Assembly: GCA_036405135.1 (NCBI GenBank)
Contig: DASWYF010000048.1
Coordinates: 186,001-250,000, forward strand
Source of the DNA: Verrucomicrobiia bacterium
GTDB lineage: Bacteria > Verrucomicrobiota > Verrucomicrobiia > Limisphaerales > JAEYXS01
Reading direction: 5' to 3'
Length of the DNA stretch: 64,000 nt
A program made the translations under genes and the position numbers. How positions within the stretch are numbered: the first letter of the stretch is position 1; every line of letters begins with the position of its first letter. This document shows positions 1 through 64,000 of the stretch, piece by piece. Below the pieces are notes generated by a model. That model worked only from the letters and a program-made list of their open reading frames with translations, ran no database searches and was not told where the DNA came from.

Positions 1-1511
1 CCGTCAGGATGATTGACGCGACTAAGCTCGCGATATGTGAAACCATCCGCATCCGTCTGATTCGTATAGACGAACTGCGTGATGCCTCCTAACGCATTGG
101 TAACATATTCCACCAAGCCGCTCGTTTGATTGAAGGCGAACCGTTGCGACACGTTGCTGGCATTGGTCACCTGGCTGCGCAGACCGAGCGCATCGTAGCC
201 GATCTTGATCAGGCCCGAGCCGGACCGTATCGAGTTGATGAGCCGCCCAGCAGAATCGTGCGTGTGGACCAGTGAACCGCCATCCGGTGCTGCCACGGTG
301 GTTTGCAGCCCGTTGTAAGTGAACGTGTGCACATTGTTGCTGCCATCCTTCTGCGTGGCCACGCGCAAGCTGGCATCGAACGTCTGCGAAATAGGTTTGT
401 TGAAGAGCGGCTTGGTGACATCAAGCAACAGGACACGCCGATCACCGCTGAAAGAATCGTAATTATATGCGGTCGTAAGCCCGCGCGTATCCAGCACTGA
501 AGAGATGCGGTCATTGGAATAGCCGAAGGTAACAGTGCGCGTGCCATCGGACACGGTTTGCAGAAACTGGAAGCCGAAATAAGTGAGTGTAAGCGTACGG
601 CCAAGGCCGTCGGAGATCGTCGCCGGGTTCACGCCATTGCCACCATCGGAATAGGTGACGGTGTGAGTGTTGTTGTTCCGGTCCTTGATGGAAAGGAGAC
701 GGCCTTGGCTGTCGAAGGTGTATCGTCGCTTCGTTTCGGGATCGAGCATGACGTAGTTCGCCCCCACTTCGCGCAGGTCATAGCGGACATCCTTGGGCGA
801 GACGAGCGTCCACACACCGCCACTTTGCTCGAAGCGGATGGGGCGCCCTTGCAGGAAGGTAACGGTGGCATTCGTGGACAGGCGGTTTAAAAAGAGATCA
901 AAATTATGCCGCCACGCGACACCCAGATTGCTGAGCGGGACGCCAGACTGCATCATGAGGGAGGAATAGTAGCGCTTAAACTCCAGAGGCATCGGGCCGC
1001 CGAGGGCGATGTCCGGATTGGTATCGAAATAGAGTTCGCCATTGGCGGTGTTCACCGGGTCATTGGCATCGCCGCCGTTGTGTTCTTCAGCGGCAGGTTT
1101 CGGACGAGTCTCAGTCGGAACGACAATGATGGTGACAGAACATTGGCTTCCCTGATTGTTAGGAGAGTAAAACCAACTGGCGGTCATGGAGGTGGTTCCG
1201 ACCTTTCGCCCGTAAATGGTCCACTCACCGTAATTGTATTCGAAGAACGGCCCCAAGGGGCCGACCTCCACGATGGTGGAATCCGGTGGCGTCACGACGC
1301 CATAAGCCGTCTCTTGGGATTCAGCCACGTCCGCCTTGATGCGCCAGGTGACGGTCTTGCCGACCTCAACGGTTATGGTCGCAGGACCACAGATGTGTGC
1401 CGAGAGGGGAGTAAGTGATGCCAGCAATACAACGACGATTGCCGGCCAACAGTTCAAGCGTAAGCTCTGCCCGAAAACGCAAGGCAAAAGCCCGGTAGGG
1501 CTGGTTTTCAT
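1..1511 (-). CDS. RHS/YD-repeat protein, N-terminal part (runs off the left edge)
   Basis: Reading leftwards from the ATG at 1509-1511 the frame stays open for 503 codons to the window edge, so the C-terminus is missing. An AGGAG box at 1519-1523 lies 7 bases before the ATG and supports this start. A hydrophobic stretch at about residues 22-38 looks like an export signal. Residues 45-130 form an extra Ig-like beta-rich region. A DUF6531-like RHS entry motif (DPVNTANGEL) starts at about residue 151, followed by an FKRYYSS strand and YD-type repeats such as YTFDSQGRL and FTYNGL. RHS proteins are large secreted or surface shells that often carry a variable C-terminal toxin; that part cannot be seen here. 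The RHS assignment is firm, any toxin role is inference. Confidence 0.85.
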   Translation of the reverse strand, partial: MKTSPTGLLPCVFGQSLRLNCWPAIVVVLLASLTPLSAHICGPATITVEVGKTVTWRIKADVAESQETAYGVVTPPDSTIVEVGPLGPFFEYNYGEWTIYGRKVGTTSMTASWFYSPNNQGSQCSVTIIVVPTETRPKPAAEEHNGGDANDPVNTANGELYFDTNPDIALGGPMPLEFKRYYSSLMMQSGVPLSNLGVAWRHNFDLFLNRLSTNATVTFLQGRPIRFEQSGGVWTLVSPKDVRYDLREVGANYVMLDPETKRRYTFDSQGRLLSIKDRNNNTHTVTYSDGGNGVNPATISDGLGRTLTLTYFGFQFLQTVSDGTRTVTFGYSNDRISSVLDTRGLTTAYNYDSFSGDRRVLLLDVTKPLFNKPISQTFDASLRVATQKDGSNNVHTFTYNGLQTTVAAPDGGSLVHTHDSAGRLINSIRSGSGLIKIGYDALGLRSQVTNASNVSQRFAFNQTSGLVEYVTNALGGITQFVYTNQTDADGFTYRELSRVNHPD

Positions 1512-1739
1512 GGGACGACTCCTGAGTATGTCTACGACGACTGCTCAGCAGAAACAGCAGGATTGCTGCCAAAACACGCAAATGAGGCACCCCCTGACGC
1601 CGCCCTCAGACAACTCCTTGAGTGCTAACTGTTTCTTAAATGAGTTCCTAAAAGAGAAACCTGAGAAGACGGGCATCCACCCTTCTCACATTGTTGAGAA
1701 TGCATGTCACTGTCTTGTTTTATGCAATGAGCGAAAGGT
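1512..1739. other. intergenic region between RHS and tricorn-like genes
   Basis: This gap of 228 bases holds the ribosome binding site of the RHS gene. Both neighbours are on the minus strand, so the RHS promoter should lie here. I see no clear -35/-10 pair, terminator or small gene. Confidence 0.4.
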
Positions 1740-4700
1740 CTACTTCTTCTTCAAAAGCTCGATCGCCTTGTCGAGCTGAGGATCGCGTCCGTTCAACCAG
1801 TCATCCGGTGACATGGGCACACGGACATCCGGCACTTCGCCCAAATTTTCCATCGGCGTGCCATCGAGACGGAAGACACCGCTCTGGGGCATGCGGGCAT
1901 TAGTGCCATCGACAAGCCGCATATTCATCGTCCAGATGACGTAGCCGGGCGTAGGCATGCCCACGAGCTGCGCCAAACCACGTGTCCGCATGGCGTTCGG
2001 GAACATCTCGCCATTCGAGTAGCTATGCTCGTTCATGAGCACGATCACGGGCTTGTCCCAAGCGCGGGAAGGACCAGGCTCAGGAGCGCCATCACGCGGA
2101 CGGAACCACGAATGCTGCTTGCGCTCCAGCCAATCGATCAGTGTGTCCGAGATATTGCCGCCACGATTGAATCGCACATCGATGATGAGGGCTTCCTTGC
2201 CTGCGATGTATTCATACGCCTCGCGCTCGAAGCGCGTCTGGTCATCACGACCCATGGCGGAGATGTGGAGATAACCGATCTTGCCCTCGCTCTTCTGTTC
2301 CGTCTCACGGCGTGATTGTTCGATGCGGTTGTTGTAGAGGAGGTTCTCCCAGTCATTCGCGCGGAGCGGGCGGTATTTCACAATGCGTGCGCCTTCGCGC
2401 TTGGGTTCGGAATTCACGAGGAACTCGAACAGACGGTCGCCCTTGTCGTTGATGGCTTCGTAGAGGCCTTCACCGGGTTTAACGTCCAGTCCGTTGACGG
2501 CCACGACATATTCGCCTGGCTGGATGCGTGTTTTCTCGAAAGAGCCTGGTGCACCTTCCGGCACCTTGGCCACGCGCAGGCCAGGCCCTTTGTGTGAGTA
2601 ATCGATTTCGAAACCGAGCTGCGGCGTGCTGGCATTGCGCACGGCATTCGTCGCCGCGCTTACTTCGCTATGGGAGGCTTCCAGTTCGCCGATCATCTGG
2701 TTGAGCAGGCCGGCGAATTCATCGTTGGTATCCACGGAATGGAGCAACGGCTCATAGCGTTTGCGGATGGCGACCCAGTCGCGACCATGGAAATTAGGAT
2801 CATAGAAGCCACGATTGTAAGAGCGCCAGAACTGGGTGAACGCGGCCTGCCGCTCATCCGAAACATCACGCGACCACTCGGCGAGGAAGCTGATCTTCTC
2901 GGGGTTCATCGCATCGGGGAGACGGGCCTTGAAGAGTTCTCCGTTATTCACGAAGTAGATGGAGTTGCCATCGCGCGAGACGCGCAGCGCAGATTTGTTG
3001 CCGCCGGTCGTCAGGCGCTTGGTGGTCTTGCCATCATAGGTGAGAGACCAGACATCGCGCTCCGAGAGGAAGAGGATCAGCCCTTTGATGCTTACGGTGA
3101 TCTCGCCGTCCGGATATTGCGTGGCCACGCGGCGGATGCGACGGGTGATGTCTGTGAAATCGATATCCACCTTCACATCATCCGTCGGACGTTCGTATTT
3201 CAGTTCGGCATCGTCGAGGCGGGCTTCCTCTTTTTGCAACGGCAACACATAGAGGCCGTTGCCATCGCGAGTGCTGCGGAAGAAGAGATACTTGCCATCT
3301 GGCGACCACGCGGGATCACCATGGTAGGCGTTCAAGCGCGTGATGTTCACCGCTTCGCCGCCTTTGGCCGGGACGATATGGAGATTCCACGAACGCCCGG
3401 CGGCTTCCGCAGCATAACAGATCCATTGGTTGTCCGGCGACCACGAAAGATCGCCACCACCGATGCCGTTCCACTGCGGGGCAGGTTGCGCGACGATCTT
3501 CTTCACGGACTTGTCCGCGAGCGTGAGCACGTAAAGGCCGCCCTCTGAACCGGCCACCCAAAAAGCCATCTGTTTGCCATCCGGAGAAAGACAGAGCCGG
3601 GTGACATCTTCCGGACGTTCCCACAGCGGTGTGACCTTGAGCGTGTCCATGGCCATCTCGTAGATGCGCACGTTGAACTCGCGGTCTGAGGTGAAATACA
3701 TCTTCTTGCTGTCCGGCGACCAGATGAAATCCGAGTCATCACCCACCCATTCCGTGAGGCGGCGGGCGAACTCGCTGTTGCGCGCATCCGGCCCTTTGGA
3801 TTTTTCCATGGCCACGGTCCAGATATCCCCGCGCAGGCCGAAGGCGAAGTGTTTGCCATCCGGTGAAGGCTCCGCTTCCGTCACATCCTTGGAAAGCGTT
3901 TCACCGCGACGCGTCGTCTGTTTGGAATCTACCGAGACAAAGAGCGTGAGCTTGTTCGGCTTGTTGGAGCCGCGTTTGATGAGCCACAAATCCGAACCAT
4001 ACTCGAACGCCACATCGGCCGACTTCGAGGCGACACTCGGCCAGCGCACGCCCCCTCCTACGAAATTGCTCCAGCGCTTCCGTGTGCCATCCGTCTCGAT
4101 GAACCAGAGATTCGGCGTGCGGTCGGCATTATCCGTGATCTTGGGGATGGTTTCGCCGACCTTCGTGGTGCTCGGTGTCTGCTCGGCGATGGACACGGCG
4201 ATCATGCGTTTGCCATCCGGCAGGAACTGCGGCCACAACTGCTGAAAACTGTTCGTCGTTACCGGACGGCGCGATTCCGAACCCACGTTCATGAGCCAGA
4301 TCTGCTCCGCGGCTGAACCGACATAGCGCGGACGCGTGGAGGGAAAACCATAACGGCCATAAACGATCTGACGGCCATCGGGCGAGAAACTCGCGGAATC
4401 GAGCTTGGCATAATCTTCCGTATAACGCGTGAGGCCGAAGGTTTCCACATCGATGCCGTAAATGCCGAAGTTCGCGGAATCACGTTTGCCGGTGAAGAGC
4501 ACTTGTTTGCCATCCGGGCTCCAACCGGTGGGCATGTCCGGTCCGCCATGCCACGTGAGGCGTTGCGCTTCACCGCCGTCACTGGGGATGATGAAAATAT
4601 CCCAACTGCCTTCACGACGGCTGGCGAAGGCGATCCATTTGCCATCGGGAGAAAAGCGCGGATAACCATCGCTCTCGACATGTTGCGTGAGCGGTTGGGC

Positions 4701-4889
4701 GCGGCCGCCTTCGCTGGGGGAGATCCAGATGTCACCGCGATAGACGAAAGCGAGACGTTTGCCATCCGGACTCAGGGCAGGCTGGCGGGCTCCCACGACG
4801 GGTTGTGCCTTGGGCGGAGCCAGTTGGGCGGAAGCCGTCATGGCGAAGGACAAGCCGGAGAGGAGCGCGAAGCGCTTGAGAAAATTCAT
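1740..4889 (-). CDS. tricorn protease homolog (beta-propellers, PDZ, S41 peptidase)
   Basis: A 1049-residue exported peptidase with a clear signal peptide after the chosen start (MNFLKRFALLSG to ASAQ); an ATG three codons upstream is also possible. The N-terminal half has repeated PD40/WD40-like blades of the form SPDGKxxAF. A second propeller follows, then a tricorn C1-like region. The conserved ELEASHSEV near residue 740 carries the catalytic His. Next come a PDZ domain (GEYVVAVNGLDV) and the S41 core, with DVRFNRGGN and the nucleophile motif HSYSNGE near residue 957. Tricorn-type enzymes degrade peptides to small fragments; a signal peptide implies periplasmic action. Length matches the family (about 1050-1100). 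It stands alone between RHS and globin genes. Confidence 0.93.
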   Translation of the reverse strand: MNFLKRFALLSGLSFAMTASAQLAPPKAQPVVGARQPALSPDGKRLAFVYRGDIWISPSEGGRAQPLTQHVESDGYPRFSPDGKWIAFASRREGSWDIFIIPSDGGEAQRLTWHGGPDMPTGWSPDGKQVLFTGKRDSANFGIYGIDVETFGLTRYTEDYAKLDSASFSPDGRQIVYGRYGFPSTRPRYVGSAAEQIWLMNVGSESRRPVTTNSFQQLWPQFLPDGKRMIAVSIAEQTPSTTKVGETIPKITDNADRTPNLWFIETDGTRKRWSNFVGGGVRWPSVASKSADVAFEYGSDLWLIKRGSNKPNKLTLFVSVDSKQTTRRGETLSKDVTEAEPSPDGKHFAFGLRGDIWTVAMEKSKGPDARNSEFARRLTEWVGDDSDFIWSPDSKKMYFTSDREFNVRIYEMAMDTLKVTPLWERPEDVTRLCLSPDGKQMAFWVAGSEGGLYVLTLADKSVKKIVAQPAPQWNGIGGGDLSWSPDNQWICYAAEAAGRSWNLHIVPAKGGEAVNITRLNAYHGDPAWSPDGKYLFFRSTRDGNGLYVLPLQKEEARLDDAELKYERPTDDVKVDIDFTDITRRIRRVATQYPDGEITVSIKGLILFLSERDVWSLTYDGKTTKRLTTGGNKSALRVSRDGNSIYFVNNGELFKARLPDAMNPEKISFLAEWSRDVSDERQAAFTQFWRSYNRGFYDPNFHGRDWVAIRKRYEPLLHSVDTNDEFAGLLNQMIGELEASHSEVSAATNAVRNASTPQLGFEIDYSHKGPGLRVAKVPEGAPGSFEKTRIQPGEYVVAVNGLDVKPGEGLYEAINDKGDRLFEFLVNSEPKREGARIVKYRPLRANDWENLLYNNRIEQSRRETEQKSEGKIGYLHISAMGRDDQTRFEREAYEYIAGKEALIIDVRFNRGGNISDTLIDWLERKQHSWFRPRDGAPEPGPSRAWDKPVIVLMNEHSYSNGEMFPNAMRTRGLAQLVGMPTPGYVIWTMNMRLVDGTNARMPQSGVFRLDGTPMENLGEVPDVRVPMSPDDWLNGRDPQLDKAIELLKKK

Positions 4890-5077
4890 GGGAGGCACAT
4901 GGATTTTGTAAGGTGTTCTCTCAGTGCGGTCAAATGCGGAGAGCTACGTGTCCGCAGGGCGCTGGTGAATTGCTGCCAGCGGATATCAGTAAGCAGATCG
5001 GGTTACGGAGGGGCATTTCGTGTGCCAAACTATTCCGAAATTGCTTGCGGCAGTTGCCTTCCCGAGGAATGGCCCCA

Positions 5078-5464
5078 TTACCTCCGAATCTCGGCGGTCC
5101 GCACGATCTGTCTCAACCGTTCCCCGATCTTCTGCGCGATCCCGATCATCTCCTCTGCTTCATGCGGTTCAAAATGTGCGCGACAGGTGATCGCCCACTG
5201 TGCCAGCCATTGATCAAAGTGCTCGGGCTTCAAACGCAAGGGCACATGTCTCGCCGCCATGCCGCCGCGATAGATGGATGGCCCGCCCGTCTGCAGCGCC
5301 CAGAATTCTTTCACCGTGAAGATATGCGAGGGCCAGTCATCCACGTGCTGGGCAAAGATCGGACCCAGCTCCGGATGTTCCGCCAGGCTGGCGTAAAAAT
5401 TTCGGAGCAAAAGTTCCAACTTCGCGCTTCCACCGAGCCGTTCATAGAGCGATGCTTCTGCCAT
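5078..5464 (-). CDS. truncated hemoglobin (group III-like globin)
   Basis: A 128-residue 2-on-2 globin. Residues FYASLAEHPELGPIF, DWPSHIFTVKEFW and Y-R-GG-M-AARHVPL match the group III truncated hemoglobin pattern; His73 is the likely proximal heme ligand, Tyr24 the B10 position, and Trp90 the G8 tryptophan of groups II and III. These proteins bind O2 or NO and are linked to redox or nitrosative stress. An ATG five codons upstream (5479) is an alternative start; neither has a good Shine-Dalgarno sequence. The gene is transcribed away from the peptidase gene at 5619, so the gap between them may hold divergent promoters. Confidence 0.88.
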   Translation of the reverse strand: MAEASLYERLGGSAKLELLLRNFYASLAEHPELGPIFAQHVDDWPSHIFTVKEFWALQTGGPSIYRGGMAARHVPLRLKPEHFDQWLAQWAITCRAHFEPHEAEEMIGIAQKIGERLRQIVRTAEIRR

Positions 5465-5618
5465 AACTGCAGCGAACATAACCGCGAACGCGGCGCGTGG
5501 GGAATATTTTCCTGGGTTTCACGCTCTCACAGTAACGCAAAATTAGCGGATGCCTCGTTGCAATCGGACCAAATGCGCCTATTTTTTTAAAACTTAACTA
5601 ACTTTGTCGTTCCCGAGC

Positions 5619-6767
5619 ATGAATACTCAAACCATGAGCTTCCCGCCCTTCAGCCTGTCACGGTTGTTGACCACCGTTTTCGACCCCTCTGGCGGCCAGC
5701 GGGTGGCCATCCTCATCGATCTCGCCGATCCCAAACTGGTGAAGGACTTTGCCTTTCTGAAAGACCCCAAGCTCACCATCCAGCGCCATGCGCATGATGT
5801 TTTCTATCAAGGCTTCAAGCATGGTGCGCTCGCGGAGATGAAGCTCACCGGCGGCGATCTCTTTGCCTATCAAGTGACTGGCGGCAGCAACCTGGATCTG
5901 CCGGATGTCGCCTACACGCCGGATGGGCGCGAAGTGAAGTTCGAGCAGGACATCTATCCGAAATACGATATCATCCTCTGCATCTCCACTTACTCCGCGA
6001 CCGCTCCTCTCACTGCCTTCGCCAAGCAATACGGCTTCCGTGGAGCCACCATGCACGGCATGAACGACATCATCCTCAGCAGCGGTCTCGCAGTGGATTA
6101 CAACGACGTGTCGCGCCAAGCTGAGAAGCTCCGCCTCGCCATGACCAAGGCGGACAAGTTCGAGCTAGATTATGCCGTTGCTGGAAAAACTTACACGCTC
6201 ACGCTGATCACCGAGCAACAGGAAGCGCAGAAGAGCCACGGCCTTTGCCGTGGCACGAAACCGGATGTGGCGAATCTGCCAGCGGGCGAAGTTTACTTTG
6301 TTCCGCATGGCGCGGAGGGGCAGTTCCCGATGCGTTATGAGAATGGCACCATCGGCCTCATGCATGTAAGCGGTGGTCGCATCCAGAAGGCGACGCTCTT
6401 GCAAGGCGATCAGGCCACTGTGGACGCGCACAATGCCAAGCTGAAGAGCGATCCTATGACGGGCGAATTGGGCGAGCTCGGTTTCGGCACGCAGGTGTTG
6501 CCCGTGTCCGGTCGCGATATTCAGGATGAAAAAGTCCTCGGCACTGTGCATGTGGCCACCGGTCGCAGTGATCATTTGGGCGGCAGTCTCACGCCGGACA
6601 AGTTCGCGAACCACAAGAACGCGACGCACGATGACATCCTCTTCGCCCCGCACAAGACGCCGGAGATCAATGTGCCGCAGGTGCGTATGTTCCGCGATGG
6701 CAAGACGACGGTGGTGCTGGAGAATTACCAGCCTGCCGAATATTTGCGGCAGGCGTTGCAAGCGTGA
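5619..6767 (+). CDS. M29-family aminopeptidase-like protein
   Basis: A 382-residue cytoplasmic protein without signal peptide. The C-terminal part (GELGFGTQVLP, then DEKVLGTVHVATGRSDHLGG and ATHDDILF) resembles the metal-binding core of M29 thermophilic aminopeptidases, which carry E-L-G-x-G-T-N, DEK-GT-H-A-G and H-D motifs. The family cleaves N-terminal residues with two divalent metals. Start choice is uncertain: TTG at 5604, ATG at 5619 and ATG at 5634 are all in frame, with weak ribosome binding sites. It ends 13 bases before the OvoA-type methyltransferase gene, so the two probably form an operon; a link to ovothiol or peptide thiols is inference. Confidence 0.75.
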   Translation: MNTQTMSFPPFSLSRLLTTVFDPSGGQRVAILIDLADPKLVKDFAFLKDPKLTIQRHAHDVFYQGFKHGALAEMKLTGGDLFAYQVTGGSNLDLPDVAYTPDGREVKFEQDIYPKYDIILCISTYSATAPLTAFAKQYGFRGATMHGMNDIILSSGLAVDYNDVSRQAEKLRLAMTKADKFELDYAVAGKTYTLTLITEQQEAQKSHGLCRGTKPDVANLPAGEVYFVPHGAEGQFPMRYENGTIGLMHVSGGRIQKATLLQGDQATVDAHNAKLKSDPMTGELGELGFGTQVLPVSGRDIQDEKVLGTVHVATGRSDHLGGSLTPDKFANHKNATHDDILFAPHKTPEINVPQVRMFRDGKTTVVLENYQPAEYLRQALQA

Positions 6768-6780
6768 GTTATATTGCGCT

Positions 6781-7542
6781 GTGAGTTCCCCTTACTACGA
6801 GAGTGATCGCGCGGTTTCCGAATACCTGCTGTTCCATTACGGCACGGCGGAAGAAACCTTGCCGTATCCTTCCGGGCCGCGGGATGCGCTCTTTTATCCC
6901 GTCCGCTGCGTGGTGAATTGCCTGGACACCGGCTCGTTGCCACCCGATGCCCGCGCGCTGGATATCGGCTGCTCGGTGGGCCGTTCCAGTTTTGAACTCG
7001 CCCGCCATTGCACAGAAGTCATCGGCATCGATTACTCGAAACGCTTTGTGGATGTCGCTACGCGCCTGCGCGATCAAGGCGGCATCAACTACGTCTACGT
7101 GGAGGAAGGTGACATCACCCGCTCCGCCGTGGCCGTGGTGCCGACAACGATTGATCGCCGTCGCGTGCGCTTCGAGCAGGGGGATGCGCAGGAATTGCGT
7201 GAAGACTTGGGCCAGTTCGAAGTGGTCTTTGCGGCGAACCTCATCGACCGCCTGCGTGAACCGCTGGCGTTCGTCCGTCAATTACCGGACTTGGTGAAGC
7301 CCGGCGGCCAACTCATCCTCACCTCGCCTTATACCTGGCTGGAGGAATATACACCGCGTGAGAAATGGCTGGGTGGCACGGCCCGCGATGGCCGGGCGCG
7401 CCGCACCGTGGATACTTTGAAAGGGGAGTTGGCGAACAGTTTCGAACTCAAGCGCACCTTGGATCTCCCTTTCCTCATCCGCGAACACGTGCGCAAGTAT
7501 CAATGGAGCGTGGCGCAGGCCAGCGTATGGCGGCGGAAGTAG
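6781..7542 (+). CDS. stand-alone OvoA-type 4-mercaptohistidine N1-methyltransferase
   Basis: A 253-residue SAM-dependent methyltransferase starting at GTG 6781. The opening YYESDRAVSEYLLFHYG, the SAM loop LDIGCSVGRSSFELAR, then FAANLIDRL and the block PYTWLEEYTPREKWLGG match the C-terminal methyltransferase domain of OvoA (ovoA_Cterm family). That domain places a methyl group on N1 (pi) of 4-mercaptohistidine, giving ovothiol A. In the usual OvoA this domain is fused behind DinB-like and sulfoxide-synthase domains; here it stands alone and no sulfoxide synthase is visible within the window. The end is intact (WSVAQASVWRRK). It follows the M29-like gene by 13 bases and is followed by an inverted-repeat element. 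Confidence 0.88.
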   Translation: MSSPYYESDRAVSEYLLFHYGTAEETLPYPSGPRDALFYPVRCVVNCLDTGSLPPDARALDIGCSVGRSSFELARHCTEVIGIDYSKRFVDVATRLRDQGGINYVYVEEGDITRSAVAVVPTTIDRRRVRFEQGDAQELREDLGQFEVVFAANLIDRLREPLAFVRQLPDLVKPGGQLILTSPYTWLEEYTPREKWLGGTARDGRARRTVDTLKGELANSFELKRTLDLPFLIREHVRKYQWSVAQASVWRRK

Positions 7543-7690
7543 TGGAGCGCGACTCTCCGAGTCGCAGCAACATCCCCAAAACCTGAGGAAAAAGGAGACG
7601 TCTCCGCGTCCCCTCCATAAATTAAGCGCTGATGTTTTCACACCTGTTCTTGCTTAGGAACCTTGCTGCGACTCGGAGAGTCGTGCTCCA
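7543..7690. repeat. MITE-like element with 28-bp terminal inverted repeats
   Basis: Bases 7543-7570 and 7663-7690 are inverted copies matching at 27 of 28 positions, enclosing 92 bases without a gene. Each end contains a smaller palindrome (CGACTC/GAGTCG). The element begins directly at the stop codon of the methyltransferase gene. Another element at 11765-11923 and a palindrome at 8798-8826 share the outer words GGAGCG/CGCTCC. No transposase is nearby. Confidence 0.75.
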
Positions 7691-7735
7691 TCAGGCTTCT
7701 TGCCGAACCTCCCTCCCATTGCTTAACTCCGCGCG

Positions 7736-8773
7736 TTGCGTTCGCTGACGTCCATTTTGGAAAGCGCCGGCCCATGGGCACCTTGGGCCTTCTTCGGCCT
7801 GTTCATCGCTGCCTCTCTCCTCATGGTCTGGCGGCTGGAGGCCATGACACGAAATGGTCTCGGCGGCACCGTGCTCGGCACGCTCGTCATGCCTTACTGC
7901 TCCGGCATCGGCAACCTCATGTTCGCCATTTTGCTGGCGCAGGATAAGGGCGATGGGGCGGAAGTCATCGTGAACTGCATCGTCAACAATGCCACCAATC
8001 TCACCCTGCTCATCGGTGTGCCCACCTTGATCTTCGGGATGAACATCGCGGGCAAAGACTCCGGCGGCGGGAAGAAAGCGAAAGCCGATAAAAAAGGCAA
8101 AGGAGAGAAAGGCGGAAAAGGGGAACAGCAAAAGCAAGTGAACCGCCTTTCCATGATGCTCACGCTGGTAGCGGTGCTTTTCTTCACCGGCGCGCTCTGG
8201 GCCTTGGCGCGCGATGGCAAACTGGATTTCAACGACGGTCTGGTGCTCGTCGGCATTTTCCTCTTCTGGCAGTGCTTCCACGTCTATGACGTCATGAAAG
8301 CAAACGTACAGCAGAACAAGGCCTTGGGCTGGCTCATGATCTTGGATTTTGCCGTGCTCACCGTCGGCGGCTACGGGATTTATCTCAGCACCGACTGGCT
8401 GATGAATTGGGGCAAGGCGCAGGAGTTCGCCTTCTTGAAAGAGGACAACGGCATGGGCTGGGTCAGCGGCTTCCTGATGGTGCTGCCGAATGCCATGCTG
8501 GCCCTCTACTACTCCTGGCGCGGCAAACCCGATGTGACCTACGCCTCCCAGGTGGGCGACGGTCATATTTGCATTCCGCTCTGCATCGGTCTCTTCGCGT
8601 TGTTTCAGCCCATCAATGTACCGCAGACGTTGGAGCTCGGCGTGTGGATCATCGCGGGGGCTACAGTGGTGCATCTGCTGTTCATGGCGTTGCTGGGGCG
8701 GCTGCCGAGATTTGTCGGCGTGTTGCTGATCGCGGCCTACGCTTTCTTCCTGTTCAAGGGGTTGTTCAAGTAG
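7736..8773 (+). CDS. sodium/calcium exchanger-like membrane protein
   Basis: A 345-residue protein with about ten membrane segments in two halves. The first repeat (GLGGTVLGTLVMPYCSGIGN, then VNNATNLTLLIG) and second repeat (GWVSGFLMVLPNAMLALYY, then GDGHICIPLCIGL) are the paired alpha-repeat pattern of cation/Ca2+ antiporters, though the usual G-N-x-x-E core is altered to PNA. A strongly basic loop (residues about 100-130, rich in KKAK and KGKGEKGG) separates the halves. The start must be TTG at 7736, because an in-frame TAA lies at 7724 and the first ATG falls inside the first membrane helix. Substrate is unknown; ion antiport is inferred from topology. Confidence 0.7.
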   Translation: MRSLTSILESAGPWAPWAFFGLFIAASLLMVWRLEAMTRNGLGGTVLGTLVMPYCSGIGNLMFAILLAQDKGDGAEVIVNCIVNNATNLTLLIGVPTLIFGMNIAGKDSGGGKKAKADKKGKGEKGGKGEQQKQVNRLSMMLTLVAVLFFTGALWALARDGKLDFNDGLVLVGIFLFWQCFHVYDVMKANVQQNKALGWLMILDFAVLTVGGYGIYLSTDWLMNWGKAQEFAFLKEDNGMGWVSGFLMVLPNAMLALYYSWRGKPDVTYASQVGDGHICIPLCIGLFALFQPINVPQTLELGVWIIAGATVVHLLFMALLGRLPRFVGVLLIAAYAFFLFKGLFK

Positions 8774-8797
8774 CGTGTGCGCGGATTGCCTTTCTGG

Positions 8798-8826
8798 TGG
8801 AGCGTGGCCGTCTCGGTCACGCTCCA
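8798..8826. repeat. perfect hairpin, solo relative of the inverted-repeat elements
   Basis: TGGAGCGTG at 8798-8806 pairs with CACGCTCCA at 8818-8826, and the inner bases GCCG/CGGT continue the stem around a three-base loop. It lies between the exchanger and lactate permease genes. It shares its outer word with the ends of the elements at 7543 and 11765. No T-run follows, so it may be a repeat unit or an RNA end-stabiliser rather than a classic terminator. Confidence 0.7.
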
Positions 8827-8878
8827 TTGAATGCTTGTGGCCTCAGCCGCAGATTGATTACGTTGCGGCGCATCACCC

Positions 8879-10570
8879 ATGACCTGGCTGCAGAATTACG
8901 ACCCGCTTGGTAACACCCTGCTTTCTACGCTCGTCGCTGCGATACCTGTCGTGGTGCTGCTGGGAGCCATCGGATGGTGGCATGTGCGCATCCACTTTGC
9001 CGCTGTATTGGGGCTGGCGACAGCGCTCGCCATCGCCATCGGTGTTTACCGCATGCCGGTTTCAGCGGCGACGGCGACGACGGTGTATGGCGCGGCGTTC
9101 GGCTTGTTTCCCATCGGCTGGATCATCCTGAACGTCATGTTCTTGTATTATCTTACGGTGAAGAAAGGGCTTTTCGCCGTCCTTCGTGACAGCCTCGCGC
9201 ACATCGCGCCCGATCCGCGCATACAACTCATCCTTATCGCCTTTTCGTTTGGTGCTTTTATTGAAGGTGTGGCGGGGTTCGGTGCGCCCGTGGCCATCAC
9301 CGGGGCAATCCTTATCCAGCTCGGTTTCCGTCCGCTGCACGCGTCCGGGTTGGCCTTGATCGCGAATACGGCGCCAGTTGCTTTTGGTTCCGTGGGCATC
9401 CCTATCCTTACTCTGCAGGATGTCGCGGGGCTGGATGCCTTGCTGGTTTCCAAGATGGTCGGGCGGCAGTTGCCCTTCTTTTCCATCATCATCCCTTTCT
9501 GGATCGTGGGCGCATTCTCCGGCTGGCGGGGCATCAAGGGAGTCTGGCCCGCTGCGTTGACCGCTGGCCTTGCCTTCGCCATCCCGCAATTTCTCGTATC
9601 TAATTTTCACGGCCCTTGGCTGGTGGATACGATCTCTGGGGCGTGCTCCATCGGCGCGGTGGTGATTTTGTTGCGTTATTGGCAGCCGAAAGAGATCTGG
9701 CCGCTACCCAAGCCCGAGGCGGAAACCAAAAAAGATTCCACCACCACGACGCCTGAGACCACGGCTCCGGTAGTGCTCAACCGCCAGAATGTCATCGCCG
9801 CCTGGAAACCATGGGCGATTCTGACGGTCTTCATCCTGGTTTGGGGCATACAACCGTTCAGCAAATTTCTCAACACGCTCTCGCCCGCGGGTTATCCCGT
9901 GCCTTACCTGCACGGAAAGGTGCAACGCGTCTCGCCGGTGGCTCCGGAGAATGCGCCCGCGGAGAAGGCTGAATACAAGCGAAACATCTTTTCAGCCACC
10001 GGCACCGGCATTTTGCTGGCGTCCATCGTCGCCGGGTTGTCCATGGGTTTCCGGTTGAAAGATCTATGGCAGACCTATCTGGAAACCATCTTCCGCATCC
10101 GGTATTCGCTGGTGACCATCGCCGCCATGCTGGCCCTGGGCAACGTCACTAAATATTCCGGCACGGATGCCACGCTTGGGCTTGCCTTGGCGCACACTGG
10201 CTCCTTCTACCCGTTCTTCGGTACGATGCTGGGTTGGCTTGGCGTCGCGCTGACGGGTTCTGATACCGCCTCCAATGTGCTTTTTGGCAGCCTGCAAAGA
10301 ATCACTGCGGAGCAGACCGGCATCAGCCCCATCCTTATGGGAGCGGCGAACAGCTCCGGTGGTGTGATGGGCAAGATGGTGGATGCCCAAAGCATCGTGG
10401 TGGCGAGCACGGCGACGAATTGGTACGGGCACGAGGGTGATATCTTGCGCTTTGTGTTCTGGCACAGCCTTATCCTGGCTTCCATGATGGGTGTGCTGGT
10501 CTATTTGCAGGCGTATGTGGTGCCCTTTACCTACATGGTGGTGCATATGCCTGGGCTGATTTTACCTTAG
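8879..10570 (+). CDS. lctP: L-lactate permease
   Basis: A 563-residue membrane protein of the usual LctP length. The family blocks FIEGVAGFGAPVAITGAIL and ANTAPVAFGSVGIPI are present, as are SDTASNVLFGSLQ and ANSSGGVMGKMVDAQSI near the C-terminus. About twelve to fourteen hydrophobic helices are visible, with one longer soluble loop at about residues 278-300. LctP proteins carry lactate (and often glycolate) with protons across the inner membrane. No lactate dehydrogenase or LctR-type regulator is adjacent. The start is ATG 8879. Confidence 0.95.
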   Translation: MTWLQNYDPLGNTLLSTLVAAIPVVVLLGAIGWWHVRIHFAAVLGLATALAIAIGVYRMPVSAATATTVYGAAFGLFPIGWIILNVMFLYYLTVKKGLFAVLRDSLAHIAPDPRIQLILIAFSFGAFIEGVAGFGAPVAITGAILIQLGFRPLHASGLALIANTAPVAFGSVGIPILTLQDVAGLDALLVSKMVGRQLPFFSIIIPFWIVGAFSGWRGIKGVWPAALTAGLAFAIPQFLVSNFHGPWLVDTISGACSIGAVVILLRYWQPKEIWPLPKPEAETKKDSTTTTPETTAPVVLNRQNVIAAWKPWAILTVFILVWGIQPFSKFLNTLSPAGYPVPYLHGKVQRVSPVAPENAPAEKAEYKRNIFSATGTGILLASIVAGLSMGFRLKDLWQTYLETIFRIRYSLVTIAAMLALGNVTKYSGTDATLGLALAHTGSFYPFFGTMLGWLGVALTGSDTASNVLFGSLQRITAEQTGISPILMGAANSSGGVMGKMVDAQSIVVASTATNWYGHEGDILRFVFWHSLILASMMGVLVYLQAYVVPFTYMVVHMPGLILP

Positions 10571-10590
10571 GAGCCAGTGGTGGTTAATGG

Positions 10591-10606
10591 GGGTTAACGA
10601 TAACCC
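10591..10606 (+). terminator. weak hairpin after lctP
   Basis: GGGTTA at 10591-10596 pairs with TAACCC at 10601-10606 around a four-base loop, about 20 bases after the lctP stop. The following bases are T-rich but interrupted, so termination is only a possibility. The remaining 130 bases up to the aldolase gene must hold its promoter, but I cannot pick a convincing one. Confidence 0.3.
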
Positions 10607-10738
10607 TGCTTTGACTTTGCTTTGAATTAGTTTTCCGCGGGTTGAAAAATTAAGTTTTCTTTTCAGGGCGCATCCCTAGACTTCACCCCTGTTTGTTTTT
10701 CCCGGCCGGACCGGGTGACTCTGAACTGGACTTAACTT

Positions 10739-11704
10739 ATGCCACTGACACACACGACCGACTTGTTCGCCAAAGCGCTCAAGGGCAAGTATGCCCTCGG
10801 TGCTTTCAACGTGAACAACATGGAACTCCTCCAAGCCATCATCGAGGCCTGCGAAGAGGAAAAAGCCCCCGTCATGCTGCAGATCTCCAAAGGTGCGCGT
10901 CATTACGCGAACCCGGTGTATCTGAAAAAGCTTATCGAAGCCGCTGTCAGCGTCTCCACCATCCCCATCGCCGTCCATTTGGACCACGGTGATACGTTCG
11001 AACTCTGCAAAGAGTGCATCGACGAAGGGTTCACCAGCGTGATGATCGACGCCTCCCACGAGAATTTCGAGAAGAACGTCGAGATCACCCGCAAGGTCGT
11101 GGAATACGCTCACAAGCATAACTGCGTGGTGGAATCCGAGCTGGGCCACCTCGTCGGCGCGCAATTCGATGACGGCGAAGAAGGCGGCGCTCACTCGGCC
11201 AGCGGTCACTACACCGTGCCCGACGAAGCCGTGAAGTTCGTGAAGGAATCTGGTTGCGACTCTTTGGCTATCGCCATCGGTAACAGCCATGGTGCCTACA
11301 AGTTCAAGGGCGAACAGCACCTGGACCTCGAGCGCTTGAAGCTCATCAAGAAGGCCTTGAGCGACGCTGGTATGGGTGACTACCCGCTGGTGCTGCACGG
11401 AGCCTCCTCGGTGCCGAAGCATCTGGCTGAAGAGATCAACAAGTACGGTGGCAACATGGGCTTGGACACCGCGGGTGTGCCGGAATCCGACATCGAAGTG
11501 GCCCGCCGCGTGGGTTGCACGAAGGTGAACATCGATACCGACCTCCGCATGGCAATGACCGCAGGCATCCGCAAGGTACTCTGGGAAAAACCGAAAGAAT
11601 TCGATCCGCGCAAGTACCTCTCCCCGGCCCGTGACATGGTGAAGGAACTCGTGCGCCATAAGATCAAGAACGTGCTGTGCTGCGCCGGCCACGCTTTTGA
11701 CTAA
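10739..11704 (+). CDS. fba: fructose-bisphosphate aldolase, class II
   Basis: A 321-residue class II aldolase that interconverts fructose 1,6-bisphosphate with dihydroxyacetone phosphate and glyceraldehyde 3-phosphate in the cytoplasm. Visible family features are HLDHGDTFE (metal ligand His and catalytic Asp), ESELGHLVG, IGNSHGAYKF, LHGASS and NIDTDLRMAMT. The length and the deletion pattern fit the shorter class IIB form. It is a single-gene unit flanked by a 168-base leader and a strong terminator. Codon use looks biased toward frequent codons, as expected for a highly expressed glycolytic gene. Confidence 0.95.
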   Translation: MPLTHTTDLFAKALKGKYALGAFNVNNMELLQAIIEACEEEKAPVMLQISKGARHYANPVYLKKLIEAAVSVSTIPIAVHLDHGDTFELCKECIDEGFTSVMIDASHENFEKNVEITRKVVEYAHKHNCVVESELGHLVGAQFDDGEEGGAHSASGHYTVPDEAVKFVKESGCDSLAIAIGNSHGAYKFKGEQHLDLERLKLIKKALSDAGMGDYPLVLHGASSVPKHLAEEINKYGGNMGLDTAGVPESDIEVARRVGCTKVNIDTDLRMAMTAGIRKVLWEKPKEFDPRKYLSPARDMVKELVRHKIKNVLCCAGHAFD

Positions 11705-11730
11705 GCGATCTGAGTATTTAATTCCGGAAG

Positions 11731-11760
11731 GGGGGCAGACGAAAGTCTGTCCCCTTTTTC
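11731..11760 (+). terminator. rho-independent terminator of fba
   Basis: Ten-base arms (GGGGGCAGAC at 11731-11740 and GTCTGTCCCC at 11745-11754, with one G-U pair) close a GAAA tetraloop and are followed by TTTTTCTTTT. It lies 27 bases after the fba stop codon. Confidence 0.9.
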
Positions 11761-11764
11761 TTTT

Positions 11765-11923
11765 GGTGCGTGGCCGTCCTCGGCCACAGCCACGTTCATA
11801 TGCAAAGGCAGTTCCCTCCTGTGTCAGGATCAAAAGCACGAAGTTCTTCTCTTTTGTTCTTAACCTTCTCGAAAACCAACTGAAGCATTTCACCTTGCTG
11901 TGGCCGAGGACGGCCACGCTCCA
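11765..11923. repeat. MITE-like element with 28-bp terminal inverted repeats (second copy type)
   Basis: GGTGCGTGGCC near 11765 and its inverted partner ending GGCCACGCTCC near 11923 match at about 26 of 28 positions, enclosing roughly 100 bases without a gene. Each end carries its own palindrome, but the core word (TGGCCG/CGGCCA) differs from that of the 7543 element while the outer GGAGCG and inner CAGCAAGG words are shared. It sits immediately behind the fba terminator. Confidence 0.7.
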
Positions 11924-12046
11924 TTATCGGCCCGTCGGTGCAACCGGCCTTGCTTCTTCCTGTGGTTGGGTTAAATGAATTCCGACCCATTGATACCAGT
12001 CAAAGGTGCAGGGACAGACCCTGTCGCCGTCTGGCCTGTAAAAGAT

Positions 12047-13015
12047 ATGAAAAATCTGACCCGTCGTGCCTTTGCCCGAACTTTTGCTTTCGCGCTCGCA
12101 GCTCTTTGCACGCTGCCGGCCATCGCGGCGGACAAGCCCAAGAAACTGCTCGTCGTGACCGTCACGACCAGTTTCCGGCATAGCTCGATTGCCACGGCGG
12201 AGAAGACACTGAGCAAGCTCGCTCAGGAGAGCGGCCAGTTCACGGTGGATTTCGTGCAGCAACCCCCAAATCAACCACGCAATCCGCAACGCCCAAAAGC
12301 GGGCACAGGTCCTGATGCGGATAAAGATCCAAAGTTCGTGGAAGCCATGACGAAATTTCAGGCAGATGAGAAGAAGTTCAAGGAAGACAATGCCGTGTGG
12401 ATGAAGTCCGTGGAAAAAGAGCTGGAAAAACTCAGCCCCGCGAACCTAAAGAATTATGATGGCGTGATCTTCTGCAATACCACGGGCGACCTGCCCTTGC
12501 CGGACAAGCAGGGTTTCATCGATTGGGTGAACAGCGGCAAAGCCTTCATGGGCATGCATAGCGCCACGGATACATTTCATAACTTCCGCCCGTTCATCGA
12601 CATGATCGGCGGTGAATTTCTCACGCACGGTGCGCAAGTGCAGGTGGATTGCTTGAACCAGGATTCCGCTCACGCTGCGTGCAAACATCTGCCCGCTTCA
12701 TGGACGGTCTTCGATGAGATCTACATCATGAAAAGTTTTGAGCGCACGAAGGTTCGTGGCTTGCTCGGCCTGAACTCCCATCCGAATGAGAAGAAGCCCG
12801 GTGATTATCCGGTGGCCTGGTGCAAACAGTTCGGCCAAGGCCGTGTGTTCTACACCTCGCTCGGTCATCGCGAGGACATGTGGGATACCGAAGAGAAGAA
12901 CCGCAAGAATTCGCCGGAAATCGCGCAGCAATATCAGAAGCACATCCTCGGCGGCATCCTGTGGGCGCTCAAGCTCGCTCCGGGCGATGCCCAGCCGCAA
13001 CCCATCAAACTTTAA
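12047..13015 (+). CDS. secreted ThuA-domain protein
   Basis: A 322-residue protein with an N-terminal signal of twin-arginine type (TRRAFAR followed by a hydrophobic stretch, then AIAADK). The rest is a ThuA/trehalose-utilisation glutamine-amidotransferase-like fold: LLVVTVTTSFRHSS at the start, YDGVIFCNTTGDL, and FMGMHSATDTFH. The end is GRVFYTSLGHREDMW, then GGILWAL. ThuA domains are common in planctomycetes and verrucomicrobia and are thought to act on sugars; the exact reaction is not known. I chose ATG 12047 over an upstream ATG at 11975, because the extra 24 residues would precede the signal peptide. It is followed 38 bases later by a Tat-exported oxidoreductase, a common pairing. Confidence 0.9.
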   Translation: MKNLTRRAFARTFAFALAALCTLPAIAADKPKKLLVVTVTTSFRHSSIATAEKTLSKLAQESGQFTVDFVQQPPNQPRNPQRPKAGTGPDADKDPKFVEAMTKFQADEKKFKEDNAVWMKSVEKELEKLSPANLKNYDGVIFCNTTGDLPLPDKQGFIDWVNSGKAFMGMHSATDTFHNFRPFIDMIGGEFLTHGAQVQVDCLNQDSAHAACKHLPASWTVFDEIYIMKSFERTKVRGLLGLNSHPNEKKPGDYPVAWCKQFGQGRVFYTSLGHREDMWDTEEKNRKNSPEIAQQYQKHILGGILWALKLAPGDAQPQPIKL

Positions 13016-13053
13016 GTCATCGCAATTGCCCTGACATTTTTTATCTGACGCAC

Positions 13054-14352
13054 ATGAATCCGAACGAAGTACAAGCCGACCTGAATCGCCGCAGCTTCTT
13101 GAAAGGAAGCTCCCTCGCCTCTCTTATGATGATGCTGGGCGGCGTGGAGATCACCGCGCAAGACGCCGCCACGAAACCCGCCACCAGCGTGAAGCCCGCC
13201 AAGAAGATCGGGCCGCCCGTGAAGTTTGGTGTGATCGGCATGGGCGCTTGGGGCCGCGACATGCTCAGCCACCTGTCACGTTTGCCAAATGCACCGATCA
13301 CGGGTGTGGCCGAGACCTATGGCGCGTCCTTGCGTCGTGCGAAGAGTGCCGCTCCGAATGCCGCGCAGTTCGAGGATTACAAGAAATTACTGGAGAGCAA
13401 AGATGTCGAGGCGGTCATCGTCGCAACACCTTCGCATCAGCATAAAGACATTGTTCTCGCCGCGTTACAGGCGGGCAAGCACGTCTATTGCGAAGCGCCG
13501 TTGGCACATACGATCGATGACGCTCGCGCCATCGCCAAAGCTGCGAAGATGGCCACGAACCAGATATTCCAAGCCGGTCTGCAATACCGCGCCAACCCGC
13601 AACATCATCATGTGGTGGACTTCGTCCGCACGGGTGCGGCAGGTGCGCTCACCGTGGCGCGCGCCCAGTATCACAAGAAAGAGAGCTGGCGCCGCACATC
13701 ACCCAGCCCGGAGCGTGAGACGGAATTGAACTGGCGCTTGCGCCCGGAAACATCTCCCGGTCTCGCGGGCGAGATCGGCATCCACTCCATGGACGTCGCC
13801 TCGTGGTTCATGCGCGCGAATCCCGTCGCGGTCACAGGCTTTGGCTCCGTGCTGCATTGGAAGGATGGGCGTAAAGTGGCAGACACCGCACAAGTGGTGC
13901 TGGAATACCCCGGCGGTGCGCGGATGATCTATGACGCCACGCTTACAAATTCCTTCGAGGGCAACTACGATGTCTTCTCCGGCACCGATGCCGCCATCAT
14001 GATCCGCGAGAATCGTGCATGGATGTTCAAGGAAGCGGACTCTCCGCTGCTCGGCTGGGAAGTGTATGCGAAGAAGGACACGTTCCCGGCGACGGGCGAA
14101 GCAGGCATCGCCCTCGTGGCAAACGCCACGCAACTCATTGCTCAAGGCTTGAAGCCGGCCGAAGCTGCGGCCGATGGCGATTCACCGGCTTACTATTCGC
14201 TCGAAGCCTTCATCGAATGCATCAACGAGAAGAAACAACCGCAAGCCGGTTGGAAGGAAGGCTTCGAAGCCACCGTCGTCGCATTGAAGGCCAATGAAGC
14301 CGTGGCCACAAACAGCAAGATCACGTTCGATCCTAAGTGGTTCGAGGTGTAA
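13054..14352 (+). CDS. Tat-exported Gfo/Idh/MocA family oxidoreductase
   Basis: A 432-residue protein. A twin-arginine motif (LNRRSFLKGSS) precedes the hydrophobic segment, so export in folded form with bound NAD(P) is likely. The Rossmann start is FGVIGMGAWGRDML near residue 52. VEAVIVATPSHQHKDIV and GKHVYCEAPLAHTIDDA match the Gfo/Idh core, although the usual EKP is EAP. Members oxidise or rearrange sugars or inositols; the substrate here is unknown. It probably shares a transcript with the upstream ThuA gene and is followed by a terminator hairpin. The EAP in place of EKP changes the usual catalytic lysine position and may mean altered chemistry. Confidence 0.9.
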   Translation: MNPNEVQADLNRRSFLKGSSLASLMMMLGGVEITAQDAATKPATSVKPAKKIGPPVKFGVIGMGAWGRDMLSHLSRLPNAPITGVAETYGASLRRAKSAAPNAAQFEDYKKLLESKDVEAVIVATPSHQHKDIVLAALQAGKHVYCEAPLAHTIDDARAIAKAAKMATNQIFQAGLQYRANPQHHHVVDFVRTGAAGALTVARAQYHKKESWRRTSPSPERETELNWRLRPETSPGLAGEIGIHSMDVASWFMRANPVAVTGFGSVLHWKDGRKVADTAQVVLEYPGGARMIYDATLTNSFEGNYDVFSGTDAAIMIRENRAWMFKEADSPLLGWEVYAKKDTFPATGEAGIALVANATQLIAQGLKPAEAAADGDSPAYYSLEAFIECINEKKQPQAGWKEGFEATVVALKANEAVATNSKITFDPKWFEV

Positions 14353-14369
14353 GAGAATCTCTGCAAAAC

Positions 14370-14406
14370 AAAAGGCCGCCTGATTAGATTCAAGCGGCCT
14401 TTTTTA
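14370..14406. terminator. rho-independent terminator between convergent genes
   Basis: AAAAGGCCGC at 14370-14379 pairs with GCGGCCTTTT at 14394-14403 around a 14-base loop, followed by further T residues. A-rich and T-rich flanks make it usable in both directions. Its right arm touches the stop codon of the lipoprotein gene on the minus strand. Confidence 0.85.
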
Positions 14407-14790
14407 TTTCTTGGTGGTGACTTTCAAAATACCAGTATCAGCGTTCACCGACAGAATGATTTCTCCACTAAAGTTGCGTTTTACAACTTTGCTCAAATCG
14501 GCTCGCCAACTTTCTGCGGCTTTTCCCGGCGCCTTGCATGCGACCTCAAATATCTCATTTGGAGGACAAGTTTTGGTTCCAAGAATAGCGAAATTCTTTC
14601 CAACACCTGAGGGGGCTCCACCTAGCGAAACTTTTCTTCCTGTAGCATCTGCAAGAATCACTTCCTCTAACGCATTTGTGGTGGTTACAGCGACTGTCAG
14701 TGTATAGTCATAATTCCTGCTGCACCCGCTAAAAAGTAATACAAAGACAAAAATCGACGGTATTAAAAAGGCGTTCCTTAGGCTTCTCAT
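14404..14790 (-). CDS. small lipoprotein of unknown function
   Basis: A 128-residue protein with a short charged start, a hydrophobic stretch and a lipobox (LLFSGC) at about residues 18-23, so it should be a lipid-anchored envelope protein. The mature part is beta-rich (YTLTVAVTTTNAL, ILSVNADTGILKVTT). I recognise no family. The DNA is visibly richer in A and T than its neighbours, which suggests acquisition or relaxed selection. The ATG at 14790 is preferred over one six codons upstream because it puts the signal peptide at the N-terminus. It follows the Ser/Thr kinase gene on the same strand. Confidence 0.65.
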   Translation of the reverse strand: MRSLRNAFLIPSIFVFVLLFSGCSRNYDYTLTVAVTTTNALEEVILADATGRKVSLGGAPSGVGKNFAILGTKTCPPNEIFEVACKAPGKAAESWRADLSKVVKRNFSGEIILSVNADTGILKVTTKK

Positions 14791-14855
14791 ATTCGCACAG
14801 TTCGCCACGACTAATCGACAGCTAACAATCGCTACGTCCTAACAGAAAGTGACTT

Positions 14856-15842
14856 CTAATCCTCCGACCGGTACTTCTGCACCAGCAGATAACTGCGGGC
14901 CGATTCCAACGCCATGATGAATTCATCATAGGTCTGGTAGCGTTGCGAGGGCTCTTTGTTCATCGCCACACAGATCGCATCATTCGTGGGCTGAGTGACG
15001 GCCGGATTCATGTGCTTGGGCGGAGTCAGTGCCACATTCGCATGAGCCATCGCCGCTTCCTGGATATCTGGTGCTTCAAACGGCACTTTGCCGGTCAATG
15101 CGTGGAAAAGAGTAGCCGCCAGGCTATACATGTCTGAAAGATAACTCTCTCCGTTTTGCAACACGCGCTCGGGCGCGATGTAATACGGCGTGCCCAAGAC
15201 ACCTTCTTCTTCCGCCTGTTGCTCATCCGCTTTGCGAGCGAGGCCGAAATCCACCAGCTTGGGTTCGCCTTCTCCGTTGTAGAGAATGTTGCCGGGCTTG
15301 ATATCGAGGTGGAGAAGATTATGGCTGCTGGCTGCTTTCAGGGCGTAGGCCACTTTGATGCCCACATCCAAAACATCCAGTTCCGGCACCGCGCCTTCCT
15401 TCTCGATGCGATCATCCAGGCTGCCGCAATCCGCCAGCTCCATGACGATGTATTTCTCACCATCCCATTCATCGAAAGCGTAGATGTGGATGATGTTCGT
15501 GTGGTTCAGCCCGGCACAGGCCTTGGCCTCACGGGCGAAACTCTCCACCAGCGCCTTGTCATTCGTCAGCTCGCGCCGCATCAGCTTCACCGCCACTTCG
15601 CGCTCCAAAGAAGTATCGTAAGAGCGATAAACTGTGCCCATGCCCCCGGAGGCGATCACCGCGCGTAGTTCGAACTGGCGCAGTTTGAGCGGCAACATGA
15701 CCGGATGACCGCACTTGGGACAGGGAGTGGTCGAGAGCGGTGCCATGGTGCTGGGTATGAAGATGCTTTTGCCGCATTTTCCACACGGCACCATTTTCAG
15801 GGACGATGTCCCGCCAGCCGGACTGATTGACACAGTACTCAT
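14856..15842 (-). CDS. serine/threonine protein kinase with N-terminal zinc ribbon
   Basis: A 328-residue soluble kinase. Residues 20-44 carry two CxxC knuckles (CGKC, CPKC), a zinc-ribbon pattern. The kinase domain follows: glycine loop ASGGMGTV at 64-71, AVKLM with Lys86, HLDIKPGN at 178-185, DFGLA from 198 and APER from 223. The catalytic HRD motif has Leu instead of Arg (HLD), as in non-RD kinases that do not need activation-loop phosphorylation. There is no transmembrane helix or sensor domain, unlike PknB-type kinases. Substrates are unknown. It is divergent from the ceramidase-like gene at 16006. Confidence 0.92.
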   Translation of the reverse strand: MSTVSISPAGGTSSLKMVPCGKCGKSIFIPSTMAPLSTTPCPKCGHPVMLPLKLRQFELRAVIASGGMGTVYRSYDTSLEREVAVKLMRRELTNDKALVESFAREAKACAGLNHTNIIHIYAFDEWDGEKYIVMELADCGSLDDRIEKEGAVPELDVLDVGIKVAYALKAASSHNLLHLDIKPGNILYNGEGEPKLVDFGLARKADEQQAEEEGVLGTPYYIAPERVLQNGESYLSDMYSLAATLFHALTGKVPFEAPDIQEAAMAHANVALTPPKHMNPAVTQPTNDAICVAMNKEPSQRYQTYDEFIMALESARSYLLVQKYRSED

Positions 15843-16005
15843 GCTCTCTGTGAAGGCCCAAAAGAATAACGACTTGGACCCGCCCTACAAGCCAATGTTC
15901 ACCGGGCAAGGCATTTGCGCAATCAACAGTTTTTGAAATTTTGGTTCCGCCGAAACAACTTTTCTCGAAGTTGTCTCGCTCGGTCATCGTCATTATAAAG
16001 GATTT

Positions 16006-17526
16006 ATGAAAGCCCTGCCTCTGCTTTGCCTCTTTTCACTGCTGGCGGTGACGTGTTTGCAAGCCGCTGAGCCTGTCTCCAAAACCCCCATGCTCAAGGC
16101 GGGTTATTGCGAGACGGATATCACCCCAGACATCGGCATGGAACAGCCGGGTGGCTATGGCAAATCCTTTCACAAAACGCTTCACGACCCCTGCAAAGTC
16201 CGCGCGGCTGTCTTTGATGATGGCCAGAAGCGCGCTGCGCTTGTAGGCACGGACACGCTGATGATTCCGCGCGATCTCGTCTTGCGCGCACGCAAACGTA
16301 TCCAGGAACAATGCGGCATCGCCCCCGAAGCGGTCATGATCGGTGCTTCCCATTCTCACTCGTCCGGCCCCGTGGGCATGGTGCAACCGGGTGAGTTCGA
16401 TCACGCTTCCGAACTGGTGCAAAAACTCGCTTACAAGGATTCCTCCTGTGCCGATCCCAAGTTTCTCAAATATGTGGAAGACCAGATCGTCGCTGCCGTA
16501 GTCACGGCGGATAAGCGCAAAGTAGAAGCGGCCACGGGATTCGGGTCCGGTCTTGAGGACAAAGTAGCTTTCAACCGCCGTCTGCGCATGAAGAACGGGC
16601 TGAGCTTCAGTCATCCGGGCGCAGGAAATCCGGACATCATCGGCTATGCTGCTCCGATTGATCCACAGGTCGGCGTCATCGGTTCATGGAACAAAGAGGG
16701 CAAGCTCATCGGGTGCGTGGTGAATTACGCCTGCCATGCCACGACCAATCCCGGCGGCATCTCGGCGAATTGGGTGCAATATCTTGAGCAAGCCATCCGG
16801 GGCATGTTCGGTCCCGATGTCGTCGTCGTTTTCCTGCAAGGCGCCTCGGGTGATGTGACACAGGTGGATAATCTCAGCCCTTACGCGCGACCCGGTGCTG
16901 AACAATGGTCACGTCAGGTAGGCGGTCGCGTGGGCGCAGAAGCAGTGAAAGTCTTGCTCAGCATCACGCCGGGAACGAATGAGCCGGTGGATTTCAAAGC
17001 CAAGGTCTGGAACATCCCGCGTCGCAAGCCTTCACCTGAGCGCCTTCAGCAAAGCCTGGAGATCGTGCAAGGCGATCCCAAGAAATTCAGCGCCACTGAG
17101 ATCACCTTCGCGAAAGAAATCCTGATGCTGGATGCCCTCATCCAGAAACATCCTTCTGTAGAAGTGGAAGTGCAGGTCGTGCAAGTCGGCCCGGTAGCTT
17201 GTGTCAGCAATCCGGCGGAGTATTTCGTGGAATACGGCTTGGACATCAAGAAACGCAGCCAGTTCCCGCTCACGTTCCCGGTGGAACTCGCGAATGGCTG
17301 CGTGGGTTATGTGCCGACGAAAGAAGCCTTCGGTCCGAATGGTGGCGGTTATGAAACGCGCCTCACCGCTTACAGCAATCTGGAGATCAACGCGGGACAG
17401 CAATTCGCCGATACCGGTGTGGAACTGGCCAACAGTCTGAAGCCGGGCAAGATTCCAGTTCCTCCGCCCGCCCCGCCGTATCGTACGCCTTGGGCTTATG
17501 GAAGTGTACCGCCGGAAGTTAGGTGA
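16006..17526 (+). CDS. neutral/alkaline ceramidase-like secreted hydrolase
   Basis: A 506-residue protein with a signal peptide (MKALPLLCLFSLLAVTCLQAA). The region LKAGYCETDITPDIG and the metal-binding motif IGASHSHSSGP match the N-terminal domain of neutral/alkaline non-lysosomal ceramidases. Later blocks CVVNYACHATT and FLQGASGDV also fit. The C-terminal domain is shorter than in true ceramidases, and many bacterial relatives in this family have unknown substrates, so lipid amidase activity is only one option. A close AAAGGA box lies just before the ATG. It is the last intact gene before a strip of gene remnants. Confidence 0.85.
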   Translation: MKALPLLCLFSLLAVTCLQAAEPVSKTPMLKAGYCETDITPDIGMEQPGGYGKSFHKTLHDPCKVRAAVFDDGQKRAALVGTDTLMIPRDLVLRARKRIQEQCGIAPEAVMIGASHSHSSGPVGMVQPGEFDHASELVQKLAYKDSSCADPKFLKYVEDQIVAAVVTADKRKVEAATGFGSGLEDKVAFNRRLRMKNGLSFSHPGAGNPDIIGYAAPIDPQVGVIGSWNKEGKLIGCVVNYACHATTNPGGISANWVQYLEQAIRGMFGPDVVVVFLQGASGDVTQVDNLSPYARPGAEQWSRQVGGRVGAEAVKVLLSITPGTNEPVDFKAKVWNIPRRKPSPERLQQSLEIVQGDPKKFSATEITFAKEILMLDALIQKHPSVEVEVQVVQVGPVACVSNPAEYFVEYGLDIKKRSQFPLTFPVELANGCVGYVPTKEAFGPNGGGYETRLTAYSNLEINAGQQFADTGVELANSLKPGKIPVPPPAPPYRTPWAYGSVPPEVR

Positions 17527-17940
17527 AGACCGCAGCCGCGCAGGCTATGCACATCGACTGCGATCACGAACAAAACATGCACACGCTCATCGGCCCGTAA
17601 GCGGCGCTGCCGGTGATACTTCGTGCCGTGTCTGCCGCGAAACTGCTTGATGTCGGCTGCGGCCTGGATGCGCGACTGTGTATTTTTTGGCTGTCTGTCC
17701 AGTCCGCCCCGGCCAGCATCGTGTGAACTGCCAGTGGCCCGCTTACTGGCAAAGACTCTTCAATGCTCACGGCTGCGAAACAGGATCAATGCAGTATGCC
17801 TACCCCAAGGCATCGGAAAAGGGGTTGGCGTCCCGCCTTCGCTTGTAAAAGTGGCTTGCAATCCACTTTTCGTCGGCTAATGTCCCTCCTCCGCTCGAAG
17901 ATTGGGCGTCAAATTTTAACCGTTTTAAGCGATACCGTTT
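17527..17940. other. 414-base gap with gene remnants and a hairpin upstream of efp
   Basis: No intact gene is present. The first part holds remnants described separately (17540-17600 and 17610-17815). AAAAGTGG at 17847-17854 pairs with CCACTTTT at 17863-17870 and may act as a terminator or a repeat. The last 70 bases should contain the efp promoter; I see no clear consensus boxes. Confidence 0.5.
17610..17815 (+). pseudogene. methyltransferase remnant (frameshifted, internally deleted)
   Basis: One frame reads AAKLLDVGCGLDARL (from about 17632), the SAM-binding loop of a class I methyltransferase. After a frame change, the stretch from about 17698 reads PGQHRVNCQWPAYWQRLF and then NAHGCE, resembling the late region of small methyltransferases that carry Q-G-G-x-H-V-N-x-Q-W-P-x-Y-W. 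Normally more than 80 residues separate these motifs; here only about 15 do. The pattern suggests a gene with a large internal deletion and a frameshift. A fragment just upstream (17540-17600) reads AMHIDCDHEQN and ends in a stop; DHEQN is a citrate synthase motif, but the match is too short to name. Confidence 0.45.
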
Positions 17941-18501
17941 ATGGCAACTACCTCGACCGACCTGCGCAAAGGCATGGCGATCAGCTACAACAGCGACGTC
18001 TGCGTCGTCCTCGAATGCACGCACCGCACCCCTGGTAACCTCCGCGCTTTCGTTCAGGCCTCGCTTCGCAGCGTCCGGACCGGCAAGGTCTCGGAAGTCC
18101 GCTTCAGCACCGCTGAACGTCTTGAGATCGTGCCGATGATGACCACCAAGATGGAGTTCAGCTACAAGGATGGCGATGATTACGTGTTCACCGATCCGAA
18201 GACCTATGAAACGGTCACGCTGACCCCGGAAGTAGTGGGCGATGCCACCAAGTATCTCGTGGAGAACGGCGTGGCGGACGTGACCTTCGTGGAAGAAAAG
18301 GCTGTGTCCGTGGACCTGCCTTCCTCCGTAGTGCTCACCGTGACGGACGCGCCGGAAGGCATCCGCGGTGATTCGGCGAACAACGTGCAAAAGACCATCA
18401 CGATGGAAACGGGCATCACCGTGACGGCTCCTCTCTTCATCAAGACGGGCGAGAAGATCAAGATCGATACCCGCACCGGCAAGTACATGGAGCGCGCGTA
18501 A
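17941..18501 (+). CDS. efp: translation elongation factor P
   Basis: A 186-residue EF-P of normal length. It binds stalled ribosomes and promotes peptide bonds at polyproline stretches. The three beta-barrel domains are recognisable: STDLRKGM at the start, VTLTVTDAPEGIRGD in the middle and the C-terminal TGITVTAPLFIKTGEKIKIDTRTG signature. The loop that normally presents a modified Lys or Arg reads HRTPGNLRAF; hand alignment to E. coli EF-P puts Asn33 where Lys34 would be, with Leu34 and Arg35 following. No modification gene (epmA/epmB, earP or ymfI) is nearby. It forms a single-gene unit with its own terminator. Confidence 0.95.
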   Translation: MATTSTDLRKGMAISYNSDVCVVLECTHRTPGNLRAFVQASLRSVRTGKVSEVRFSTAERLEIVPMMTTKMEFSYKDGDDYVFTDPKTYETVTLTPEVVGDATKYLVENGVADVTFVEEKAVSVDLPSSVVLTVTDAPEGIRGDSANNVQKTITMETGITVTAPLFIKTGEKIKIDTRTGKYMERA

Positions 18502-18527
18502 GCGGTTACTGAAATAACTTTCACTGA

Positions 18528-18557
18528 AAGCCCGCCCTTGTGGCGGGCTTTTCCGTT
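18528..18557 (+). terminator. rho-independent terminator of efp
   Basis: AAGCCCGCC at 18528-18536 pairs with GGCGGGCTT at 18542-18550 around a five-base loop, then TTCCGTTTT. It separates efp from the convergent membrane/glycosyltransferase gene. Confidence 0.9.
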
Positions 18558-20093
18558 TTAACGCACAGCTGCATTGCCGATCGCCGTCGGCGCCAAAGCG
18601 ATCCGCCCCACCCGTCGCAAACGGCGGCACAATTCCAATTCACCGACATTCGGCTTCAGCGGCAGTCCTGCCACAGCACGCCATGCAGCGCGGCGCACAA
18701 AGATCGCCTGTTCACCCAACACACGACGGAATTGCAGACGTGTCCAGCAGCGCCAGCTGCCGGAATTGCCACCGCGCTTCCAGCAGCCACCGCCTACCAC
18801 AGTAGGATCATGGAGGCAGCTTAAGATCGCCTCGCAAGCTTTGGCGTCCAATTGCGTGTCCGGATGCAGGAAGAGCAGCACATCTCCATTAGCAGCTTCC
18901 GCTCCCGCCTGCATCTGCTTGCCCCAGACCGCTTCACTGCGGATCACGCGGACACCGGCGATTTCAGATGCGGGGGCAGATTTGCTGCCGTCGGCCACCA
19001 TGATGATCTCCGTGATGGCTGGACAGGATTTCAAAGCCGCCAATGTTTCTGCGGAGAGTACACGCTCATTGGTCAAAGGGATGATGGCCGAGAGGCTCTT
19101 CGGCGGTGCTTCGTTCGCCACAAGTCTCATGCGTCGGCGCTCGAGCAAGAAGGAGATGCCTCCCCCAAGAGCCCAAACCACATAGACCGTCAAGGTGAGC
19201 AGGGAGGCGGCGATGGCTTCCGCTTCCTTCACGCCGTAAAATCCGAAGAGCAACATCGCCGCGCCTTCACGCACGCCCGCACCTGCGACTGTGACGGGCA
19301 TCGTCGCAGCGAAACCGATGGCCGGGAAGGTCCACGCCAATTTCAGCCATGGTATCGGTTCGCTGGCCACCGCTTGCAGAGAGCATGCCATCACACCACA
19401 GAAACAGACCTGCAAGATGAAGGCGAAGAGCACGCCGCGCAGCAATGCTTGCGGATTCTTGCGCCATTGAACGGCGGCTTCTTCGAGAGATGTAGCAGTG
19501 CGGCCGAGAAATGACTCACGTTGACGCCGTCGCCACCACCACGCGATCAAGCCGAGAATCAAAACGGTCATTGCCACCCAAGGCCAGGCGGGCCAGTTCA
19601 TGGTGAAGCGATGGAGCTGTTCGCCACCATCTGCTATCAGAGCCAGTACGATGCCCGCGATGGCGAGCAAAACCGAACCGCCCACGCCCAGCAGGCGATC
19701 GACAAACGAGGCGGCTACCACATGGGGCAAAGGCTGATGGAACCAGCGGGAATATAGACCCGTCTTGATGACATCACCCCCTGCGGGCCCGAGCAGAAGC
19801 GCGTTGAAAAAGTTGCCTATGAAGGCGAAACGGAACGTGGCTCCGAGATGCACCACGGCACCGGTAGATTTCAGCATCGCATGCCAGCGCAGCGCGGCAA
19901 ACATCGTAGCAAGCGCGAAACAGCCAAAAGCCATCAGCAGCCAGCCCGGCTTGGTGTGGCTGAGCACTTTAGAAAGCTCACCCGCATCCAGCCGGCGGAC
20001 CACGAGCCAGAACACCAGCGCGGAGACGCAAACACCCAAAAGGCGTTTGGCCACGATGGCGGCAGTGGAGGATGCTTGCGGTTGTTGCTGCAC
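18558..20093 (-). CDS. flippase-like (UPF0104/LPG-synthase TM) protein fused to a family 2 glycosyltransferase
   Basis: A 511-residue two-domain protein. Residues 1 to about 310 form eight or so membrane helices with RRLDAGEL, GNFFNALLLGPAGGDV, DRLLG and the block AGAGVREGA, typical of the lysylphosphatidylglycerol-synthase-TM/AglD-type flippase-like family. The C-terminal 180 residues are a soluble GT2 domain (LSAIIPLTNE, GDVLLFLHPDT, GEQAIFVRR, then LELCRRLRRVGR), close to the TIGR04283 transferase group. No ATG lies between the upstream stop and the first helix, so GTG 20093 is the likely start. Such fusions suggest that a lipid-linked sugar is made and moved across the inner membrane by one polypeptide; the substrate is unknown. 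It lies beside the exopolysaccharide genes. Confidence 0.82.
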   Translation of the reverse strand: MQQQPQASSTAAIVAKRLLGVCVSALVFWLVVRRLDAGELSKVLSHTKPGWLLMAFGCFALATMFAALRWHAMLKSTGAVVHLGATFRFAFIGNFFNALLLGPAGGDVIKTGLYSRWFHQPLPHVVAASFVDRLLGVGGSVLLAIAGIVLALIADGGEQLHRFTMNWPAWPWVAMTVLILGLIAWWWRRRQRESFLGRTATSLEEAAVQWRKNPQALLRGVLFAFILQVCFCGVMACSLQAVASEPIPWLKLAWTFPAIGFAATMPVTVAGAGVREGAAMLLFGFYGVKEAEAIAASLLTLTVYVVWALGGGISFLLERRRMRLVANEAPPKSLSAIIPLTNERVLSAETLAALKSCPAITEIIMVADGSKSAPASEIAGVRVIRSEAVWGKQMQAGAEAANGDVLLFLHPDTQLDAKACEAILSCLHDPTVVGGGCWKRGGNSGSWRCWTRLQFRRVLGEQAIFVRRAAWRAVAGLPLKPNVGELELCRRLRRVGRIALAPTAIGNAAVR

Positions 20094-20238
20094 GACTCGG
20101 CAAGCATAGAACCAATCTGCCCTTTGGGAAAGGCCCCGTTGCAGATTGGATATATTTGCAGAAACTTGCCTGCAACGGGTTTCTGGCGTATGGCTTTTGG
20201 TGTTGCCAAACCAATCTGACCAACCCTTATCCATATCT

Positions 20239-20715
20239 ATGAAGCGTTTCTTGCGAACGACCATGGTTCTTGTCGCCGTTTGTCTGGCCACCACGGTCCA
20301 GGCGGCTGATGACCAAAAACTCGAACTCAAAGACGGCAAGGTGAAGACCGGCGAAGGCGTCGGCGAGGAACTGGCCGGCTATGACGAAGGCGAAGGCCGC
20401 ATTTTCTTCTATGCCCCCGCCGGGGTGGAGTTCACGTTCAAGGTGGCCGAAGAAGGTGAACACAAGCTGGTGATAAAGGCTTCCTGCGATGCCGCACAGA
20501 ATGAAAATGCCAAGTTCAAGCTCACCGTGAACGGCAAGGAAGATGAGAAGGAAACCACCCTCAAGAACACCGAGGCAGAAGAGGTGACGGTCACCGTGAA
20601 GCTCAAGGCAGGTGAAAACAAAGTGAAGATCTTTTTCACCAACGATGCTTATAAAGAGGGCGAGTACGACCGCAACATGTACATCCATGCGGTCACCGTG
20701 AAGGCCAAAAAGTAA
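20239..20715 (+). CDS. secreted carbohydrate-binding-module-like protein
   Basis: A 158-residue protein with a signal peptide (MKRFLRTTMVLVAVCLATTVQA). The mature part is beta-rich and strongly acidic and basic. The segment FFTNDAYKEGEYDRNMYIHAV resembles the Ca2+-binding end of xylan-binding CBM36/60-type modules, which read F-x-N-D with D-R-N-L-Y. No catalytic domain is attached, so a free binding protein for polysaccharide is plausible, perhaps for the product of the adjacent exopolysaccharide cluster (inference). The ATG at 20239 is preferred over an upstream in-frame ATG because of the signal peptide. A strong terminator follows. Confidence 0.65.
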   Translation: MKRFLRTTMVLVAVCLATTVQAADDQKLELKDGKVKTGEGVGEELAGYDEGEGRIFFYAPAGVEFTFKVAEEGEHKLVIKASCDAAQNENAKFKLTVNGKEDEKETTLKNTEAEEVTVTVKLKAGENKVKIFFTNDAYKEGEYDRNMYIHAVTVKAKK

Positions 20716-20738
20716 CCGGCCATTTCATCAGTTTCACT

Positions 20739-20769
20739 GGCAGACGGGCAACCGTCTGCCTTTCTTTTT
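20739..20769 (+). terminator. rho-independent terminator
   Basis: GGCAGACGG at 20739-20747 pairs with CCGTCTGCC at 20752-20760 around a GCAA loop, followed by TTTCTTTTT. Confidence 0.9.
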
Positions 20770-20849
20770 GATCCATCACGTTGCTGAACGTGTTGGGTGT
20801 TTGTATTGAGACTTGGGGCGATTACGTTTAGAACGGTGCAGGCACAGAC

Positions 20850-21977
20850 ATGAGCGGACCGGCCAAAATCTTGTGGATCTCCTGCGTGGGTGAGAAAGGC
20901 GGCGCCGAGGTTTACATGAACAACCTTCTGCGGCGGCTGGATCGTACCCGCTTCGAGCCGCATGTGGCCTTGCTGCGTCCCGGTCCGTTGGCAGATGAAT
21001 TGAAGGCGATGGATGTGCGCGTGCATGAGTTCAAGGCGCATCGCATGCGGGAGGTTTGGAAGATCGTCCAGACCATTGATGAGCTCATCCGTTTGATCCA
21101 AAGGGAGGAGATCGATCTCGTGCACAGCAATGGGTTCAGGGCGCATGTCTACGGCGGTGTGGCCGCATTTCAGGCGAAGGTTCCTGAATGCTGGCTGGTT
21201 CACACCGCTGAAGCCCCTCATTGGAGTACTTGGGCCATCCAGCAGATCCCCACCACGCATGTGCAAGGGAACTGTCACCGCACGGTGGATTATTTTGTGG
21301 AACGGGATTTTCCGACGGCGTTGCTCTGGCCGAGCGTGGATGTGGAGGAGCTCCAGCAGCAGACCTCCCGTAACGATCTGGCCGGGAAATTCTCCATTCC
21401 GGGGAACACACGCTGGCTGGTGATGGCGGCGCGTTTGCAACGCTACAAAGGCCACGCCTACTTTTTGAAATCACTGGCTACTTTGCCGGAGGATGTACAT
21501 GGAATCATCCTCGGCGGCAGCCTGTTCGGCATGGAGCCGGAGTACCGGCGCGAGCTCGAGTACACCGTCGCTGATCTGGAGATATCTTCGCGCGTGCATT
21601 TCACCGGTTTCGTGACGGACGCAGAATTGCACGGGTTTCTGGCCCAGGCGGAGCTGGTGGTGCATCCCGCGCTGGATGAAGATTTCGGGCTTTCCGTGGC
21701 GGAAGCACAAGCCTTGGGAAGGCCGGTCATCGCCTTCGCCGCCCATGGACCGGCGGCCATCATCGAGGATGAAGTAACGGGCAGGCTGGTGCCGGTGGGT
21801 GACCAGAAGGGGCTGGAACACGCCCTCCAGGATGCGCTGGTTTCACCCGTGCTCATGAGGCAATGGGGGAAAGCTGCCGGCATGCGGACAAAGGAGCGGT
21901 TTTCCTCATCCTCTGCAGTGGCGCAGCTGCAGAACATTTACGCGGCTTGTCTCAGGCTCAGTTCAAGTCCAGAATGA
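20850..21977 (+). CDS. family 4 glycosyltransferase
   Basis: A 375-residue GT-B enzyme without membrane segments. The N-terminal half begins KILWISCVGEKGGAEVYM, the glycine-rich acceptor-side loop of GT4. The C-terminal half has VMAARLQRYKGHAYFLKSL and LVVHPALDEDFGLSVAEAQA, in which the E-D-F-G-L-S-V-A-E motif binds the sugar nucleotide. It should transfer a sugar during exopolysaccharide repeat-unit assembly at the inner membrane. It starts the rightward run of four genes that ends at 25674, and the next gene begins six bases after its stop. Confidence 0.9.
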   Translation: MSGPAKILWISCVGEKGGAEVYMNNLLRRLDRTRFEPHVALLRPGPLADELKAMDVRVHEFKAHRMREVWKIVQTIDELIRLIQREEIDLVHSNGFRAHVYGGVAAFQAKVPECWLVHTAEAPHWSTWAIQQIPTTHVQGNCHRTVDYFVERDFPTALLWPSVDVEELQQQTSRNDLAGKFSIPGNTRWLVMAARLQRYKGHAYFLKSLATLPEDVHGIILGGSLFGMEPEYRRELEYTVADLEISSRVHFTGFVTDAELHGFLAQAELVVHPALDEDFGLSVAEAQALGRPVIAFAAHGPAAIIEDEVTGRLVPVGDQKGLEHALQDALVSPVLMRQWGKAAGMRTKERFSSSSAVAQLQNIYAACLRLSSSPE

Positions 21978-21983
21978 ACTCGC

Positions 21984-23447
21984 ATGCCTGAGCCGCGCCG
22001 AACCGAGCCTTCCCGTTTCCGCTTCCGCAAGAAGGAGCGGGAGGTGGAGGGGCTCAGCGTCTCATTGAAGGAGCGCCTGCTCGGACTGCTGCAATCCGAC
22101 CCGGTCGTGAACGGCGTGGTGGCATTGGCCATCACGGTAGGCTTTTTCCACGGCTGGTTGAAGATCAGGTTTCCCGGACCGGCCACCACATTTTTTTTTG
22201 ACGCGCTTCTGTGCGTGGCGCTGGTGTTGACTTATTTCAAACAAGGACGGAATGAGAGTTTCATGCCTGAAGGGCCAGTGGGGAATGCATTGAAGATGTT
22301 CTATCTGGTTTGTTTCATATACCTGCTTTTGCCAATGGGTGTGCCGGCCATCATCGGCCTGGCGGCCATGCGAGGATGGTGTTTTGCCACCTTGATGTTT
22401 TGCCTAGGATACAAGCTGACAAAATCGGTCCGCCAGGTGAAAAGCTATTTCTACGTGCTTATCATCCTGGGGCTGGTCACAGCCGTTTACGGTCTCCAGC
22501 AAACACCCCAGGAGGTGGACCATGAGATGGAGGAGAACCCACTTTTTGCCGAGCGTTACCAGTTCACTTATTATCACACGAGCAAGGGCCGCCAGTTGCG
22601 GATATTCTCCACCTTCGTGTCTTCCGGCGCGTTCGCCGGCACCATGGCTTATGTGGCGATCTTTGCCTTGGCGATGGCCACGGACAAGAAGACCGGAAAA
22701 ACCGAACGTATTCTGCTTTTTCTGGTCACGGCTCCGATCGCTTACGCGATGTTGAAGAGCGGAGCCCGCAGCGCACTCATCAGTTTTGCCATCGGATTTG
22801 CAGTCATCGCGTGGTACCGAAGAAATCTGATGAACCTGGTCGTGCTGCCCCTGGCCGTCGTGCTGGTACTCAAGCTGGTGGCATTGCATACGGGCGGTTC
22901 GGCGACGGAGAGGTTTCAAAGTTTGCTGAAATTCGAGGAGGTGTACTACCGCATCAGCATCCCGACATCGGTGGGATGGCGTCATATGAGTGATGATAAC
23001 TGGTTTGGGGGAGGGATTGGACGCAGTGGGCATAGTGTGCCCATGTTTCTTGCACAGAAAGTGAAATTTCGGGATTACTGGCCCGCGGATGGCGATTTGG
23101 GTCGTCTCATGATTGAGATGGGTGTCATCGGGCTCATCGCTTTCGGCACTGTGATGTACCGGTCTTTGCGGCTGGTTTACAACAGCTTGGAGACATTGCG
23201 CGATACGGAAGTTTCCACGGTGAGCCTGGCCAGCGGAGGATGTGTGGTCATGGCCATCATAACCATTCCGTCCGGGTCACCTTTTCTCGGCATTCCCATG
23301 GGTGCTTTGGTCTGGTTTTTTGTAGGCACATTGCAAAAGCTAACTGCCGAGTATGAGAAAGGGACGCTGGAAGGGGTCGCTATGGATCCAGAACCCGGGC
23401 CAGACCGTTCCAAGATATTTCGGAACCGCCGATTTGTTCGCAAATGA
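21984..23447 (+). CDS. O-antigen ligase/polymerase-like membrane protein (Wzy type)
   Basis: A 487-residue protein with about ten hydrophobic helices and a long loop with SKGRQLRIFSTFVSSGAFAG and the motif GARSALISF, as in Wzy/WaaL family proteins. Near residue 340 DDNWFGGGIGRSGHSV matches the G-x-G-x-G-x-x-H region of this group. The charged N-terminus (RFRKKEREV) is cytoplasmic. It probably polymerises the exported repeat unit in the periplasm. Its start follows the preceding glycosyltransferase stop by six bases, and its last four bases overlap the start of the next one (ATGA), so translational coupling is likely. Confidence 0.85.
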   Translation: MPEPRRTEPSRFRFRKKEREVEGLSVSLKERLLGLLQSDPVVNGVVALAITVGFFHGWLKIRFPGPATTFFFDALLCVALVLTYFKQGRNESFMPEGPVGNALKMFYLVCFIYLLLPMGVPAIIGLAAMRGWCFATLMFCLGYKLTKSVRQVKSYFYVLIILGLVTAVYGLQQTPQEVDHEMEENPLFAERYQFTYYHTSKGRQLRIFSTFVSSGAFAGTMAYVAIFALAMATDKKTGKTERILLFLVTAPIAYAMLKSGARSALISFAIGFAVIAWYRRNLMNLVVLPLAVVLVLKLVALHTGGSATERFQSLLKFEEVYYRISIPTSVGWRHMSDDNWFGGGIGRSGHSVPMFLAQKVKFRDYWPADGDLGRLMIEMGVIGLIAFGTVMYRSLRLVYNSLETLRDTEVSTVSLASGGCVVMAIITIPSGSPFLGIPMGALVWFFVGTLQKLTAEYEKGTLEGVAMDPEPGPDRSKIFRNRRFVRK

Positions 23448-24574
23448 GCACCCGCACTGGTCACTATCGACGCCAGATCGCCTTGGTGGTCCATGATTTT
23501 TCCCGCGGTTTCGGGCATGGCCGCTATTGTGTGGAGCTGGCCCGGCATCTGCAGCCGTTGCATGATATCCACATCTTCGCGAATCATTTTGGTGTGCCAT
23601 GCGAGCCGGGCTGGACATTCCAGAAGGTGCCTGCTGTGCGGCGTTCGGCCTTGCTCACTATTTTTACTTTTCTCTCTCAGGCGGAGAAGCGTCTCGCCCG
23701 GAGAAAATTTGATCTCATCCATTCCCAAGGGGTGACTTGCTGGCGGGCGGATGTGATCACCGCGCACCTGTGCAATGCCGCACGCGTAGAAAAAGATGCG
23801 TTGCGCTCACCCAAGGAGCGTTTGTTCGATACTCTGACCGGTCAGTTGGAAACGGAGTTTTACCGGCGTAACCGGGACGCGCGCTGGATCGCCGTCTCGG
23901 GACAGACGGCCAATGAATTGCTAACGGAGCATGAGCCAGTCCACCCCGTGCCAGTGATCTATCATGGCGTGGATACGGAGCTGTTCCATCCCTTGGGCAG
24001 CCGCACCGCCAAAGCAGCTTTGCGCGATCGGCTTGGATTGCCGGTGGATCGCTGGCTGTGGCTGTTCGTGGGCGAGGCGAGCAAGGGGCTGCTGCCCGCA
24101 CTCCAAGCGTTGCGACAGTTTCCGAAGGCCACGCTGCTGGTGATCTCCCGCTCATCGGCCGCAGAGTGGCTGGGCAAAGCGGCTGGCATCGGCGTGCTGC
24201 CTCAAGTGCTCTGGCCGGGACCGCAGACTTTCCTGACGCCGTTCTACCAGTCGGCGGATGTGTTCGTGTACCCCTCCGAGTATGATGCGTTCGGCATGGT
24301 GGTGGCGGAGGCGATGAGTTCAGGCTTGCCCGTGATCACGACCCGCAAAATAGGTGCAGCTGAGTGGATCCGACATGGGGAGAACGGGCTGCTGGGGCCC
24401 ATCTCGGAGCCGGAAGCATTGAATGCGCAATTGCGGCAGATCGATCGCCTGCCAGACCGCGGTGCACAACTGGGTGAGAACGCCCGGGATACAGCCAGCC
24501 GATATTCCTGGAAGCGCTGTGCTGAAGCAACGTTACGGGTGTATGAACAGACATGGAAACCGCTGAACCATTGA
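23444..24574 (+). CDS. family 4 glycosyltransferase
   Basis: A 376-residue GT-B enzyme. ALVVHDFSRGFGHGRYCVELARHL opens the N-terminal domain; VYHGVDTELFHP-like residues (VIYHGVDTELFHP) start the linker; FVYPSEYDAFGMVVAEAMSSGLPV is the donor-binding E-x7-E region, with Asp in place of the first Glu. It overlaps the polymerase gene by four bases and the following glycosyltransferase gene by 22 bases, so the three are one transcriptional unit. Confidence 0.9.
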   Translation: MSTRTGHYRRQIALVVHDFSRGFGHGRYCVELARHLQPLHDIHIFANHFGVPCEPGWTFQKVPAVRRSALLTIFTFLSQAEKRLARRKFDLIHSQGVTCWRADVITAHLCNAARVEKDALRSPKERLFDTLTGQLETEFYRRNRDARWIAVSGQTANELLTEHEPVHPVPVIYHGVDTELFHPLGSRTAKAALRDRLGLPVDRWLWLFVGEASKGLLPALQALRQFPKATLLVISRSSAAEWLGKAAGIGVLPQVLWPGPQTFLTPFYQSADVFVYPSEYDAFGMVVAEAMSSGLPVITTRKIGAAEWIRHGENGLLGPISEPEALNAQLRQIDRLPDRGAQLGENARDTASRYSWKRCAEATLRVYEQTWKPLNH

Positions 24575-25674
24575 TCCCCCGCACTGCTTTGTTGGTGCAT
24601 GGCGGCGCGTCAAGCGTCGAAGCCATCCGTGCGTGCGGTCTTGCGCAAGGATTGCCGGCGGACCGGCTGTTATTCCTCTACCGGGAGGGCAATCGCGCGG
24701 AAACATATGCGCGCTGGGAGAAGGCCATAGCGCATTGGAAGCCGGACTTGCTCTACCTTTTGAACACGGCCATGCCCGGTTGTGCCCTCGCCTTGAAGTT
24801 GCGCTGGTTGAAGGGGGTGCCCTATCTGCTCGATACTGGGGATGTCATCTATGAGATGGCTCAAAGCGCAGGCACGACGCCTTGGTGGAAAATCCCGGCG
24901 CTGGGCGTGATCGAGGAACTGACGCAAGCGAGTGCGGCCGGGATCATCGTGCGCGGCAGCAAGCATCGCGAACATTTGTCGCAAGCGGGCTACGCCAAGG
25001 TGCATCTGATTCGGGATGGCTGTTCACCGGCGGCAAGCCCTTCGCCAGAAGCCGTTTTGCAGCTTAAAAAACAATTGAGGCTGGATGCGCCGTTGATCGT
25101 CGGTTTGATGGGATCGCTCACGTTCAGTCCCTCGCTTCAAATCTGTTATGGCTGGGATATGGTGGAAGCACTGGCGCAATTACCGGAAGGCCGTGTGCAA
25201 TGTGTGATCATAGGTGACGGCAACGGCCGAACATGGCTGGAGGAAAAGGCGAGGCGCCTGGGGGTGTGGTCGCGCATCCGTTTCTGTGGACGCATCCCGT
25301 ATGAGCAGGTGCCGCTGTATCTCCGCGTATTAGATGTGGCGCTCTCCACGCAGACGAACAATCTCGCGGGGCAAGTGCGCACCACCGGCAAGCTGCCGGA
25401 GTACATGGCGGCAGGCTGTTACATCCTGGCTAGCCGCGTGGGTGATGCCGAGGTGCTGCTGCCGCGCGGGATGACCCTGGAATATCACGGAGCCGTGGAT
25501 TCGCACTATCCTGCAAGGCTGGCGGCTCGCATCCAGGAATTGCTCGCTCATCCGGAGCAATTGCAGGAACGGGAAACATTACCTGCCTTGGCGCAGCGAT
25601 TCTGTTCCTACGACCGCCTGGCGGGTCAGTTCAAGGAAGTCCTGAAGCAGGCCGTCAAAGCAAGCGGCCGATGA
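24553..25674 (+). CDS. glycosyltransferase family 4-like
   Basis: A 373-residue GT-B protein. The start METAEPLIPRTALLVHGG lies inside the end of the previous gene. LGVIEELTQASAAGIIVRGSKHREHL and LIRDGCSP mark the acceptor-side domain; IGDGNGRTWLEEKARRLGV and FCGRIPYEQVPLYLRVLDVALS mark the donor side. The usual E-x7-E region is weak (LPEYMAAGCYILAS), as in several GT4 members that handle unusual acceptors. It is the last gene of the rightward exopolysaccharide run and overlaps the convergent FHA gene by 20 bases. Confidence 0.82.
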   Translation: METAEPLIPRTALLVHGGASSVEAIRACGLAQGLPADRLLFLYREGNRAETYARWEKAIAHWKPDLLYLLNTAMPGCALALKLRWLKGVPYLLDTGDVIYEMAQSAGTTPWWKIPALGVIEELTQASAAGIIVRGSKHREHLSQAGYAKVHLIRDGCSPAASPSPEAVLQLKKQLRLDAPLIVGLMGSLTFSPSLQICYGWDMVEALAQLPEGRVQCVIIGDGNGRTWLEEKARRLGVWSRIRFCGRIPYEQVPLYLRVLDVALSTQTNNLAGQVRTTGKLPEYMAAGCYILASRVGDAEVLLPRGMTLEYHGAVDSHYPARLAARIQELLAHPEQLQERETLPALAQRFCSYDRLAGQFKEVLKQAVKASGR

Positions 25675-26041
25675 GGATCAGTTGCAAGATGGTGACGGCG
25701 ATGAGTAATGCCCAGGTGAACAGCTCGCGCCAGGCCAGATTCTGGCGCTTCGCATCCGCGAGCCAGCACTGAAGTTTTACCGAGCCGATCTCGATCACAT
25801 CGCCATTGCGCAGACGGGTTTGCTGGATGGCTTCGCCGTTGACGCGGGTCATCGCCCCTTCGTGGCCGGTCAGGATGAAGCCTTGCTCCAGATCTAACAC
25901 CACTTCCGCATGTTTGTCCCAAACACCGGCTTTTTCCAGCCGGATGCCGGCACTGGGGGCACGGCCTATGGCGACAGGAAAATAAGCGACTTCCCAGACA
26001 GTATTCTGCGGACTCCCGGCGATGGCGCGGAACTGCAGCAT
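25655..26041 (-). CDS. FHA-domain protein with C-terminal membrane anchor
   Basis: A 128-residue protein. An FHA domain fills residues 1-100: IGRAPSAGIRLEKAGVWDKHAEVVLD, then GFILTGHEG, TRVNGEAI and LRNGDVIEIGSVKL. The usual G-R-x-x and S-x-x-H become GRAPS and K-H, so phosphothreonine binding is likely but one contact differs. A single membrane helix ends the protein (LLIAVTILQLILIGRLL). It starts four bases after the stop of the Wza-like gene, so it is the last gene of the export unit. FHA plus a tyrosine kinase in one operon hints at phospho-control of export (inference). Confidence 0.8.
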   Translation of the reverse strand: MLQFRAIAGSPQNTVWEVAYFPVAIGRAPSAGIRLEKAGVWDKHAEVVLDLEQGFILTGHEGAMTRVNGEAIQQTRLRNGDVIEIGSVKLQCWLADAKRQNLAWRELFTWALLIAVTILQLILIGRLL

Positions 26042-26045
26042 CCGG

Positions 26046-26666
26046 TCAAATATTGGTCTTGGGAACGAAGATGATGTCACCAGGGTAAACCGGCAGATCC
26101 AGCTTGGGATCTTTCTGCGCTTTCTTGCAGTCGATGATAAATTTCCGGCCATCCACGCGGGTCAGCTCCACCCTTCTTTCGGCGGCATAGTCAGTGAATC
26201 CGCCAGCTGTGGCGATGGCCTTCAAAACGGTGTGCTGGCCGGAATGGACATAACGGTTGTTGATCTTCACTTCTCCGTTCACCCAGAAGAAACGGTCTTC
26301 AGCCTTCACAGTCACCACGAGATTGCGATACAGCTTGGGCACATAGGCAGCCTGGATGTCTGTTTGCAGTTCGCCCACGGTTTTGCCCACTGCCTTGATG
26401 GAGCCGATGTGTTTCAAGGTGATGGAGCCGTCGTCCTTGATGCGTTCCTCATGCAGGCTGAGGTCGGGAGCGCCTTGGAAGGTGATGGTGACCAGATCAT
26501 TGATGCGCAGTTTGTCATCAACCGGGGGCTTGCTTGCTTCTGCCTGATTGGCAGCGTTACTGGAGGTGCTGCCCGTGGTGGCGCAACCGGCGGTGATCAT
26601 CCCCAAGACCAGCAACATCGCCCAAACGATTCTCCCACTGGAAAAAAACTTAACCATATACTTCAT
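26046..26666 (-). CDS. polysaccharide export lipoprotein (Wza/BexD type)
   Basis: A 206-residue outer-membrane export protein. The lipobox (MITAGC) sits at about residues 23-28. The polysaccharide export domain starts DKLRINDLVTITFQGAPDL and includes ITLKHIGSIKAVGKTVGELQ; an SLBB-type domain follows (VNGEVKINNRYVHS, then VLKAIATAGGFTD). It is shorter than E. coli Wza (about 380 residues), lacking the C-terminal membrane helix region, as in BexD-like short forms. It lies 35 bases behind the Wzc-type kinase gene and belongs to the same leftward unit. Confidence 0.92.
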   Translation of the reverse strand: MKYMVKFFSSGRIVWAMLLVLGMITAGCATTGSTSSNAANQAEASKPPVDDKLRINDLVTITFQGAPDLSLHEERIKDDGSITLKHIGSIKAVGKTVGELQTDIQAAYVPKLYRNLVVTVKAEDRFFWVNGEVKINNRYVHSGQHTVLKAIATAGGFTDYAAERRVELTRVDGRKFIIDCKKAQKDPKLDLPVYPGDIIFVPKTNI

Positions 26667-26701
26667 AGACAGATGTTATATCCGTTCGTTGCAAGGAAGA
26701 A

Positions 26702-28897
26702 TCAATATTTTTGCTTCACGGAAGCCTTTTCATCTTCACTCTTCTTCGGTGCGGGAGATTTGGATGGCTCTTTTTCTTCCATGGAATCCTCCGAGCGTGC
26801 GTAGTGATTGTAGTGATAACCGCTGTGGTAATAGTAGTAAGAATCGGATGAAAGATTGATGTTGTTCAACACCACGCCCAGCAGGTTGCCGCCCACCTTG
26901 TCGATGGTCAGTTTGGCGCGGACGGTCATCGGCTGGGGATACTTGCGGTATTGGACCACAAGCAGTGTCATTTCCATCATGCTGACAAGGATGGAAGCAT
27001 CGCTGACGCCCAGGATCGGCGGCGCGTCGAAGAAAACGAAGTCATAGCGTTGCTTGATGTCATTCACGAAATCCTTCATCTGCGGGGAATTCAGGATGCC
27101 CATGGCGCTGGCGGGCAGCCGTCCGCTGGGCAGGAAGTCGAGGTTCTTGATCGGGGTCTTTTGGATCGCTTCCTCCAGCGTGCGCTGGCCGAGCAGGAAG
27201 CTGGTGAGGCCGATGCTGTTGGAGACATTGAATGCCTTATGCAGGCTGGGACGGCGGAGATCCGTATCTACGAGCAGGATGCGATGTCCGTTCTGCGCGA
27301 AAATGGTGGCGATGTTCATGATGGTGGTGGATTTGCCTTCACCGGCACCGCCGGAGACCACTGTGATCGTGTTCAAACGCTCGTCTTTACGGCCGAAGAG
27401 GACGTTCGTGCGGAGGACGCGATATGCTTCGGCATGAGGACTGTCCTCTCCTTCTTCGAAGATAGGGCCAACATTTTGCGGGATGACCCCGACGACGGGC
27501 GCCTGCAAGGCCAGCTCCACGTCGTCAATCGTCTTCATGCTGGTATCGAGATACTCGACGAAGAACGCGAGGCCGACACCCACGACAAAGCCTACCACGA
27601 TACCCAAGGCGATGTTCAGCGGGATGTTCGGACGATAGGGTTTCAATGCTGCCTTGGCTTCATCGACTGTTTCCACCATGGAGAGACGGGGCAGATCGCG
27701 CTCGAATTTCTCCTGGCGGCCACGCACGTCCCACACCCGTACCATTTCCATGGCATTGTCCAGTTCCCGCTTCTTGGCGGCATAAGGGGCGATCTTGGAT
27801 TGTTTGGCCTGATCACTGGCCACGGCATTTTTGACCTGTTGCTCCAAAGTATCCAATTGTGCCTTGGAACTGGCGACTTGAGCCTGCAACGCCTTCATGG
27901 TCGCCGAGACCGTGGTGTCGACAAGCTCCTTGTTCTTCGCGAGAGCCGCATCCAGCTTCAGCACGTCCGGATGTTCTGCGGTCAGCTCTTTGAGCAGCTT
28001 GGCCCGTTCCTGGTCCAGCTGGTTGCCGGTCTTGATCAATTCGTTCAGAGCATCGTTATATTGCAGTTGTAATAATGCGGTCGGAAGTTTGGCTGGCTCC
28101 ACCGTCTTCAACTCATCCAGGCGCGTACGGCGCTCTTCATAAACGGCTGAAACCGCGATACGTTCGCGGTCAAACTGGCGGAGTGATTCCGTATCCAACG
28201 TCTGGATGGTGGGGCTGTCACCCATGAAATCGGTGATGCCGGCCTCCTTGCGCAAGCTCTCCACTTCGCCTTGGAGCCGTTTCACATCATTATCAAGGGC
28301 CGCTTTCTCTTCCTGATACTTCTTGATGCCGCTTTCGGCGTAGTTCAGCACACGATCCTGGCGGATGGCGCGATAGACCTCCACGATTTTGTTGGCGATA
28401 TCGGCCGCTTCCTTGCGGTCTTCGCTGATGACGCCGATCTCGATGATGCTGGTGTTGCGGACATTGCGGACACGCAGGCGTTTGCTCAGGACGCCATAAG
28501 TCTCGGCAGTTTCGAGCTGACGTTCCATGCCAAACCGTTTTGACCAACGCTCATTGAGCAGCAAATCTTTGTCTTCGATCACCTTGTTCAACACTTCAGT
28601 GGACTGGATGCGCTCGAACTGCGTCTGAATGTAAAAAAGGTCGAAGCCCATCTGCATCTGGCGACCAAGGAGACCCGGAGCATCGGTGACGTCCTTGTCC
28701 ACTGCGATGCGGGCAGTGCTCATGTAGGTTTTCGGCATCCAGAAGGTGATGACCGTGGTGGTGGTCACAACCAGCAGGAAAATCACCATGATGAGGACTT
28801 TGCGGACGCGCAGAATGCGCCAGTAGTCCAGAAAGTGGAGTTGGGCTTCGCTTTCCTTCAGCGTCGGGAGAGTCGGCGGGTTGGGTACGGCTTCCAT
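26702..28897 (-). CDS. Wzc-type polysaccharide co-polymerase with BY-kinase domain
   Basis: A 731-residue inner-membrane protein controlling chain length and export. Wzz domain: first membrane helix at about residues 32-52, a long periplasmic coiled-coil region, second helix near residue 430. The bacterial tyrosine-kinase domain follows with Walker A SGGAGEGKSTT (about residue 515), LLVDTDLRRPSLH (Walker A-prime) and FVFFDAPPILGVSDA (Walker B). A tyrosine-rich tail, SYYYYHSGYHYNHYAR, near residue 690 is the autophosphorylation cluster. The ATG at 28897 lies after the terminator hairpin at 28914-28944 and is therefore preferred to an upstream GTG inside that hairpin. Confidence 0.95.
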   Translation of the reverse strand: MEAVPNPPTLPTLKESEAQLHFLDYWRILRVRKVLIMVIFLLVVTTTTVITFWMPKTYMSTARIAVDKDVTDAPGLLGRQMQMGFDLFYIQTQFERIQSTEVLNKVIEDKDLLLNERWSKRFGMERQLETAETYGVLSKRLRVRNVRNTSIIEIGVISEDRKEAADIANKIVEVYRAIRQDRVLNYAESGIKKYQEEKAALDNDVKRLQGEVESLRKEAGITDFMGDSPTIQTLDTESLRQFDRERIAVSAVYEERRTRLDELKTVEPAKLPTALLQLQYNDALNELIKTGNQLDQERAKLLKELTAEHPDVLKLDAALAKNKELVDTTVSATMKALQAQVASSKAQLDTLEQQVKNAVASDQAKQSKIAPYAAKKRELDNAMEMVRVWDVRGRQEKFERDLPRLSMVETVDEAKAALKPYRPNIPLNIALGIVVGFVVGVGLAFFVEYLDTSMKTIDDVELALQAPVVGVIPQNVGPIFEEGEDSPHAEAYRVLRTNVLFGRKDERLNTITVVSGGAGEGKSTTIMNIATIFAQNGHRILLVDTDLRRPSLHKAFNVSNSIGLTSFLLGQRTLEEAIQKTPIKNLDFLPSGRLPASAMGILNSPQMKDFVNDIKQRYDFVFFDAPPILGVSDASILVSMMEMTLLVVQYRKYPQPMTVRAKLTIDKVGGNLLGVVLNNINLSSDSYYYYHSGYHYNHYARSEDSMEEKEPSKSPAPKKSEDEKASVKQKY

Positions 28898-28905
28898 AAT
28901 TGCGG

Positions 28906-28944
28906 AATAAAAAGGGGGAGGCTGGCGTGACACCAGCCTCCCCC
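28906..28944 (-). terminator. rho-independent terminator between the beta-barrel and Wzc genes
   Basis: GGGGGAGGCTGG at 28914-28925 pairs perfectly with CCAGCCTCCCCC at 28933-28944 around a seven-base loop; on the minus strand TTTTTATT follows. It sits inside the export cluster, so the downstream kinase, Wza-like and FHA genes depend on read-through or on their own promoter. Confidence 0.92.
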
Positions 28945-28961
28945 TGACGTTAAATCAAGTT

Positions 28962-30218
28962 TTAGTAAGTGGCACGGATACCGATGTAAACGCGGTTACG
29001 TGTGTAACTGCGGTTGCCGGCCGTGACGTTGGAGTCCAAACGGTCATAATTGTAACCGGTCTCGGCCGAGAGGAAGTTGTTGATCTCGTAAGAGAGATTC
29101 AGACCCACGGCAAAGAAATTGTCGCTCGACCCGTCTTCAGGACCTTCGCTGAAGCGGGAATATTGGTATTGGCCAATCACGCTGGCGATCAGTCTCGGAG
29201 TGATGCGATGATTGACACTACCATACAAGGCGTAGGCCTGCTGGTCCAAGGAATTGTTCACATCCGTGGAGGAGCGGTTGACGCGGGCACCTACCATGAC
29301 GTAGCTGCCGTCTCCGTAGCTGTAATTGCCGCTGATATCCACATACGGACTGAGTGCGCTGCTGCTTACGCCGACAACGGCATTAGGATATTCGGTATAG
29401 GTGCCACCCACACGGAAGGAACCTAAAAACTGACGGCTGAAGCTGTGATCTGCACCCACGTAGAGCGAGTGGGAGATGCTGTTGCGCGTATCGGCGGCCA
29501 CCGGTCCGGGAGGAACTGGAGGTGTGATCTGGTCATCAGCATTGTAATCAGTGATGTTCAGCGTGTAGCCGAAGATGCCGGTGGTCGGCTCGGAAATCAT
29601 CCAGCGGGAGTTCAACATCACCTGATGCTCCATGCGGTCCAAGCGCGCAGAGAGGGAGTCCAGGCCTTCCTGTTCGTAATCGTAAAAAGAGTTCTGGTAG
29701 CCGAACTCAAAGCCGAGCAGACGGGTGACATCAATGCCGAAAACGAAGCCCGCGATGTTGCGGATGTTATCACCCTCGGAACGCAGCGGGCGGGTCAGCG
29801 TGGCCGGGTCCAGCAATTGCGGTTCTTGGGCGATCGCGAAACTTTCGTTCAACTCAAGGCGGGCCCGTTCGGAGAAGTTGTGAGTCAGACGGCCCTGGAA
29901 AATGTGGCTGTGGTCCGCGCTGTCCTCCACGCGGTCCTCGAAATAGCGCATGCTGTAGGTGTAGCTGGCGTTGATTGAGGTCTGATCGCCCGGATTCAGG
30001 TTCAGGCTGGCAGACGGGCTCAGTTCGAACCCTAAGCTGTCCCGGGCCGGAGCCACGCCCGCGCCGACCGGATTGGAAGGTGCCGTAGCATAGTTATCAT
30101 CGTAGAAACCACGCAACTTGGCGGAGACGTTCCAAGGTTTCTCTTGGGCTTGAGCGGTTTGCGCCATCGCAAAACCAGCGGCAAGCATGCCGGTTACAGC
30201 CAGAATTCGTTTTGTCAT
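28962..30218 (-). CDS. outer-membrane beta-barrel protein of the exopolysaccharide locus
   Basis: A 418-residue protein with a signal peptide ending AQTAQAQ. The mature part consists of alternating amphipathic strands (for example SINASYTYSMRYFEDR, LELNESFAIAQ, FEFGYQNSFYDYEQ). It ends RNRVYIGIRATY with a terminal aromatic, as needed for BamA-assisted insertion. It fits the BBP2_2/EpsL-like beta-barrel families that accompany Wza/Wzc genes and may form or gate the outer-membrane exit. A predicted promoter lies at 30282-30309, and a terminator closes the gene, so it may be made in excess over the rest of the unit. Confidence 0.88.
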   Translation of the reverse strand: MTKRILAVTGMLAAGFAMAQTAQAQEKPWNVSAKLRGFYDDNYATAPSNPVGAGVAPARDSLGFELSPSASLNLNPGDQTSINASYTYSMRYFEDRVEDSADHSHIFQGRLTHNFSERARLELNESFAIAQEPQLLDPATLTRPLRSEGDNIRNIAGFVFGIDVTRLLGFEFGYQNSFYDYEQEGLDSLSARLDRMEHQVMLNSRWMISEPTTGIFGYTLNITDYNADDQITPPVPPGPVAADTRNSISHSLYVGADHSFSRQFLGSFRVGGTYTEYPNAVVGVSSSALSPYVDISGNYSYGDGSYVMVGARVNRSSTDVNNSLDQQAYALYGSVNHRITPRLIASVIGQYQYSRFSEGPEDGSSDNFFAVGLNLSYEINNFLSAETGYNYDRLDSNVTAGNRSYTRNRVYIGIRATY

Positions 30219-30281
30219 ATCAGCAACTTCCCTAGTAGCGTATGCCTTCCACCCTCTTCAAGTGGACTAGGCAGCTTTTGA

Positions 30282-30309
30282 TTTCTAACCCTGTTCCCTC
30301 AAATGTCAA
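30282..30309 (-). promoter_or_regulatory. putative sigma-70 promoter of the beta-barrel gene
   Basis: On the minus strand TTGACA (30304-30309) is followed by 16 bases and TAGAAA (30282-30287), four of six matches to the -10 consensus. The leader to the ATG at 30218 can fold, since CCTAGT/ACTAGG copies lie near 30234 and 30266. Confidence 0.5.
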
Positions 30310-30376
30310 CTTTTTAGAGGTTACAGTGCGGTGTCATTTTACGTACTCAGCCGGTATCCTTTGCCCCCAAACGGCT

Positions 30377-32206
30377 CTATTTCTTGAAATACAGCTCCGC
30401 GATGTTCCAAAATAGCCTGTTATTATGCTGAACCGTCGGGCGCAAGTTCGCCACATCCGCCCGGATGGCAGAAAATGCCTGCATGGCGGTCAGGTAGATC
30501 AACGGTGCCTGCTCGGCCATGATCACCTGCACTTCGTCCGTATACTTTTTTCGTTCGGCATAATCCAAGGTCTTCAATTGCAGGTTCATCAGTTCGTCAA
30601 TGCGCGCCTCCCATTCCGTGGAAGGCGTCTTCTGCCGGGGATACCACTGATGACTGAAACCACTGGAACGCAACACGTTAAGGCTCTCTACCGGGTCCGG
30701 TGAGGTGCTTGCCAGGCCGAGGAATATGCACTCATAGTCGAAGTTGGCGTCCAGCTTGGAGACGAGGGTGTTGAAGTCCAGCGGGCGGTAATTCACCTTG
30801 ATACCCAGCCGCTTCATATCCTCTTGGACGATGACCGAGCCTTTTTCCCGGCGGCTGTTCCCGGCGTTCGTATTCATTTCAAACTCTACCGGATTGCCCG
30901 CCTCATCTTCCAAAAAGCCGTCCCCATTCCGGTCTTTGATACCGATTTCGGCCAGCAATTGCCTGGCTTTGTTCAGGTCATACTCCTGTTTCGGGATGCT
31001 GGGATTGTACCATTTCGTGTTGGAATCCGCCCAAAAGCCCCAATGCGGCTTGCCCAGACCGTTCAAGGACGACTTCACGATGCTTTGACGGTCAATGGCG
31101 TGGGAGACTGCCTGACGGAACTTGGTATTGCGAAACCACTTGAGCTTGTGCGGAGCTACATAGGGCTTGCCGGAGTTGTTCGCGCCAGGGTTCTGGTTGA
31201 AGCTGATGAGGTCCAACTGGGAGGCGACACCGAGCTCGATGAGTTTGAACTTGCCGGAGGCAGCTTCCGCCTTGAAGCGCATCGCCTCTTCCGGCCGCAC
31301 GAACTCCTGCACGTCACAATCACCCTTCAAGAAACGTAACGAGATGGCGTTCTGATCCGGCACCACCATGTGGACGACCGTATCGAAGTAAGGGAGCTGC
31401 TGCCCTTTCTTATCCACCACGAAGTAATATGGGTTCCGCTCCAGCATGGTGAATTCCGCCGCCTTGGCTTGCTTGAGCTTGTAGGGACCGCTGCAGACGA
31501 GCTTCTCCGGTGGTGTGTTCACACCGTAGGAAGCCTCGAAATTCTTTGGATCCTTCTTCACCAGCTCACCCAGCACATGTTTGGGCAGGATGCGGACATC
31601 GCCGAAGAACTCGGCGAACGGCGCGAAGATATCCGGGGTCACCACTTTGATCGTGAGGTCATCTACTTTGCTGACCGCAAAATCTCTCCCATCGATCCGC
31701 ATCTGATCGACGACCACATTGACGATCGCCTTGTTATAGATCACGTCATTGAATGTGAAGAGGACGTCATCGGCCGTGATCGGATGACCATCGGACCACT
31801 TCAAGCCTTTGCGCAGGCGGATGGTCCAAGTCTTCTTGTCCTCCGCCACGCTCCACTCGGCGGCCAGGGCAGGGTGAACTTCTTGCGTCGCGTGGTTCTT
31901 CTCGATCAAGCCCACGAACATCATCTCATACACATCGCGTGAGGATGTCTCGTTGGCCGTGATGGGGTTGAAGGTCTTGGGGTCGGAGAAATTTGCGATG
32001 ATGAAGCGGCCGCCCCGGATGCCTGGCTCGCAATCGGAGATGTAGGGTTCTTCGATGGGAGGCTGGCCCGCAGGTGCAACGGGTGAGCCGGATGGACTCG
32101 CCGTCGATGCACCGTTTTTATTTCCGTCCCCACAGCCGCCCAGCAGGGCTGCTCCGCCTGCCAGTGCCGCTGTCCCGATGAATTTTCTCCGGGTGAATCG
32201 TTTCAT
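30377..32206 (-). CDS. peptide-type ABC transporter solute-binding protein (Tat lipoprotein)
   Basis: A 609-residue family 5 solute-binding protein. The N-terminus has a twin-arginine motif (TRRKFIG) and a lipobox (LLGGC), so a Tat-exported lipoprotein is expected. Family blocks include NETSSRDVYEMMFVGL, WTIRLRKGLKWSDGHPITADDVLFTF and FRQAVSHAIDRQSIV. An EF-hand-like stretch, DRNGDGFLEDEAG, lies near residue 410. It starts 16 bases after the stop of its paralog at 32223-34085. No ABC permease or ATPase gene is nearby. GTG at 32221 is an alternative start; ATG 32206 puts the Tat motif at the usual place. Confidence 0.9.
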   Translation of the reverse strand: MKRFTRRKFIGTAALAGGAALLGGCGDGNKNGASTASPSGSPVAPAGQPPIEEPYISDCEPGIRGGRFIIANFSDPKTFNPITANETSSRDVYEMMFVGLIEKNHATQEVHPALAAEWSVAEDKKTWTIRLRKGLKWSDGHPITADDVLFTFNDVIYNKAIVNVVVDQMRIDGRDFAVSKVDDLTIKVVTPDIFAPFAEFFGDVRILPKHVLGELVKKDPKNFEASYGVNTPPEKLVCSGPYKLKQAKAAEFTMLERNPYYFVVDKKGQQLPYFDTVVHMVVPDQNAISLRFLKGDCDVQEFVRPEEAMRFKAEAASGKFKLIELGVASQLDLISFNQNPGANNSGKPYVAPHKLKWFRNTKFRQAVSHAIDRQSIVKSSLNGLGKPHWGFWADSNTKWYNPSIPKQEYDLNKARQLLAEIGIKDRNGDGFLEDEAGNPVEFEMNTNAGNSRREKGSVIVQEDMKRLGIKVNYRPLDFNTLVSKLDANFDYECIFLGLASTSPDPVESLNVLRSSGFSHQWYPRQKTPSTEWEARIDELMNLQLKTLDYAERKKYTDEVQVIMAEQAPLIYLTAMQAFSAIRADVANLRPTVQHNNRLFWNIAELYFKK

Positions 32207-32222
32207 GAATCGATCAATCACT

Positions 32223-34085
32223 TCATTTTTTCTGGAAATAGAGCTCTTCCACGTTCCACGTCACGCGATAGGAACTGAGCACCGTGGGTTTCAGGCCGGC
32301 CAGCTTGCTATCCACGGCAGTATAATTGTACTGGTTGGCCAGATAAATGAAAGGCGCTTCCCGGGCGAGGATCACCTGCACTTCGTCAAAGGCTTCCTTG
32401 CGCTTGGCCTCATCCAGCGTGGTGCCTTGGGTGTTCATCAGCTCATCCAGCTTGGCTTCCCACTCAAACGAGGGCTTCGACTGGCGCGGGAACCAGAAGT
32501 GGGTGAAGCCGTCGGATTTCACCACGTTTGAATTCGCTATCGGATCCGAAGCGCCACCGCCAAGTCCCAGATACATGCACTCATAGTCGTAAGAGTTCTG
32601 GATCTTGTCCACGAGCGCATTGAAATCGATGGGGCGGTAGTTGACCTTGCAGCCCAAGCGTTTCAGATCTTCCTGCACCAGCACGGAGATGCGTTCGCGC
32701 AGGTTGTTGCCTGCATTCGTGTTCATCTCGAATTCCAGCACTTTGCCATCGCGATCTTCCAAAATGCCGTCGTTGTTGCGGTCTTCGAAACCGATCTCCT
32801 TGAGCAAGGCCTTCGCCTTGGGTATGTCATAAGGATACTTGGCGGTATTGGGATTGTGCCATTTCTTGATGACGGGCGAGACGAAGCCGAAATGCACTTC
32901 ACCGCGGCCTGAGAAGGCGCCTTTGACGATGCTGTCGCGGTCGATGGCGTGGGCGATGGCCTGGCGGAATTTCGTATCGCGGAACCATTTCAATTTGTGC
33001 GGGGCCACATAGGGTTTGCCGGAGTTCGTATTGCTGCCGGTGTTCAGGTTGAACCAGATGAAAGACTTTTCCGGGCCGATGCCAAGCTCCAGCAGTTTGA
33101 ATTTCCCTTTGTCAGCCGCTTCTTTGAAGCGGTTATATTCATCCGGGCGCACGAACTCATGCACATGAGTCTCCCCGGCCAGCATGCGCAAGGACATGGC
33201 GTTCATATCCGGCGTGCTCATATACACGACCTCATCCAGATAGGGCAGGCGTTGGCCTTTGGAATCCGTGTTCGGGAAATAAGGATTCCGCTCCAGCAAG
33301 ACGAGCTGGCCGGGTTTGAAATCCTTGAGCTTATACGGGCCGCTGCACACCAGATCTTTGGCCGGGGTGTTGATGCCGAGGGCCGATTCAAACTTCACGT
33401 TACCGTCTTTGTCCGGCTTGGTGAATTCTTCCAGCTTGTGCTTGGGTAGAATGGGGACGCCACCAGCGGCGAACTCGAGGAAAGGCGGATACACTTCCGG
33501 CGTCACGATCTTGACCGTCAGGTCGTCCACCTTGGTCACGACAAAGGGTTTGCCGTGCATCATGAACATGTCGCGGGTGACGTTGTTGATCTTGGGATTG
33601 AAAATGATGTCATTCCAGGTGAACACCACGTCATCAGCGGTCAGCGGTTTGCCATCGCTCCATTTGAGGTTCTTGCGCAAGACGATGGTCCATGTCTTTT
33701 GGTCTTCGGCCGCCGTGCAAGATTCGGCCATGCCCGGCACCGCTTTTTGCGTACGCCAGTCAAAGCCCATCACGCCGACATACAATAGCCGGATGATGTC
33801 CGTGGAGGACTGTTCGTTCTCGGTAATGGGATTGAAGGTCTTGGGATCGCCGACGGTGGCGACGATGAGACGGCCGCCGCGGATGCCCGGCTCGCAATCG
33901 GATAACAAGGCGGGTTCGGGTAAAGGAAAGCCGTCGTCCTTAGCCAGTTTGTCACCGGCAGTAGCAGCACCGCCACTGCCGCTTCCACTGGAAGCGTTAT
34001 TGCCTGATTCCGATTTCTTCCCACAACCGCCGAAAACCAAGGCGGCTGCTGCCATGACACCGAAAAGAACTTTGGGCTGCAACAT
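32223..34085 (-). CDS. peptide-type ABC transporter solute-binding lipoprotein
   Basis: A 620-residue family 5 solute-binding protein with a Sec lipoprotein signal (ALVFGGC) followed by a Ser/Gly-rich linker. It is a clear paralog of the next gene: shared blocks include SDCEPGIRGGR, DPKTFNPIT, WTIxLRKxLKWSDG, LVCSGPYKLK and a calcium-loop-like DRNNDGILEDRDG. In E. coli-type systems such proteins capture peptides for Opp/Dpp permeases. Here the partners must be encoded elsewhere. The chosen ATG (34085) directly precedes the signal peptide, although the frame is open upstream. Confidence 0.9.
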   Translation of the reverse strand: MLQPKVLFGVMAAAALVFGGCGKKSESGNNASSGSGSGGAATAGDKLAKDDGFPLPEPALLSDCEPGIRGGRLIVATVGDPKTFNPITENEQSSTDIIRLLYVGVMGFDWRTQKAVPGMAESCTAAEDQKTWTIVLRKNLKWSDGKPLTADDVVFTWNDIIFNPKINNVTRDMFMMHGKPFVVTKVDDLTVKIVTPEVYPPFLEFAAGGVPILPKHKLEEFTKPDKDGNVKFESALGINTPAKDLVCSGPYKLKDFKPGQLVLLERNPYFPNTDSKGQRLPYLDEVVYMSTPDMNAMSLRMLAGETHVHEFVRPDEYNRFKEAADKGKFKLLELGIGPEKSFIWFNLNTGSNTNSGKPYVAPHKLKWFRDTKFRQAIAHAIDRDSIVKGAFSGRGEVHFGFVSPVIKKWHNPNTAKYPYDIPKAKALLKEIGFEDRNNDGILEDRDGKVLEFEMNTNAGNNLRERISVLVQEDLKRLGCKVNYRPIDFNALVDKIQNSYDYECMYLGLGGGASDPIANSNVVKSDGFTHFWFPRQSKPSFEWEAKLDELMNTQGTTLDEAKRKEAFDEVQVILAREAPFIYLANQYNYTAVDSKLAGLKPTVLSSYRVTWNVEELYFQKK

Positions 34086-34387
34086 GAGGGCAATTTTCCA
34101 CGGATGCCGGAAAAGTCCAAGCCTAACCGGACGAAGGAGTTTCAAGTTTTCAGTGGTCAATTTTTCAGCCGGTTGCACCGGAGGCCAAAAGTTTTGTGTT
34201 TCTGGTTTTGAGTTTCGGGTTGGGAACTGACCGCGGAGGCGCTGAGAACACGGATTTCAAGAATGAAGAAAGGAACGAACTCTGAGCCTAAGTCTTGTCC
34301 CGCTGAAAACTGAACACTGAAAACTGGAAACTCCTTCGTCCCCTTTTCCCGTGACAACTGGAACTTCCTTAGCACACTACGCGCCGA
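34086..34387. other. 302-base divergent intergenic region with heptamer repeats
   Basis: It separates the solute-binding genes from the divergent EamA gene and should hold both promoters. Bases 34302-34332 carry about four units of a seven-base repeat (CTGAAAA and variants). A related stretch (TTTTCAGTGG) lies near 34145. No gene is seen. Confidence 0.5.
34302..34332. repeat. heptanucleotide tandem repeat
   Basis: Four consecutive seven-base units, CTGAAAA, CTGAACA, CTGAAAA and CTGGAAA, followed by CT. It lies about 55 bases before the EamA start codon. Confidence 0.7.
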
Positions 34388-35320
34388 ATGTTGCCGTCGT
34401 TCTTAACGACATTTTTGTTCGCGATGTCTGCCGTCTCCGGCGCCCGGGCCACCAAGGTCATGGGCGGCACGGAGGCGAATTTTTGGCGTCTTTCGTTGGC
34501 CACATCGTTACTCGCCGTTTTTGCCTTTATCTGGGGTAAAGGCTTTGAAGGCGGCGGGTTTTACATCCTCTTCATCAGCGGTTGCATCGGGTTCGGTTTA
34601 GGAGATCTGGCTTTGTTCCAAGCGTATCCGCGTATCGGCTCGCGCTTGACGATGGTGCTGGTGCAGACGCTCGCAGCCCCCATGGCGGCGATCACCGAAT
34701 GGCTCTGGTTGGACCACGCCATCACGGGGCAGCAGATGATTTGTGGCGCGATCATCCTGACGGGTGTGGCCATCGCGCTCGCACCGCAGGAACATCTGCA
34801 CATCCCCAAAAAGGTGCTGGTGACGGGTGTGATCTTCGGCCTTATCGCCGCGTATGGTCAGGGCTTCGGAGCGGTATTGAGCCGCAAGGCATATGCCGTC
34901 ATCGAGGCGTCTGGCAATCATATCGATGGCATCACCGCCGCGTTTCAACGAATCGTCGGGGGCGTGCTCGTTTCCGGCATTTTCGTATTAGTAGTGAAGC
35001 GCCGTGAAATCATGGCGCAACTGCCCGGAGCCAAGCATCCTGAAGACCTTCCTGCCGTGAATCCTGATCGCTGGCGCAAGGGCTGGTATTGGATGGTGCT
35101 CAACGGACTCGCCGGTCCTACGCTCGGCGTGAGCTGCTATCAATGGGCTTTGCTCAATAACGGCACGGGTGTGGTCATGCCCATCGTGGCTTTAACTCCT
35201 CTGGCGGTGATCCCCTTCGCGTATTTCATCGAGGGCGAACGGCCTTCCAAGCGGTCATTGGTCGGTGGCGTGATCGCCGTGATCGGAGCGGTGGCGCTGA
35301 CGATGGTGACGGTGCGGTAG
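34388..35320 (+). CDS. EamA/DMT-superfamily transporter
   Basis: A 310-residue protein with ten hydrophobic helices arranged as two EamA repeats. The first contains GGTEANFWRLSLATSLL, GLGDLALFQAYPRIGSRLTM and TGVAIAL; the second LAGPTLGVSCYQWALLNNGTGVV, LTPLAVIPFAYFIEGERPSKRS and GAVALTMV, the usual PLAV.PFA...GE pattern. Such proteins export or import small metabolites; the substrate cannot be read from sequence. It stands alone and is followed immediately by an inverted-repeat element at 35329. Confidence 0.9.
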   Translation: MLPSFLTTFLFAMSAVSGARATKVMGGTEANFWRLSLATSLLAVFAFIWGKGFEGGGFYILFISGCIGFGLGDLALFQAYPRIGSRLTMVLVQTLAAPMAAITEWLWLDHAITGQQMICGAIILTGVAIALAPQEHLHIPKKVLVTGVIFGLIAAYGQGFGAVLSRKAYAVIEASGNHIDGITAAFQRIVGGVLVSGIFVLVVKRREIMAQLPGAKHPEDLPAVNPDRWRKGWYWMVLNGLAGPTLGVSCYQWALLNNGTGVVMPIVALTPLAVIPFAYFIEGERPSKRSLVGGVIAVIGAVALTMVTVR

Positions 35321-35328
35321 GGAGTTCT

Positions 35329-35484
35329 TGGACCGCGGCGGCTTGCCCCGATGCAGTGTCGGGTGCCTCAAGCTCCAGCCGCAGTGCTAGAAAACGGCTG
35401 AATCCGCTGCAGAATATTTTGACGCCTTCTTTTGGATCGGGCCCGCTGTGACTGGTTTTTGGGGGAAACACAGTCGCGGTCCAA
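35329..35484. repeat. 156-base element with short terminal inverted repeats
   Basis: TTGGACCGCG at 35329-35338 is the exact inverse of CGCGGTCCAA at 35475-35484. The interior has no gene but contains small palindromes (GCCGCAGTG and CGCTGCAG areas). It begins eight bases after the EamA stop codon. The layout resembles non-autonomous mobile elements, but with shorter ends than the elements at 7543 and 11765. Confidence 0.55.
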
Positions 35485-35507
35485 AAATCCCGGCGAGTCC
35501 GGCAAGT

Positions 35508-36041
35508 TCAGTATTTATCCAATGCAGGATAATAATCACTGAACGCCTCGTCTGCTCCACCCATGGCGACGACTTTTCCAAGATGCGTTGAGACACCCAA
35601 TCCATGCTCCTCATCCCACTTGCAACTGAACTGAAAACCCAACCGGGTTAAGCCGTCTTTTTGGTTGGACATGATATGCACAGTATTGAGCTTGATGAGA
35701 CGCAACAATTCTTCGTGATTGGAAATTTCAGGCATATTTTCCGGTCTTGGGAAATCTCCGTAGCATTCCCTCAAACGCGGATAGTCGGCGAATATAGCCT
35801 GCAAGACCGTTTCGCGAAGTTGCGTTTGATCTCTTAAGAGATGCTGGAAGGTGGCCAGTTGCTCCGCACCGGGTGGAATTGCTTCTTGCTTTGACCTTGA
35901 ATCGACAGACAGGACAAAATCTCCGCCCAACACGATAAAGCGGCGCCACGCAGGCAACGTCACTTCTCCTTCCCAAACATAGCCCGTCCAAACCAGCTCT
36001 GGAAAAGGCGGCAAACTGATTGAAGGACGCTCTTTGTTCAT
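35508..36041 (-). CDS. DUF6985-like protein
   Basis: A 177-residue soluble protein without a signal peptide. The C-terminal part (LTRLGFQFSCKWDEEHGLGVSTH, then VVAMGGADEAF) matches my memory of the DUF6985 pattern, in which a W-D-x-E-H-G-L-G-V core recurs. Function is unknown; similar small proteins often occur beside polymorphic-toxin or immunity genes, though no toxin is adjacent here. It is the last of four small leftward genes (35508-37003), the reading order being 37003, 36592, 36307, 36041. Confidence 0.65.
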   Translation of the reverse strand: MNKERPSISLPPFPELVWTGYVWEGEVTLPAWRRFIVLGGDFVLSVDSRSKQEAIPPGAEQLATFQHLLRDQTQLRETVLQAIFADYPRLRECYGDFPRPENMPEISNHEELLRLIKLNTVHIMSNQKDGLTRLGFQFSCKWDEEHGLGVSTHLGKVVAMGGADEAFSDYYPALDKY

Positions 36042-36073
36042 TAGTAATGATGGGCCGCGATTGGTTCAGGTGT

Positions 36074-36307
36074 TCAATTCCAAGGCCAGAATCTCCGCAC
36101 CAGCCAGAAAAGTACGATGGCTCCTACGCCAAAACCCAAGGACCATCCTCCATGATGATTTAGCTGTGCGATAAGTTCCGCTTTTTCCGGTGGCAACTGG
36201 GAAGCTTTCCACAGGGCGGCACCACCCAATACTATCGCCACTCCCGCGAAGAGGAATAGGATCGCGACGAATTCGGTAGGGGTGGGTGGTTTGATTTTAG
36301 GGCGCAT
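36074..36307 (-). CDS. small two-helix membrane protein
   Basis: A 77-residue protein with a proline-rich charged start (MRPKIKPPTPTEF), a first helix at about residues 13-33 and a second at about 54-71, ending RRFWPWN. Both ends should face the cytoplasm. I recognise no family. It sits between two small soluble-protein genes with gaps of 15 and 32 bases, which supports co-transcription. Confidence 0.65.
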   Translation of the reverse strand: MRPKIKPPTPTEFVAILFLFAGVAIVLGGAALWKASQLPPEKAELIAQLNHHGGWSLGFGVGAIVLFWLVRRFWPWN

Positions 36308-36322
36308 TATGACAGCCAGAGG

Positions 36323-36592
36323 TCAACCAAGTTCTCCGTCCTCGTAATGATAATGCTCCTGCTGTGCGGCGCTGAAGCGGCCGATAAATTCCGAGGTGTG
36401 CTGCTCTTCGCGTTCCGGTTTGAACCAGCCTTTCTCCACCGCCACATCGTAGACACCAACATCCAATGGATACGCCGTCAACGTGCCCGTCAGTTTATGC
36501 TTTCTGATCCACGTTTCCGCCAGCTCCCGTTGTGTGAAAACTCCCGAAGGGAATCGGCTCTTAGCCCCATTAAACACCCATACTTCATTCAT
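36323..36592 (-). CDS. DUF7710-like small protein
   Basis: An 89-residue soluble protein. MNEVWVFNGAKSRFPSGVFT, TLTAYPLDVGVYDVAVEKGWF and the end SAAQQEHYHYEDGE match my memory of the DUF7710 family almost throughout, with the same length. The function is unknown. It lies 12 bases downstream of the 132-residue gene and 15 bases upstream of the two-helix protein. Confidence 0.75.
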   Translation of the reverse strand: MNEVWVFNGAKSRFPSGVFTQRELAETWIRKHKLTGTLTAYPLDVGVYDVAVEKGWFKPEREEQHTSEFIGRFSAAQQEHYHYEDGELG

Positions 36593-36604
36593 GATTTTTA
36601 CAGC

Positions 36605-37003
36605 TCAAAACATCTTCATCTGCCGGTCCGGCCCGTAGCGTTCTTCTTTCAGTTCCTGAGTGCCGCTGGCGATCTTTTTTACGAAGGCATTCCGCTTCTC
36701 TTCAGAGTCCAGTTCAATGGTGAGTTGATGTCCGGCCACATTCATCTCGGTGAAGAAGTGACTTAACGCATCGCGGTCCTTGTCCTTCTCATCGATGACA
36801 AAGATGGTGGGTTCTTCCTTAGTGCGGAAGTGTTCGCAGAGGTTGGCGATGATCTCCTGGCGCTTGGGCAGGGGGAGGTTCGCTGTGTTGTCACAATAGA
36901 GCCGATGGCCGAACTCCATGGTGCGCTCCATCTCGAGACGCACTTCGGCATCAGTATATATCAGTTCATCGCCTCGGCCTTGGATGCGAATGGTATAACG
37001 CAT
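36605..37003 (-). CDS. uncharacterised small protein
   Basis: A 132-residue soluble alpha/beta protein (MRYTIRIQGRGDELIYTDAEV, PTIFVIDEKDKDRD, ending DRQMKMF). I recognise no family. An AGGAG box at 37008-37012 lies close upstream of ATG 37003, and this choice is better than an in-frame ATG at 37066. It is the first gene of the four-gene leftward cluster. The N-terminal strand pattern and the acidic composition resemble small immunity-type proteins, but that is only an impression. Confidence 0.65.
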   Translation of the reverse strand: MRYTIRIQGRGDELIYTDAEVRLEMERTMEFGHRLYCDNTANLPLPKRQEIIANLCEHFRTKEEPTIFVIDEKDKDRDALSHFFTEMNVAGHQLTIELDSEEKRNAFVKKIASGTQELKEERYGPDRQMKMF

Positions 37004-37337
37004 GTGTCTCCTGACCTTTGAACCGGTGTCTGATAGAATGAAGTCAGAATGAGGAGAGACTTTCAAGTTCTCAGTGTTCCATTGCTCCAGCGGGCGATAA
37101 ATATCGCCAAGACACAGCTCTCCAAGGGTTGGTATCTCATCCGTCCTTGGGAGGATTCTGGATCAGGCCGCACAGGGGAAAAGTTGGCTCTTGAGTTCCG
37201 GCGGAAGCGGCGTTTAATGGTGCTTACGGGGTCCCTAAAGCAAGTACAACCACGGCGTGTGAAGATTGGCGGCAACGTCAAGCTGCGCAAATGCTTGCAA
37301 AGTGGTCCCTGAATTGCTACTAACCAGCCTGAGAATT
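37004..37337. other. 334-base divergent intergenic region
   Basis: It lies between the small-protein cluster and the PilC gene and should hold two divergent promoters. A reading frame of 87 codons crosses it on the plus strand, but it lacks a ribosome binding site and any recognisable pattern, so I do not call it. A short stretch near 37060 (TTCAAGTTCTCAGTG) resembles the repeat words at 34145. Confidence 0.4.
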
Positions 37338-38549
37338 ATGCCTTCCTTTACCTACGTTGCGCGTGATGCGAACAGCGGCCGGGAGATACGCAGCAGTCTC
37401 GATGCGTCTTCCGAGCAGGCGGCGATAGCCGCGTTGCTGAACCGTAACATGCTGGTCATCAGCATCACCGAGAAAACCCGGAAAGGCAAAACGGCCGGCG
37501 GCTCCGTAGGTCTTGCGGACGTGGTGATGTTCACCCGCCAGCTCGCCACGATGATTGATGCCGGTCTTGCAATGGTGCAATCCCTCCAGGCACTCGCCGA
37601 GCAGACCTCCAACAAGGTGATGCGTGATATCATCAAAGATGTATGCACCCGGGTGGAAGGCGGCGATAACTTCTCCGAAGCGCTCAAGAAGCATCCCAAG
37701 GCCTTTGACCGCCTGTTCGTCTCCATGGTGGACGCCGGTGAAAAGGGCGGTTTGCTCGCTGAAATTTTGTCCCGTGTGGCGACTTTCTTGGAAAATCGCC
37801 AGCGCATGAACAAGAAGATCAAGTCGGCGATGATGTACCCGACGATCGTGAGTCTGGTGGCCGTGGGCATCACGGTGTTCTTGCTGGTAAAGGTCGTACC
37901 GGTGTTCGGTGAGATCTTCAGCGGCTTCGGCGCGAAACTGCCGGCTCCGACACAATTTGTCATCGATCTGAGCGAGTTCATCCAGCAATGGTTCCTCGTC
38001 ATCGGTCTGGCGGTAGGTGCGATTGTTTATGGCTGGTTCTGGTATATCAAGACCCCGCCGGGTCGTGCTTTCTGGGATCGTACGCGTATCAAGCTGCCGG
38101 TCTTCGGTCACATCGCTCATAAGATCGTTTTGGCCCGTTTCACCCGTACGTTCGCCTCGTTGATCCGTTCCGGTGTGCCGATTTTGGAGGTATTGAACAT
38201 TGTGGCGAACACCGCCGGTCACGTGCAGATGGAAAAAGCCATCCGCACCGCCGCCTCAGACATTGAGCGCGGCGAGGGCATCTCGACTGCTTTGGGCAAG
38301 CATCCCATCTTCCCGACGATGATCATCCGCATGATGACGGCCGGTGAGCAGACCGGCAAGATCGACCAGATGCTTGAGCGTGTGGCCGACTTTTTGGATG
38401 AAGAGATCGAAGTGATTTTGGCCGGCTTGACCTCCCTGATCGAGCCTTTGCTCATCGTGGTGCTGGGGGTGCTGATCGGCGGTCTGGTGATCGCGATGTT
38501 CATGCCCATCTTCAAGATGAGCGACATCATCAATCCTCCAGGCAAGTAA
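37338..38549 (+). CDS. type II secretion/type IV pilus inner-membrane protein (PilC/GspF)
   Basis: A 403-residue PilC/GspF platform protein. Two T2SSF domains are visible. The first contains FTRQLATMIDAGLAMVQSLQAL, and both the first and second have the G-E-x-x-G pattern (SMVDAGEKGGLL and RMMTAGEQTGKI). The N-terminal region (FTYVARDANSGREIRSSLDA) is the usual cytoplasmic lead. Three membrane helices follow. The protein recruits the assembly ATPase under the growing pseudopilus. No other pilus gene (pilB, pilT, pilD, pilin) is nearby. The next gene encodes a sigma-54 activator, which could regulate pilus genes as PilR does (inference). Confidence 0.93.
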   Translation: MPSFTYVARDANSGREIRSSLDASSEQAAIAALLNRNMLVISITEKTRKGKTAGGSVGLADVVMFTRQLATMIDAGLAMVQSLQALAEQTSNKVMRDIIKDVCTRVEGGDNFSEALKKHPKAFDRLFVSMVDAGEKGGLLAEILSRVATFLENRQRMNKKIKSAMMYPTIVSLVAVGITVFLLVKVVPVFGEIFSGFGAKLPAPTQFVIDLSEFIQQWFLVIGLAVGAIVYGWFWYIKTPPGRAFWDRTRIKLPVFGHIAHKIVLARFTRTFASLIRSGVPILEVLNIVANTAGHVQMEKAIRTAASDIERGEGISTALGKHPIFPTMIIRMMTAGEQTGKIDQMLERVADFLDEEIEVILAGLTSLIEPLLIVVLGVLIGGLVIAMFMPIFKMSDIINPPGK

Positions 38550-38627
38550 ACCCGGCTAAAATACGGCAATTTTAATCAAGGGAACGGGCTTGCTGGCCCG
38601 TTCTTCCTTTTTTACCCTGTCTCTTGC

Positions 38628-40124
38628 ATGGCGAAAGTGCTCCTGGTCGACGACGAAATGACGATGGTCCAGATGGTGACGGAAATGCTCCGCGCCGAGG
38701 GCCACGACGTTCACCCCTTCACCAATGGCAACGCTGCCCTCGAGGCGCTTGCCGAGGTGGCCCCTGAGCTCGTCATCACCGACCTCTATCTGGATAACAC
38801 CCGCGCTCACGGTTTGGAGATACTGAAGAAAGCACGTTCTCTAAACCCACCCGCGAGCGTCATCATGATCACCGGCTTCGGCAGCATCGATACGGCTGTG
38901 GAAGCGATGAAGCTGGGGGCTTACGATTATCTTGAGAAGCCCTTCAAGCTGGATGAACTGCGCCTCTGCATCCAACGCGCCCTCTCCTACAATCAGGCGA
39001 TCTCCGAGAACGTCTATCTGCGCAAGCAGCTCAAGAAGAAGTACCAGTTCAACCAGATCATCGGCAATTCGGACAAGATGCAGGGCGTGTTCAAGATGGT
39101 GGAACGCGTGGCCTCTACCGACAGCACGGTGTTGATCTTGGGTGAGAGTGGCACAGGCAAAGAGCTTGTGGCCCGCGCATTGCATTTTAATAGCACGCGC
39201 CAGTTCGCCCCGTTCATCCCGATCAATTGCAGTGCGTTGCCGGAGAACTTGCTCGAGTCCGAACTGTTCGGTCATCGCAAGGGTGCCTTCACCGGAGCTA
39301 TCAATGACAAGGTGGGCCTCTTTATGGAAGCGGATGGCGGCACGATCTTCCTCGATGAGATCGGCTCCATGTCCCCGACATTGCAAAGCCGCCTGCTGCG
39401 GGTGCTTCAAGAAAAAGAAGTGCGTCGTGTAGGCGATAACGCGCCCGTGTATGTGAATGTGCGTGTGGTCGCGGCGACGAATGAGCCTCTCGAAAAAAAG
39501 ATCAAGGACGGCACGTTCCGTGAAGATCTCTATTACCGCCTGAACGTCATCTCCATCCAGTTACCGAGCTTGCGGGAGCGTCAGGATGACATCCCGCTGC
39601 TCGTTGGGCATTTCCTGCGTCAGAAAGTTTCTCCGCGCACGGGCAATGTGCTGCGGCTCACACGCAAGGCGATGTCCGCCCTCATAGCCCATCAATGGCC
39701 GGGCAACGTGCGCGAGTTGGAAAATGCCATCGAACGCGCCTCGGCCCTTTGCGAAGGCGATACGATCGTGCTCGATGATTTGCCGCCGCAACTGCACAAA
39801 CTGGGTGATCCTAACGAACCAGAGGATGTCAGAGATGAAGCGCACCTGGCCAAAGTGAACGTGCCAGAAGGTGGCAACCAGCTTCCGGGCCGTTCCGTCG
39901 GTCCTTCAGGGGGCGCTCTGTCGACGCCTGCGCCGGTTCCTGCGGCGGCGAACATCCCCGGCTCTTTCAATCCTTTGAAAAACTTCCTGCGCGAGCAGGA
40001 AGTGGCCTATCTCCAGCGTGTCCTGGCCTTCACAGGCAACGATAAGGAGAAAGCCGCGGAACTGCTCGGAGTCAGCCTCGCCACGCTCTACCGCAAGCTC
40101 GCGGAAGCGGAAGAAGTCGCTTAA
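38628..40124 (+). CDS. NtrC-family sigma-54 response regulator
   Basis: A 498-residue regulator. The receiver domain (1-120) has Asp9/Asp10, phosphoacceptor Asp52 and Lys104 (YLEKPFK). The AAA+ domain follows with Walker A GESGTGKE at 172-179, the sigma-54 contact loop GAFTGA at 219-224 and Walker B TIFLDEIG near 238. A long Pro/Ala-rich linker (about 385-445) leads to a Fis-type helix-turn-helix ending GVSLATLYRKLAEAEEVA. Phosphorylation should drive hexamer assembly and open-complex formation at sigma-54 promoters. No sensor kinase is adjacent. It starts 78 bases after pilC. Confidence 0.95.
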   Translation: MAKVLLVDDEMTMVQMVTEMLRAEGHDVHPFTNGNAALEALAEVAPELVITDLYLDNTRAHGLEILKKARSLNPPASVIMITGFGSIDTAVEAMKLGAYDYLEKPFKLDELRLCIQRALSYNQAISENVYLRKQLKKKYQFNQIIGNSDKMQGVFKMVERVASTDSTVLILGESGTGKELVARALHFNSTRQFAPFIPINCSALPENLLESELFGHRKGAFTGAINDKVGLFMEADGGTIFLDEIGSMSPTLQSRLLRVLQEKEVRRVGDNAPVYVNVRVVAATNEPLEKKIKDGTFREDLYYRLNVISIQLPSLRERQDDIPLLVGHFLRQKVSPRTGNVLRLTRKAMSALIAHQWPGNVRELENAIERASALCEGDTIVLDDLPPQLHKLGDPNEPEDVRDEAHLAKVNVPEGGNQLPGRSVGPSGGALSTPAPVPAAANIPGSFNPLKNFLREQEVAYLQRVLAFTGNDKEKAAELLGVSLATLYRKLAEAEEVA

Positions 40125-40257
40125 GAGCGTTCCTAGAGCCATTCAGGCGGCTTCGGAACTCATTTGGCCCATTACATTTTCTCCGGTTGTGTTTGCCCTT
40201 CGTCAGGCGTAGAACGGATTCACGGTTGTCGTATCCAACCCAAACCGTCCACGGTCT

Positions 40258-41643
40258 ATGAAAACGCGCACTCGCTTCTATGGTTGTCTTTTGTTGCTGA
40301 TATTCTTGGCGCTGGTTTCTGTACCCGCTGCCCGTGCCACCGGCTCGCCTCTTGCTGGAACGTGGCGGGTCATCCTGTTCAGCACGCCTTCGAGCGTTAC
40401 TATGTTCAAGGACGGCAATGGACGCGTCACCGGTATCAACCAAGGGGCTACGTTTGAATATGGCTCGGGCCGAGTGACGGTTGATTCCAGTGGGAATTTT
40501 ACCGGCACTTTCTCCTCCAATGGCGAAACACCGGAAAACCTGACCGGCACCATGGCCTTTACCAGCCACGGCAAGGTCACCGTCAGCGTCACTGGAGATA
40601 CGGAAGCTCCCATTGCAGCCAGCATCAACGCCTCACTGGATTTCATGATCTCCCACCGCTCCCTAGGCGATGTCCATGATGCCATGTTCTTTTTGAAAGA
40701 ACCCGCCGCTGTGAACGCAAACGATCTCGAAGGCGGCTGGCTCGGTTTCGGTTTTGAGACACCTTCCGAGATCAAATCCCTTCCTTCGAACCAACCTGCC
40801 ACGAGCGTCACCGGACTCGATAAATTTAGCGCCTTTCCTGGAAATCTGACCGTAGGCAGTTCGGGAACTTTCGCTGGTTTTCTAGATGGAGCGTTCACTG
40901 GCAGTTATTCGAGTTATTCCAACGGTGAATTGAGCCTGAACATCAATGCCGATGAGGAAGGGCCTTTCACGGAAACTTTTTCCATCAACGCCAGCAAAAC
41001 CGTCATGATGCAGATCAAACATCACGCGGATAATAAATCCAACGAACTGCTGGTGTTTGTGCGCCAACCCTCCGCCACACCCGATGAAGGCGACATGGTG
41101 GGCCATTGGAAACTGGGTTTTCTGGGCGCTCCCGGCGTGATGACGCCGATAATGAACAGCGGCTTCGTGGTGGATCTGAATGGGAAAAATGAATTCGAGA
41201 TCGCTGCGGAGAAAATGACGTTCGGTCAGGACGGTGCGTTCACCGCCCAATTCGTTGACGGCCCGGAAACTGGCACCATCACTTCGGTCAGCACTGCTGG
41301 CAGCATAGACCTGTTCTTCCTCCAGGAGTTCGAGACGGCCACCGTCCAGTTGAGTTCCTCGTTAGACATTTTTTTCGCCCTCTCCGATGAGTCAACCCAT
41401 CAAGAGATGATCTTCGGTGTGAAGAGCCCGCCTCCGAATGGCACGCCCGAAGAATCCGGACTCATATTCTTTTACGACGGTTCCCAGTTCCAAATTTACT
41501 GGGCCGCCCAAGCCGATCGCTTACTGCAAGAAAGCACCGACCTGGTGACTTGGACCAATGTGCCGGACACTCAGGGCACGGGCACTTATACCCCGGCGAA
41601 CGGCGGCAACAAATACTACCGTATCGCCACTTCGCCGCAATAA
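40258..41643 (+). CDS. secreted protein with three repeated lipocalin-like modules
   Basis: A 461-residue protein with a signal peptide (ending ARATGSP). Three modules of about 125 residues begin in the same way: LAGTWRVILFSTP, LEGGWLGFGFETP and MVGHWKLGFLGAP. Each is a run of beta strands ending in a similar segment (MFFLKEP, LLVFVRQP, MIFGVKSP). The last 60 residues (LLQESTDLVTWTNVP, ending KYYRIATS) match a C-terminal motif frequent in secreted verrucomicrobial proteins. The function is unknown. Its end lies 16 bases from the convergent macroglobulin gene. Confidence 0.75.
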   Translation: MKTRTRFYGCLLLLIFLALVSVPAARATGSPLAGTWRVILFSTPSSVTMFKDGNGRVTGINQGATFEYGSGRVTVDSSGNFTGTFSSNGETPENLTGTMAFTSHGKVTVSVTGDTEAPIAASINASLDFMISHRSLGDVHDAMFFLKEPAAVNANDLEGGWLGFGFETPSEIKSLPSNQPATSVTGLDKFSAFPGNLTVGSSGTFAGFLDGAFTGSYSSYSNGELSLNINADEEGPFTETFSINASKTVMMQIKHHADNKSNELLVFVRQPSATPDEGDMVGHWKLGFLGAPGVMTPIMNSGFVVDLNGKNEFEIAAEKMTFGQDGAFTAQFVDGPETGTITSVSTAGSIDLFFLQEFETATVQLSSSLDIFFALSDESTHQEMIFGVKSPPPNGTPEESGLIFFYDGSQFQIYWAAQADRLLQESTDLVTWTNVPDTQGTGTYTPANGGNKYYRIATSPQ

Positions 41644-41659
41644 GGGCAGAGCGGCAGGA

Positions 41660-44600
41660 TCATTTCTGATCCTCCACGACCGTCACGCGCAACTCCGCGC
41701 CGTTGCAGCGGATCTCCGGCACATACATCGCGTGGCCCAGCACGGGCAACGCGTGGAATTGTCCCGGCGCTTCGGCACGGAAGTCGTAGCGGATCTCCCA
41801 CACGCCTTCCGGCAGCTTGTCGATGAACAGCGCCACCTTGCGATCGCGCAGTTCCTGATATACCCAGCGTGAACGCCCGGTGTGATCGTCATTTTGTGGC
41901 GGCAAGGGACGAGTGACCACCGGTCTGCGTGCGGCGATCCCCGGCGCAGCCGCCTTTGAACTTTGAACTTTGAGCTTTGAACTTGCCACTGGTTCGGCGG
42001 CCGCATGCTTCCGCTCCACTGCTGCGGACTTCAGCTCCCGCGCATACAAAGACTCCCCGCTGCGGATCTCCACCGCCTCAAAACCAGCGGGCTTCAAATC
42101 CTCAAACAGCAGATACTCGTAATTGTTCTTCGTCTCCACCGTGATGACCGTCTCGATGCGTTCGCCGCTCTTCACACTCTCACCATCTTTCAACGGCATC
42201 TTGTCATACACATAACCCTTCAGCAGCGTCGGGCGACCGACGAGCTTGAAGTATTCGCGTTTCACGAAAATCTCATTTCCCGCCGCCGGAATCGGCTCTT
42301 CCAAGCTGAAGAACTTTGCTTCCGCCGCGAAGTAGATGGAACCTTCACCCTTGCGCTTGATGCGGATATCATTCGCACCATCTTTCACGAGCGTGGCGGG
42401 CACTGCGAAGCGGCTCGGTGCATTGAACACATCCGCACCGCTCACCTTGCGTTCCGCGATCTTCTTGCCGTTCACGGTGATCTCGTATTCCAGTTCCGGC
42501 TGCAACTCGCCGCTCACGCGCAGGTAATCATTCATCGCCAGCACGACCATCGCGGTATCACGCGTATTGCTCCATTGCGCACCGCGACGATTCTTGATGA
42601 GCCAGTTGCTCACGGGTTCCACCAATTTATTCTTCGGATCAATCGTGAGTAGGGCGCGCAAACCCCAAGCCGTCGCTTCCACGCCACCATCGCTCCAACG
42701 CCACCAGACACCATCTTCACCCCAATGCGCCGTGCCCATCACACCAGCATTCGTAGGCACGCCCGCGACAAGGAGCGACGTGTCCGGACGATCATCCTTC
42801 TTCACACCGTTCTCCAGATTCGCGATCAACGTCTTCGCCTCCGGCGTCTTGCCAAGGTGATGCGCGGACAGTGCGAACAATGCGCGGGTGTAAGCGTTCA
42901 AGTCATCGCGTTTCTTCCACAGATTATCGAACGCCTTTTGCTGGAACGCCGATACCTTGCCCGTCTTCTCCGCGCTCATGTAAACCGCGAGCGCGTGCAA
43001 CATCCACGCCTGCATGTCCGGATTCACCTCTTCTTCCACCAACGTCTTATCGAGATACGATGCGCCACGTGAAAGGGCATCGGCTTTGATCTCCGTGCCG
43101 GATTGCTTCGCGAGTGTCAGCCCCCAAACGACGTAAGCCGTCATCCAGCGATCGCTCTCACCTTGTTTCCACCAGCCCCAACCGCCATCGCCATGCTGGA
43201 AGTCATAGAGCCGTGCCAGACCGCTCTTCACCATGTCATCCAGCCGTTCGAGATTCTTCTTACCCTTAGGCTGCGTGGCTGCGACGTTCGCTTGCTCGAT
43301 ACCACCGAACACCTTGCCCATCACATCCTCCGGTTGCAGACCGAGATCTTTCAAGGTCTTCGCCGTCACCACGGCAGGCAGGAAGCGGCTCATCGTCTGC
43401 TCAGTGCAGCCGTAGGGATAATCGATCAGGTAAGGCAACGCATCGAGCATTGTCACCGCCATGCTCGGCGCGACTTGAACCGTGAGCGCCGTCGTCTCGC
43501 GTTTGCGTTCCTTCGGAATGTCGAGCTTCAGCGTGATCTCGCTGCCACGCACCTTGCCCGCCTTGGTGATGAACTTCTCGATGCCGTGCTCATGCACCAC
43601 ATACTCTTTCTCCATCGCATCAGAATACTTCCCACCGATAGCCGTCGTCTTCACCTTGATCGGGCCGTCCTTGTTCACGCGGGCTTTCCAGTCGGCCCGC
43701 GCTTCGCTGTTCGCGGGAATCTTTAGCGTGACCGCTTTGGCCGCGCCGTAATCATTTCCACTCACCTGAAAGGTGAGCGACGGAACCGGCAGACGTTTAT
43801 CCGCCTCAGCAGTCGTACCGGTAAACGTAGAATCTAACGACACCTTCACGCTCATCTCCTCGCTGGTGTTATTGTTCACCACGGCAGAGAGCACGACTTC
43901 ATCGCCCACCACAAAGAAACGCGGCGCTTGCAGACGCACGATGAGAGGTTGCTTCGTGCGCGTCGTCGCATCGTCACCACCGAACTGGTTACCCTTCGAT
44001 ACCGCCCGCGCCGTGGCTTTCCAACCTGTGAGGGAATCCGGATACGTTACTTCCACCGTCGCTTCACCCTTTGCATCTGTGATTACCGTCGGTTGCCAGA
44101 GAATGGTGGACCGGAAGTCGTTTCGCACTTGCACGGCAGGTTCATCCACCGGTTCATTCGCGGCTTGCTGCTTCATCTTGCCTTCCGCTTTTAATGCTGT
44201 GCCCAGACTACGTGAAGATTTCGCCATCTCCATCGCTGGAGCTGGTGCGGCTGCAGCCATGGGTGTTGCCGCAAAATCCATAGCAATGGCGCCACGGGCC
44301 ACCCCTCCCCCTACGCCTGCCGATTGAGTCTCCACCGTTTCCGACTCTGAATAATAATCCTTCCTGGCATCCCGCTCTCGTCCGGCCTGACGCCGTGCTT
44401 CTTCGCGCAACGCTTGTTCTGCCGGGATGAGTTGCTTGTTCTCGCCTTCAACCAGTTTCACAAAACTCTTCTGATTAAACGTACTCTGGTTCTGCGTGAT
44501 GTTCGGACGCTTCGTGCCGTAGAAGAACCGGCGCATATCACCCGCGTAATCACCCTGGATGTAATAGACCGATTCATCCACCAACGCCACGGACACCTCC

Positions 44601-47600
44601 GCACTGACCGGCTTACCCGCGTCATCCTTCGTCGTGACCTTGAGAGAACCTTTCTCGCGTGCCTGATACTGCTCACGATCCGGCTTCACATCCACCGTCA
44701 GGAAATTTTTCGTGGGTGGCACGATGACTTGGCGTGTATCCATGTGGAATTGCTTCTCATGCACCATGCCGGCGCTGAGGAACACGTTCGGCACGTGCTT
44801 CTCTTCCACGAGGATGTGTAGCATCTTCGTCGGCCCATCCATCCGCACGAGGCGATAGCTGTCGAGCCGTTCGCCTTCGATGCTGAAGAGCACGAAGCGG
44901 CGTTCACCATTCGCCACCAGCATCACGGAAGCTTCATTGCCCACGCGGAAGGTGTCCTTGTCCACAATCACCGAGATGCCGCCCGTGCGATAACCCGTAT
45001 CCGTCGTCGCATTGCTCGCCACCCACACGCGCGTTTCCGCGTTGATCGGTTGCGGCAGACGGTTCGGCACCTGATCCTTCGTCAGATAGGCGATGCGATA
45101 ATACCCTTCCTTCTCCGCCTTGAAGGCGAACTCACCTTTGCCTTGCGCATCGGTCTTGAGCGGTTGCTTGAGGATCGCTTCCTGTTCATAGCCGCGGAAT
45201 TTCAGTGTCCAATCTTTCTGATCGGGACGTGTGGGCAACGGCGGCCAGATCCTAGTCTGCGCTTTCATGCGCTTGAGGTCATCACCCTTCACTTCCTTGC
45301 CCTCGGGCGTCAGCCAGATCTCCCACCAATACTCGCGCGTCACACTCACTTCACCTTCCGTCTTCACCGGATTATTGTTCGCATCCAGCGCGGTGATTTC
45401 CACCTTCGTCTGATCTTTCGGCGCGATGACCTGCCGATCTGGTTTCGCTGTGAGGTAATAACGCTGGCGCGTCACGCGCACGGTGCCATTGCCCACGATC
45501 TCGCGACGTGAGGCATCGATCACGCGCGCCTCGATCTGATATTCGAAATCCTGTCCGCTGTTCGCGGGCGTCTCGAACTTCACGATCGCCTTGCCCGTCG
45601 CATCCGTCTTGAGCGTCTCGCGTTTCAGGATCTGGCCGCGACCGCCACGGCCCCAATGGTTCGGCTGCGTATCCATGTCCTCATAGAACCACGGGAACTC
45701 ACGCGGTTGCGGGTTAAAGAAGTAATACGGATTCTGATACACCACTACCTCCACGCTCGCATTCGCCACTGCACCGCCGAAGTAATAATCCGCTTGGATG
45801 CTCGCCTCGACCTGCTCACCCACACGGAAGATCTTGCGCTGACCATTCTCCTCCGGCGTCTGCACCGCCACCTTGAATTCCGGCAGCTTGTATTCTTCCA
45901 GGCGGAACAACGCGGCCTCACCGATGTAGTTGTTCTTGTTCTTTTCTAGGAACGTCACGCGATATTCACCGAGGCGCAGGGATTCCGTCAGCTCCAGTGA
46001 GCCGGAGTAACTGCCGAACTCGTTCAGCTTGATCTCGCCTTCTTTCAAGAGCGCATTGTCCGGTCCCGCGATGCGATACCAGATCGTCTCATTCGCCGGG
46101 GTAGAATACACGGAGCCATTGTCACGGCGCGCGATGATCTTCCACTCCACATGCTCCTTCGGACGATAAGCCGGGCGATCAGTGAACGCATACACGCGCC
46201 ATGGTTGTTCGCCGCGTCCATAGCGATAACTGTTCCCCAAGCTGAACGCCTGCCTGTCCTTCGCCACCGCACCCACATAGATTTCGACACTGTTCGCTGT
46301 ATCCTTCAGTTCGAACAAAGCCAAACCATCCTGATCTGTCGCCTTGTCGTGCTGGCTCCACTGCCAGCGATTACCATCATGGAAACGCTGCCAGACTTTC
46401 ACCGTGCCATTCACCAGCGGGGAACCATCCAGCGCATTGCAGAAATAAACGAGCGCCTGCTTGCCTGAAGTCTTCAACACGATGGAAGCATCTGTCACCA
46501 GCACGATGTCGCGGGTGGATTTCCCACCCGCTTTCGCTTCCAGCACATAGGCACCTGCCGGAAGCTTGCCTTCATACCGGAGTTGCGCGTTGCCTGGATT
46601 GTAGTCGCCCTTGTCTTTTGTATCGTGCTTCCACGTCTTAACTTTTTCGCGACCATTCAATTCGATGGATTGCAACCAGTTCTGGCGGCGCTCTTCATTC
46701 CCCGCCATCTGCACATCCTTCGCGAGATTCACCGGGTAGAGCGAAAGCTCGATCTCCTTAACATTCCGCCAGTTCAGATAATACTGCACTTCGGAATCCG
46801 GCAGAAAGATATGCGAGATGCCTAGCCCCAATTGCACACCCGTGATCTCGTTGATCCGTTGCTGCGCCTGTTCGAAATAACGCGTCTCACCTTTGGTGAA
46901 CTCCGCCACCAGCTTGCGGAACATCTCCAGCGCTTTCTTGTTATCCGGCTCCTGTCGATAGTTACCGTTCTCCGTGGGAACAAATCGGCCCTGATGCATC
47001 ATCCACTCACCGTATTGATACAGCGCATCGTCATACCACTCGTTGCCTTTGCCGAACTTGATCGCCGCCTCGAATTCCTCCGGCACCCGTTGACGTTGCT
47101 CAAAGCTGCCGCCCTGGTTCTTCAACGTCATCGCGATGAGATAACGGAACTGCGCCTTGTCGGTATCCGTCTGCGCGATCTTCAATGCATTCTCCAAGAC
47201 ATTCAGCGGCAGATAATTTCCATAATAGCCGTACGTGTACCAGCGATCCACCTGCGCGGGCTTCGCTGCCTTGCGCACGATGCCGAGGTAACGCTCACGC
47301 GCCAGATTCACATCCCTTGCGCCTGCCCACCATTCGAGCGCCGGTTGATAATTCGCCCAGCCCGGATGCCAGTTCACACTGTTCTTCCGCATCCACCAGA
47401 AATCGCCGAGCGATTCCTTCACCTCTGCCCAAGTCTGGTCCTTGTCCTCCTCCCGCGTGATGTCACGCACCATCACTTCGAGCGCCTGTCGCGCCTGATC
47501 CTGCTTCGTCGTATCGGCTTGCTGTGTGGATGCCGCAGAACGCCATTGCGTGTCCGCGAGGCGAAACTCCACCCATCGCGTATCCGCCGTCGAAAGCGTC

Positions 47601-47764
47601 AACGCTTTGGCTTTCGCATAAACCTCGTTCGCCTTCGCATACGATTTCTCAGCGAACAACTTTTCCGCTTCCGTTTTCAACGGCGCATACTCGGCAGTCG
47701 TTTGGGAATGCAGGGAGAATACCGTAAAGCAGGCCACCATGGCCAAAGCCAGCAACGTTTTCAT
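41660..47764 (-). CDS. bacterial alpha-2-macroglobulin with thioester
   Basis: A 2034-residue exported protein; the signal is MKTLLALAMVACFTVFSLHS. The first 330 residues are helical repeats. Macroglobulin domains follow (RPAYRPKEHVEWK, then TDATGKAIVKFETP). A bait-like low-complexity stretch rich in Ala, Met and Gly lies near residue 1170. The A2M block TILWQPTVITDAKGEATVEVTYPDSLTGWK precedes the thioester motif PYGCTEQTM near residue 1452. The thioester-containing helical domain (GDGGWGWW) and receptor-like domain complete the protein. The CxEQ motif suggests covalent trapping of proteases in the periplasm. Unlike E. coli YfhM there is no clear lipobox, and no pbpC partner is nearby. A heptamer repeat interrupts its C-terminal region. 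Confidence 0.93.
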   Translation of the reverse strand: MKTLLALAMVACFTVFSLHSQTTAEYAPLKTEAEKLFAEKSYAKANEVYAKAKALTLSTADTRWVEFRLADTQWRSAASTQQADTTKQDQARQALEVMVRDITREEDKDQTWAEVKESLGDFWWMRKNSVNWHPGWANYQPALEWWAGARDVNLARERYLGIVRKAAKPAQVDRWYTYGYYGNYLPLNVLENALKIAQTDTDKAQFRYLIAMTLKNQGGSFEQRQRVPEEFEAAIKFGKGNEWYDDALYQYGEWMMHQGRFVPTENGNYRQEPDNKKALEMFRKLVAEFTKGETRYFEQAQQRINEITGVQLGLGISHIFLPDSEVQYYLNWRNVKEIELSLYPVNLAKDVQMAGNEERRQNWLQSIELNGREKVKTWKHDTKDKGDYNPGNAQLRYEGKLPAGAYVLEAKAGGKSTRDIVLVTDASIVLKTSGKQALVYFCNALDGSPLVNGTVKVWQRFHDGNRWQWSQHDKATDQDGLALFELKDTANSVEIYVGAVAKDRQAFSLGNSYRYGRGEQPWRVYAFTDRPAYRPKEHVEWKIIARRDNGSVYSTPANETIWYRIAGPDNALLKEGEIKLNEFGSYSGSLELTESLRLGEYRVTFLEKNKNNYIGEAALFRLEEYKLPEFKVAVQTPEENGQRKIFRVGEQVEASIQADYYFGGAVANASVEVVVYQNPYYFFNPQPREFPWFYEDMDTQPNHWGRGGRGQILKRETLKTDATGKAIVKFETPANSGQDFEYQIEARVIDASRREIVGNGTVRVTRQRYYLTAKPDRQVIAPKDQTKVEITALDANNNPVKTEGEVSVTREYWWEIWLTPEGKEVKGDDLKRMKAQTRIWPPLPTRPDQKDWTLKFRGYEQEAILKQPLKTDAQGKGEFAFKAEKEGYYRIAYLTKDQVPNRLPQPINAETRVWVASNATTDTGYRTGGISVIVDKDTFRVGNEASVMLVANGERRFVLFSIEGERLDSYRLVRMDGPTKMLHILVEEKHVPNVFLSAGMVHEKQFHMDTRQVIVPPTKNFLTVDVKPDREQYQAREKGSLKVTTKDDAGKPVSAEVSVALVDESVYYIQGDYAGDMRRFFYGTKRPNITQNQSTFNQKSFVKLVEGENKQLIPAEQALREEARRQAGRERDARKDYYSESETVETQSAGVGGGVARGAIAMDFAATPMAAAAPAPAMEMAKSSRSLGTALKAEGKMKQQAANEPVDEPAVQVRNDFRSTILWQPTVITDAKGEATVEVTYPDSLTGWKATARAVSKGNQFGGDDATTRTKQPLIVRLQAPRFFVVGDEVVLSAVVNNNTSEEMSVKVSLDSTFTGTTAEADKRLPVPSLTFQVSGNDYGAAKAVTLKIPANSEARADWKARVNKDGPIKVKTTAIGGKYSDAMEKEYVVHEHGIEKFITKAGKVRGSEITLKLDIPKERKRETTALTVQVAPSMAVTMLDALPYLIDYPYGCTEQTMSRFLPAVVTAKTLKDLGLQPEDVMGKVFGGIEQANVAATQPKGKKNLERLDDMVKSGLARLYDFQHGDGGWGWWKQGESDRWMTAYVVWGLTLAKQSGTEIKADALSRGASYLDKTLVEEEVNPDMQAWMLHALAVYMSAEKTGKVSAFQQKAFDNLWKKRDDLNAYTRALFALSAHHLGKTPEAKTLIANLENGVKKDDRPDTSLLVAGVPTNAGVMGTAHWGEDGVWWRWSDGGVEATAWGLRALLTIDPKNKLVEPVSNWLIKNRRGAQWSNTRDTAMVVLAMNDYLRVSGELQPELEYEITVNGKKIAERKVSGADVFNAPSRFAVPATLVKDGANDIRIKRKGEGSIYFAAEAKFFSLEEPIPAAGNEIFVKREYFKLVGRPTLLKGYVYDKMPLKDGESVKSGERIETVITVETKNNYEYLLFEDLKPAGFEAVEIRSGESLYARELKSAAVERKHAAAEPVASSKLKVQSSKAAAPGIAARRPVVTRPLPPQNDDHTGRSRWVYQELRDRKVALFIDKLPEGVWEIRYDFRAEAPGQFHALPVLGHAMYVPEIRCNGAELRVTVVEDQK
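41955..41985. repeat. heptanucleotide tandem repeat inside the macroglobulin gene
   Basis: Four seven-base units (TTTGAAC, TTTGAAC, TTTGAGC, TTTGAAC) and a partial unit. On the coding strand they give the low-complexity residues SSKLKVQSSK. Because seven is not a multiple of three, gain or loss of one unit would shift the reading frame of the last ~100 codons. Confidence 0.8.
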
Positions 47765-48056
47765 GACAGTAACCATTCTAACCGATTTTCCATTAACTCG
47801 CATATAAATTCGTCCTTAGTTCCCATCTCGTAGCCGCCGAGTTGAAGAGGCGGAACTGACTTTTCCACCCGTTCAACCGCCTTACCTTTAACATTTTTAT
47901 CATTAAACGATTCCACCGCTATCACTCCGCTCGCTGTACACCACTACGCTCACACTATTTTTCATGGATGTGACCTTAGCGGCATTTTCCTTAACCTGTT
48001 AGCCTTCGGTGCGGCCGGTGAGCTCCATGGAGACAAAATTCATCCTTTCTCGAAAT
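47765..48056. other. 292-base intergenic region with a dispersed repeat
   Basis: It lies between two leftward genes. No gene is seen. CCGCC and GGCGG near 47837-47852 can pair, and bases 47846-47860 are the exact inverse complement of 60184-60198. The promoter of the macroglobulin gene should be here, but I cannot place it. Confidence 0.5.
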
Positions 48057-48605
48057 TTAAGGCACCGCAGAGCCATTGACCGGTGGCGGTGAGGGCGGAA
48101 TAACTGGAAAACTTCCGGAAGGATTATTGTTCATGATCGGTGACGGTCCGATCGGAGCCATGATCTCACCCAACATGATAGGCGGTTGTGCCCACCCCAG
48201 CTTCACTTTCAGCGAATACCATTGCTGTTGAATGGCGGTGAAAACTGGTCCTTGCGTCCCTTCTGGCTCCTTGCCTAGCTTCCATAACGCGGTTCCCAGC
48301 AAGGCGATACTCGCAAAAACGCTTGCCGCCCATTGCAACCGTTTCCGTTTCACGACCGCCTCTCCTGTCGGACAATCCGTCGTCAAAACCATCCCATCCG
48401 CCCTTCGATACATCCGCCCACATACCTTGCCTCCCGTTCCCTCGATCAGCACTTCCACCTCCTTGGTCGTCATGCTGGAAAAGTTGTAAACATGCTTCTG
48501 GCACTGTTTGCAGAAGCGGGCGCGATCATCCCCCGCCATGTCCTCCCAACGCGCCGGACAAGGGGAGGCGATCTTCAAGGCATTCACATCAAATCTCGCG
48601 CTCAT
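48057..48605 (-). CDS. cysteine-motif protein with one membrane helix
   Basis: A 182-residue protein. The N-terminal 80 residues carry a conserved-looking pattern: IASPCPARWEDM, RFCKQCQKHVYNFSSMT, GGKVCGRMYRRADGMVLTTDCP, with Cys at 16, 32, 35, 62 and 78. I recall the same pattern at the N-terminus of many uncharacterised acidobacterial, bacteroidete and verrucomicrobial proteins. A membrane helix covers residues 92-108, and the C-terminal part is Pro-rich. The cysteines suggest metal or Fe-S binding on the cytoplasmic side (inference). The ATG at 48605 fits the family start; the frame is open upstream without support. Confidence 0.7.
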   Translation of the reverse strand: MSARFDVNALKIASPCPARWEDMAGDDRARFCKQCQKHVYNFSSMTTKEVEVLIEGTGGKVCGRMYRRADGMVLTTDCPTGEAVVKRKRLQWAASVFASIALLGTALWKLGKEPEGTQGPVFTAIQQQWYSLKVKLGWAQPPIMLGEIMAPIGPSPIMNNNPSGSFPVIPPSPPPVNGSAVP

Positions 48606-48714
48606 GGTAGATTTGACGGGAAAAGAAAAAGAATGCTCCCGCTCCAACCGTTCTGGAAAACAGAGATCTCCCTGCATCTGAATCGCTAAAGGCCGTTGCT
48701 GCGGCACATGATTT

Positions 48715-49563
48715 TTACGCTACCATCGTGATCAAACTCTCCCGCGCTGCACTCAATCCCTTATACTCGATCATCTCCAGAGGCATTGTCCGCAGGGCCC
48801 GGGATAGTCCCTGTTTGGCGATTGGATTCTGGACTACGGACCGCAATGGATGCGTGGTCAGGCGGATACCGAAGAGGACGCCATCATTTCCCGGCAGTGC
48901 TACCAGCGCCTGATCCTCGATGCGCAGCCATACTTCATCCAGCGTCAATGGTCCGCGCAAACGAGCCATGCCGCGAGCGGGATGCAGATTACGTTCACCC
49001 GTGGCAGCCAAGCCCCAATTCGCCCGCAACCACGCGACGTCAGGCCGCAGCTTGTTCAGAAACGTGCCGATGGAACGGCCCATGGAGGCATTCAGTCCCG
49101 GCACGGCTTCGTGGATGAAATCAATGCGACGGCCCATCTTCTCTTCCAAGTTCCACGAAGAAGGGAAACACACACAACCCCCAACCAGCTTGGGAACCTG
49201 GTAGCCCTCAATTTTTAGCAAGAGGAAGTCCGTTTCCCAATTCCTCCCCAGTGCCATAAGATTATCCCAAGCAGCGGCAGGATCGTCATCTTGAGGAGGC
49301 AAGAATTCAGGCAGCGTGTGCCACTTCTGCGCAAGAGAACGTGTTTCTGCGAGGAGCGGAATACCATCGGTGAACAGGGCCGCATAGCGTTCTGCACCTG
49401 AGGCGAGCCATTGGCGGCGCTCGGCGATGGCTGCCTGATATTCGTGGCTGGGAGAAAAGAACTTTGCCGGATCACCCTGCTTCAAACCCATGGAGAAACG
49501 GTAATCCTGGTCGGGGAAAAGTTCCGACCAGTCGCGTTCAGGCTGGGGGAGGGTTTCGCTCAA
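48715..49563 (-). CDS. DUF3445 (heme-dependent oxidative N-demethylase-like) protein
   Basis: A 282-residue cytoplasmic protein. GGCVCFPSSWNLEEKMGRRIDFIHEAVPG, followed by VAWLRANWGL and LRIEDQALVALPG, matches the DUF3445 family. In some bacteria this family forms a heme-dependent oxidase that demethylates amines such as dimethylamine. Whether this member binds heme cannot be read directly. Its ATG overlaps the stop of the DUF971 gene by four bases (ATGA), so the two are translationally coupled. Confidence 0.85.
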   Translation of the reverse strand: MSETLPQPERDWSELFPDQDYRFSMGLKQGDPAKFFSPSHEYQAAIAERRQWLASGAERYAALFTDGIPLLAETRSLAQKWHTLPEFLPPQDDDPAAAWDNLMALGRNWETDFLLLKIEGYQVPKLVGGCVCFPSSWNLEEKMGRRIDFIHEAVPGLNASMGRSIGTFLNKLRPDVAWLRANWGLAATGERNLHPARGMARLRGPLTLDEVWLRIEDQALVALPGNDGVLFGIRLTTHPLRSVVQNPIAKQGLSRALRTMPLEMIEYKGLSAARESLITMVA

Positions 49564-49916
49564 GCAGTTGGCGGTTGCGGCGTGATGGCGGGGTTCGCGG
49601 CGGCATCATCCTTGTCATCCGCCTCAGCGACGCGCTTCAGGTAATCATAGGCATAGAGGCCAGAGCCATGACCATCCGCCCAATGCGGTTGGAGGGCATA
49701 GCCTCCCACGTAAGCGAGCCGGACGAGTTGGAAAGACTTGGCGGAGTAAGGCTTCGTGGGATTTTTGTAAACCTTCCCGAAGATGTCCTTTTCCCCATTG
49801 CAACCGGCGCAAGGGCAGAGGCGGCGGAGCTTCTCCAGTTTCACAAAGCTCTCGCTCTGGTCATCCCATTTGATGGCCAGTTCATCACCGATCTGCTGTA
49901 TATCCAACGGTCGCAT
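49560..49916 (-). CDS. DUF971-domain protein
   Basis: A 118-residue protein. LRRLCPCAGCNGE with its three cysteines, and YALQPHWADGHGSGLYAYDYLKR, match the DUF971 fold, which also forms the N-terminal domain of gamma-butyrobetaine hydroxylase and occurs beside Fe-S assembly factors. The clustered Cys may bind zinc. The last 25 residues are an acidic, Ala/Pro-rich tail. It is coupled to the following DUF3445 gene; a shared metabolic role is likely but unknown. Confidence 0.88.
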   Translation of the reverse strand: MRPLDIQQIGDELAIKWDDQSESFVKLEKLRRLCPCAGCNGEKDIFGKVYKNPTKPYSAKSFQLVRLAYVGGYALQPHWADGHGSGLYAYDYLKRVAEADDKDDAAANPAITPQPPTA

Positions 49917-49973
49917 AATGGAAACGTAAACTGGACGGCGAGGAATGTCGAAAGCGTAAAAACGAACGCAACG

Positions 49974-50393
49974 TTACGGGCGCTTTTTCTGAGGGCGCAA
50001 GCGGGCGGTGAAATCGGCCTCTTGCTTTGGGGTCAAATTATCCAGCAGCTCTTCCCGCAATTCACCCGGCTCCATTTCCAAGCCGATCAGTTCATCGGTC
50101 CAGTTAGGACCGGCGAGCACGTCGTCCTTTTCCATGCCGGGCAACCAGCGGAAGAGCAGGTCGAAGAGCGCCACTTTCTCCGGCTTCTGATCGGGGAACA
50201 TCTTGGCCTGCACTTGCCGGGCATCGGCCACATGGGAAAAGAAGAGGATGACATCCGTGTCCTCAAATTGTTCTGACTCGCACACGCCGGTCCCGGCTGG
50301 ACTCGAAAGAAGCCAAGCCTCACCTCGCGTAATGGTTTGCTGGATGAAGCGGTCGTAGCTGGCCTGATGGGCGTCGTCGTTGTCTTGCGTCAT
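49974..50393 (-). CDS. DUF2750-like protein
   Basis: A 139-residue soluble protein. YDRFIQQTITRGEAWLLSS, then VCESEQFEDTDVILFFSHVADARQVQ, follows the DUF2750 pattern, in which C-E-x-x-x-F-E-D-x-x-V is central. The C-terminal part is acidic and ends in a basic tail (RPQKKRP). The function is unknown. ATG 50393 is preferred over an in-frame ATG 24 codons upstream. It lies 57 bases before the DUF971 gene on the same strand and is divergent from the metal-uptake operon. Confidence 0.75.
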   Translation of the reverse strand: MTQDNDDAHQASYDRFIQQTITRGEAWLLSSPAGTGVCESEQFEDTDVILFFSHVADARQVQAKMFPDQKPEKVALFDLLFRWLPGMEKDDVLAGPNWTDELIGLEMEPGELREELLDNLTPKQEADFTARLRPQKKRP

Positions 50394-50504
50394 AAAATTG
50401 CTTGGAACCGCACATCCGACGTGAAGTTCCGGACGAAAGATAGAAAGACGAGCTGGGCAGTTCAATGCCTAGAAGCGGTTACAAATGAACCCCGTCCTAT
50501 TATC

Positions 50505-50524
50505 AAGTTAGCCTTTCCTAACTT
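50505..50524. promoter_or_regulatory. upstream inverted repeat, possible second repressor site
   Basis: AAGTTAG at 50505-50511 and CTAACTT at 50518-50524 are perfect inverse halves with a six-base spacer. They lie seven bases upstream of the -35 box of the metal-uptake operon. The half-site CCTAAC is shared with the operator at 50552-50570. Confidence 0.55.
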
Positions 50525-50530
50525 TAATAG

Positions 50531-50558
50531 TTGACACTAACCAAAAGTGATTTATAGG
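50531..50558 (+). promoter_or_regulatory. putative sigma-70 promoter of the metal-uptake operon
   Basis: TTGACA at 50531-50536 is a perfect -35 box; after 16 bases TATAGG (50553-50558) matches four of six -10 positions. The transcript would start near 50566, about 30 bases before the ATG at 50598. Confidence 0.65.
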
Positions 50559-50570
50559 TATGCCTAACAT
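50552..50570. promoter_or_regulatory. DtxR/MntR-type operator overlapping the -10 box
   Basis: TAGGTATGCCTA at 50555-50566 is a near-perfect palindrome with the TAGG-N4-CCTA geometry of DtxR-family boxes. Compared by hand with the DtxR consensus core TAGGTTAGCCTAAC, 12 of 14 bases agree. It covers the predicted -10 element, so binding would block RNA polymerase. Confidence 0.7.
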
Positions 50571-50597
50571 TTGGATGGTTTAACTTGAGCTAGGACT

Positions 50598-51524
50598 ATG
50601 AAAATGACTTTGCGGACGTGGTTGTTGAGTTTGGCTGGTGCAGCTTTCTTGCTAACGGGACTTAGCCCTGCACAGGCGGCCGAGAAAAAACTGAAAGTGG
50701 TCACCACCGTGACAATGATCTCCGATCTGGTGAAGCAGATCGGCGGCAGTCGCATCGAGGTGCAGGAGTTGATGGGGCCGGGCGTGGACCCGCATCTCTA
50801 CAAGGCCACGGCGGCGGACGTCGCCAAGCTGCAACGGGCAGACGTCATTTTCTACAACGGCCTGATGCTGGAAGGGAAGATGCAGGATCTCTTCGACAAG
50901 ATGAGCCGTTCGCGCAAACACATCTACGCAGCATCCGCCGACATTCCCAAGAATCAGTTGCTCCAGCCGGCAGAGTTCGAGGGGCATTACGATCCACACG
51001 TTTGGTTTGAAGTGCCGCTCTGGGAGCAATGCGCCGCAACGGTGACGAAAGGCCTCGTGGCAGCTGATCCGGCGGGCAAAGCCGATTACGAGAAGCGTGG
51101 TGCGGAGCTGCGTAAGAAATTACAGGAGCTGCATCAATGGGCGGTGAAGAAGGCGAATGAGCTGCCCGCGGAGAAACGCATCCTCATCACGAGCCATGAT
51201 GCTTACAATTATTTCGGACGCGCCTATGGTTTCAAAGTGGTGGGCCTGCAAGGCATCTCCACGGTCACTGAGGCGGGCCTCGCGGACATGGTGAAGCTGG
51301 TGGATTTCATCAAGCAGAAGCAGGTGAAGGCCATCTTCGTGGAATCCAGTGTGCCGCCGAATGCGATCCAACGTATCAGCAAGGATTCCGGTGCGAAGAT
51401 CGGTGGTGAGCTGTTCTCCGACGCGATGGGCACGCCGGGCCAGATGGAGCATGGTTATGACCTCGGCACGTATGAGGGCATGATCAAGCACAACCTCACG
51501 ACCATCGTGGAGGCGTTGAAGTAA
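50598..51524 (+). CDS. metal ABC transporter solute-binding protein (TroA/YtgA/ZnuA type)
   Basis: A 308-residue periplasmic protein with a signal peptide (ending PAQAAEK). The four ligand positions of cluster A-I binding proteins are visible: His in GVDPHLYKAT, His in YDPHVWFEV, His in TSHDAYNYFG and Asp in FSDAMG. A His-His-His-Asp set is that of TroA-like Zn/Mn proteins; there is no long His-rich loop as in ZnuA. The gene starts about 30 bases after the predicted transcription start and leads the five-gene uptake operon. The exact metal (Mn, Fe or Zn) is not decided by sequence. Confidence 0.93.
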   Translation: MKMTLRTWLLSLAGAAFLLTGLSPAQAAEKKLKVVTTVTMISDLVKQIGGSRIEVQELMGPGVDPHLYKATAADVAKLQRADVIFYNGLMLEGKMQDLFDKMSRSRKHIYAASADIPKNQLLQPAEFEGHYDPHVWFEVPLWEQCAATVTKGLVAADPAGKADYEKRGAELRKKLQELHQWAVKKANELPAEKRILITSHDAYNYFGRAYGFKVVGLQGISTVTEAGLADMVKLVDFIKQKQVKAIFVESSVPPNAIQRISKDSGAKIGGELFSDAMGTPGQMEHGYDLGTYEGMIKHNLTTIVEALK

Positions 51525-51557
51525 GGCCCATTCAGAAACTACTCCCCGTTCATAAAG

Positions 51558-52424
51558 ATGAAAACACCCTACGTGTCTCTTGGACTTGTCTGCTTGGCGA
51601 CTACCTTTGCTTCTGCCGCTGAACCTGCTCCCGCAGACAAGACACAATATCACCTCTTCAATGCCACGCCGCGTGAGTTCATGCGAGAGATCTCCACGGA
51701 CCGGCCGGACCTGACGGAAAGCCCTTACACGGTGGATGCGGGGCGTTTTCAGTTCGAGACGGATCTGTGGAATTACAGTTATGACCGGCACAATTCTTCA
51801 CATGCGGATACGCAGGATGAAGCGCACAGCTTTGCCGCTGTGAATGCGAAGGCGGGCCTACTGCACAATCTGGATCTGCACTTCGTGGTGCCGATCTATA
51901 ATCGCATCCGCTCGCATGATTTCTCCACGAGCACGATCACGCGCGATCAGGGCTTTGGCGATCTGACGGTGCGGATGAAGTACAATCTCTGGGGCAATGA
52001 CGGCGGTAAGACGGCGTTCGCGGTGATGCCGTTCGTGAAGTTTCCCACGGCGGCGACAGGCTTGGGCAATAACTCGGTGGAAGGCGGATTAATCTTACCC
52101 TTCGGCATGGAGTTGCCCGGCGGTTGGAGCATGGGGGCGATGCTGGAGTTCGACATACTGCGTGATGGCGCGGGGAGCGGTCATCATCTGGATGTCATCC
52201 AGACGATCACGTTCGGCCATAGCATCGTGGGTGACTTGGGTGGTTATGTGGAATTCTTCAGCGCGAGCAGCACGGAATCACCCACGCCGTGGATGGCCAC
52301 GGTGAACGCCGGTTTGACCTATGGGCTCACTGAGGATATCCAGTTGGATGCCGGTGTGAATTTCGGTGTCACCCGGTCTGCGCCGGATATCAACCCGTTC
52401 ATGGGCATCTCGTGGCGTTTCTGA
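51558..52424 (+). CDS. outer-membrane beta-barrel protein of the metal-uptake operon
   Basis: A 288-residue protein with a signal peptide (ending FASAAEP). STDRPDLTESPYTVDAGRFQFETDLWNY and GFGDLTVRMKYNLWG fit the MetA/phenol-pathway transporter-like porin family; alternating strands continue to the terminal FMGISWRF with a final Phe. A His-rich stretch (YDRHNSSHADTQDEAHSF) may bind metal. It lies between the binding protein (33-base gap) and the ATPase (2-base gap), so it is co-transcribed. An outer-membrane channel for the same metal is the natural inference. Confidence 0.85.
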   Translation: MKTPYVSLGLVCLATTFASAAEPAPADKTQYHLFNATPREFMREISTDRPDLTESPYTVDAGRFQFETDLWNYSYDRHNSSHADTQDEAHSFAAVNAKAGLLHNLDLHFVVPIYNRIRSHDFSTSTITRDQGFGDLTVRMKYNLWGNDGGKTAFAVMPFVKFPTAATGLGNNSVEGGLILPFGMELPGGWSMGAMLEFDILRDGAGSGHHLDVIQTITFGHSIVGDLGGYVEFFSASSTESPTPWMATVNAGLTYGLTEDIQLDAGVNFGVTRSAPDINPFMGISWRF

Positions 52425-52426
52425 AG

Positions 52427-53215
52427 ATGAATGCGAATAATCCAACCTCGCCTATTGGCGAACCCGCTCCGCTGGAGGTTCACGATCTTACGGTCGCTTA
52501 CCAGAAGAAACCCGTGCTGTGGGGCGTGGATGTCACGGTGCCGAAGGGCAATCTCGTAGGCATCGTGGGACCGAATGGCGCAGGGAAATCCACGCTTATC
52601 AAGGCGGCGATGGGCCTGCTGCCCATCAGCAGCGGCTGGGTGAAGGTGTTCGGCACACCACTCAAGGAAAACTTCCGGCGCGTGGGTTATGTGCCACAGC
52701 GCGAATCGGTGGATTGGGATTTTCCCGTGAACGTGATGGATGTGGTGCTGATGGGGCGCTACGGACATCTCGGTGTCTTCCAACGCCCAACGAAGCACGA
52801 CTACGATGTGGCCAAGGCATGTCTCGACAAGGTGAAGATGCTGCCATATGCGAACCGGCAGATCGCGAATCTCAGTGGTGGCCAACAACAGCGCGTCTTC
52901 CTCGCCCGGGCGCTCGCGCAAGAGGCGGACCTGTATTTCATGGATGAACCGTTCGCGGGCGTCGATGCCGCGACGGAAGCGGCGATTATCGAGCTGCTGC
53001 ATGAATTGAAGTCCAAGGGCAAGACCCTGCTCGTGGTCCATCATGATCTCCCGACCGCGCGCAATTACTTCGATATGCTCTTGCTGCTGAACATGCGTGT
53101 GGTGGCTTTCGGACCGACGGAAGAAGTCTTCACTTACGAGTTGCTGCAGAAGACTTATGGCGGACGGCTGACGATTCTGGCCGAAGTCGCCGATGCCGTG
53201 CGGCAAAAGACTTAA
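52427..53215 (+). CDS. metal ABC transporter ATP-binding protein
   Basis: A 262-residue ABC ATPase. Walker A GPNGAGKST, Q-loop PQRESVDWDFP, signature LSGGQQQR, Walker B DLYFMDEPFAG and the switch His in VVHHDLP are all present. The sequence VDWDFPVNVMDVVLMGRYG is typical of the Mn/Fe/Zn group (MntB, TroB, YtgB). ATG 52427 lies two bases after the preceding stop; a GTG five codons earlier overlaps the porin gene and is less likely. Confidence 0.95.
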   Translation: MNANNPTSPIGEPAPLEVHDLTVAYQKKPVLWGVDVTVPKGNLVGIVGPNGAGKSTLIKAAMGLLPISSGWVKVFGTPLKENFRRVGYVPQRESVDWDFPVNVMDVVLMGRYGHLGVFQRPTKHDYDVAKACLDKVKMLPYANRQIANLSGGQQQRVFLARALAQEADLYFMDEPFAGVDAATEAAIIELLHELKSKGKTLLVVHHDLPTARNYFDMLLLLNMRVVAFGPTEEVFTYELLQKTYGGRLTILAEVADAVRQKT

Positions 53216-53224
53216 AGGTGTTCG

Positions 53225-54715
53225 ATGTTTAAACACCATCCATCATCTACCATCCACTATCTACGCTATCTCTTGATAGCGGTCGTGGTGTTTTGGTTCA
53301 CGATAGATGGACATGCAGCGAAGATTGGTGAGATTTCTGAGACGACCATCACGGAACAGGCGATCCGGTTTTTCTCATTTCAAGATCCGGCGGTGAGGTA
53401 TGCGTTGCTGGGTTCCATACTCTTGGGGATTTCTTGCGGGGTGATGGGGAGCTTCATTGTAGTGCGTAAATTGGCGTTGGTGGGTGATGCGCTATCGCAT
53501 GCGGTGTTGCCCGGAGTGGCGTTGGGATTTCTTTGGAACACAACTAAGGATCCGGTGGCGATTTTTGTGGGGGCGACGTTGGCGGGATTGCTGGGCACGG
53601 CGATCGTGGGTGCCATCAAGCACACTACGAAATTAAAAGAGGATGCGGCGCTTGGTTTGGTGCTGGCGGCGTTCTTTTCAGTGGGTATCTGCCTGGTGAC
53701 GATGATCCAGCGGTTACCGACGGGAAATAAAAGTGGTGTGGATAAATTTCTGTTCGGTCAGGCGGCGGCGCTGGGTCCGAATGATGTGAAGCTCATGGCA
53801 ATCGTCACGGTGCTGACGCTCGTGGTCGTCGGGCTCTTCTATAAGCAATTTCTCGTGACGAGTTTTGATGCGGGGTTCGCGCGAGTGACGGGAATTCCCG
53901 TTCAGGTGATGCATTACGTTCTCATGTTGATGCTGGCTTTCGCAGTCGTCATTGCGTTGCAGGCGGTGGGTGTTGTGTTGGTGTCAGCCATGCTCATCAC
54001 TCCGGCGGCGGCCGCATATCTGCTCACGGATCGGTTGCATCGAATGCTTATTCTGGCGGCAGTGTTTGGCATGGTGTCTGGCGCGGCGGGAGCATTCCTT
54101 TCCTTTCTTGGACCGAGTTTGCCGACGGGGCCGTTCATGGTGCTGGGTGCGAGTGCGGTGTTTGGGGCAGCGTTTCTCTTTGGTCCGCAGCATGGCGTGA
54201 TCATGCGCTGGTGGCGGCGGCGTTCGCGCAGTTTGCGCATCCAGCGGGAGAACACCCTCAAGTCCGTCTATCACGTGCTGGAAGCGCGTGATTTCAAACC
54301 GGAAGGTGTCACGGCGACTGAGCTCGCCGAGCGTCGTCGTGAGACGATGGAAGATATCTTGGGTCAGTTGCGTGAATTGAAACGGCATGACCTCGCTACG
54401 TTGCAGGATGATGATCATACGGTTTTCCTCACGCCGGAAGGATGGCAACGCGCTTGCGCTATAGTGCGGAACCACCGCCTGTGGGAATTGTATCTGACGA
54501 ATGCGGCGCAGATGTCCGCCGATCACGTGCATGAAGATGCGGAGAAGATCGAGCACGTGCTGGGTGAGGATGTAGTGCGGCAATTGGAGAAGCGGCTGAA
54601 CTACGCCACGCATGATCCGCATGGAAAACTCATTCCTGGCCAAGCGGATATCCAACGCGGCAGCAATCCGCCTGAGCGTACGGCGGATGCGACGGGATAC
54701 GGGAAACGTACATGA
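53225..54715 (+). CDS. metal ABC permease fused to a DtxR/MntR-type repressor (YtgCR-like)
   Basis: A 496-residue two-part protein. Residues 1 to about 330 are an ABC-3 permease (GDALSHAVLPGVALGF, then MLITPAAAAYLL). Residues 335-472 are a complete DtxR/MntR repressor. The winged helix is VTATELAERRRETMEDILGQL, with the wing near TVFLTPEGW. The dimer and metal region reads NHRLWELYL, HVHEDAEKIEH and DPHGKLIP. Hand alignment to DtxR gives His417, Glu421 and His436 as the ancillary site and Glu440, Glu443 and His444 as primary ligands; Glu440 replaces Cys102, as in MntR. The first-helix ligand (DtxR Met10) appears to be Asn343. In Chlamydia the same fusion is cleaved to release the repressor. 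A matching operator lies at 50552-50570. Confidence 0.93.
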   Translation: MFKHHPSSTIHYLRYLLIAVVVFWFTIDGHAAKIGEISETTITEQAIRFFSFQDPAVRYALLGSILLGISCGVMGSFIVVRKLALVGDALSHAVLPGVALGFLWNTTKDPVAIFVGATLAGLLGTAIVGAIKHTTKLKEDAALGLVLAAFFSVGICLVTMIQRLPTGNKSGVDKFLFGQAAALGPNDVKLMAIVTVLTLVVVGLFYKQFLVTSFDAGFARVTGIPVQVMHYVLMLMLAFAVVIALQAVGVVLVSAMLITPAAAAYLLTDRLHRMLILAAVFGMVSGAAGAFLSFLGPSLPTGPFMVLGASAVFGAAFLFGPQHGVIMRWWRRRSRSLRIQRENTLKSVYHVLEARDFKPEGVTATELAERRRETMEDILGQLRELKRHDLATLQDDDHTVFLTPEGWQRACAIVRNHRLWELYLTNAAQMSADHVHEDAEKIEHVLGEDVVRQLEKRLNYATHDPHGKLIPGQADIQRGSNPPERTADATGYGKRT

Positions 54716-55689
54716 GCGAATTCATTCCACCATTTGACTGGCAGCAGCACGTCATCGCGCCGTGGACTGAGGGCTTTGGGGCGAACATCCTCATCGCGCT
54801 CATGGGTTTCTTCGTGGCGACGGCGTGCGGATTGGTGGGCAATTACTTGATGATGCGGCGCATGGCGTTGGTGGGGGATGCGATCAGCCATAGTGTGCTG
54901 CCGGGTATCGCGATTGCGTTCTTATTGTCCAAGAGCCGGGGAACATTAGCTATGTTCTTGGGCGCGCTCGTCGCGGGTGTGGTGACGACGATTCTTATCG
55001 AGGTCATCCATAAGAAAAGTCGTGTGAAGCAGGATGCGGCGATCGGCATCGCGTTCACGAGCTTGTTCGCGGTGGGCGTGATCATCATCAGCATGTTCGC
55101 GTCGCAAGTGGATCTCGATCAGGAGTGCGTGCTGTATGGCGAGATTGCGTTTGTGCCGTTCGGCGATCCGGTGAAGTTGAGCGAGACGTTCAGTGTTCCG
55201 TTGCCGGTCTTGCGCATGGGGATTGTGGCGGTCATCACTTTGGCGTTTGTCGTGCTGTTCTACAAACAACTGCTGGTGAGTTCGTTTGATGCAGGCTTGG
55301 CGACATCGTTGGGCATCAATGCGACATTCGTACATTACGCGTTGATGTGCTGGCTCTCGATCGTGGTGGTGAGCGCGTTTGAATCTGTGGGCGCGGTGTT
55401 GGTTGTGGCGATGTTGATTTTGCCGGGAGCGACGGCGTTTATGCTGTCGCATCGGTTGCCGGTGATTCATGCACTCACGGTTTTGGTTGCGGCGTTGAGT
55501 TCATTGCTCGGAGTGCATCTGGCTACGTGGCTGAACTGCTCGATGGCGGGCGCGATGGTGGTGATGGCGAGTTTCTTGTTCGCGTTGGCGTGGGTGTTCA
55601 GTCCCTTGGAGGGCTTGTTAGTGCGGTGGATACGACAACGCAGGACACATCTGGAGCCGCCGGAGGGGATTGTGGATGGGGTGAAATGA
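54712..55689 (+). CDS. metal ABC transporter permease (second subunit, YtgD-like)
   Basis: A 325-residue ABC-3 permease with about nine helices. MRRMALVGDAISHSVLPGIAIAF and VVAMLILPGATAFML are the family signatures. It overlaps the fused permease-repressor gene by four bases (ATGA) and has no regulatory domain. The two permeases probably form a heterodimer, as in chlamydial YtgC/YtgD. A hairpin at 55728-55752 ends the operon region. Confidence 0.95.
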   Translation: MSEFIPPFDWQQHVIAPWTEGFGANILIALMGFFVATACGLVGNYLMMRRMALVGDAISHSVLPGIAIAFLLSKSRGTLAMFLGALVAGVVTTILIEVIHKKSRVKQDAAIGIAFTSLFAVGVIIISMFASQVDLDQECVLYGEIAFVPFGDPVKLSETFSVPLPVLRMGIVAVITLAFVVLFYKQLLVSSFDAGLATSLGINATFVHYALMCWLSIVVVSAFESVGAVLVVAMLILPGATAFMLSHRLPVIHALTVLVAALSSLLGVHLATWLNCSMAGAMVVMASFLFALAWVFSPLEGLLVRWIRQRRTHLEPPEGIVDGVK

Positions 55690-55727
55690 GAACGCGAGCA
55701 ATGATGCTTTCTCACTCCTCGCCCCGG

Positions 55728-55752
55728 CCCTCTCCTCATTAAGAGGAGAGGG
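55728..55752. terminator. hairpin at the end of the metal-uptake operon
   Basis: CCCTCTCCTC at 55728-55737 pairs with GAGGAGAGGG at 55743-55752 around a five-base loop. No T-run follows, so it may be a repeat or a structural RNA end rather than a rho-independent terminator. Confidence 0.5.
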
Positions 55753-55807
55753 AGAACATTTCGCGCGCTTTGGTTTTCCCTCAGCGTTCTTGATAGTGTA
55801 AGTTTAC

Positions 55808-56269
55808 TTACAATCTTATATCCCCCGAGTCCGCCACCAAGTCAGCCTTCATCTCTTCGAGTGCGTCACCTTTGATGGCGAGGTATTTGCCGGTGCCGAT
55901 GACGAGGACGGTGCCGTCTTTGGTTTTCAATTCGGATTCGGCGAGGAAGAGTTTGCCGCGTTTATTTTCCACGATTTTGGCCGTGGCGAAGACTTCATCG
56001 CCGGGGCGGACGACATTCAGGAAACGCGTGGTCATCTCGGCGCAATAGGCGAGCTGGCCGCCTTGAGCGATGCAGGCCCAGGCCATGATCTCATCGAGAA
56101 CAGTGGCAAGGATGCCGCCGTGAATGGTGCGGCTGAAGCCGACGTGTTCTTTGCAGGGGGTGAATACGGTGTGGACGCCATTGTCATCGACAGTGAAGCG
56201 CAAGTTCATCCCGACGGGATTTTGTGAACCGCAAACAAAACAGCAACGCGTATGGGGCAACGTCTTCAT
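55808..56269 (-). CDS. PaaI-type hotdog thioesterase
   Basis: A 153-residue hotdog protein. The N-terminal CCFVCGSQNPVGMNL and the helix motif HGGILATVLDEIMAW match the PaaI/YbgC-like thioesterase family with an N-terminal Cys pair (FCFVCG). TTRFLNVVRPGDEVFATA forms the next strands. Such enzymes hydrolyse acyl-CoA thioesters; the Asp in VLDE is the likely catalytic acid. It is a single gene convergent with the metal-uptake operon. Confidence 0.88.
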   Translation of the reverse strand: MKTLPHTRCCFVCGSQNPVGMNLRFTVDDNGVHTVFTPCKEHVGFSRTIHGGILATVLDEIMAWACIAQGGQLAYCAEMTTRFLNVVRPGDEVFATAKIVENKRGKLFLAESELKTKDGTVLVIGTGKYLAIKGDALEEMKADLVADSGDIRL

Positions 56270-56403
56270 ACGCAGAGAAGTGTCAGGGGAAGCAGGGATG
56301 GCGTCGAGTCTGATAAAATCGCTAACAACCGTGTGCTACAGTGGATGCCTCGAACTGCCGGCTGGAATCCGGCAGCACGGGGTTTGTGCTTCGTCGAAGC
56401 TGT

Positions 56404-57672
56404 TTACTTCTCTGCCTTCAAGGGGGCCATCTTGGAGCCGCCGACGCTGATGAGGTGTTTTAGGGTGCGGATGTAGAGTTTACCACCTGCGACTGCGGGC
56501 GTTGTGTGCGTCAGTTCACCCAAGGTGCTGCGGCCGAGGACTTCGAAGGTCTCAGCGGCTTTCACCACGACGACTTCGCCGTTGGTGGCGATAGCGTAGA
56601 TCTTGTCACCGATCAAAATAGGGGAGCCGAAGAAGTTACCACCAGCACGTTCCTGCCATTTCACTTCGCCCGTTTTGCCATTGATGCAACTGACGACACC
56701 GGCATCGCTCCACGTGAAGAGGAGATCACCCAGCACGACGGGCGTGGGAACGTAGTTGGCGGACTTCTTCATCGTCCAGGCGAGCGTGGCGGGCTGGTTT
56801 TTCGCATCATCGCCGGGTTTTACCGCGACGACGTAATTGCCGCCACCACCGCTGCCGCAGGAGCCGATGGCGAAACCGGAAACGATCACGGGAGAACTCA
56901 CGCTGCGTTTATCGAAGGCGTTGGCGTATTCCCACAGGACCTTGCCGTCTTTGGGGTTCACGCCGGTGATGCCGTGGGCCTGGCTGTTGAAGATCAGTTG
57001 CGCTGGGGCACCTTTCGGTTCGTAGACGCACGGCGTGGAATAAGCGGCGGGTTTGCTGTTACGCTTGGTCTCCCACACGGTCTTGCCGGTCTTGCGATCA
57101 ACGGCGATGAGCGAACTGTTCGCGTCCTGATCATTCGGGAGAATTACCATCTCTTCATAGACTATAGGAGAGACGCCGGAGCCGTGCTGGCTGGCGTATG
57201 CGCCGAAATCCCGCTGCCAGACGACGTCACCCTTATGACTGAAAGCGACGAGCATGTTATGCTCCGGCGTGGACCATGTGACATAGACGCGCTCAGCATC
57301 CACAGCCGGAGTGCAGGAGGCGTAGCTGTTGAATTTATGCTTCTGGAATGCCGGGAACGGAAAATCTTTCTGCCAGAGAACTTTTCCATCATGGACGCTC
57401 ACGGCGTGGACCATCAGGCCGCCTTGCTGTTCGTGAGAGCCGGTGAGGAAAATCTTGTCGCCCCAGATCACGGGTGAGGAATGGCCATCGCCGGGCAGCG
57501 GGACTTTCCAGTTGTAATCTTTTTCGGTGAATTGGACAGGAATCGTCTTGGCATTGCTCACGCCGGTTCCGTTCGGACCGCGGAAGCGGGTCCATTCCTG
57601 AGCAGAGGTGGACGTGACCAGCGCGGTGCAGGCAAGGGCTGCGGATAACAAGAACGTGGCTTTGATCTTCAT
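56404..57672 (-). CDS. secreted PQQ-like beta-propeller protein
   Basis: A 422-residue protein with a signal peptide (MKIKATFLLSAALACTALVTSTSA). The mature start EWTRFRGPNGTGVSN is a hallmark of planctomycete/verrucomicrobial PQQ-repeat proteins. Blades of the form DGKVLWQ, TGKTVWETKR, DGKVLWEYA and TGEVKWQER form an eight-bladed propeller as in BamB. No dehydrogenase motif for bound PQQ is evident, so a structural or binding role is as likely as catalysis. ATG 57672 is preferred to an upstream in-frame ATG because of the signal peptide. Confidence 0.88.
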   Translation of the reverse strand: MKIKATFLLSAALACTALVTSTSAQEWTRFRGPNGTGVSNAKTIPVQFTEKDYNWKVPLPGDGHSSPVIWGDKIFLTGSHEQQGGLMVHAVSVHDGKVLWQKDFPFPAFQKHKFNSYASCTPAVDAERVYVTWSTPEHNMLVAFSHKGDVVWQRDFGAYASQHGSGVSPIVYEEMVILPNDQDANSSLIAVDRKTGKTVWETKRNSKPAAYSTPCVYEPKGAPAQLIFNSQAHGITGVNPKDGKVLWEYANAFDKRSVSSPVIVSGFAIGSCGSGGGGNYVVAVKPGDDAKNQPATLAWTMKKSANYVPTPVVLGDLLFTWSDAGVVSCINGKTGEVKWQERAGGNFFGSPILIGDKIYAIATNGEVVVVKAAETFEVLGRSTLGELTHTTPAVAGGKLYIRTLKHLISVGGSKMAPLKAEK

Positions 57673-57884
57673 AAGGCCTAAGGCAGTGCCGAGTGCTATG
57701 CTGGCTTTTTGACAGGAATGGGGAGAATTACAAGCGGGTTTGGTTTGAATGATGAACCACGGAGACACGGAGGACGCGATGAAGAAAAGGGGGTTAGAGC
57801 CTCTTCACGTCGTCTGCTACTAGAGAAGATGTAACGCATTGGCTTGGCGGGGCGTCTAGAGTCGGTATGCTTGGGTCTATTCCT
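57673..57884. other. 212-base divergent intergenic region with a dispersed repeat word
   Basis: It separates the PQQ-propeller and sulfatase genes and should hold both promoters. Bases 57756-57768 (ACCACGGAGACAC) recur exactly at 60148-60160. Confidence 0.5.
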
Positions 57885-59384
57885 ATGAAGCGTGCGCTTA
57901 CTTTGCTCCTTGGTTGTTGGGTCGTGGGATTGTCACTGATACATCAGGCTGTCGCGGCGGAGAGTGCGAAGAAGCCGAATGTCATTTTCATCGCCATTGA
58001 TGATCAGAATGACTGGATCGGAGCGCTGGGCGGGCATCGATTGGCGAAGACGCCGAACATCGACAAGCTGGCGAAGCAAGGGACGGTGTTTCTCAATGCG
58101 CATTGCCAGGCGCCGTTGTGCAATCCTTCGCGCACGAGTTTGATGACGGGGTTGCGGCCAACGACGACGGGGGTTTATGGCCTCGCGCCATGGTTTCGCA
58201 CGTTGCCGGAGTTTCAGGATCGCGTGACGTTGCCGCAGCATTTTAAGGCGAACGGTTACAAGACTTACACGGTGGGTAAGATCTATCACGGTGGAATCGG
58301 CGGGCCGCAGATGCGTGCAAAGGAGTTCGATGTGTGGGGCAATGCGGGTGGCATCGGTGTGAAGCCGGAAAAGAAGCTAATCCCGCCGACGCCGATGGGG
58401 AACAATCCGCTGATGGATTGGGGGGTGTTCCCGCATAAGGATGAGGACAAGGGCGATTATCAGGTGGCGAGTTGGGCCATTGAGCAGCTCAAGCAGATGC
58501 CGAAAGACCAGCCGTTCTTCCTGGCCGCCGGTTTCTTCCTGCCTCATGTGCCGTGCTATGTCTCGCAGAAATGGTATGACTTGTATCCAGATGATGATTC
58601 GCTGCTGCCGCCGGTGAAGGCGAATGACCGTGATGACGTGCCGCGCTTCGCATGGTATCTGCACTGGGACCTGCCGGAGCCGCGCTTGAAGTGGGTGCAG
58701 GAGAATAATCAATGGCGCAATCTGGCGCGCTCGTATCTGGCTTCCGTGAGTTTCACGGATGCGCAGGTGGGGCGGATCATGGATGCGTTAGAGGCGAACG
58801 GACAGGCGGAGAATACGATCGTAGTGTTGTGGGGCGATCATGGGTGGCATCTCGGTGAGAAAGGCATCACCGGGAAGAATACGTTGTGGGAACGGTCAGC
58901 GCGCGTTCCGTTGATCTTTGCGGGACCGGGTGTGGTGAAGAACGGGCGCTGCATGCAACCGGCTGAGCTCTTGGATATGTATCCGACATTAGTGGAGTTG
59001 TGCGGATTGCCTGCGCGCACGGACTTGGAGGGCATCAGCTTGGTGCCGCAGTTGAAGAATCCGGCGACGAAGCGGGCGCGTCCGGCCATCACGTCGCACA
59101 ATCAGGGGAATCACGGCATCCGCTCGGAGCAGTATCGGTATATCCGGTATGCGGATGGCTCGGAGGAGCTTTACGACATCAAAGCGGACCCGAATGAGTG
59201 GACGAATCTGGCGGGTGACAAGAAATACGCGAAGATCATCGCGGAGCATAAGCAGTGGCTGCCGAAGATCGATCTGCCCCCGGCAAAGGGAAGTGCTAGT
59301 CGTGTGCTGACGTATGATGCGGCGACAGGGGATTTCGTGTGGGAGGGGAAGACGTATAGGAAGGGGGCGGAGATTCCGGAGTGA
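57885..59384 (+). CDS. secreted sulfatase (iduronate-2-sulfatase-like)
   Basis: A 499-residue type I sulfatase with a signal peptide (MKRALTLLLGCWVVGLSL to AVAAE). Asp39 and Asp40 in FIAIDDQNDW bind calcium. The active-site motif is CNPSR at 79-83, whose Cys is converted to formylglycine by a sulfatase-modifying enzyme. GDHGWHLGEKG and KNTLWERSARVPL complete the active site, as in iduronate-2-sulfatase-type members that act on sulfated polysaccharides. It is a monocistronic gene. ATG 57885 precedes the signal peptide directly; an ATG six codons upstream is possible. Confidence 0.93.
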   Translation: MKRALTLLLGCWVVGLSLIHQAVAAESAKKPNVIFIAIDDQNDWIGALGGHRLAKTPNIDKLAKQGTVFLNAHCQAPLCNPSRTSLMTGLRPTTTGVYGLAPWFRTLPEFQDRVTLPQHFKANGYKTYTVGKIYHGGIGGPQMRAKEFDVWGNAGGIGVKPEKKLIPPTPMGNNPLMDWGVFPHKDEDKGDYQVASWAIEQLKQMPKDQPFFLAAGFFLPHVPCYVSQKWYDLYPDDDSLLPPVKANDRDDVPRFAWYLHWDLPEPRLKWVQENNQWRNLARSYLASVSFTDAQVGRIMDALEANGQAENTIVVLWGDHGWHLGEKGITGKNTLWERSARVPLIFAGPGVVKNGRCMQPAELLDMYPTLVELCGLPARTDLEGISLVPQLKNPATKRARPAITSHNQGNHGIRSEQYRYIRYADGSEELYDIKADPNEWTNLAGDKKYAKIIAEHKQWLPKIDLPPAKGSASRVLTYDAATGDFVWEGKTYRKGAEIPE

Positions 59385-59496
59385 GGGGGAATTATGAGGT
59401 ATGAAGGATGAATTATGAAGAGGACAGCAGGGGATTTATCAGCCGAATGGGGCAAGCGAATGAAGGGGACGGCACTGCGGCGGACAAACCTCGCTC

Positions 59497-59721
59497 CTAC
59501 AGGTCCACGGGCTGCCATCTGGTGTCTTTGAATTCGTAGGCTTTGCCAAGCGGGACGGCCGGGTTTCGTTGGGTGGCGCCTTTCACGAATTCTTTGAGTT
59601 CCTCAAGAGTGTCAAAGGCGTGCGCTGGCTTTTCGTCTGGCCAGCCGAGGAAAATGAAGGGCTTCTCAGCGGTGAATTCCTTGCCTTCCAAAGGCCCGAT
59701 GAAGAGTCTGGCGATCGCCAT
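59497..59721 (-). CDS. small uncharacterised protein, paralog of its neighbour
   Basis: A 74-residue soluble protein. An AAGGAG box at 59727-59732, five bases before ATG 59721, fixes the start over an in-frame TTG at 59742. The sequence shares a pattern with the 94-residue neighbour: a G-x-L-x-G-x-x-F start, then EKPFIFLGWP (DKPVVVFGWP in the other), TLEELKEF and a final AYEFKDTRWQPV (RLYEFNGTHWHRI). Most likely a tandem duplication of an unknown small domain. No family recognised. Confidence 0.7.
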   Translation of the reverse strand: MAIARLFIGPLEGKEFTAEKPFIFLGWPDEKPAHAFDTLEELKEFVKGATQRNPAVPLGKAYEFKDTRWQPVDL

Positions 59722-59738
59722 AGATGCTCCTTCAGTAA

Positions 59739-60023
59739 TCAAGCCGCCATGGGTTGGGGCTCGTGGGAACGGGCAAGATTCATTTCGAGGCGTTGCAGGT
59801 AGGTCGGTTGCGTGGGGATGCGGTGCCAGTGGGTGCCATTGAATTCGTAGAGGCGGGCGAAAACGGCTTTAGGGCTCTGGCGGCTGCCTGCTTCGAGATA
59901 GTTCCACGCCGCTTGCTTGGCGGTAAAAGAGGTGACGGTGCTTTTGGAGGGCCAGCCGAAAACGACAACTGGTTTGTCACTCGAGAAAATACGTCCGTCT
60001 AGCAAGCCTGAATAAGTGGTCAT
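59739..60023 (-). CDS. small uncharacterised protein, paralog of its neighbour
   Basis: A 94-residue soluble protein, the upstream copy of the tandem pair. After SGLLDGRIFSSDKPVVVFGWP the middle helix (AKQAAWNYLEAGSRQ) and the end RLYEFNGTHWHRI align with the 74-residue neighbour; it has about 20 extra residues at its C-terminus. It starts at ATG 60023 without a clear ribosome binding site. Its stop lies 17 bases before the ATG of the downstream copy. The function is unknown. Confidence 0.68.
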   Translation of the reverse strand: MTTYSGLLDGRIFSSDKPVVVFGWPSKSTVTSFTAKQAAWNYLEAGSRQSPKAVFARLYEFNGTHWHRIPTQPTYLQRLEMNLARSHEPQPMAA

Positions 60024-60449
60024 GAGTGAGAGGATTACCCAATCGGCACGGTGATTAAATGAGGTGTTACCCTACTTAAAAATTGGTTTTTGGAAGAGGA
60101 TGAATTCTAGCCACAGATGGAACACGGATTTACACGGATGAAGAATTACCACGGAGACACTGAAAGCACGGAGGGAAAGGCTGGTCAGTTCCGCCTCTGA
60201 CGCGATTGGAGGGTGGCAAAATATTTCTAACTATTTTTACCCATCGAACACCGAACGCCCAACGTCGAACATCGAGAGTGGGGAAAAGATTAGAGCCTCG
60301 TTCCTCGGCTGGAGAAGGGGGTGGCCGTGGTGATTCCGTCGGCGGGACAGCTCCACCTTGAATTCGAGGACGACGACGAGGACGAAGGAACGATTATGAT
60401 CGGGAAAGGCATTGGGCATTTTGCCCGGTGGAAATAAGGAGAATTACCC
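60024..60449. other. 426-base intergenic region rich in dispersed repeat words
   Basis: No gene is seen. Words found elsewhere in the window occur here: ACCACGGAGACAC at 60148-60160 (also 57756) and the inverse of 47846-47860 at 60184-60198. A stretch near 60110-60140 (CACAGATGGAACACGG) has the look of dispersed intergenic repeats of environmental bacteria. The promoters of hom and of the divergent small-protein pair must lie here. Confidence 0.55.
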
Positions 60450-61829
60450 ATGGTAAACTGCGTGAAAATAGGATTGTCGCATCAGCCCGCAATCGGCACT
60501 CTCGGCGGTCCTATGCGGCAAGTGAATTTGGGCCTCATCGGTGGTGGCACAGTCGGCGGCGGCGTTCTGAAGGCGCTGGAGCGCAATGGCGCGCTCATGG
60601 CGTCCCGGCTCGGCGTCGAGTTTCGTATTGCCCGCGTGGCGGTGCGTGATCTGAAAAAGAAGCGTCCGGTGGCGTTGAGCCGCAAGGTGCTCACGACTTC
60701 TTGGGAAGAGGTCGTGAATGATCCCGCCGTGGAGGTGGTCATCGAATTGATGGGCGGCACCACGACGGCAAAAGCGGTGGTGCTCGAGGCGCTTCGACTC
60801 GGTAAACCCGTCATTACGGCGAACAAGGCGTTGCTCTCCAAGCATGGTGAGGAACTCTTCGAAGCAGCCGAGAAGCACGGCGCGAATCTTTACTACGAAG
60901 CGAGCGTGGCGGGTGGCATCCCGATCATCAAGGTCTTGCGCGAAGGGCTGATTGGTAATCGCGTGACGCGCCTTTACGGCATCCTGAACGGGACGTGCAA
61001 TTACATCCTCACGCGCATGAAGCGCGAGGGTAAGGGCTTCGAGGAAATTTTGAGCGATGCGCAGCGACTGGGTTACGCGGAAGCAGAGCCTTCGCTGGAT
61101 GTGGATGGCTATGATGCGTTGCACAAGGCGGGCATCCTGGCCTCGCTGGCACATGGCTTCTGGGTGAACTCGGATCATGCCTATCTGAACGGCATCCGCG
61201 AGATCACGCAGTTGGACATCCAGTTCGCGCAGCAGCTCGGTTACACAATCAAGCTCTTGGGCATCGTGAAGAAGAATGCGGACAGCGGCGACAAGTGCTC
61301 ACCGATCGAATTGTCCGTCTGCCCCACGTTGGTGCCGAACTCGCATGTGCTGGCGAGTGTGAATGAAGTTTTCAACGCCGTGCTGGTGCGCGGTGATGTG
61401 GTGGGTGACACGCTGTATTACGGTCGCGGTGCGGGTCAGGACGCGACGGCGAGTGCCGTGCTGAGCGACTTGGCGGATGCGGCGCTGGACTTGAAGTGCG
61501 AAAGCAAGAATCGCATCCCGCCGTTCGTGCCGCATGAGCGCGATGGCGCGGTTATCGCGCCCGGCAAGATGGTATCGCCATATTACGTGCGGTTCAGCGT
61601 GGTGGACAAGCCGGGGACGCTGGCGAAGATCGCGAATCTTTTGGGCAAGGCGAAGATCGGCATCTCGTCCGTGATCCAGCCGGAAGGCCACGAGGGTGAG
61701 AGCGTGCCGCTCATCTTGATGATTCATGACGCGTCGCTGGCGGCGATGACCAAGGCTTTGGGGCAGATCAGCAAACTGGACGTGATCAAGGGGAAGCCAG
61801 TGATGTTCCGGGTGGAGAATTTCGAGTAA
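60450..61829 (+). CDS. hom: homoserine dehydrogenase
   Basis: A 459-residue enzyme reducing aspartate-semialdehyde to homoserine with NAD(P)H. NLGLIGGGTVGGGVL is the Rossmann loop; ILNGTCNYILTRM and AEAEPSLDVDGYDALHK are the family signatures. The C-terminal YYVRFSVVDKPGTLAKIANLL is an ACT domain, so threonine feedback control is likely. An AAGGAG box (60436-60441) eight bases before ATG 60450 supports this start; a second ATG at 60513 would give a shorter protein that begins right before the Rossmann fold. The next gene starts 21 bases after its stop, and thrC follows. Confidence 0.95.
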   Translation: MVNCVKIGLSHQPAIGTLGGPMRQVNLGLIGGGTVGGGVLKALERNGALMASRLGVEFRIARVAVRDLKKKRPVALSRKVLTTSWEEVVNDPAVEVVIELMGGTTTAKAVVLEALRLGKPVITANKALLSKHGEELFEAAEKHGANLYYEASVAGGIPIIKVLREGLIGNRVTRLYGILNGTCNYILTRMKREGKGFEEILSDAQRLGYAEAEPSLDVDGYDALHKAGILASLAHGFWVNSDHAYLNGIREITQLDIQFAQQLGYTIKLLGIVKKNADSGDKCSPIELSVCPTLVPNSHVLASVNEVFNAVLVRGDVVGDTLYYGRGAGQDATASAVLSDLADAALDLKCESKNRIPPFVPHERDGAVIAPGKMVSPYYVRFSVVDKPGTLAKIANLLGKAKIGISSVIQPEGHEGESVPLILMIHDASLAAMTKALGQISKLDVIKGKPVMFRVENFE

Positions 61830-61850
61830 CCACAAATAAGTCGTACCCTT

Positions 61851-62816
61851 ATGTTCAACCAAGTCGTACCCTCTGTCAGCCGTTTGCTCGCGAGCGCGAT
61901 GTTGCTCGCGTGGAACGGTGTGTCCGCCTTTGCGGCGGCACCGGGGCCCCTGAAAGAAACCGCCGCACCGACCTTTGCCTGGCCCGCGCCGATGCAGTTC
62001 CAGGTGGAAGAGGCGGCGCAGGTGAACGGCAACAAGACGGTGTTCCGTCACACGTTGTCCTTCACGCGTGCGGAGAATGATTATCTGCTGACGTGGGTGG
62101 AGACGAAGTGCGTAGAGGTGGCCGGGCAGAAGATCAAGGGTGAGAAGCTGAAGAATGAGGTGCGTCCGCTGGAGGCGATGATGTCGAGCCGCCCGCCGTT
62201 GCGCATCAGCAGCACGGGGGAATATATCGGCGCGGTGATGTCGCCGGAAGTGATCGCCAAGCTGGTCAAGCAGCGTGAACAGGCGTTCCCTGAGAAGACG
62301 GCGGAGAACAAGAAGTATGCGGCGGAACTGAATTCTCCCGCAGGCATGGAGACGTTTGGGCGGAGTTTGGGGCAGCATTGGAATGCGTGGGTGGGACAGT
62401 GGCGGAAGGCGCCCCTCGCGGAGAACACTTCCACGACGAGTCAGGTGCCGATGTTCCTCGGTCAGGACATCTTCGTGTTCGGCGAGTTGATGCATAACAA
62501 TCTCGGCAAGGCGAAGGGCACGGGCGGTCAGGTACGGTTGACCTCGGATGAACTGACGACAGGTCCGAAGTATGCCCGGGCTTTGAGCAACGCGATGGGT
62601 GGCTTTGAACTGACGCGTCCGACGGTGATTTCGGCGGAGCGCCATGTGGCTTATGAGACGGTGACGGACTTGGCGACGTTGCTCCCGAGCACGGCCAGCC
62701 GGAAGTCTGTGATGATGGTGGAGCTGGAGGGGAAAACACCTTCCACGAAGGTAGAAGAATACGGGTATCGCTTTTTCTGGCCGGATGCGGCTAAAGTCAG
62801 GAAGTCCGAAAAATGA
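61851..62816 (+). CDS. secreted protein of unknown function between hom and thrC
   Basis: A 321-residue protein with a signal-like N-terminus (ASAMLLAWNGVSAFAAAP). The body has mixed helices and strands (FRHTLSFTRAENDYLLTWVETK, then RPPLRISSTGEYIGAVMSPE). I recognise no family. It lies 21 bases after hom and overlaps thrC by four bases (ATGA), so it is co-transcribed with, and probably translationally coupled to, two threonine-pathway genes. Its export does not fit a biosynthetic role, so the grouping may reflect chance operon growth or an envelope function linked to amino acid supply. Confidence 0.75.
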   Translation: MFNQVVPSVSRLLASAMLLAWNGVSAFAAAPGPLKETAAPTFAWPAPMQFQVEEAAQVNGNKTVFRHTLSFTRAENDYLLTWVETKCVEVAGQKIKGEKLKNEVRPLEAMMSSRPPLRISSTGEYIGAVMSPEVIAKLVKQREQAFPEKTAENKKYAAELNSPAGMETFGRSLGQHWNAWVGQWRKAPLAENTSTTSQVPMFLGQDIFVFGELMHNNLGKAKGTGGQVRLTSDELTTGPKYARALSNAMGGFELTRPTVISAERHVAYETVTDLATLLPSTASRKSVMMVELEGKTPSTKVEEYGYRFFWPDAAKVRKSEK

Positions 62817-63892
62817 CAATTTCTAACAGTGCAAATCGTTGGGGTGGGATCATCGAGGCTTATCGGCGTTATCTGCCGGTGACCGAGTCGACGCCGATCG
62901 TGTCCTTGTGCGAAGGCAACACGCCGCTGGTGCGCGTGGATAATTTCGTGAAGGCAATCGGTGGCGAGTTCGAGCTCTATCTGAAGTACGAGGGCTTGAA
63001 CCCGACGTGCTCTTTCAAAGACCGCGGCATGACGATGGCCGTGACGAAGGCGAAGGAAAAAGGCGCGCAAGTAGTCATCTGCGCCAGCACGGGCAACACC
63101 TCCGCAAGCGCAGCAGCATATGCGGCGCGTGCCGGTTTGAAGTGCGTGGTGCTGCTCCCGAACGGCAAGATCGCCCTCGGCAAACTCGCACAGGCCTTGA
63201 TGTATGGGGCCACGACGATCTCCATCGAAGGTAACTTTGATGAAGCCTTGCGCATTGTGCGTGAACTCGGCGAGACGGGTAAGGTGGAAGTCGTTAACAG
63301 CGTGAACCCCGTTCGTATCGAAGGTCAGAAGACGGCGGCGTTCGAGATCTGCGATCAGCTTGGTCGCGCGCCTGATTTCCATTACCTGCCGGTGGGTAAC
63401 GCAGGCAACATCACGGCATATTGGAAGGGTTTTAAGGAATACTACTCGGTGCAAAAAGCAGATCGTCTGCCGAAGATGTGCGGCTGGCAGGCGGCTGGCG
63501 CGGCACCGATCGTGGATGGATATCCGATCGAGAAGCCAAGTACGGTGGCGACGGCGATCCGTATCGGCAACCCTGCGAGCTGGCAGCCTGCGGTGAATGC
63601 GGCGAAAGAGTCCCAAGGCTTCATCGACAAGGTGACGGATGAGGAGATTTTGGCAGCGTATAAATTGATCGCACGCACAGACGGCATTTTCGTGGAGCCT
63701 GCTTGCGCGGCTCCGTTGGCAGGCCTGATCCGCAGCGTGAAAGCGGGTAAGATTCCCGTCGGCAGTGTCATCACGGCCACGATGACGGGCCATGGCTTGA
63801 AGGATCCGGATAATGCGATCAAGACGGCAGGCTTCGAAGCGACAGTGGTGCCGCCGACGAAGGAAGCCGTGATGAAGGTGATCGGATTGTAA
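62813..63892 (+). CDS. thrC: threonine synthase
   Basis: A 359-residue PLP enzyme converting O-phosphohomoserine to threonine. TPLVRVDNF, YEGLNPTCSFKDRGM with the PLP lysine at 69, ASTGNTSASAAAYAA and LPVGNAGNITAYWKG match the short, class-II-like threonine synthase form. It overlaps the preceding gene by four bases. Homoserine kinase, which should act between hom and thrC, is not in the window. Confidence 0.95.
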   Translation: MTISNSANRWGGIIEAYRRYLPVTESTPIVSLCEGNTPLVRVDNFVKAIGGEFELYLKYEGLNPTCSFKDRGMTMAVTKAKEKGAQVVICASTGNTSASAAAYAARAGLKCVVLLPNGKIALGKLAQALMYGATTISIEGNFDEALRIVRELGETGKVEVVNSVNPVRIEGQKTAAFEICDQLGRAPDFHYLPVGNAGNITAYWKGFKEYYSVQKADRLPKMCGWQAAGAAPIVDGYPIEKPSTVATAIRIGNPASWQPAVNAAKESQGFIDKVTDEEILAAYKLIARTDGIFVEPACAAPLAGLIRSVKAGKIPVGSVITATMTGHGLKDPDNAIKTAGFEATVVPPTKEAVMKVIGL

Positions 63893-63920
63893 GCCCAATT
63901 CACTTAACGCTACGGCGTGT

Positions 63921-64000
63921 ATGCCTCTGACCTATCAAACAGGTGACGCAACACGTCCGCTCGGTGATGGGCAGAAAATTATCGTCCACGTCTGCAATGA
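63921..64000 (+). CDS. macro-domain (ADP-ribose-binding) protein, N-terminal fragment
   Basis: From ATG 63921 the frame reads MPLTYQTGDATRPLGDG and then QKIIVHVCN before the window ends. The pattern GDAT-P-G-x-K-I-I-x-H-V-C-N is the opening of macro-domain proteins, which bind or hydrolyse ADP-ribose. It begins 28 bases after the thrC stop on the same strand. Only 26 codons are visible, so the end and any extra domain are unknown. Confidence 0.75.
   Translation, partial: MPLTYQTGDATRPLGDGQKIIVHVCN

Follow-up and report, generated by a model that had tools for sequence, protein, structure and literature searches.

A predicted metalloprotein as the constant partner of a stand-alone OvoA-type methyltransferase, and a possible OvoA-independent ovothiol-type pathway

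A predicted metalloprotein, here called c1, was found to be the constant partner of a putative stand-alone methyltransferase of the OvoA C-terminal type. Both genes lie on the + strand of the window, which is the whole 64,000-nucleotide stretch analyzed (positions 186,001 to 250,000 of contig DASWYF010000048.1 from a Verrucomicrobiia bacterium). The uncharacterised c1 protein (382 aa; 5619-6767, with ATG 5619 as the start and ATG 5634 also possible) was assigned a predicted M29/NicX fold from its structural model and recognized as a partner from co-occurrence, and its stop codon lies 13 nt before the GTG of the methyltransferase gene (6781-7542). The stand-alone methyltransferase alone is ordinary, and c1 is the real find. 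The two proteins very probably act in one pathway. As a tentative explanation, we propose that c1 would make the thiohistidine substrate in a pathway that leads to ovothiol, or to a near analogue, independently of OvoA.

The methyltransferase was identified by family model, PDB matches and a structural model. The open reading frame is intact and contains the block SPYTWLEEYTPREKWLGG. TIGR04345 (ovoA_Cterm), the NCBIfam model of the putative 4-mercaptohistidine N1-methyltransferase forming the OvoA C-terminal domain, gave 238.3 bits against a curated cut-off of 170, with an E of 8.6e-71 that lies far outside chance, and residues 6-252 were aligned with the profile from end to end (1-242 of 242). 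The nearest PDB chains by sequence were those of stand-alone OvsM, OvoA_Th2 and stand-alone OvoM, with 228, 202 and 168 bits, respectively. Furthermore, the AlphaFold2 model (pLDDT 94.9) was superposed on OvsM with a Z of 33.5 and 1.5 Å over 240-241 residues and on OvoM and OvoA_Th2 with Z values of 32.0-32.6, which places it in the OvoM/OvsM fold. The next PDB neighbours were the carnosine N-methyltransferases, with Z values of 17.2-19.3. By family model and fold, the 253-aa product is a predicted SAM-dependent N-methyltransferase of the OvoM/OvoC type, and N-pi methylation of 5-thiohistidine is its predicted reaction.

OvoM from Sulfuricurvum sp. (PDB 9bxl-9bxn) and OvsM from Marinimicrobium koreense (PDB 9bxh-9bxk) are stand-alone 5-thio- and 5-selenohistidine N-methyltransferases, and since their crystal structures already represent stand-alone enzymes, this state is not new in itself. 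The window enzyme resembled them in standing alone, in its similar length, in its fold (Z 32-33.5, 41-50% identity) and in keeping most conserved residues. It differed from them in having c1, rather than a recognized sulfoxide or selenoxide synthase, as its partner, and in carrying H/W instead of T/H at positions 236/242. Compared with the bifunctional 5-histidylcysteine sulfoxide synthase/methyltransferase OvoA (OvoA_Th2, PDB 8khq), the enzyme was homologous over the whole domain, but no DinB/FGE sulfoxide synthase core was fused to it or encoded elsewhere in the genome.

The earlier note on this DNA had described a full OvoA C-terminal domain of 253 residues with its own GTG start, and the intact frame and the end-to-end match agreed with this description. 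Its statement that no sulfoxide synthase is present could be extended from the window to the source genome (5.8 Mb, 52 contigs, 97.8% complete), in which TIGR04344, the model of the OvoA core (cut-off 400), reached at best 41 bits, over the FGE part only. With no match above this value, a frameshift-joined or distant OvoA core, which the note had named beforehand as evidence against its view, was ruled out. The note had also considered that the pathway might be split, and had suggested a genome search for an EgtB/OvoA-like sulfoxide synthase. A split with the OvoA core encoded elsewhere was not borne out: besides the negative TIGR04344 result, the search gave no EgtB-type protein in the source genome, none of 146 genomes sampled from the order had an OvoA core over the cut-off in the model search, and none was found over the cut-off among 65 c1-bearing genomes tested, which were taken from the 80 best among at least 511 relatives of c1. 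Eight of these 65 had any TIGR04344 match at E<=1e-15. EgtB was rejected as the substrate source, as EgtB-type proteins occur in some relatives (L049 with 577 bits to TIGR03440, and L050-L053, which look alike by reading) and none in the source genome. The ovoselenol pathway includes the selenium-transferring partner OvsA and selenosugar genes; no OvoA-like core with the full architecture was found in the source genome. The best core match in the order (313 bits, below the cut-off) belonged to a 517-aa OvoA-core-like protein of genome G031 (L047:1246-2796). This protein has no methyltransferase part and carries HDLIHFQ at the place of the HX3HXE of OvoA/EgtB, and G031 also has c1 and a stand-alone methyltransferase.

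The co-occurrence of c1 and the methyltransferase was investigated at three scales. In the order sample, the methyltransferase was present in 38 of the 146 genomes (36 over the cut-off, plus G088 at a contig end and G008 at 147 bits), and the 38 regions analyzed lay around 37 loci of the methyltransferase and, in G008, around a second, weaker homologue. All 38 genomes also encoded c1. In 32 of them (the window counted), c1 precedes the methyltransferase on the same strand at a distance of at most 1 kb, and in the other six (G122, G102, G019, G027, G048 and G031) it is on another contig. Conversely, c1 was found without a family-level methyltransferase match in G078 and G116, which are 56% and 84% complete, respectively, and as a fragment of about 70 residues without the methyltransferase in G061 and G094. 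Moreover, six families (f7, f9, f14, f23, f35 and f48) contained members with both genes and members with neither, and therefore the two genes appear to have been gained or lost together.

At the level of the phylum, 194 Verrucomicrobiota genomes were sampled. Of these, 28 had full-length c1 (>=549 bits), 35 had the methyltransferase (TIGR04345, E<=1e-20) and seven had an OvoA core over the cut-off. The 35 methyltransferase genomes were exactly the union of the 28 c1 genomes and the seven OvoA genomes, and the intersection was empty. The association of c1 with the methyltransferase gave a Fisher p of about 6e-34 with the OvoA genomes left out and kinship ignored. The non-overlap of c1 and OvoA alone had a probability of 0.33 by chance, and the weight of the pattern lies in the exact cover and not in this non-overlap. 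The methyltransferase was fused in six of the seven OvoA genomes (five proteins of 705-738 aa, and one of 725 aa in G373). G373 has in addition a second, stand-alone methyltransferase without c1. In G338, OvoA is encoded in two frames of 561 and 428 aa (G338:C1:2889965-2892704) and the core model was matched twice, which indicates a frameshift or a partial duplication.

The third set came from a GTDB-based collection with at least 511 c1 relatives and comprised the best 80 of these, with mostly Verrucomicrobiota titles, some Planctomycetota and a few other labels. The methyltransferase was present within the locus in 51 of these best 80 named-genome loci, and in 46 of the 51 it directly follows c1 in the same orientation. 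Among the other 29 genomes, 27 encoded a methyltransferase over the cut-off elsewhere; the exceptions were G155, with only a weak match of 93 bits, and G150, in which none was found. Several named-genome loci are contigs of the other samples (for example, L093 and G123:C59 are both 14,846 long), and the order and named-genome counts are thus not additive.

In Planctomycetota, the rule that a methyltransferase has either c1 or OvoA as its partner is looser than in Verrucomicrobiota. A total of 294 genomes were scanned twice, with at most nine and at most six candidates scored per genome, and weak members may be missed at this depth. TIGR04345 matches were obtained in 17 of the 294 genomes, seven of them over the cut-off. 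Six of the 17 were fused OvoA proteins (G572, G594, G537, G567, G511 and G646) with core scores of 568-683 bits, and none of these genomes had c1. Full-length c1 occurred in five genomes: the methyltransferase adjoins it in G487 and G615 and lies elsewhere in G445, G155 had only a weak methyltransferase match, and no methyltransferase was found for G466, which is cut by a contig end. The G615 methyltransferase (tree row L301) was missed in the genome scan and was found beside c1 by tblastn. For the methyltransferase-like proteins of G416, G535, G468 and G542 and for the weak matches, neither partner was found in the scans. The methyltransferase-like proteins L287 and L289-L297 (90-159 bits to TIGR04345, below the cut-off), some from genomes in which the scans gave no OvoA core and no c1, are perhaps another subfamily.

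The exchange of partners was examined in a methyltransferase tree of 120 rows, from which 11 rows shorter than 200 aa had been dropped, and in a subset of 40 rows, which was hand-picked to hold the main groups; the groups for testing were defined once the first tree was known. In both trees, the OvoA-fused domains appeared in two places. The first group, with OvoA_Th2, OvoM and the verrucomicrobial OvoAs, fell in a clade with OvsM and the c1-linked enzymes L202-L204 (100/99). The second, consisting of L281-L284 from Planctomycetota (core 568-602 bits), was nested among c1-linked verrucomicrobial enzymes (98/92). A single clade of all OvoA- or OvsA-partnered rows was rejected (p-AU 0.017). The two placements together with this rejection therefore support at least one exchange of partner, and there was probably more than one. 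The c1-linked enzymes of G162, G163 and G169, which have the T/H motif, fell in the clade of OvoA, OvoM and OvsM (100/99), and in these three genomes the OvoA-core search at E<=1e-15 was without a match. A topology that separates the T/H-type rows from L202-L204 was not rejected (p-AU 0.19), and a position of L202-L204 strictly within the OvoA clade is thus unsecured. To judge from these trees and the genome counts, c1 and the OvoA core behave as apparently interchangeable partners for a single family of methyltransferases. In the simplest view, both would supply this family with the same substrate, which is 5-thiohistidine for OvoA.

The earlier note had spoken of a coupled M29-like peptidase. 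The coupling proved stronger than it had stated, as the gene is real, lies 13 nt upstream and was tied to the methyltransferase in order, phylum and named genomes. The peptidase label fared less well. In profile searches, no family was found over its cut-off for c1; Pfam PF02073 (M29) gave 13.4 bits (E 0.035) against a cut-off of 27, which leaves c1 outside the family by this test. The model of c1 (pLDDT 92.6) had its nearest fold in NicX, 2,5-dihydroxypyridine 5,6-dioxygenase (PDB 7cn3, 7cup), with a Z of 25.9 over 308 residues at 3.6 Å and 14% identity (VIA-align). For the M29 aminopeptidases, the Z values were 17.8-19.0 (PepS 19.0, AmpT 18.4, AmpS within the range), and for the crocagin proteins CgnE and CgnB they were 13.6 and 12.2, respectively. 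In the model, the fold of c1 is thus nearer to NicX than to the M29 peptidases, although its predicted metal ligands are M29-like. A further open reading frame, c9, was rejected as a divergent gene and is an antisense frame of c1. A scan of positions 5480-7760 for promoters and terminators gave nothing above chance.

The metal site was predicted from conservation, from bridging alignments and from a motif. Profile searches with c1 gave no direct sequence link to M29 or NicX chains of the PDB. A bridge was found in the haloarchaeal M29-family protein L313 (43.1 bits to Pfam M29, over the cut-off), with which c1 was aligned at a probability of 98.2% and which itself was aligned with NicX and AmpT. 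The five predicted ligands span positions 6288-6635 (+): E224 (6288-6290), E286 (6474-6476) and H311 (6549-6551) were mapped onto M29 through L313, and H337 (6627-6629) and D339 (6633-6635) were assigned by motif only. In M29 enzymes, the residues E, E, H, H and D are the ligands of a dinuclear metal site. All five were invariant in 100 c1 rows (67 and 32 rows from overlapping sets and a repeat of the window row), in four distant Planctomycetota c1 rows and in eight paralogues. By motif, H337-x-D339 matched the terminal HxD of NicX and CgnB. The iron ligands of NicX are His265, Ser302, His318 and Asp320 (PMC7910607). Through L313, E286 of c1 fell on the NicX position counted as His265 and the HxD was kept; the position of Ser302 was not serine in c1 in the bridged alignment, and the NicX iron-ligand set was thus not found. 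By sequence, c1 has a predicted M29-type dinuclear site within a NicX-like architecture. It resembled the M29 aminopeptidases in fold and five-ligand pattern, and differed from them in its score below the Pfam cut-off, in its length (382 aa vs about 410) and in its link to a small-molecule methyltransferase.

Residues specific to c1 include H146, N149, Q204, K205 and H207. No cysteine was invariant, as Cys121 and Cys210 of the window protein were replaced in the distant Planctomycetota rows, and a cysteine-based sulfur relay through an internal persulfide was therefore ruled out. A paralogue family about 32% identical to c1 was also observed, with L303-L312 from Planctomycetota and second copies in G384, G284 and G257; it shares the predicted metal ligands of c1 and reached the cut-off of no Pfam family, and its genomes are mostly without the methyltransferase. 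Weak paralogues with 75-141 bits were present in G325, G358, G384, G284 and G257 of the phylum sample.

In the proposed pathway, c1 would take the place of the OvoA sulfoxide synthase. As a predicted metalloenzyme in the fold of NicX, a non-heme iron dioxygenase, and of the dinuclear M29 aminopeptidases, it would most likely yield 5-thiohistidine (or a compound close to it), whose pi nitrogen would then be methylated with SAM by the OvoM-type enzyme, giving ovothiol A or an analogue. The individual claims differ in strength. The substrate of the methyltransferase is likely a 5-thiohistidine. That c1 itself attaches the sulfur is a tentative proposal, and slightly more tentatively c1 might be regarded as the founder of a new imidazole-sulfurising class, which would place sulfur at histidine C5 and replace OvoA in Verrucomicrobiota and some Planctomycetota. 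The nearest fold, that of NicX, already serves an iron enzyme with oxidative chemistry on an N-heterocycle, which was counted in favour of c1 as a synthase. The ligands argue the other way, since c1 keeps the M29-type E, E, H, H and D and not the mononuclear His/Ser/His/Asp set of NicX, and this favours hydrolytic chemistry.

Accordingly, a hydrolytic role has to be weighed, in which c1 would be a dinuclear metallohydrolase acting on an N-acyl, gamma-glutamyl or peptide conjugate, either taken up or internal, and the 5-thiohistidine set free would be methylated to ovothiol. Such salvage is rather unlikely. The full M29-type ligand set and the weak M29 Pfam similarity fit it, and N-acetyl-5-thiohistidine is a known bacterial product (PMC12631010). 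The neighbour survey covered 125 distinct regions, of which 94 contain the methyltransferase. About 12 of the 125 had an ABC transporter for polar amino acids (SBP_bac_3, permease, ATPase) within four genes, which again suits salvage; however, the transporter was missing from most regions. Moreover, salvage of ovothiol itself needs no methyltransferase, so that the supply of an unmethylated conjugate would be required, and the fold of c1 is nearer to NicX than to the peptidases. The reading that c1 supplies the substrate draws on the replacement of OvoA by the pair as a unit, on its having no need of a constant transporter and on the precedent of the discovery of MES, discussed below.

A thiopurine-S-methyltransferase (TPMT)-family gene was located 3' of the methyltransferase in nine of the 94 regions (L127, L142, L155, L172, L248, L251, L252, L254 and L125), with overlapping frames in six when the longest-ORF starts are taken; it fits a thiol metabolite and was counted for the ovothiol-type pathway. 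The transporter and the TPMT-family gene together fit a thiol amino-acid metabolite, though they are not universal. No sulfur-donor gene was consistently linked to the pair in the surveyed regions. Other neighbours were a PQQ-propeller protein in seven regions and an ADP-ribosylglycohydrolase-family gene in four; the latter adjoins the methyltransferase or c1 at L230-L232, L074, L105 and L158. Within the window, a truncated-haemoglobin-type gene (PF01152; 5078-5479, - strand) is divergent from c1, and a tricorn-protease-like protein with PD40 repeats, Tricorn_C1 and peptidase S41 is encoded at 1740-4898 (- strand). A protein of 2047 aa (41660-47803, - strand) reads like the alpha-2-macroglobulin family and has, by reading, a thioester-type GCTEQ motif.

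The pair may also act on another imidazole and not on 5-thiohistidine, for example on 5-selenohistidine or on histidine itself, either free or within a peptide as when carnosine is methylated; this is unlikely. The possibility was suggested by residues 234-242, REHVRKYQW (7480-7506, + strand), which by alignments and counts correspond to the RET.RK.QH motif of OvoA_Th2, OvoM and OvsM and differ from all three characterized enzymes at 236 (T to H) and 242 (H to W). The motif likely sits at the substrate pocket, judging from its position in the model, where a long late strand ends. The carnosine N-methyltransferases as next structural neighbours and the selenium enzyme OvsM as best PDB sequence match point in the same direction. 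However, position 236 was H in 113 of 131 aligned rows, T in 13, N in one and a gap in four. T236 was found in the three enzymes from the PDB, in the OvoAs of the T/H type and in L202-L204 and L232, which are c1-linked, and the OvoA-fused L281-L284 carry H236. The change therefore does not track the partner, and as H236 also occurs in genuine OvoA-fused methyltransferases, which nest among these enzymes, the substitution alone does not imply another substrate. The candidate view of H236/W242 as the mark of a new substrate is thereby weakened, and the T/H motif of the c1-linked L202-L204 stands against the reading of another imidazole. In addition, Y6, Y15, N153, R157, T191, W196, E235, R238, K239 and Q241 are common to the window enzyme and the three characterized enzymes. 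The alternative named in the earlier note, methylation of another thiol-histidine, may apply.

It is improbable that 5-thiohistidine is made by an unlinked, unrecognized enzyme, for example one of a divergent FGE fold, with c1 as an accessory metal carrier, chaperone or product user. The source genome holds eight FGE-type loci, and the M29-fold proteins CgnB and CgnE are peptide-binding helpers in crocagin synthesis and not peptidases (PMC10070186), both of which would suit such a role. However, L005 and L008, which were read at length, were seen to have long N-terminal parts of another kind and to lack the OvoA architecture, and L001, L002, L004 and L006 are frames of only 288-351 aa. No FGE-type gene was among the examined clusters recurring beside the pair, and an accessory c1 does not explain the OvoA genomes without c1. 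Finally, the missing OvoA core of the source genome might point to an orphan gene left over from an ovothiol pathway that was lost, and now relaxed in its function. This is highly improbable, being contradicted by two intact and strongly conserved proteins (mean column identity across the families of 76% for c1 and 60% for the methyltransferase) and by their co-retention even when unlinked.

The tentatively preferred pathway, with c1 in the place of OvoA, has a parallel in ergothioneine synthesis. The metallopterin-dependent ergothioneine synthase MES was found from genomes with a histidine methyltransferase and without a known sulfur-inserting enzyme (PMC9516567). As in that case, the gene of a histidine-type methyltransferase would be accompanied by that of a non-orthologous enzyme which takes over sulfur insertion; unlike MES, which was tested biochemically according to the same source, c1 belongs to a different protein family, would have a different product and is known from sequence and model. 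Three unrelated classes of sulfur-inserting enzymes, EgtB, EanB and MES, are described for ergothioneine (PMC9516567), and one route, via OvoA and OvoB, is described for 5-thiohistidine in PMC12631010. Our literature searches gave no work joining ovothiol and Verrucomicrobia, and for ovothiol and aminopeptidase only works unrelated by title. The pair frames a concrete question around two small genes, namely what c1 does. If the conserved OvoA-free pair has the proposed role, surveys based on OvoA would have overlooked many Verrucomicrobiota that make or salvage ovothiol-type metabolites, and the M29/NicX fold may host new chemistry.

Follow-up and report, generated by a model that had tools for sequence, protein, structure and literature searches.

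A permease-fused DtxR-fold domain in Verrucomicrobiota that has apparently lost DNA binding and may act as a metal-sensing regulator of its own importer

A metal importer in the window, a 64,000-nucleotide stretch of a Verrucomicrobiia genome, has a permease fused to a DtxR/MntR-fold domain that, judged from its sequence, has apparently kept the metal-sensing half of the repressor and lost the DNA-reading half. We consider it probable that the fused domain senses metal while tethered to the transporter and inhibits metal import by feedback (trans-inhibition). Permease-repressor fusions have so far been read through Chlamydia, as repressors awaiting cutting, and if DNA binding is gone from most of them, the reading as repressors freed by cutting is wrong for them.

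The fused gene lies between the genes for the ATPase and the second permease and is third among the transporter genes (Table 1). Pfam, matches to solved structures and fold searches agree on an ABC-3 permease fused to a DtxR/MntR-fold domain, as the initial annotation had proposed from the letters. A profile check of the C-terminal segment found DtxR similarity through PF02742, and residues 335–490 matched the solved DtxR-family proteins SloR (1.6e-15), DtxR (3e-14) and IdeR (4e-14). When the AlphaFold model of the fused protein (mean pLDDT 88.6) was used in a fold search, the first part returned PsaBC and the second DR2539, IdeR and DtxR. The related proposal that the transporter itself carries the metal sensor holds in that a permease-DtxR fusion with an intact metal site is found in a YtgCR-like gene order. 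The description of the domain as a complete repressor is borne out for the fold, but not for DNA binding, where PF01325 is unmatched and the usual DNA-contact positions are replaced.

Table 1. Features of the metal-importer operon, with positions in the window.
Feature	Positions	Strand	Evidence
Type A operator AAGTTAGCCTTTCCTAACTT (AAGTTAG-N6-CTAACTT)	50505..50524	.	Exact palindrome; candidate site
Metal-binding periplasmic protein (ZnuA/TroA/YtgA type)	50598..51524	+	PF01297, E 1.4e-80
Outer-membrane-barrel-like protein within the operon	51558..52424	+	PF13557, E 7e-22
ABC ATPase of metal importer	52412..53215	+	PF00005; top-ranking NCBIfam hits, below cut-off, are Mn/Fe ABC ATPase models
Fused permease-DtxR protein	53225..54715	+	ATG start; 496 aa; one open reading frame
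ABC-3 permease part, residues 55–319	53387..54181	+	PF00950, E 1e-71; PsaBC is the top structural match
Junction helix, residues 325–354	54197..54286	+	AlphaFold pLDDT ~92–97; 18-residue spacing in 123/123 fusions
Remnant winged-helix segment, residues 355–402	54287..54430	+	Predicted fold; no PF01325 match; weakly conserved; contact positions replaced
DtxR metal-binding and dimerisation domain, residues 403–471	54431..54637	+	PF02742 (Fe_dep_repr_C), E 1e-22
Second ABC-3 permease	54712..55689	+	325 aa; unfused here; PF00950, E 2.5e-50

An assembly join or frameshift, or a sequencing error joining two genes, was excluded because the fusion recurs in many independent genomes. A scan of genome contigs gave 64 related loci, and in almost all of these the two parts likewise share one uninterrupted frame; the fusion recurs in more than 60 other Verrucomicrobiota contigs, and a match over both parts was found in at least 53 of 388 genomes sampled across Verrucomicrobiota. 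The sole apparently split copy (L068) has undetermined bases. The initial annotation was correct to place the YtgCR architecture outside Chlamydia, but this is neither new nor rare, because Thompson et al. (2012), as relayed in a review, had already reported orthologous permease-repressor fusions in 11 bacterial phyla (PMC5599777). Long upstream open frames at L016, L018, L020, L022 and L077 raised the candidate of ATPase-permease-DtxR triple fusions, which was rejected on the locus checked, L077, where the ATPase lies in another frame. Several MAG records carry taxon labels that look wrong, one labelled Klebsiella pneumoniae (L018) and six labelled Akkermansia muciniphila (L012, L013, L014, L022, L028 and L067), as their operons group with Pedosphaera/Limisphaerales-type Verrucomicrobiota. 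A protein similar to the barrel-like one within the operon occurs in 27 related loci and is perhaps an outer-membrane metal entry route.

The two halves of the fused domain differ in how they have been kept. Across 85 scans, made up of a set of 70 fused proteins, of which almost all are first permeases, and a set of 15 second permeases carrying the domain, with four sequences common to both, PF02742 was matched every time (70/70 and 15/15), and PF01325, the DtxR DNA-binding family, was matched in none at E 0.01. PF01325 was likewise unmatched in the Pfam scan of the window protein, and it was present in 15/15 stand-alone DtxRs adjoining such operons. We compared fused and stand-alone copies standing side by side in the same genomes, and thus at the same divergence, in 20 loci. 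Mean pairwise identity of the recognition helix (residues 375–387 in the window protein, followed by the wing at 391–402) was 0.33 in fused versus 0.70 in stand-alone copies, and that of the dimer/metal region was 0.84 versus 0.86, figures that rest on a MAFFT alignment of samples sharing descent. The residues equivalent to the IdeR/DtxR DNA contacts S37, P39, T40 and Q43 (PMC8464063) are largely uniform in the stand-alone DtxRs and scattered in the fused set, and in the window group two of these positions are mainly Glu or Asp. The PF01325 DNA-binding domain expected of a DtxR-family repressor was matched neither in the window protein nor in the 84 other fusions. An acidic recognition helix was considered as a general mark of the fusions and rejected; it holds only near the window, whereas the more distant fusions are basic in this region (mean net charge about +3), which could reflect nucleic-acid or membrane contact. 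In the window clade, helix 2 of the winged-helix segment shows fair conservation (0.68), and the winged helix-turn-helix fold is still predicted, so some function of the segment remains; speculatively, helix 2 may make contact with another part of the importer, such as the ATPase.

Transcriptional control of the operon appears to lie with a separate protein. The palindrome ahead of the operon precedes the binding-protein gene by slightly more than 70 bp, was absent from 100 dinucleotide-shuffled versions of the window and is the only exact copy in the genome; an equivalent operator stands at the same place in related loci. Its core, TTAG-N6-CTAA (type A), occurs in nearly all loci of the window clade. 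A second form, TTTGA-N4-TCAAA (type B), is found at loci that have a stand-alone DtxR next to the operon, as well as at some others, and is equal to the Treponema TroR boxes (oligonucleotides in PMC2628430). Type B sites were seen 5' of the binding-protein gene, near TroR-like DtxR genes, in L034–L066, L102, L117, L121, L125 and L139–L141. A stand-alone DtxR/MntR is present in each genome checked, and the window genome encodes one other DtxR-family protein, an MntR-type regulator with a good PF01325 match (G000:C33:28155-28601).

A search of 46 genomes for close orthologues of this MntR found them in 11/11 type A genomes versus 1/20 exact type B genomes (Fisher p 1.4e-7), a significance overstated by counting related genomes as independent, with a co-occurrence partly confounded by shared descent and with six of the 31 genomes being those on which the operator rule was first checked. 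Among 11 loci whose operator was read after prediction, type A was present in 6/6 predicted to have it and 0/5 not predicted to have it, with a recognisable type B site in only two of the latter five. The MntR orthologues have a nearly invariant recognition helix in common. The type A operator of the window is thus probably bound by the stand-alone MntR, whose gene lies elsewhere in the genome, and as a stand-alone protein suffices to explain the operator, the fused domain is not needed for it. Genome-wide, no type A regulon was detected, as matches with up to two mismatches did not exceed a reversed-pattern control; one near match to the site adjoined unrelated genes.

These results bear on the proposal that, as in YtgCR, proteolysis separates the C-terminal domain from the permease and the freed domain, once metal-loaded, represses the operon; the initial annotation had inferred such a release. 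The gene order is that of ytgABCD with the same fusion, an operator-like palindrome precedes the operon, the winged-helix fold persists in the model, and a 28-kDa chlamydial YtgR product has been reported to bind the ytg promoter when metal is present. However, the DNA-binding half lacks the family signature in all 85 scans, the operator is conserved while the recognition helix is not, operator type tracks the stand-alone regulator, and the junction is predicted to be a rigid helix of invariant length rather than a loose linker. We therefore regard release as a repressor as unlikely in these fusions.

The metal site, by comparison, is kept. The ligands H417, E421, H436, E440, E443 and H444 align as first described, so that the protein carries PF02742 with all six ligands, as DtxR/MntR repressors do. 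The full set is fixed in the 71 closest fusions bar one E440D, and H417, E421, E443 and H444 are invariant over a 70-row alignment. Asp often or usually replaces H436 and E440 in a divergent group of fusions, and all ligands are invariant in the fused second permeases. Glu440 had been put forward as a sign of Mn-type sensing, but is at best a weak marker: because the adjacent stand-alone DtxRs share Glu at this position (36/36) and TroR is reported to respond to both Mn and Fe, E440 alone does not decide the metal. The MntR-type regulator in the window genome suggests Mn. Asn344, at the DtxR Met10/MntR Asp8 position, was considered as a hallmark of the fusions and rejected, since Asn occurs in 30/36 adjacent stand-alone DtxRs.

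The connection between the two parts appears to be stiff. AlphaFold predicts a single helix that begins at the cytoplasmic end of the permease and continues as DtxR helix 1, and a similar helix (residues 295–324) in the model of a fused second permease; fold searches of both models return PsaBC and DtxR-family structures. Exactly 18 residues separate a conserved Gly after the last membrane helix from the helix-1 position in all 123 fusions, and the segment from helix 1 to H417 varies from 58 to 108 residues in the same proteins. A change in length would be tolerable in a loose, cleavable linker, but not in a mechanical connection. A domain that merely received or buffered imported metal at the cytoplasmic exit, or stabilised transporter pairs, without any gating, would also suit the fixed ligand set and the position at the cytoplasmic end of the permease; neither the invariant junction length nor a whole DtxR dimerisation fold is obviously required for this, and such an acceptor or assembly role seems rather improbable.

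In some genomes the fusion is doubled. In 13 other genomes the counterpart of the second permease carries a DtxR domain too, so that both permeases end in one (L102, L105–L110, L112, L113 and L115–L118), and the operons of L111 and L114 have a single permease with such a domain. First and second permeases are strongly separated in the permease tree (100/99), which has long outgroup branches and in which fused and unfused second permeases are intermixed. Because both permeases carry the domain in the double-fused loci, a DtxR dimer inside the transporter would be the simplest arrangement there. Three DtxR-type domains per locus, one on each permease and an adjacent stand-alone regulator, were seen in L102, L106–L110 and L117. 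The window genome encodes two further ABC-3 permeases, both unfused (G000:C22:270242-271012 and G000:C36:98483-99283). We give least weight to a titration or tethering role, in which the fused domain would pair with the stand-alone DtxR/MntR, hold it at the membrane and make repression depend on how much transporter there is or on its state: conservation of the dimerisation half equals that in stand-alone proteins, DNA binding is apparently lost, and the two forms coexist in 20 Opitutales loci and others, but mixed pairing is less likely because the stand-alone regulator of the window genome is MntR-type rather than TroR/DtxR-type, and for transporters with the domain on both permeases, a pair formed within the transporter is the simpler arrangement.

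We favour feedback inhibition because the parts that have been kept are a metal sensor and a dimeriser, stiffly attached, and because MetNI and ModBC offer a precedent; by domain identity and conservation, the importer has a substrate-sensing cytoplasmic domain of a pairable kind, as trans-inhibited importers do. In the proposed mechanism, a former DtxR/MntR repressor would now serve the importer as a regulatory domain that senses metal in the cytoplasm. High cytosolic metal, most likely Mn2+ and perhaps Fe2+, would fill the six-ligand site, which would alter DtxR helix 1, predicted to be continuous with the cytoplasmic end of the permease, and favour pairing of DtxR domains beneath the transporter. 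The permease/ATPase cycle would then slow or lock, as in MetNI and ModBC, and transcription of the operon would be handled separately by MntR, encoded on another contig, acting on AAGTTAG-N6-CTAACTT. In single-fused operons, one DtxR domain is expected per permease pair, and the domains would therefore pair across transporters or work unpaired. The winged-helix fold still present in the predicted structure, the fair conservation of helix 2 in the window clade, the basic recognition-helix region of the more distant fusions, and the reported cleavage and DNA binding of chlamydial YtgCR count against feedback inhibition.

We tentatively extend this proposal, with less confidence than for the window itself, to Verrucomicrobiota and possibly other phyla with such fusions. 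There, a DtxR-family repressor may have become a valve for Mn/Fe/Zn ABC importers that depends on metal and no longer binds DNA; some lineages would have it on both permeases, with the dimer inside the transporter, and YtgCR would be a related protein whose domain has kept its repressor role as well. If true, no earlier case of a DtxR-fold domain serving as the feedback valve of a metal importer is known to us, the domain would be a natural example of a transcription factor turned into a transporter domain, and cells would have a rapid control of Mn/Fe uptake at the protein level in addition to the slower transcriptional one.

Known systems share parts of this arrangement. Chlamydia trachomatis YtgCR (CT069), encoded in ytgABCD and compared here through its published description, has the same ABC-3 permease with a C-terminal DtxR-like domain, and the order of binding protein, ATPase, fused permease and second permease is common to ytgABCD and the window. 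Published work describes cleavage and DNA binding of YtgR and reports that homology reveals no further DtxR family member in Chlamydia; in contrast, the fusion in the window lacks the DNA-binding signature and a stand-alone DtxR/MntR is present. The contrast raises the question of whether YtgCR gates its own transport before cleavage. Treponema troABCDR pairs the same type of transporter with a DtxR-family regulator, and its TroR boxes are the type B operators of related loci; TroR is a separate protein, whereas fused type B loci often have a separate DtxR with an intact helix-turn-helix beside the fused domain. DtxR, IdeR, MntR, SloR and DR2539 have the fold, the metal-binding and dimerisation domain and the six ligand positions in common with the fused domain, but they are soluble DNA-binding proteins, and the fused version is without PF01325 and a FeoA/SH3 domain and is attached to the membrane through a predicted rigid helix. 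In MetNI and ModBC, added cytoplasmic domains pair as imported substrate accumulates and stop the cycle (PMC10710835); those domains are on the ATPase and have unrelated folds, whereas the domain in the window is a former repressor carried on the permease.
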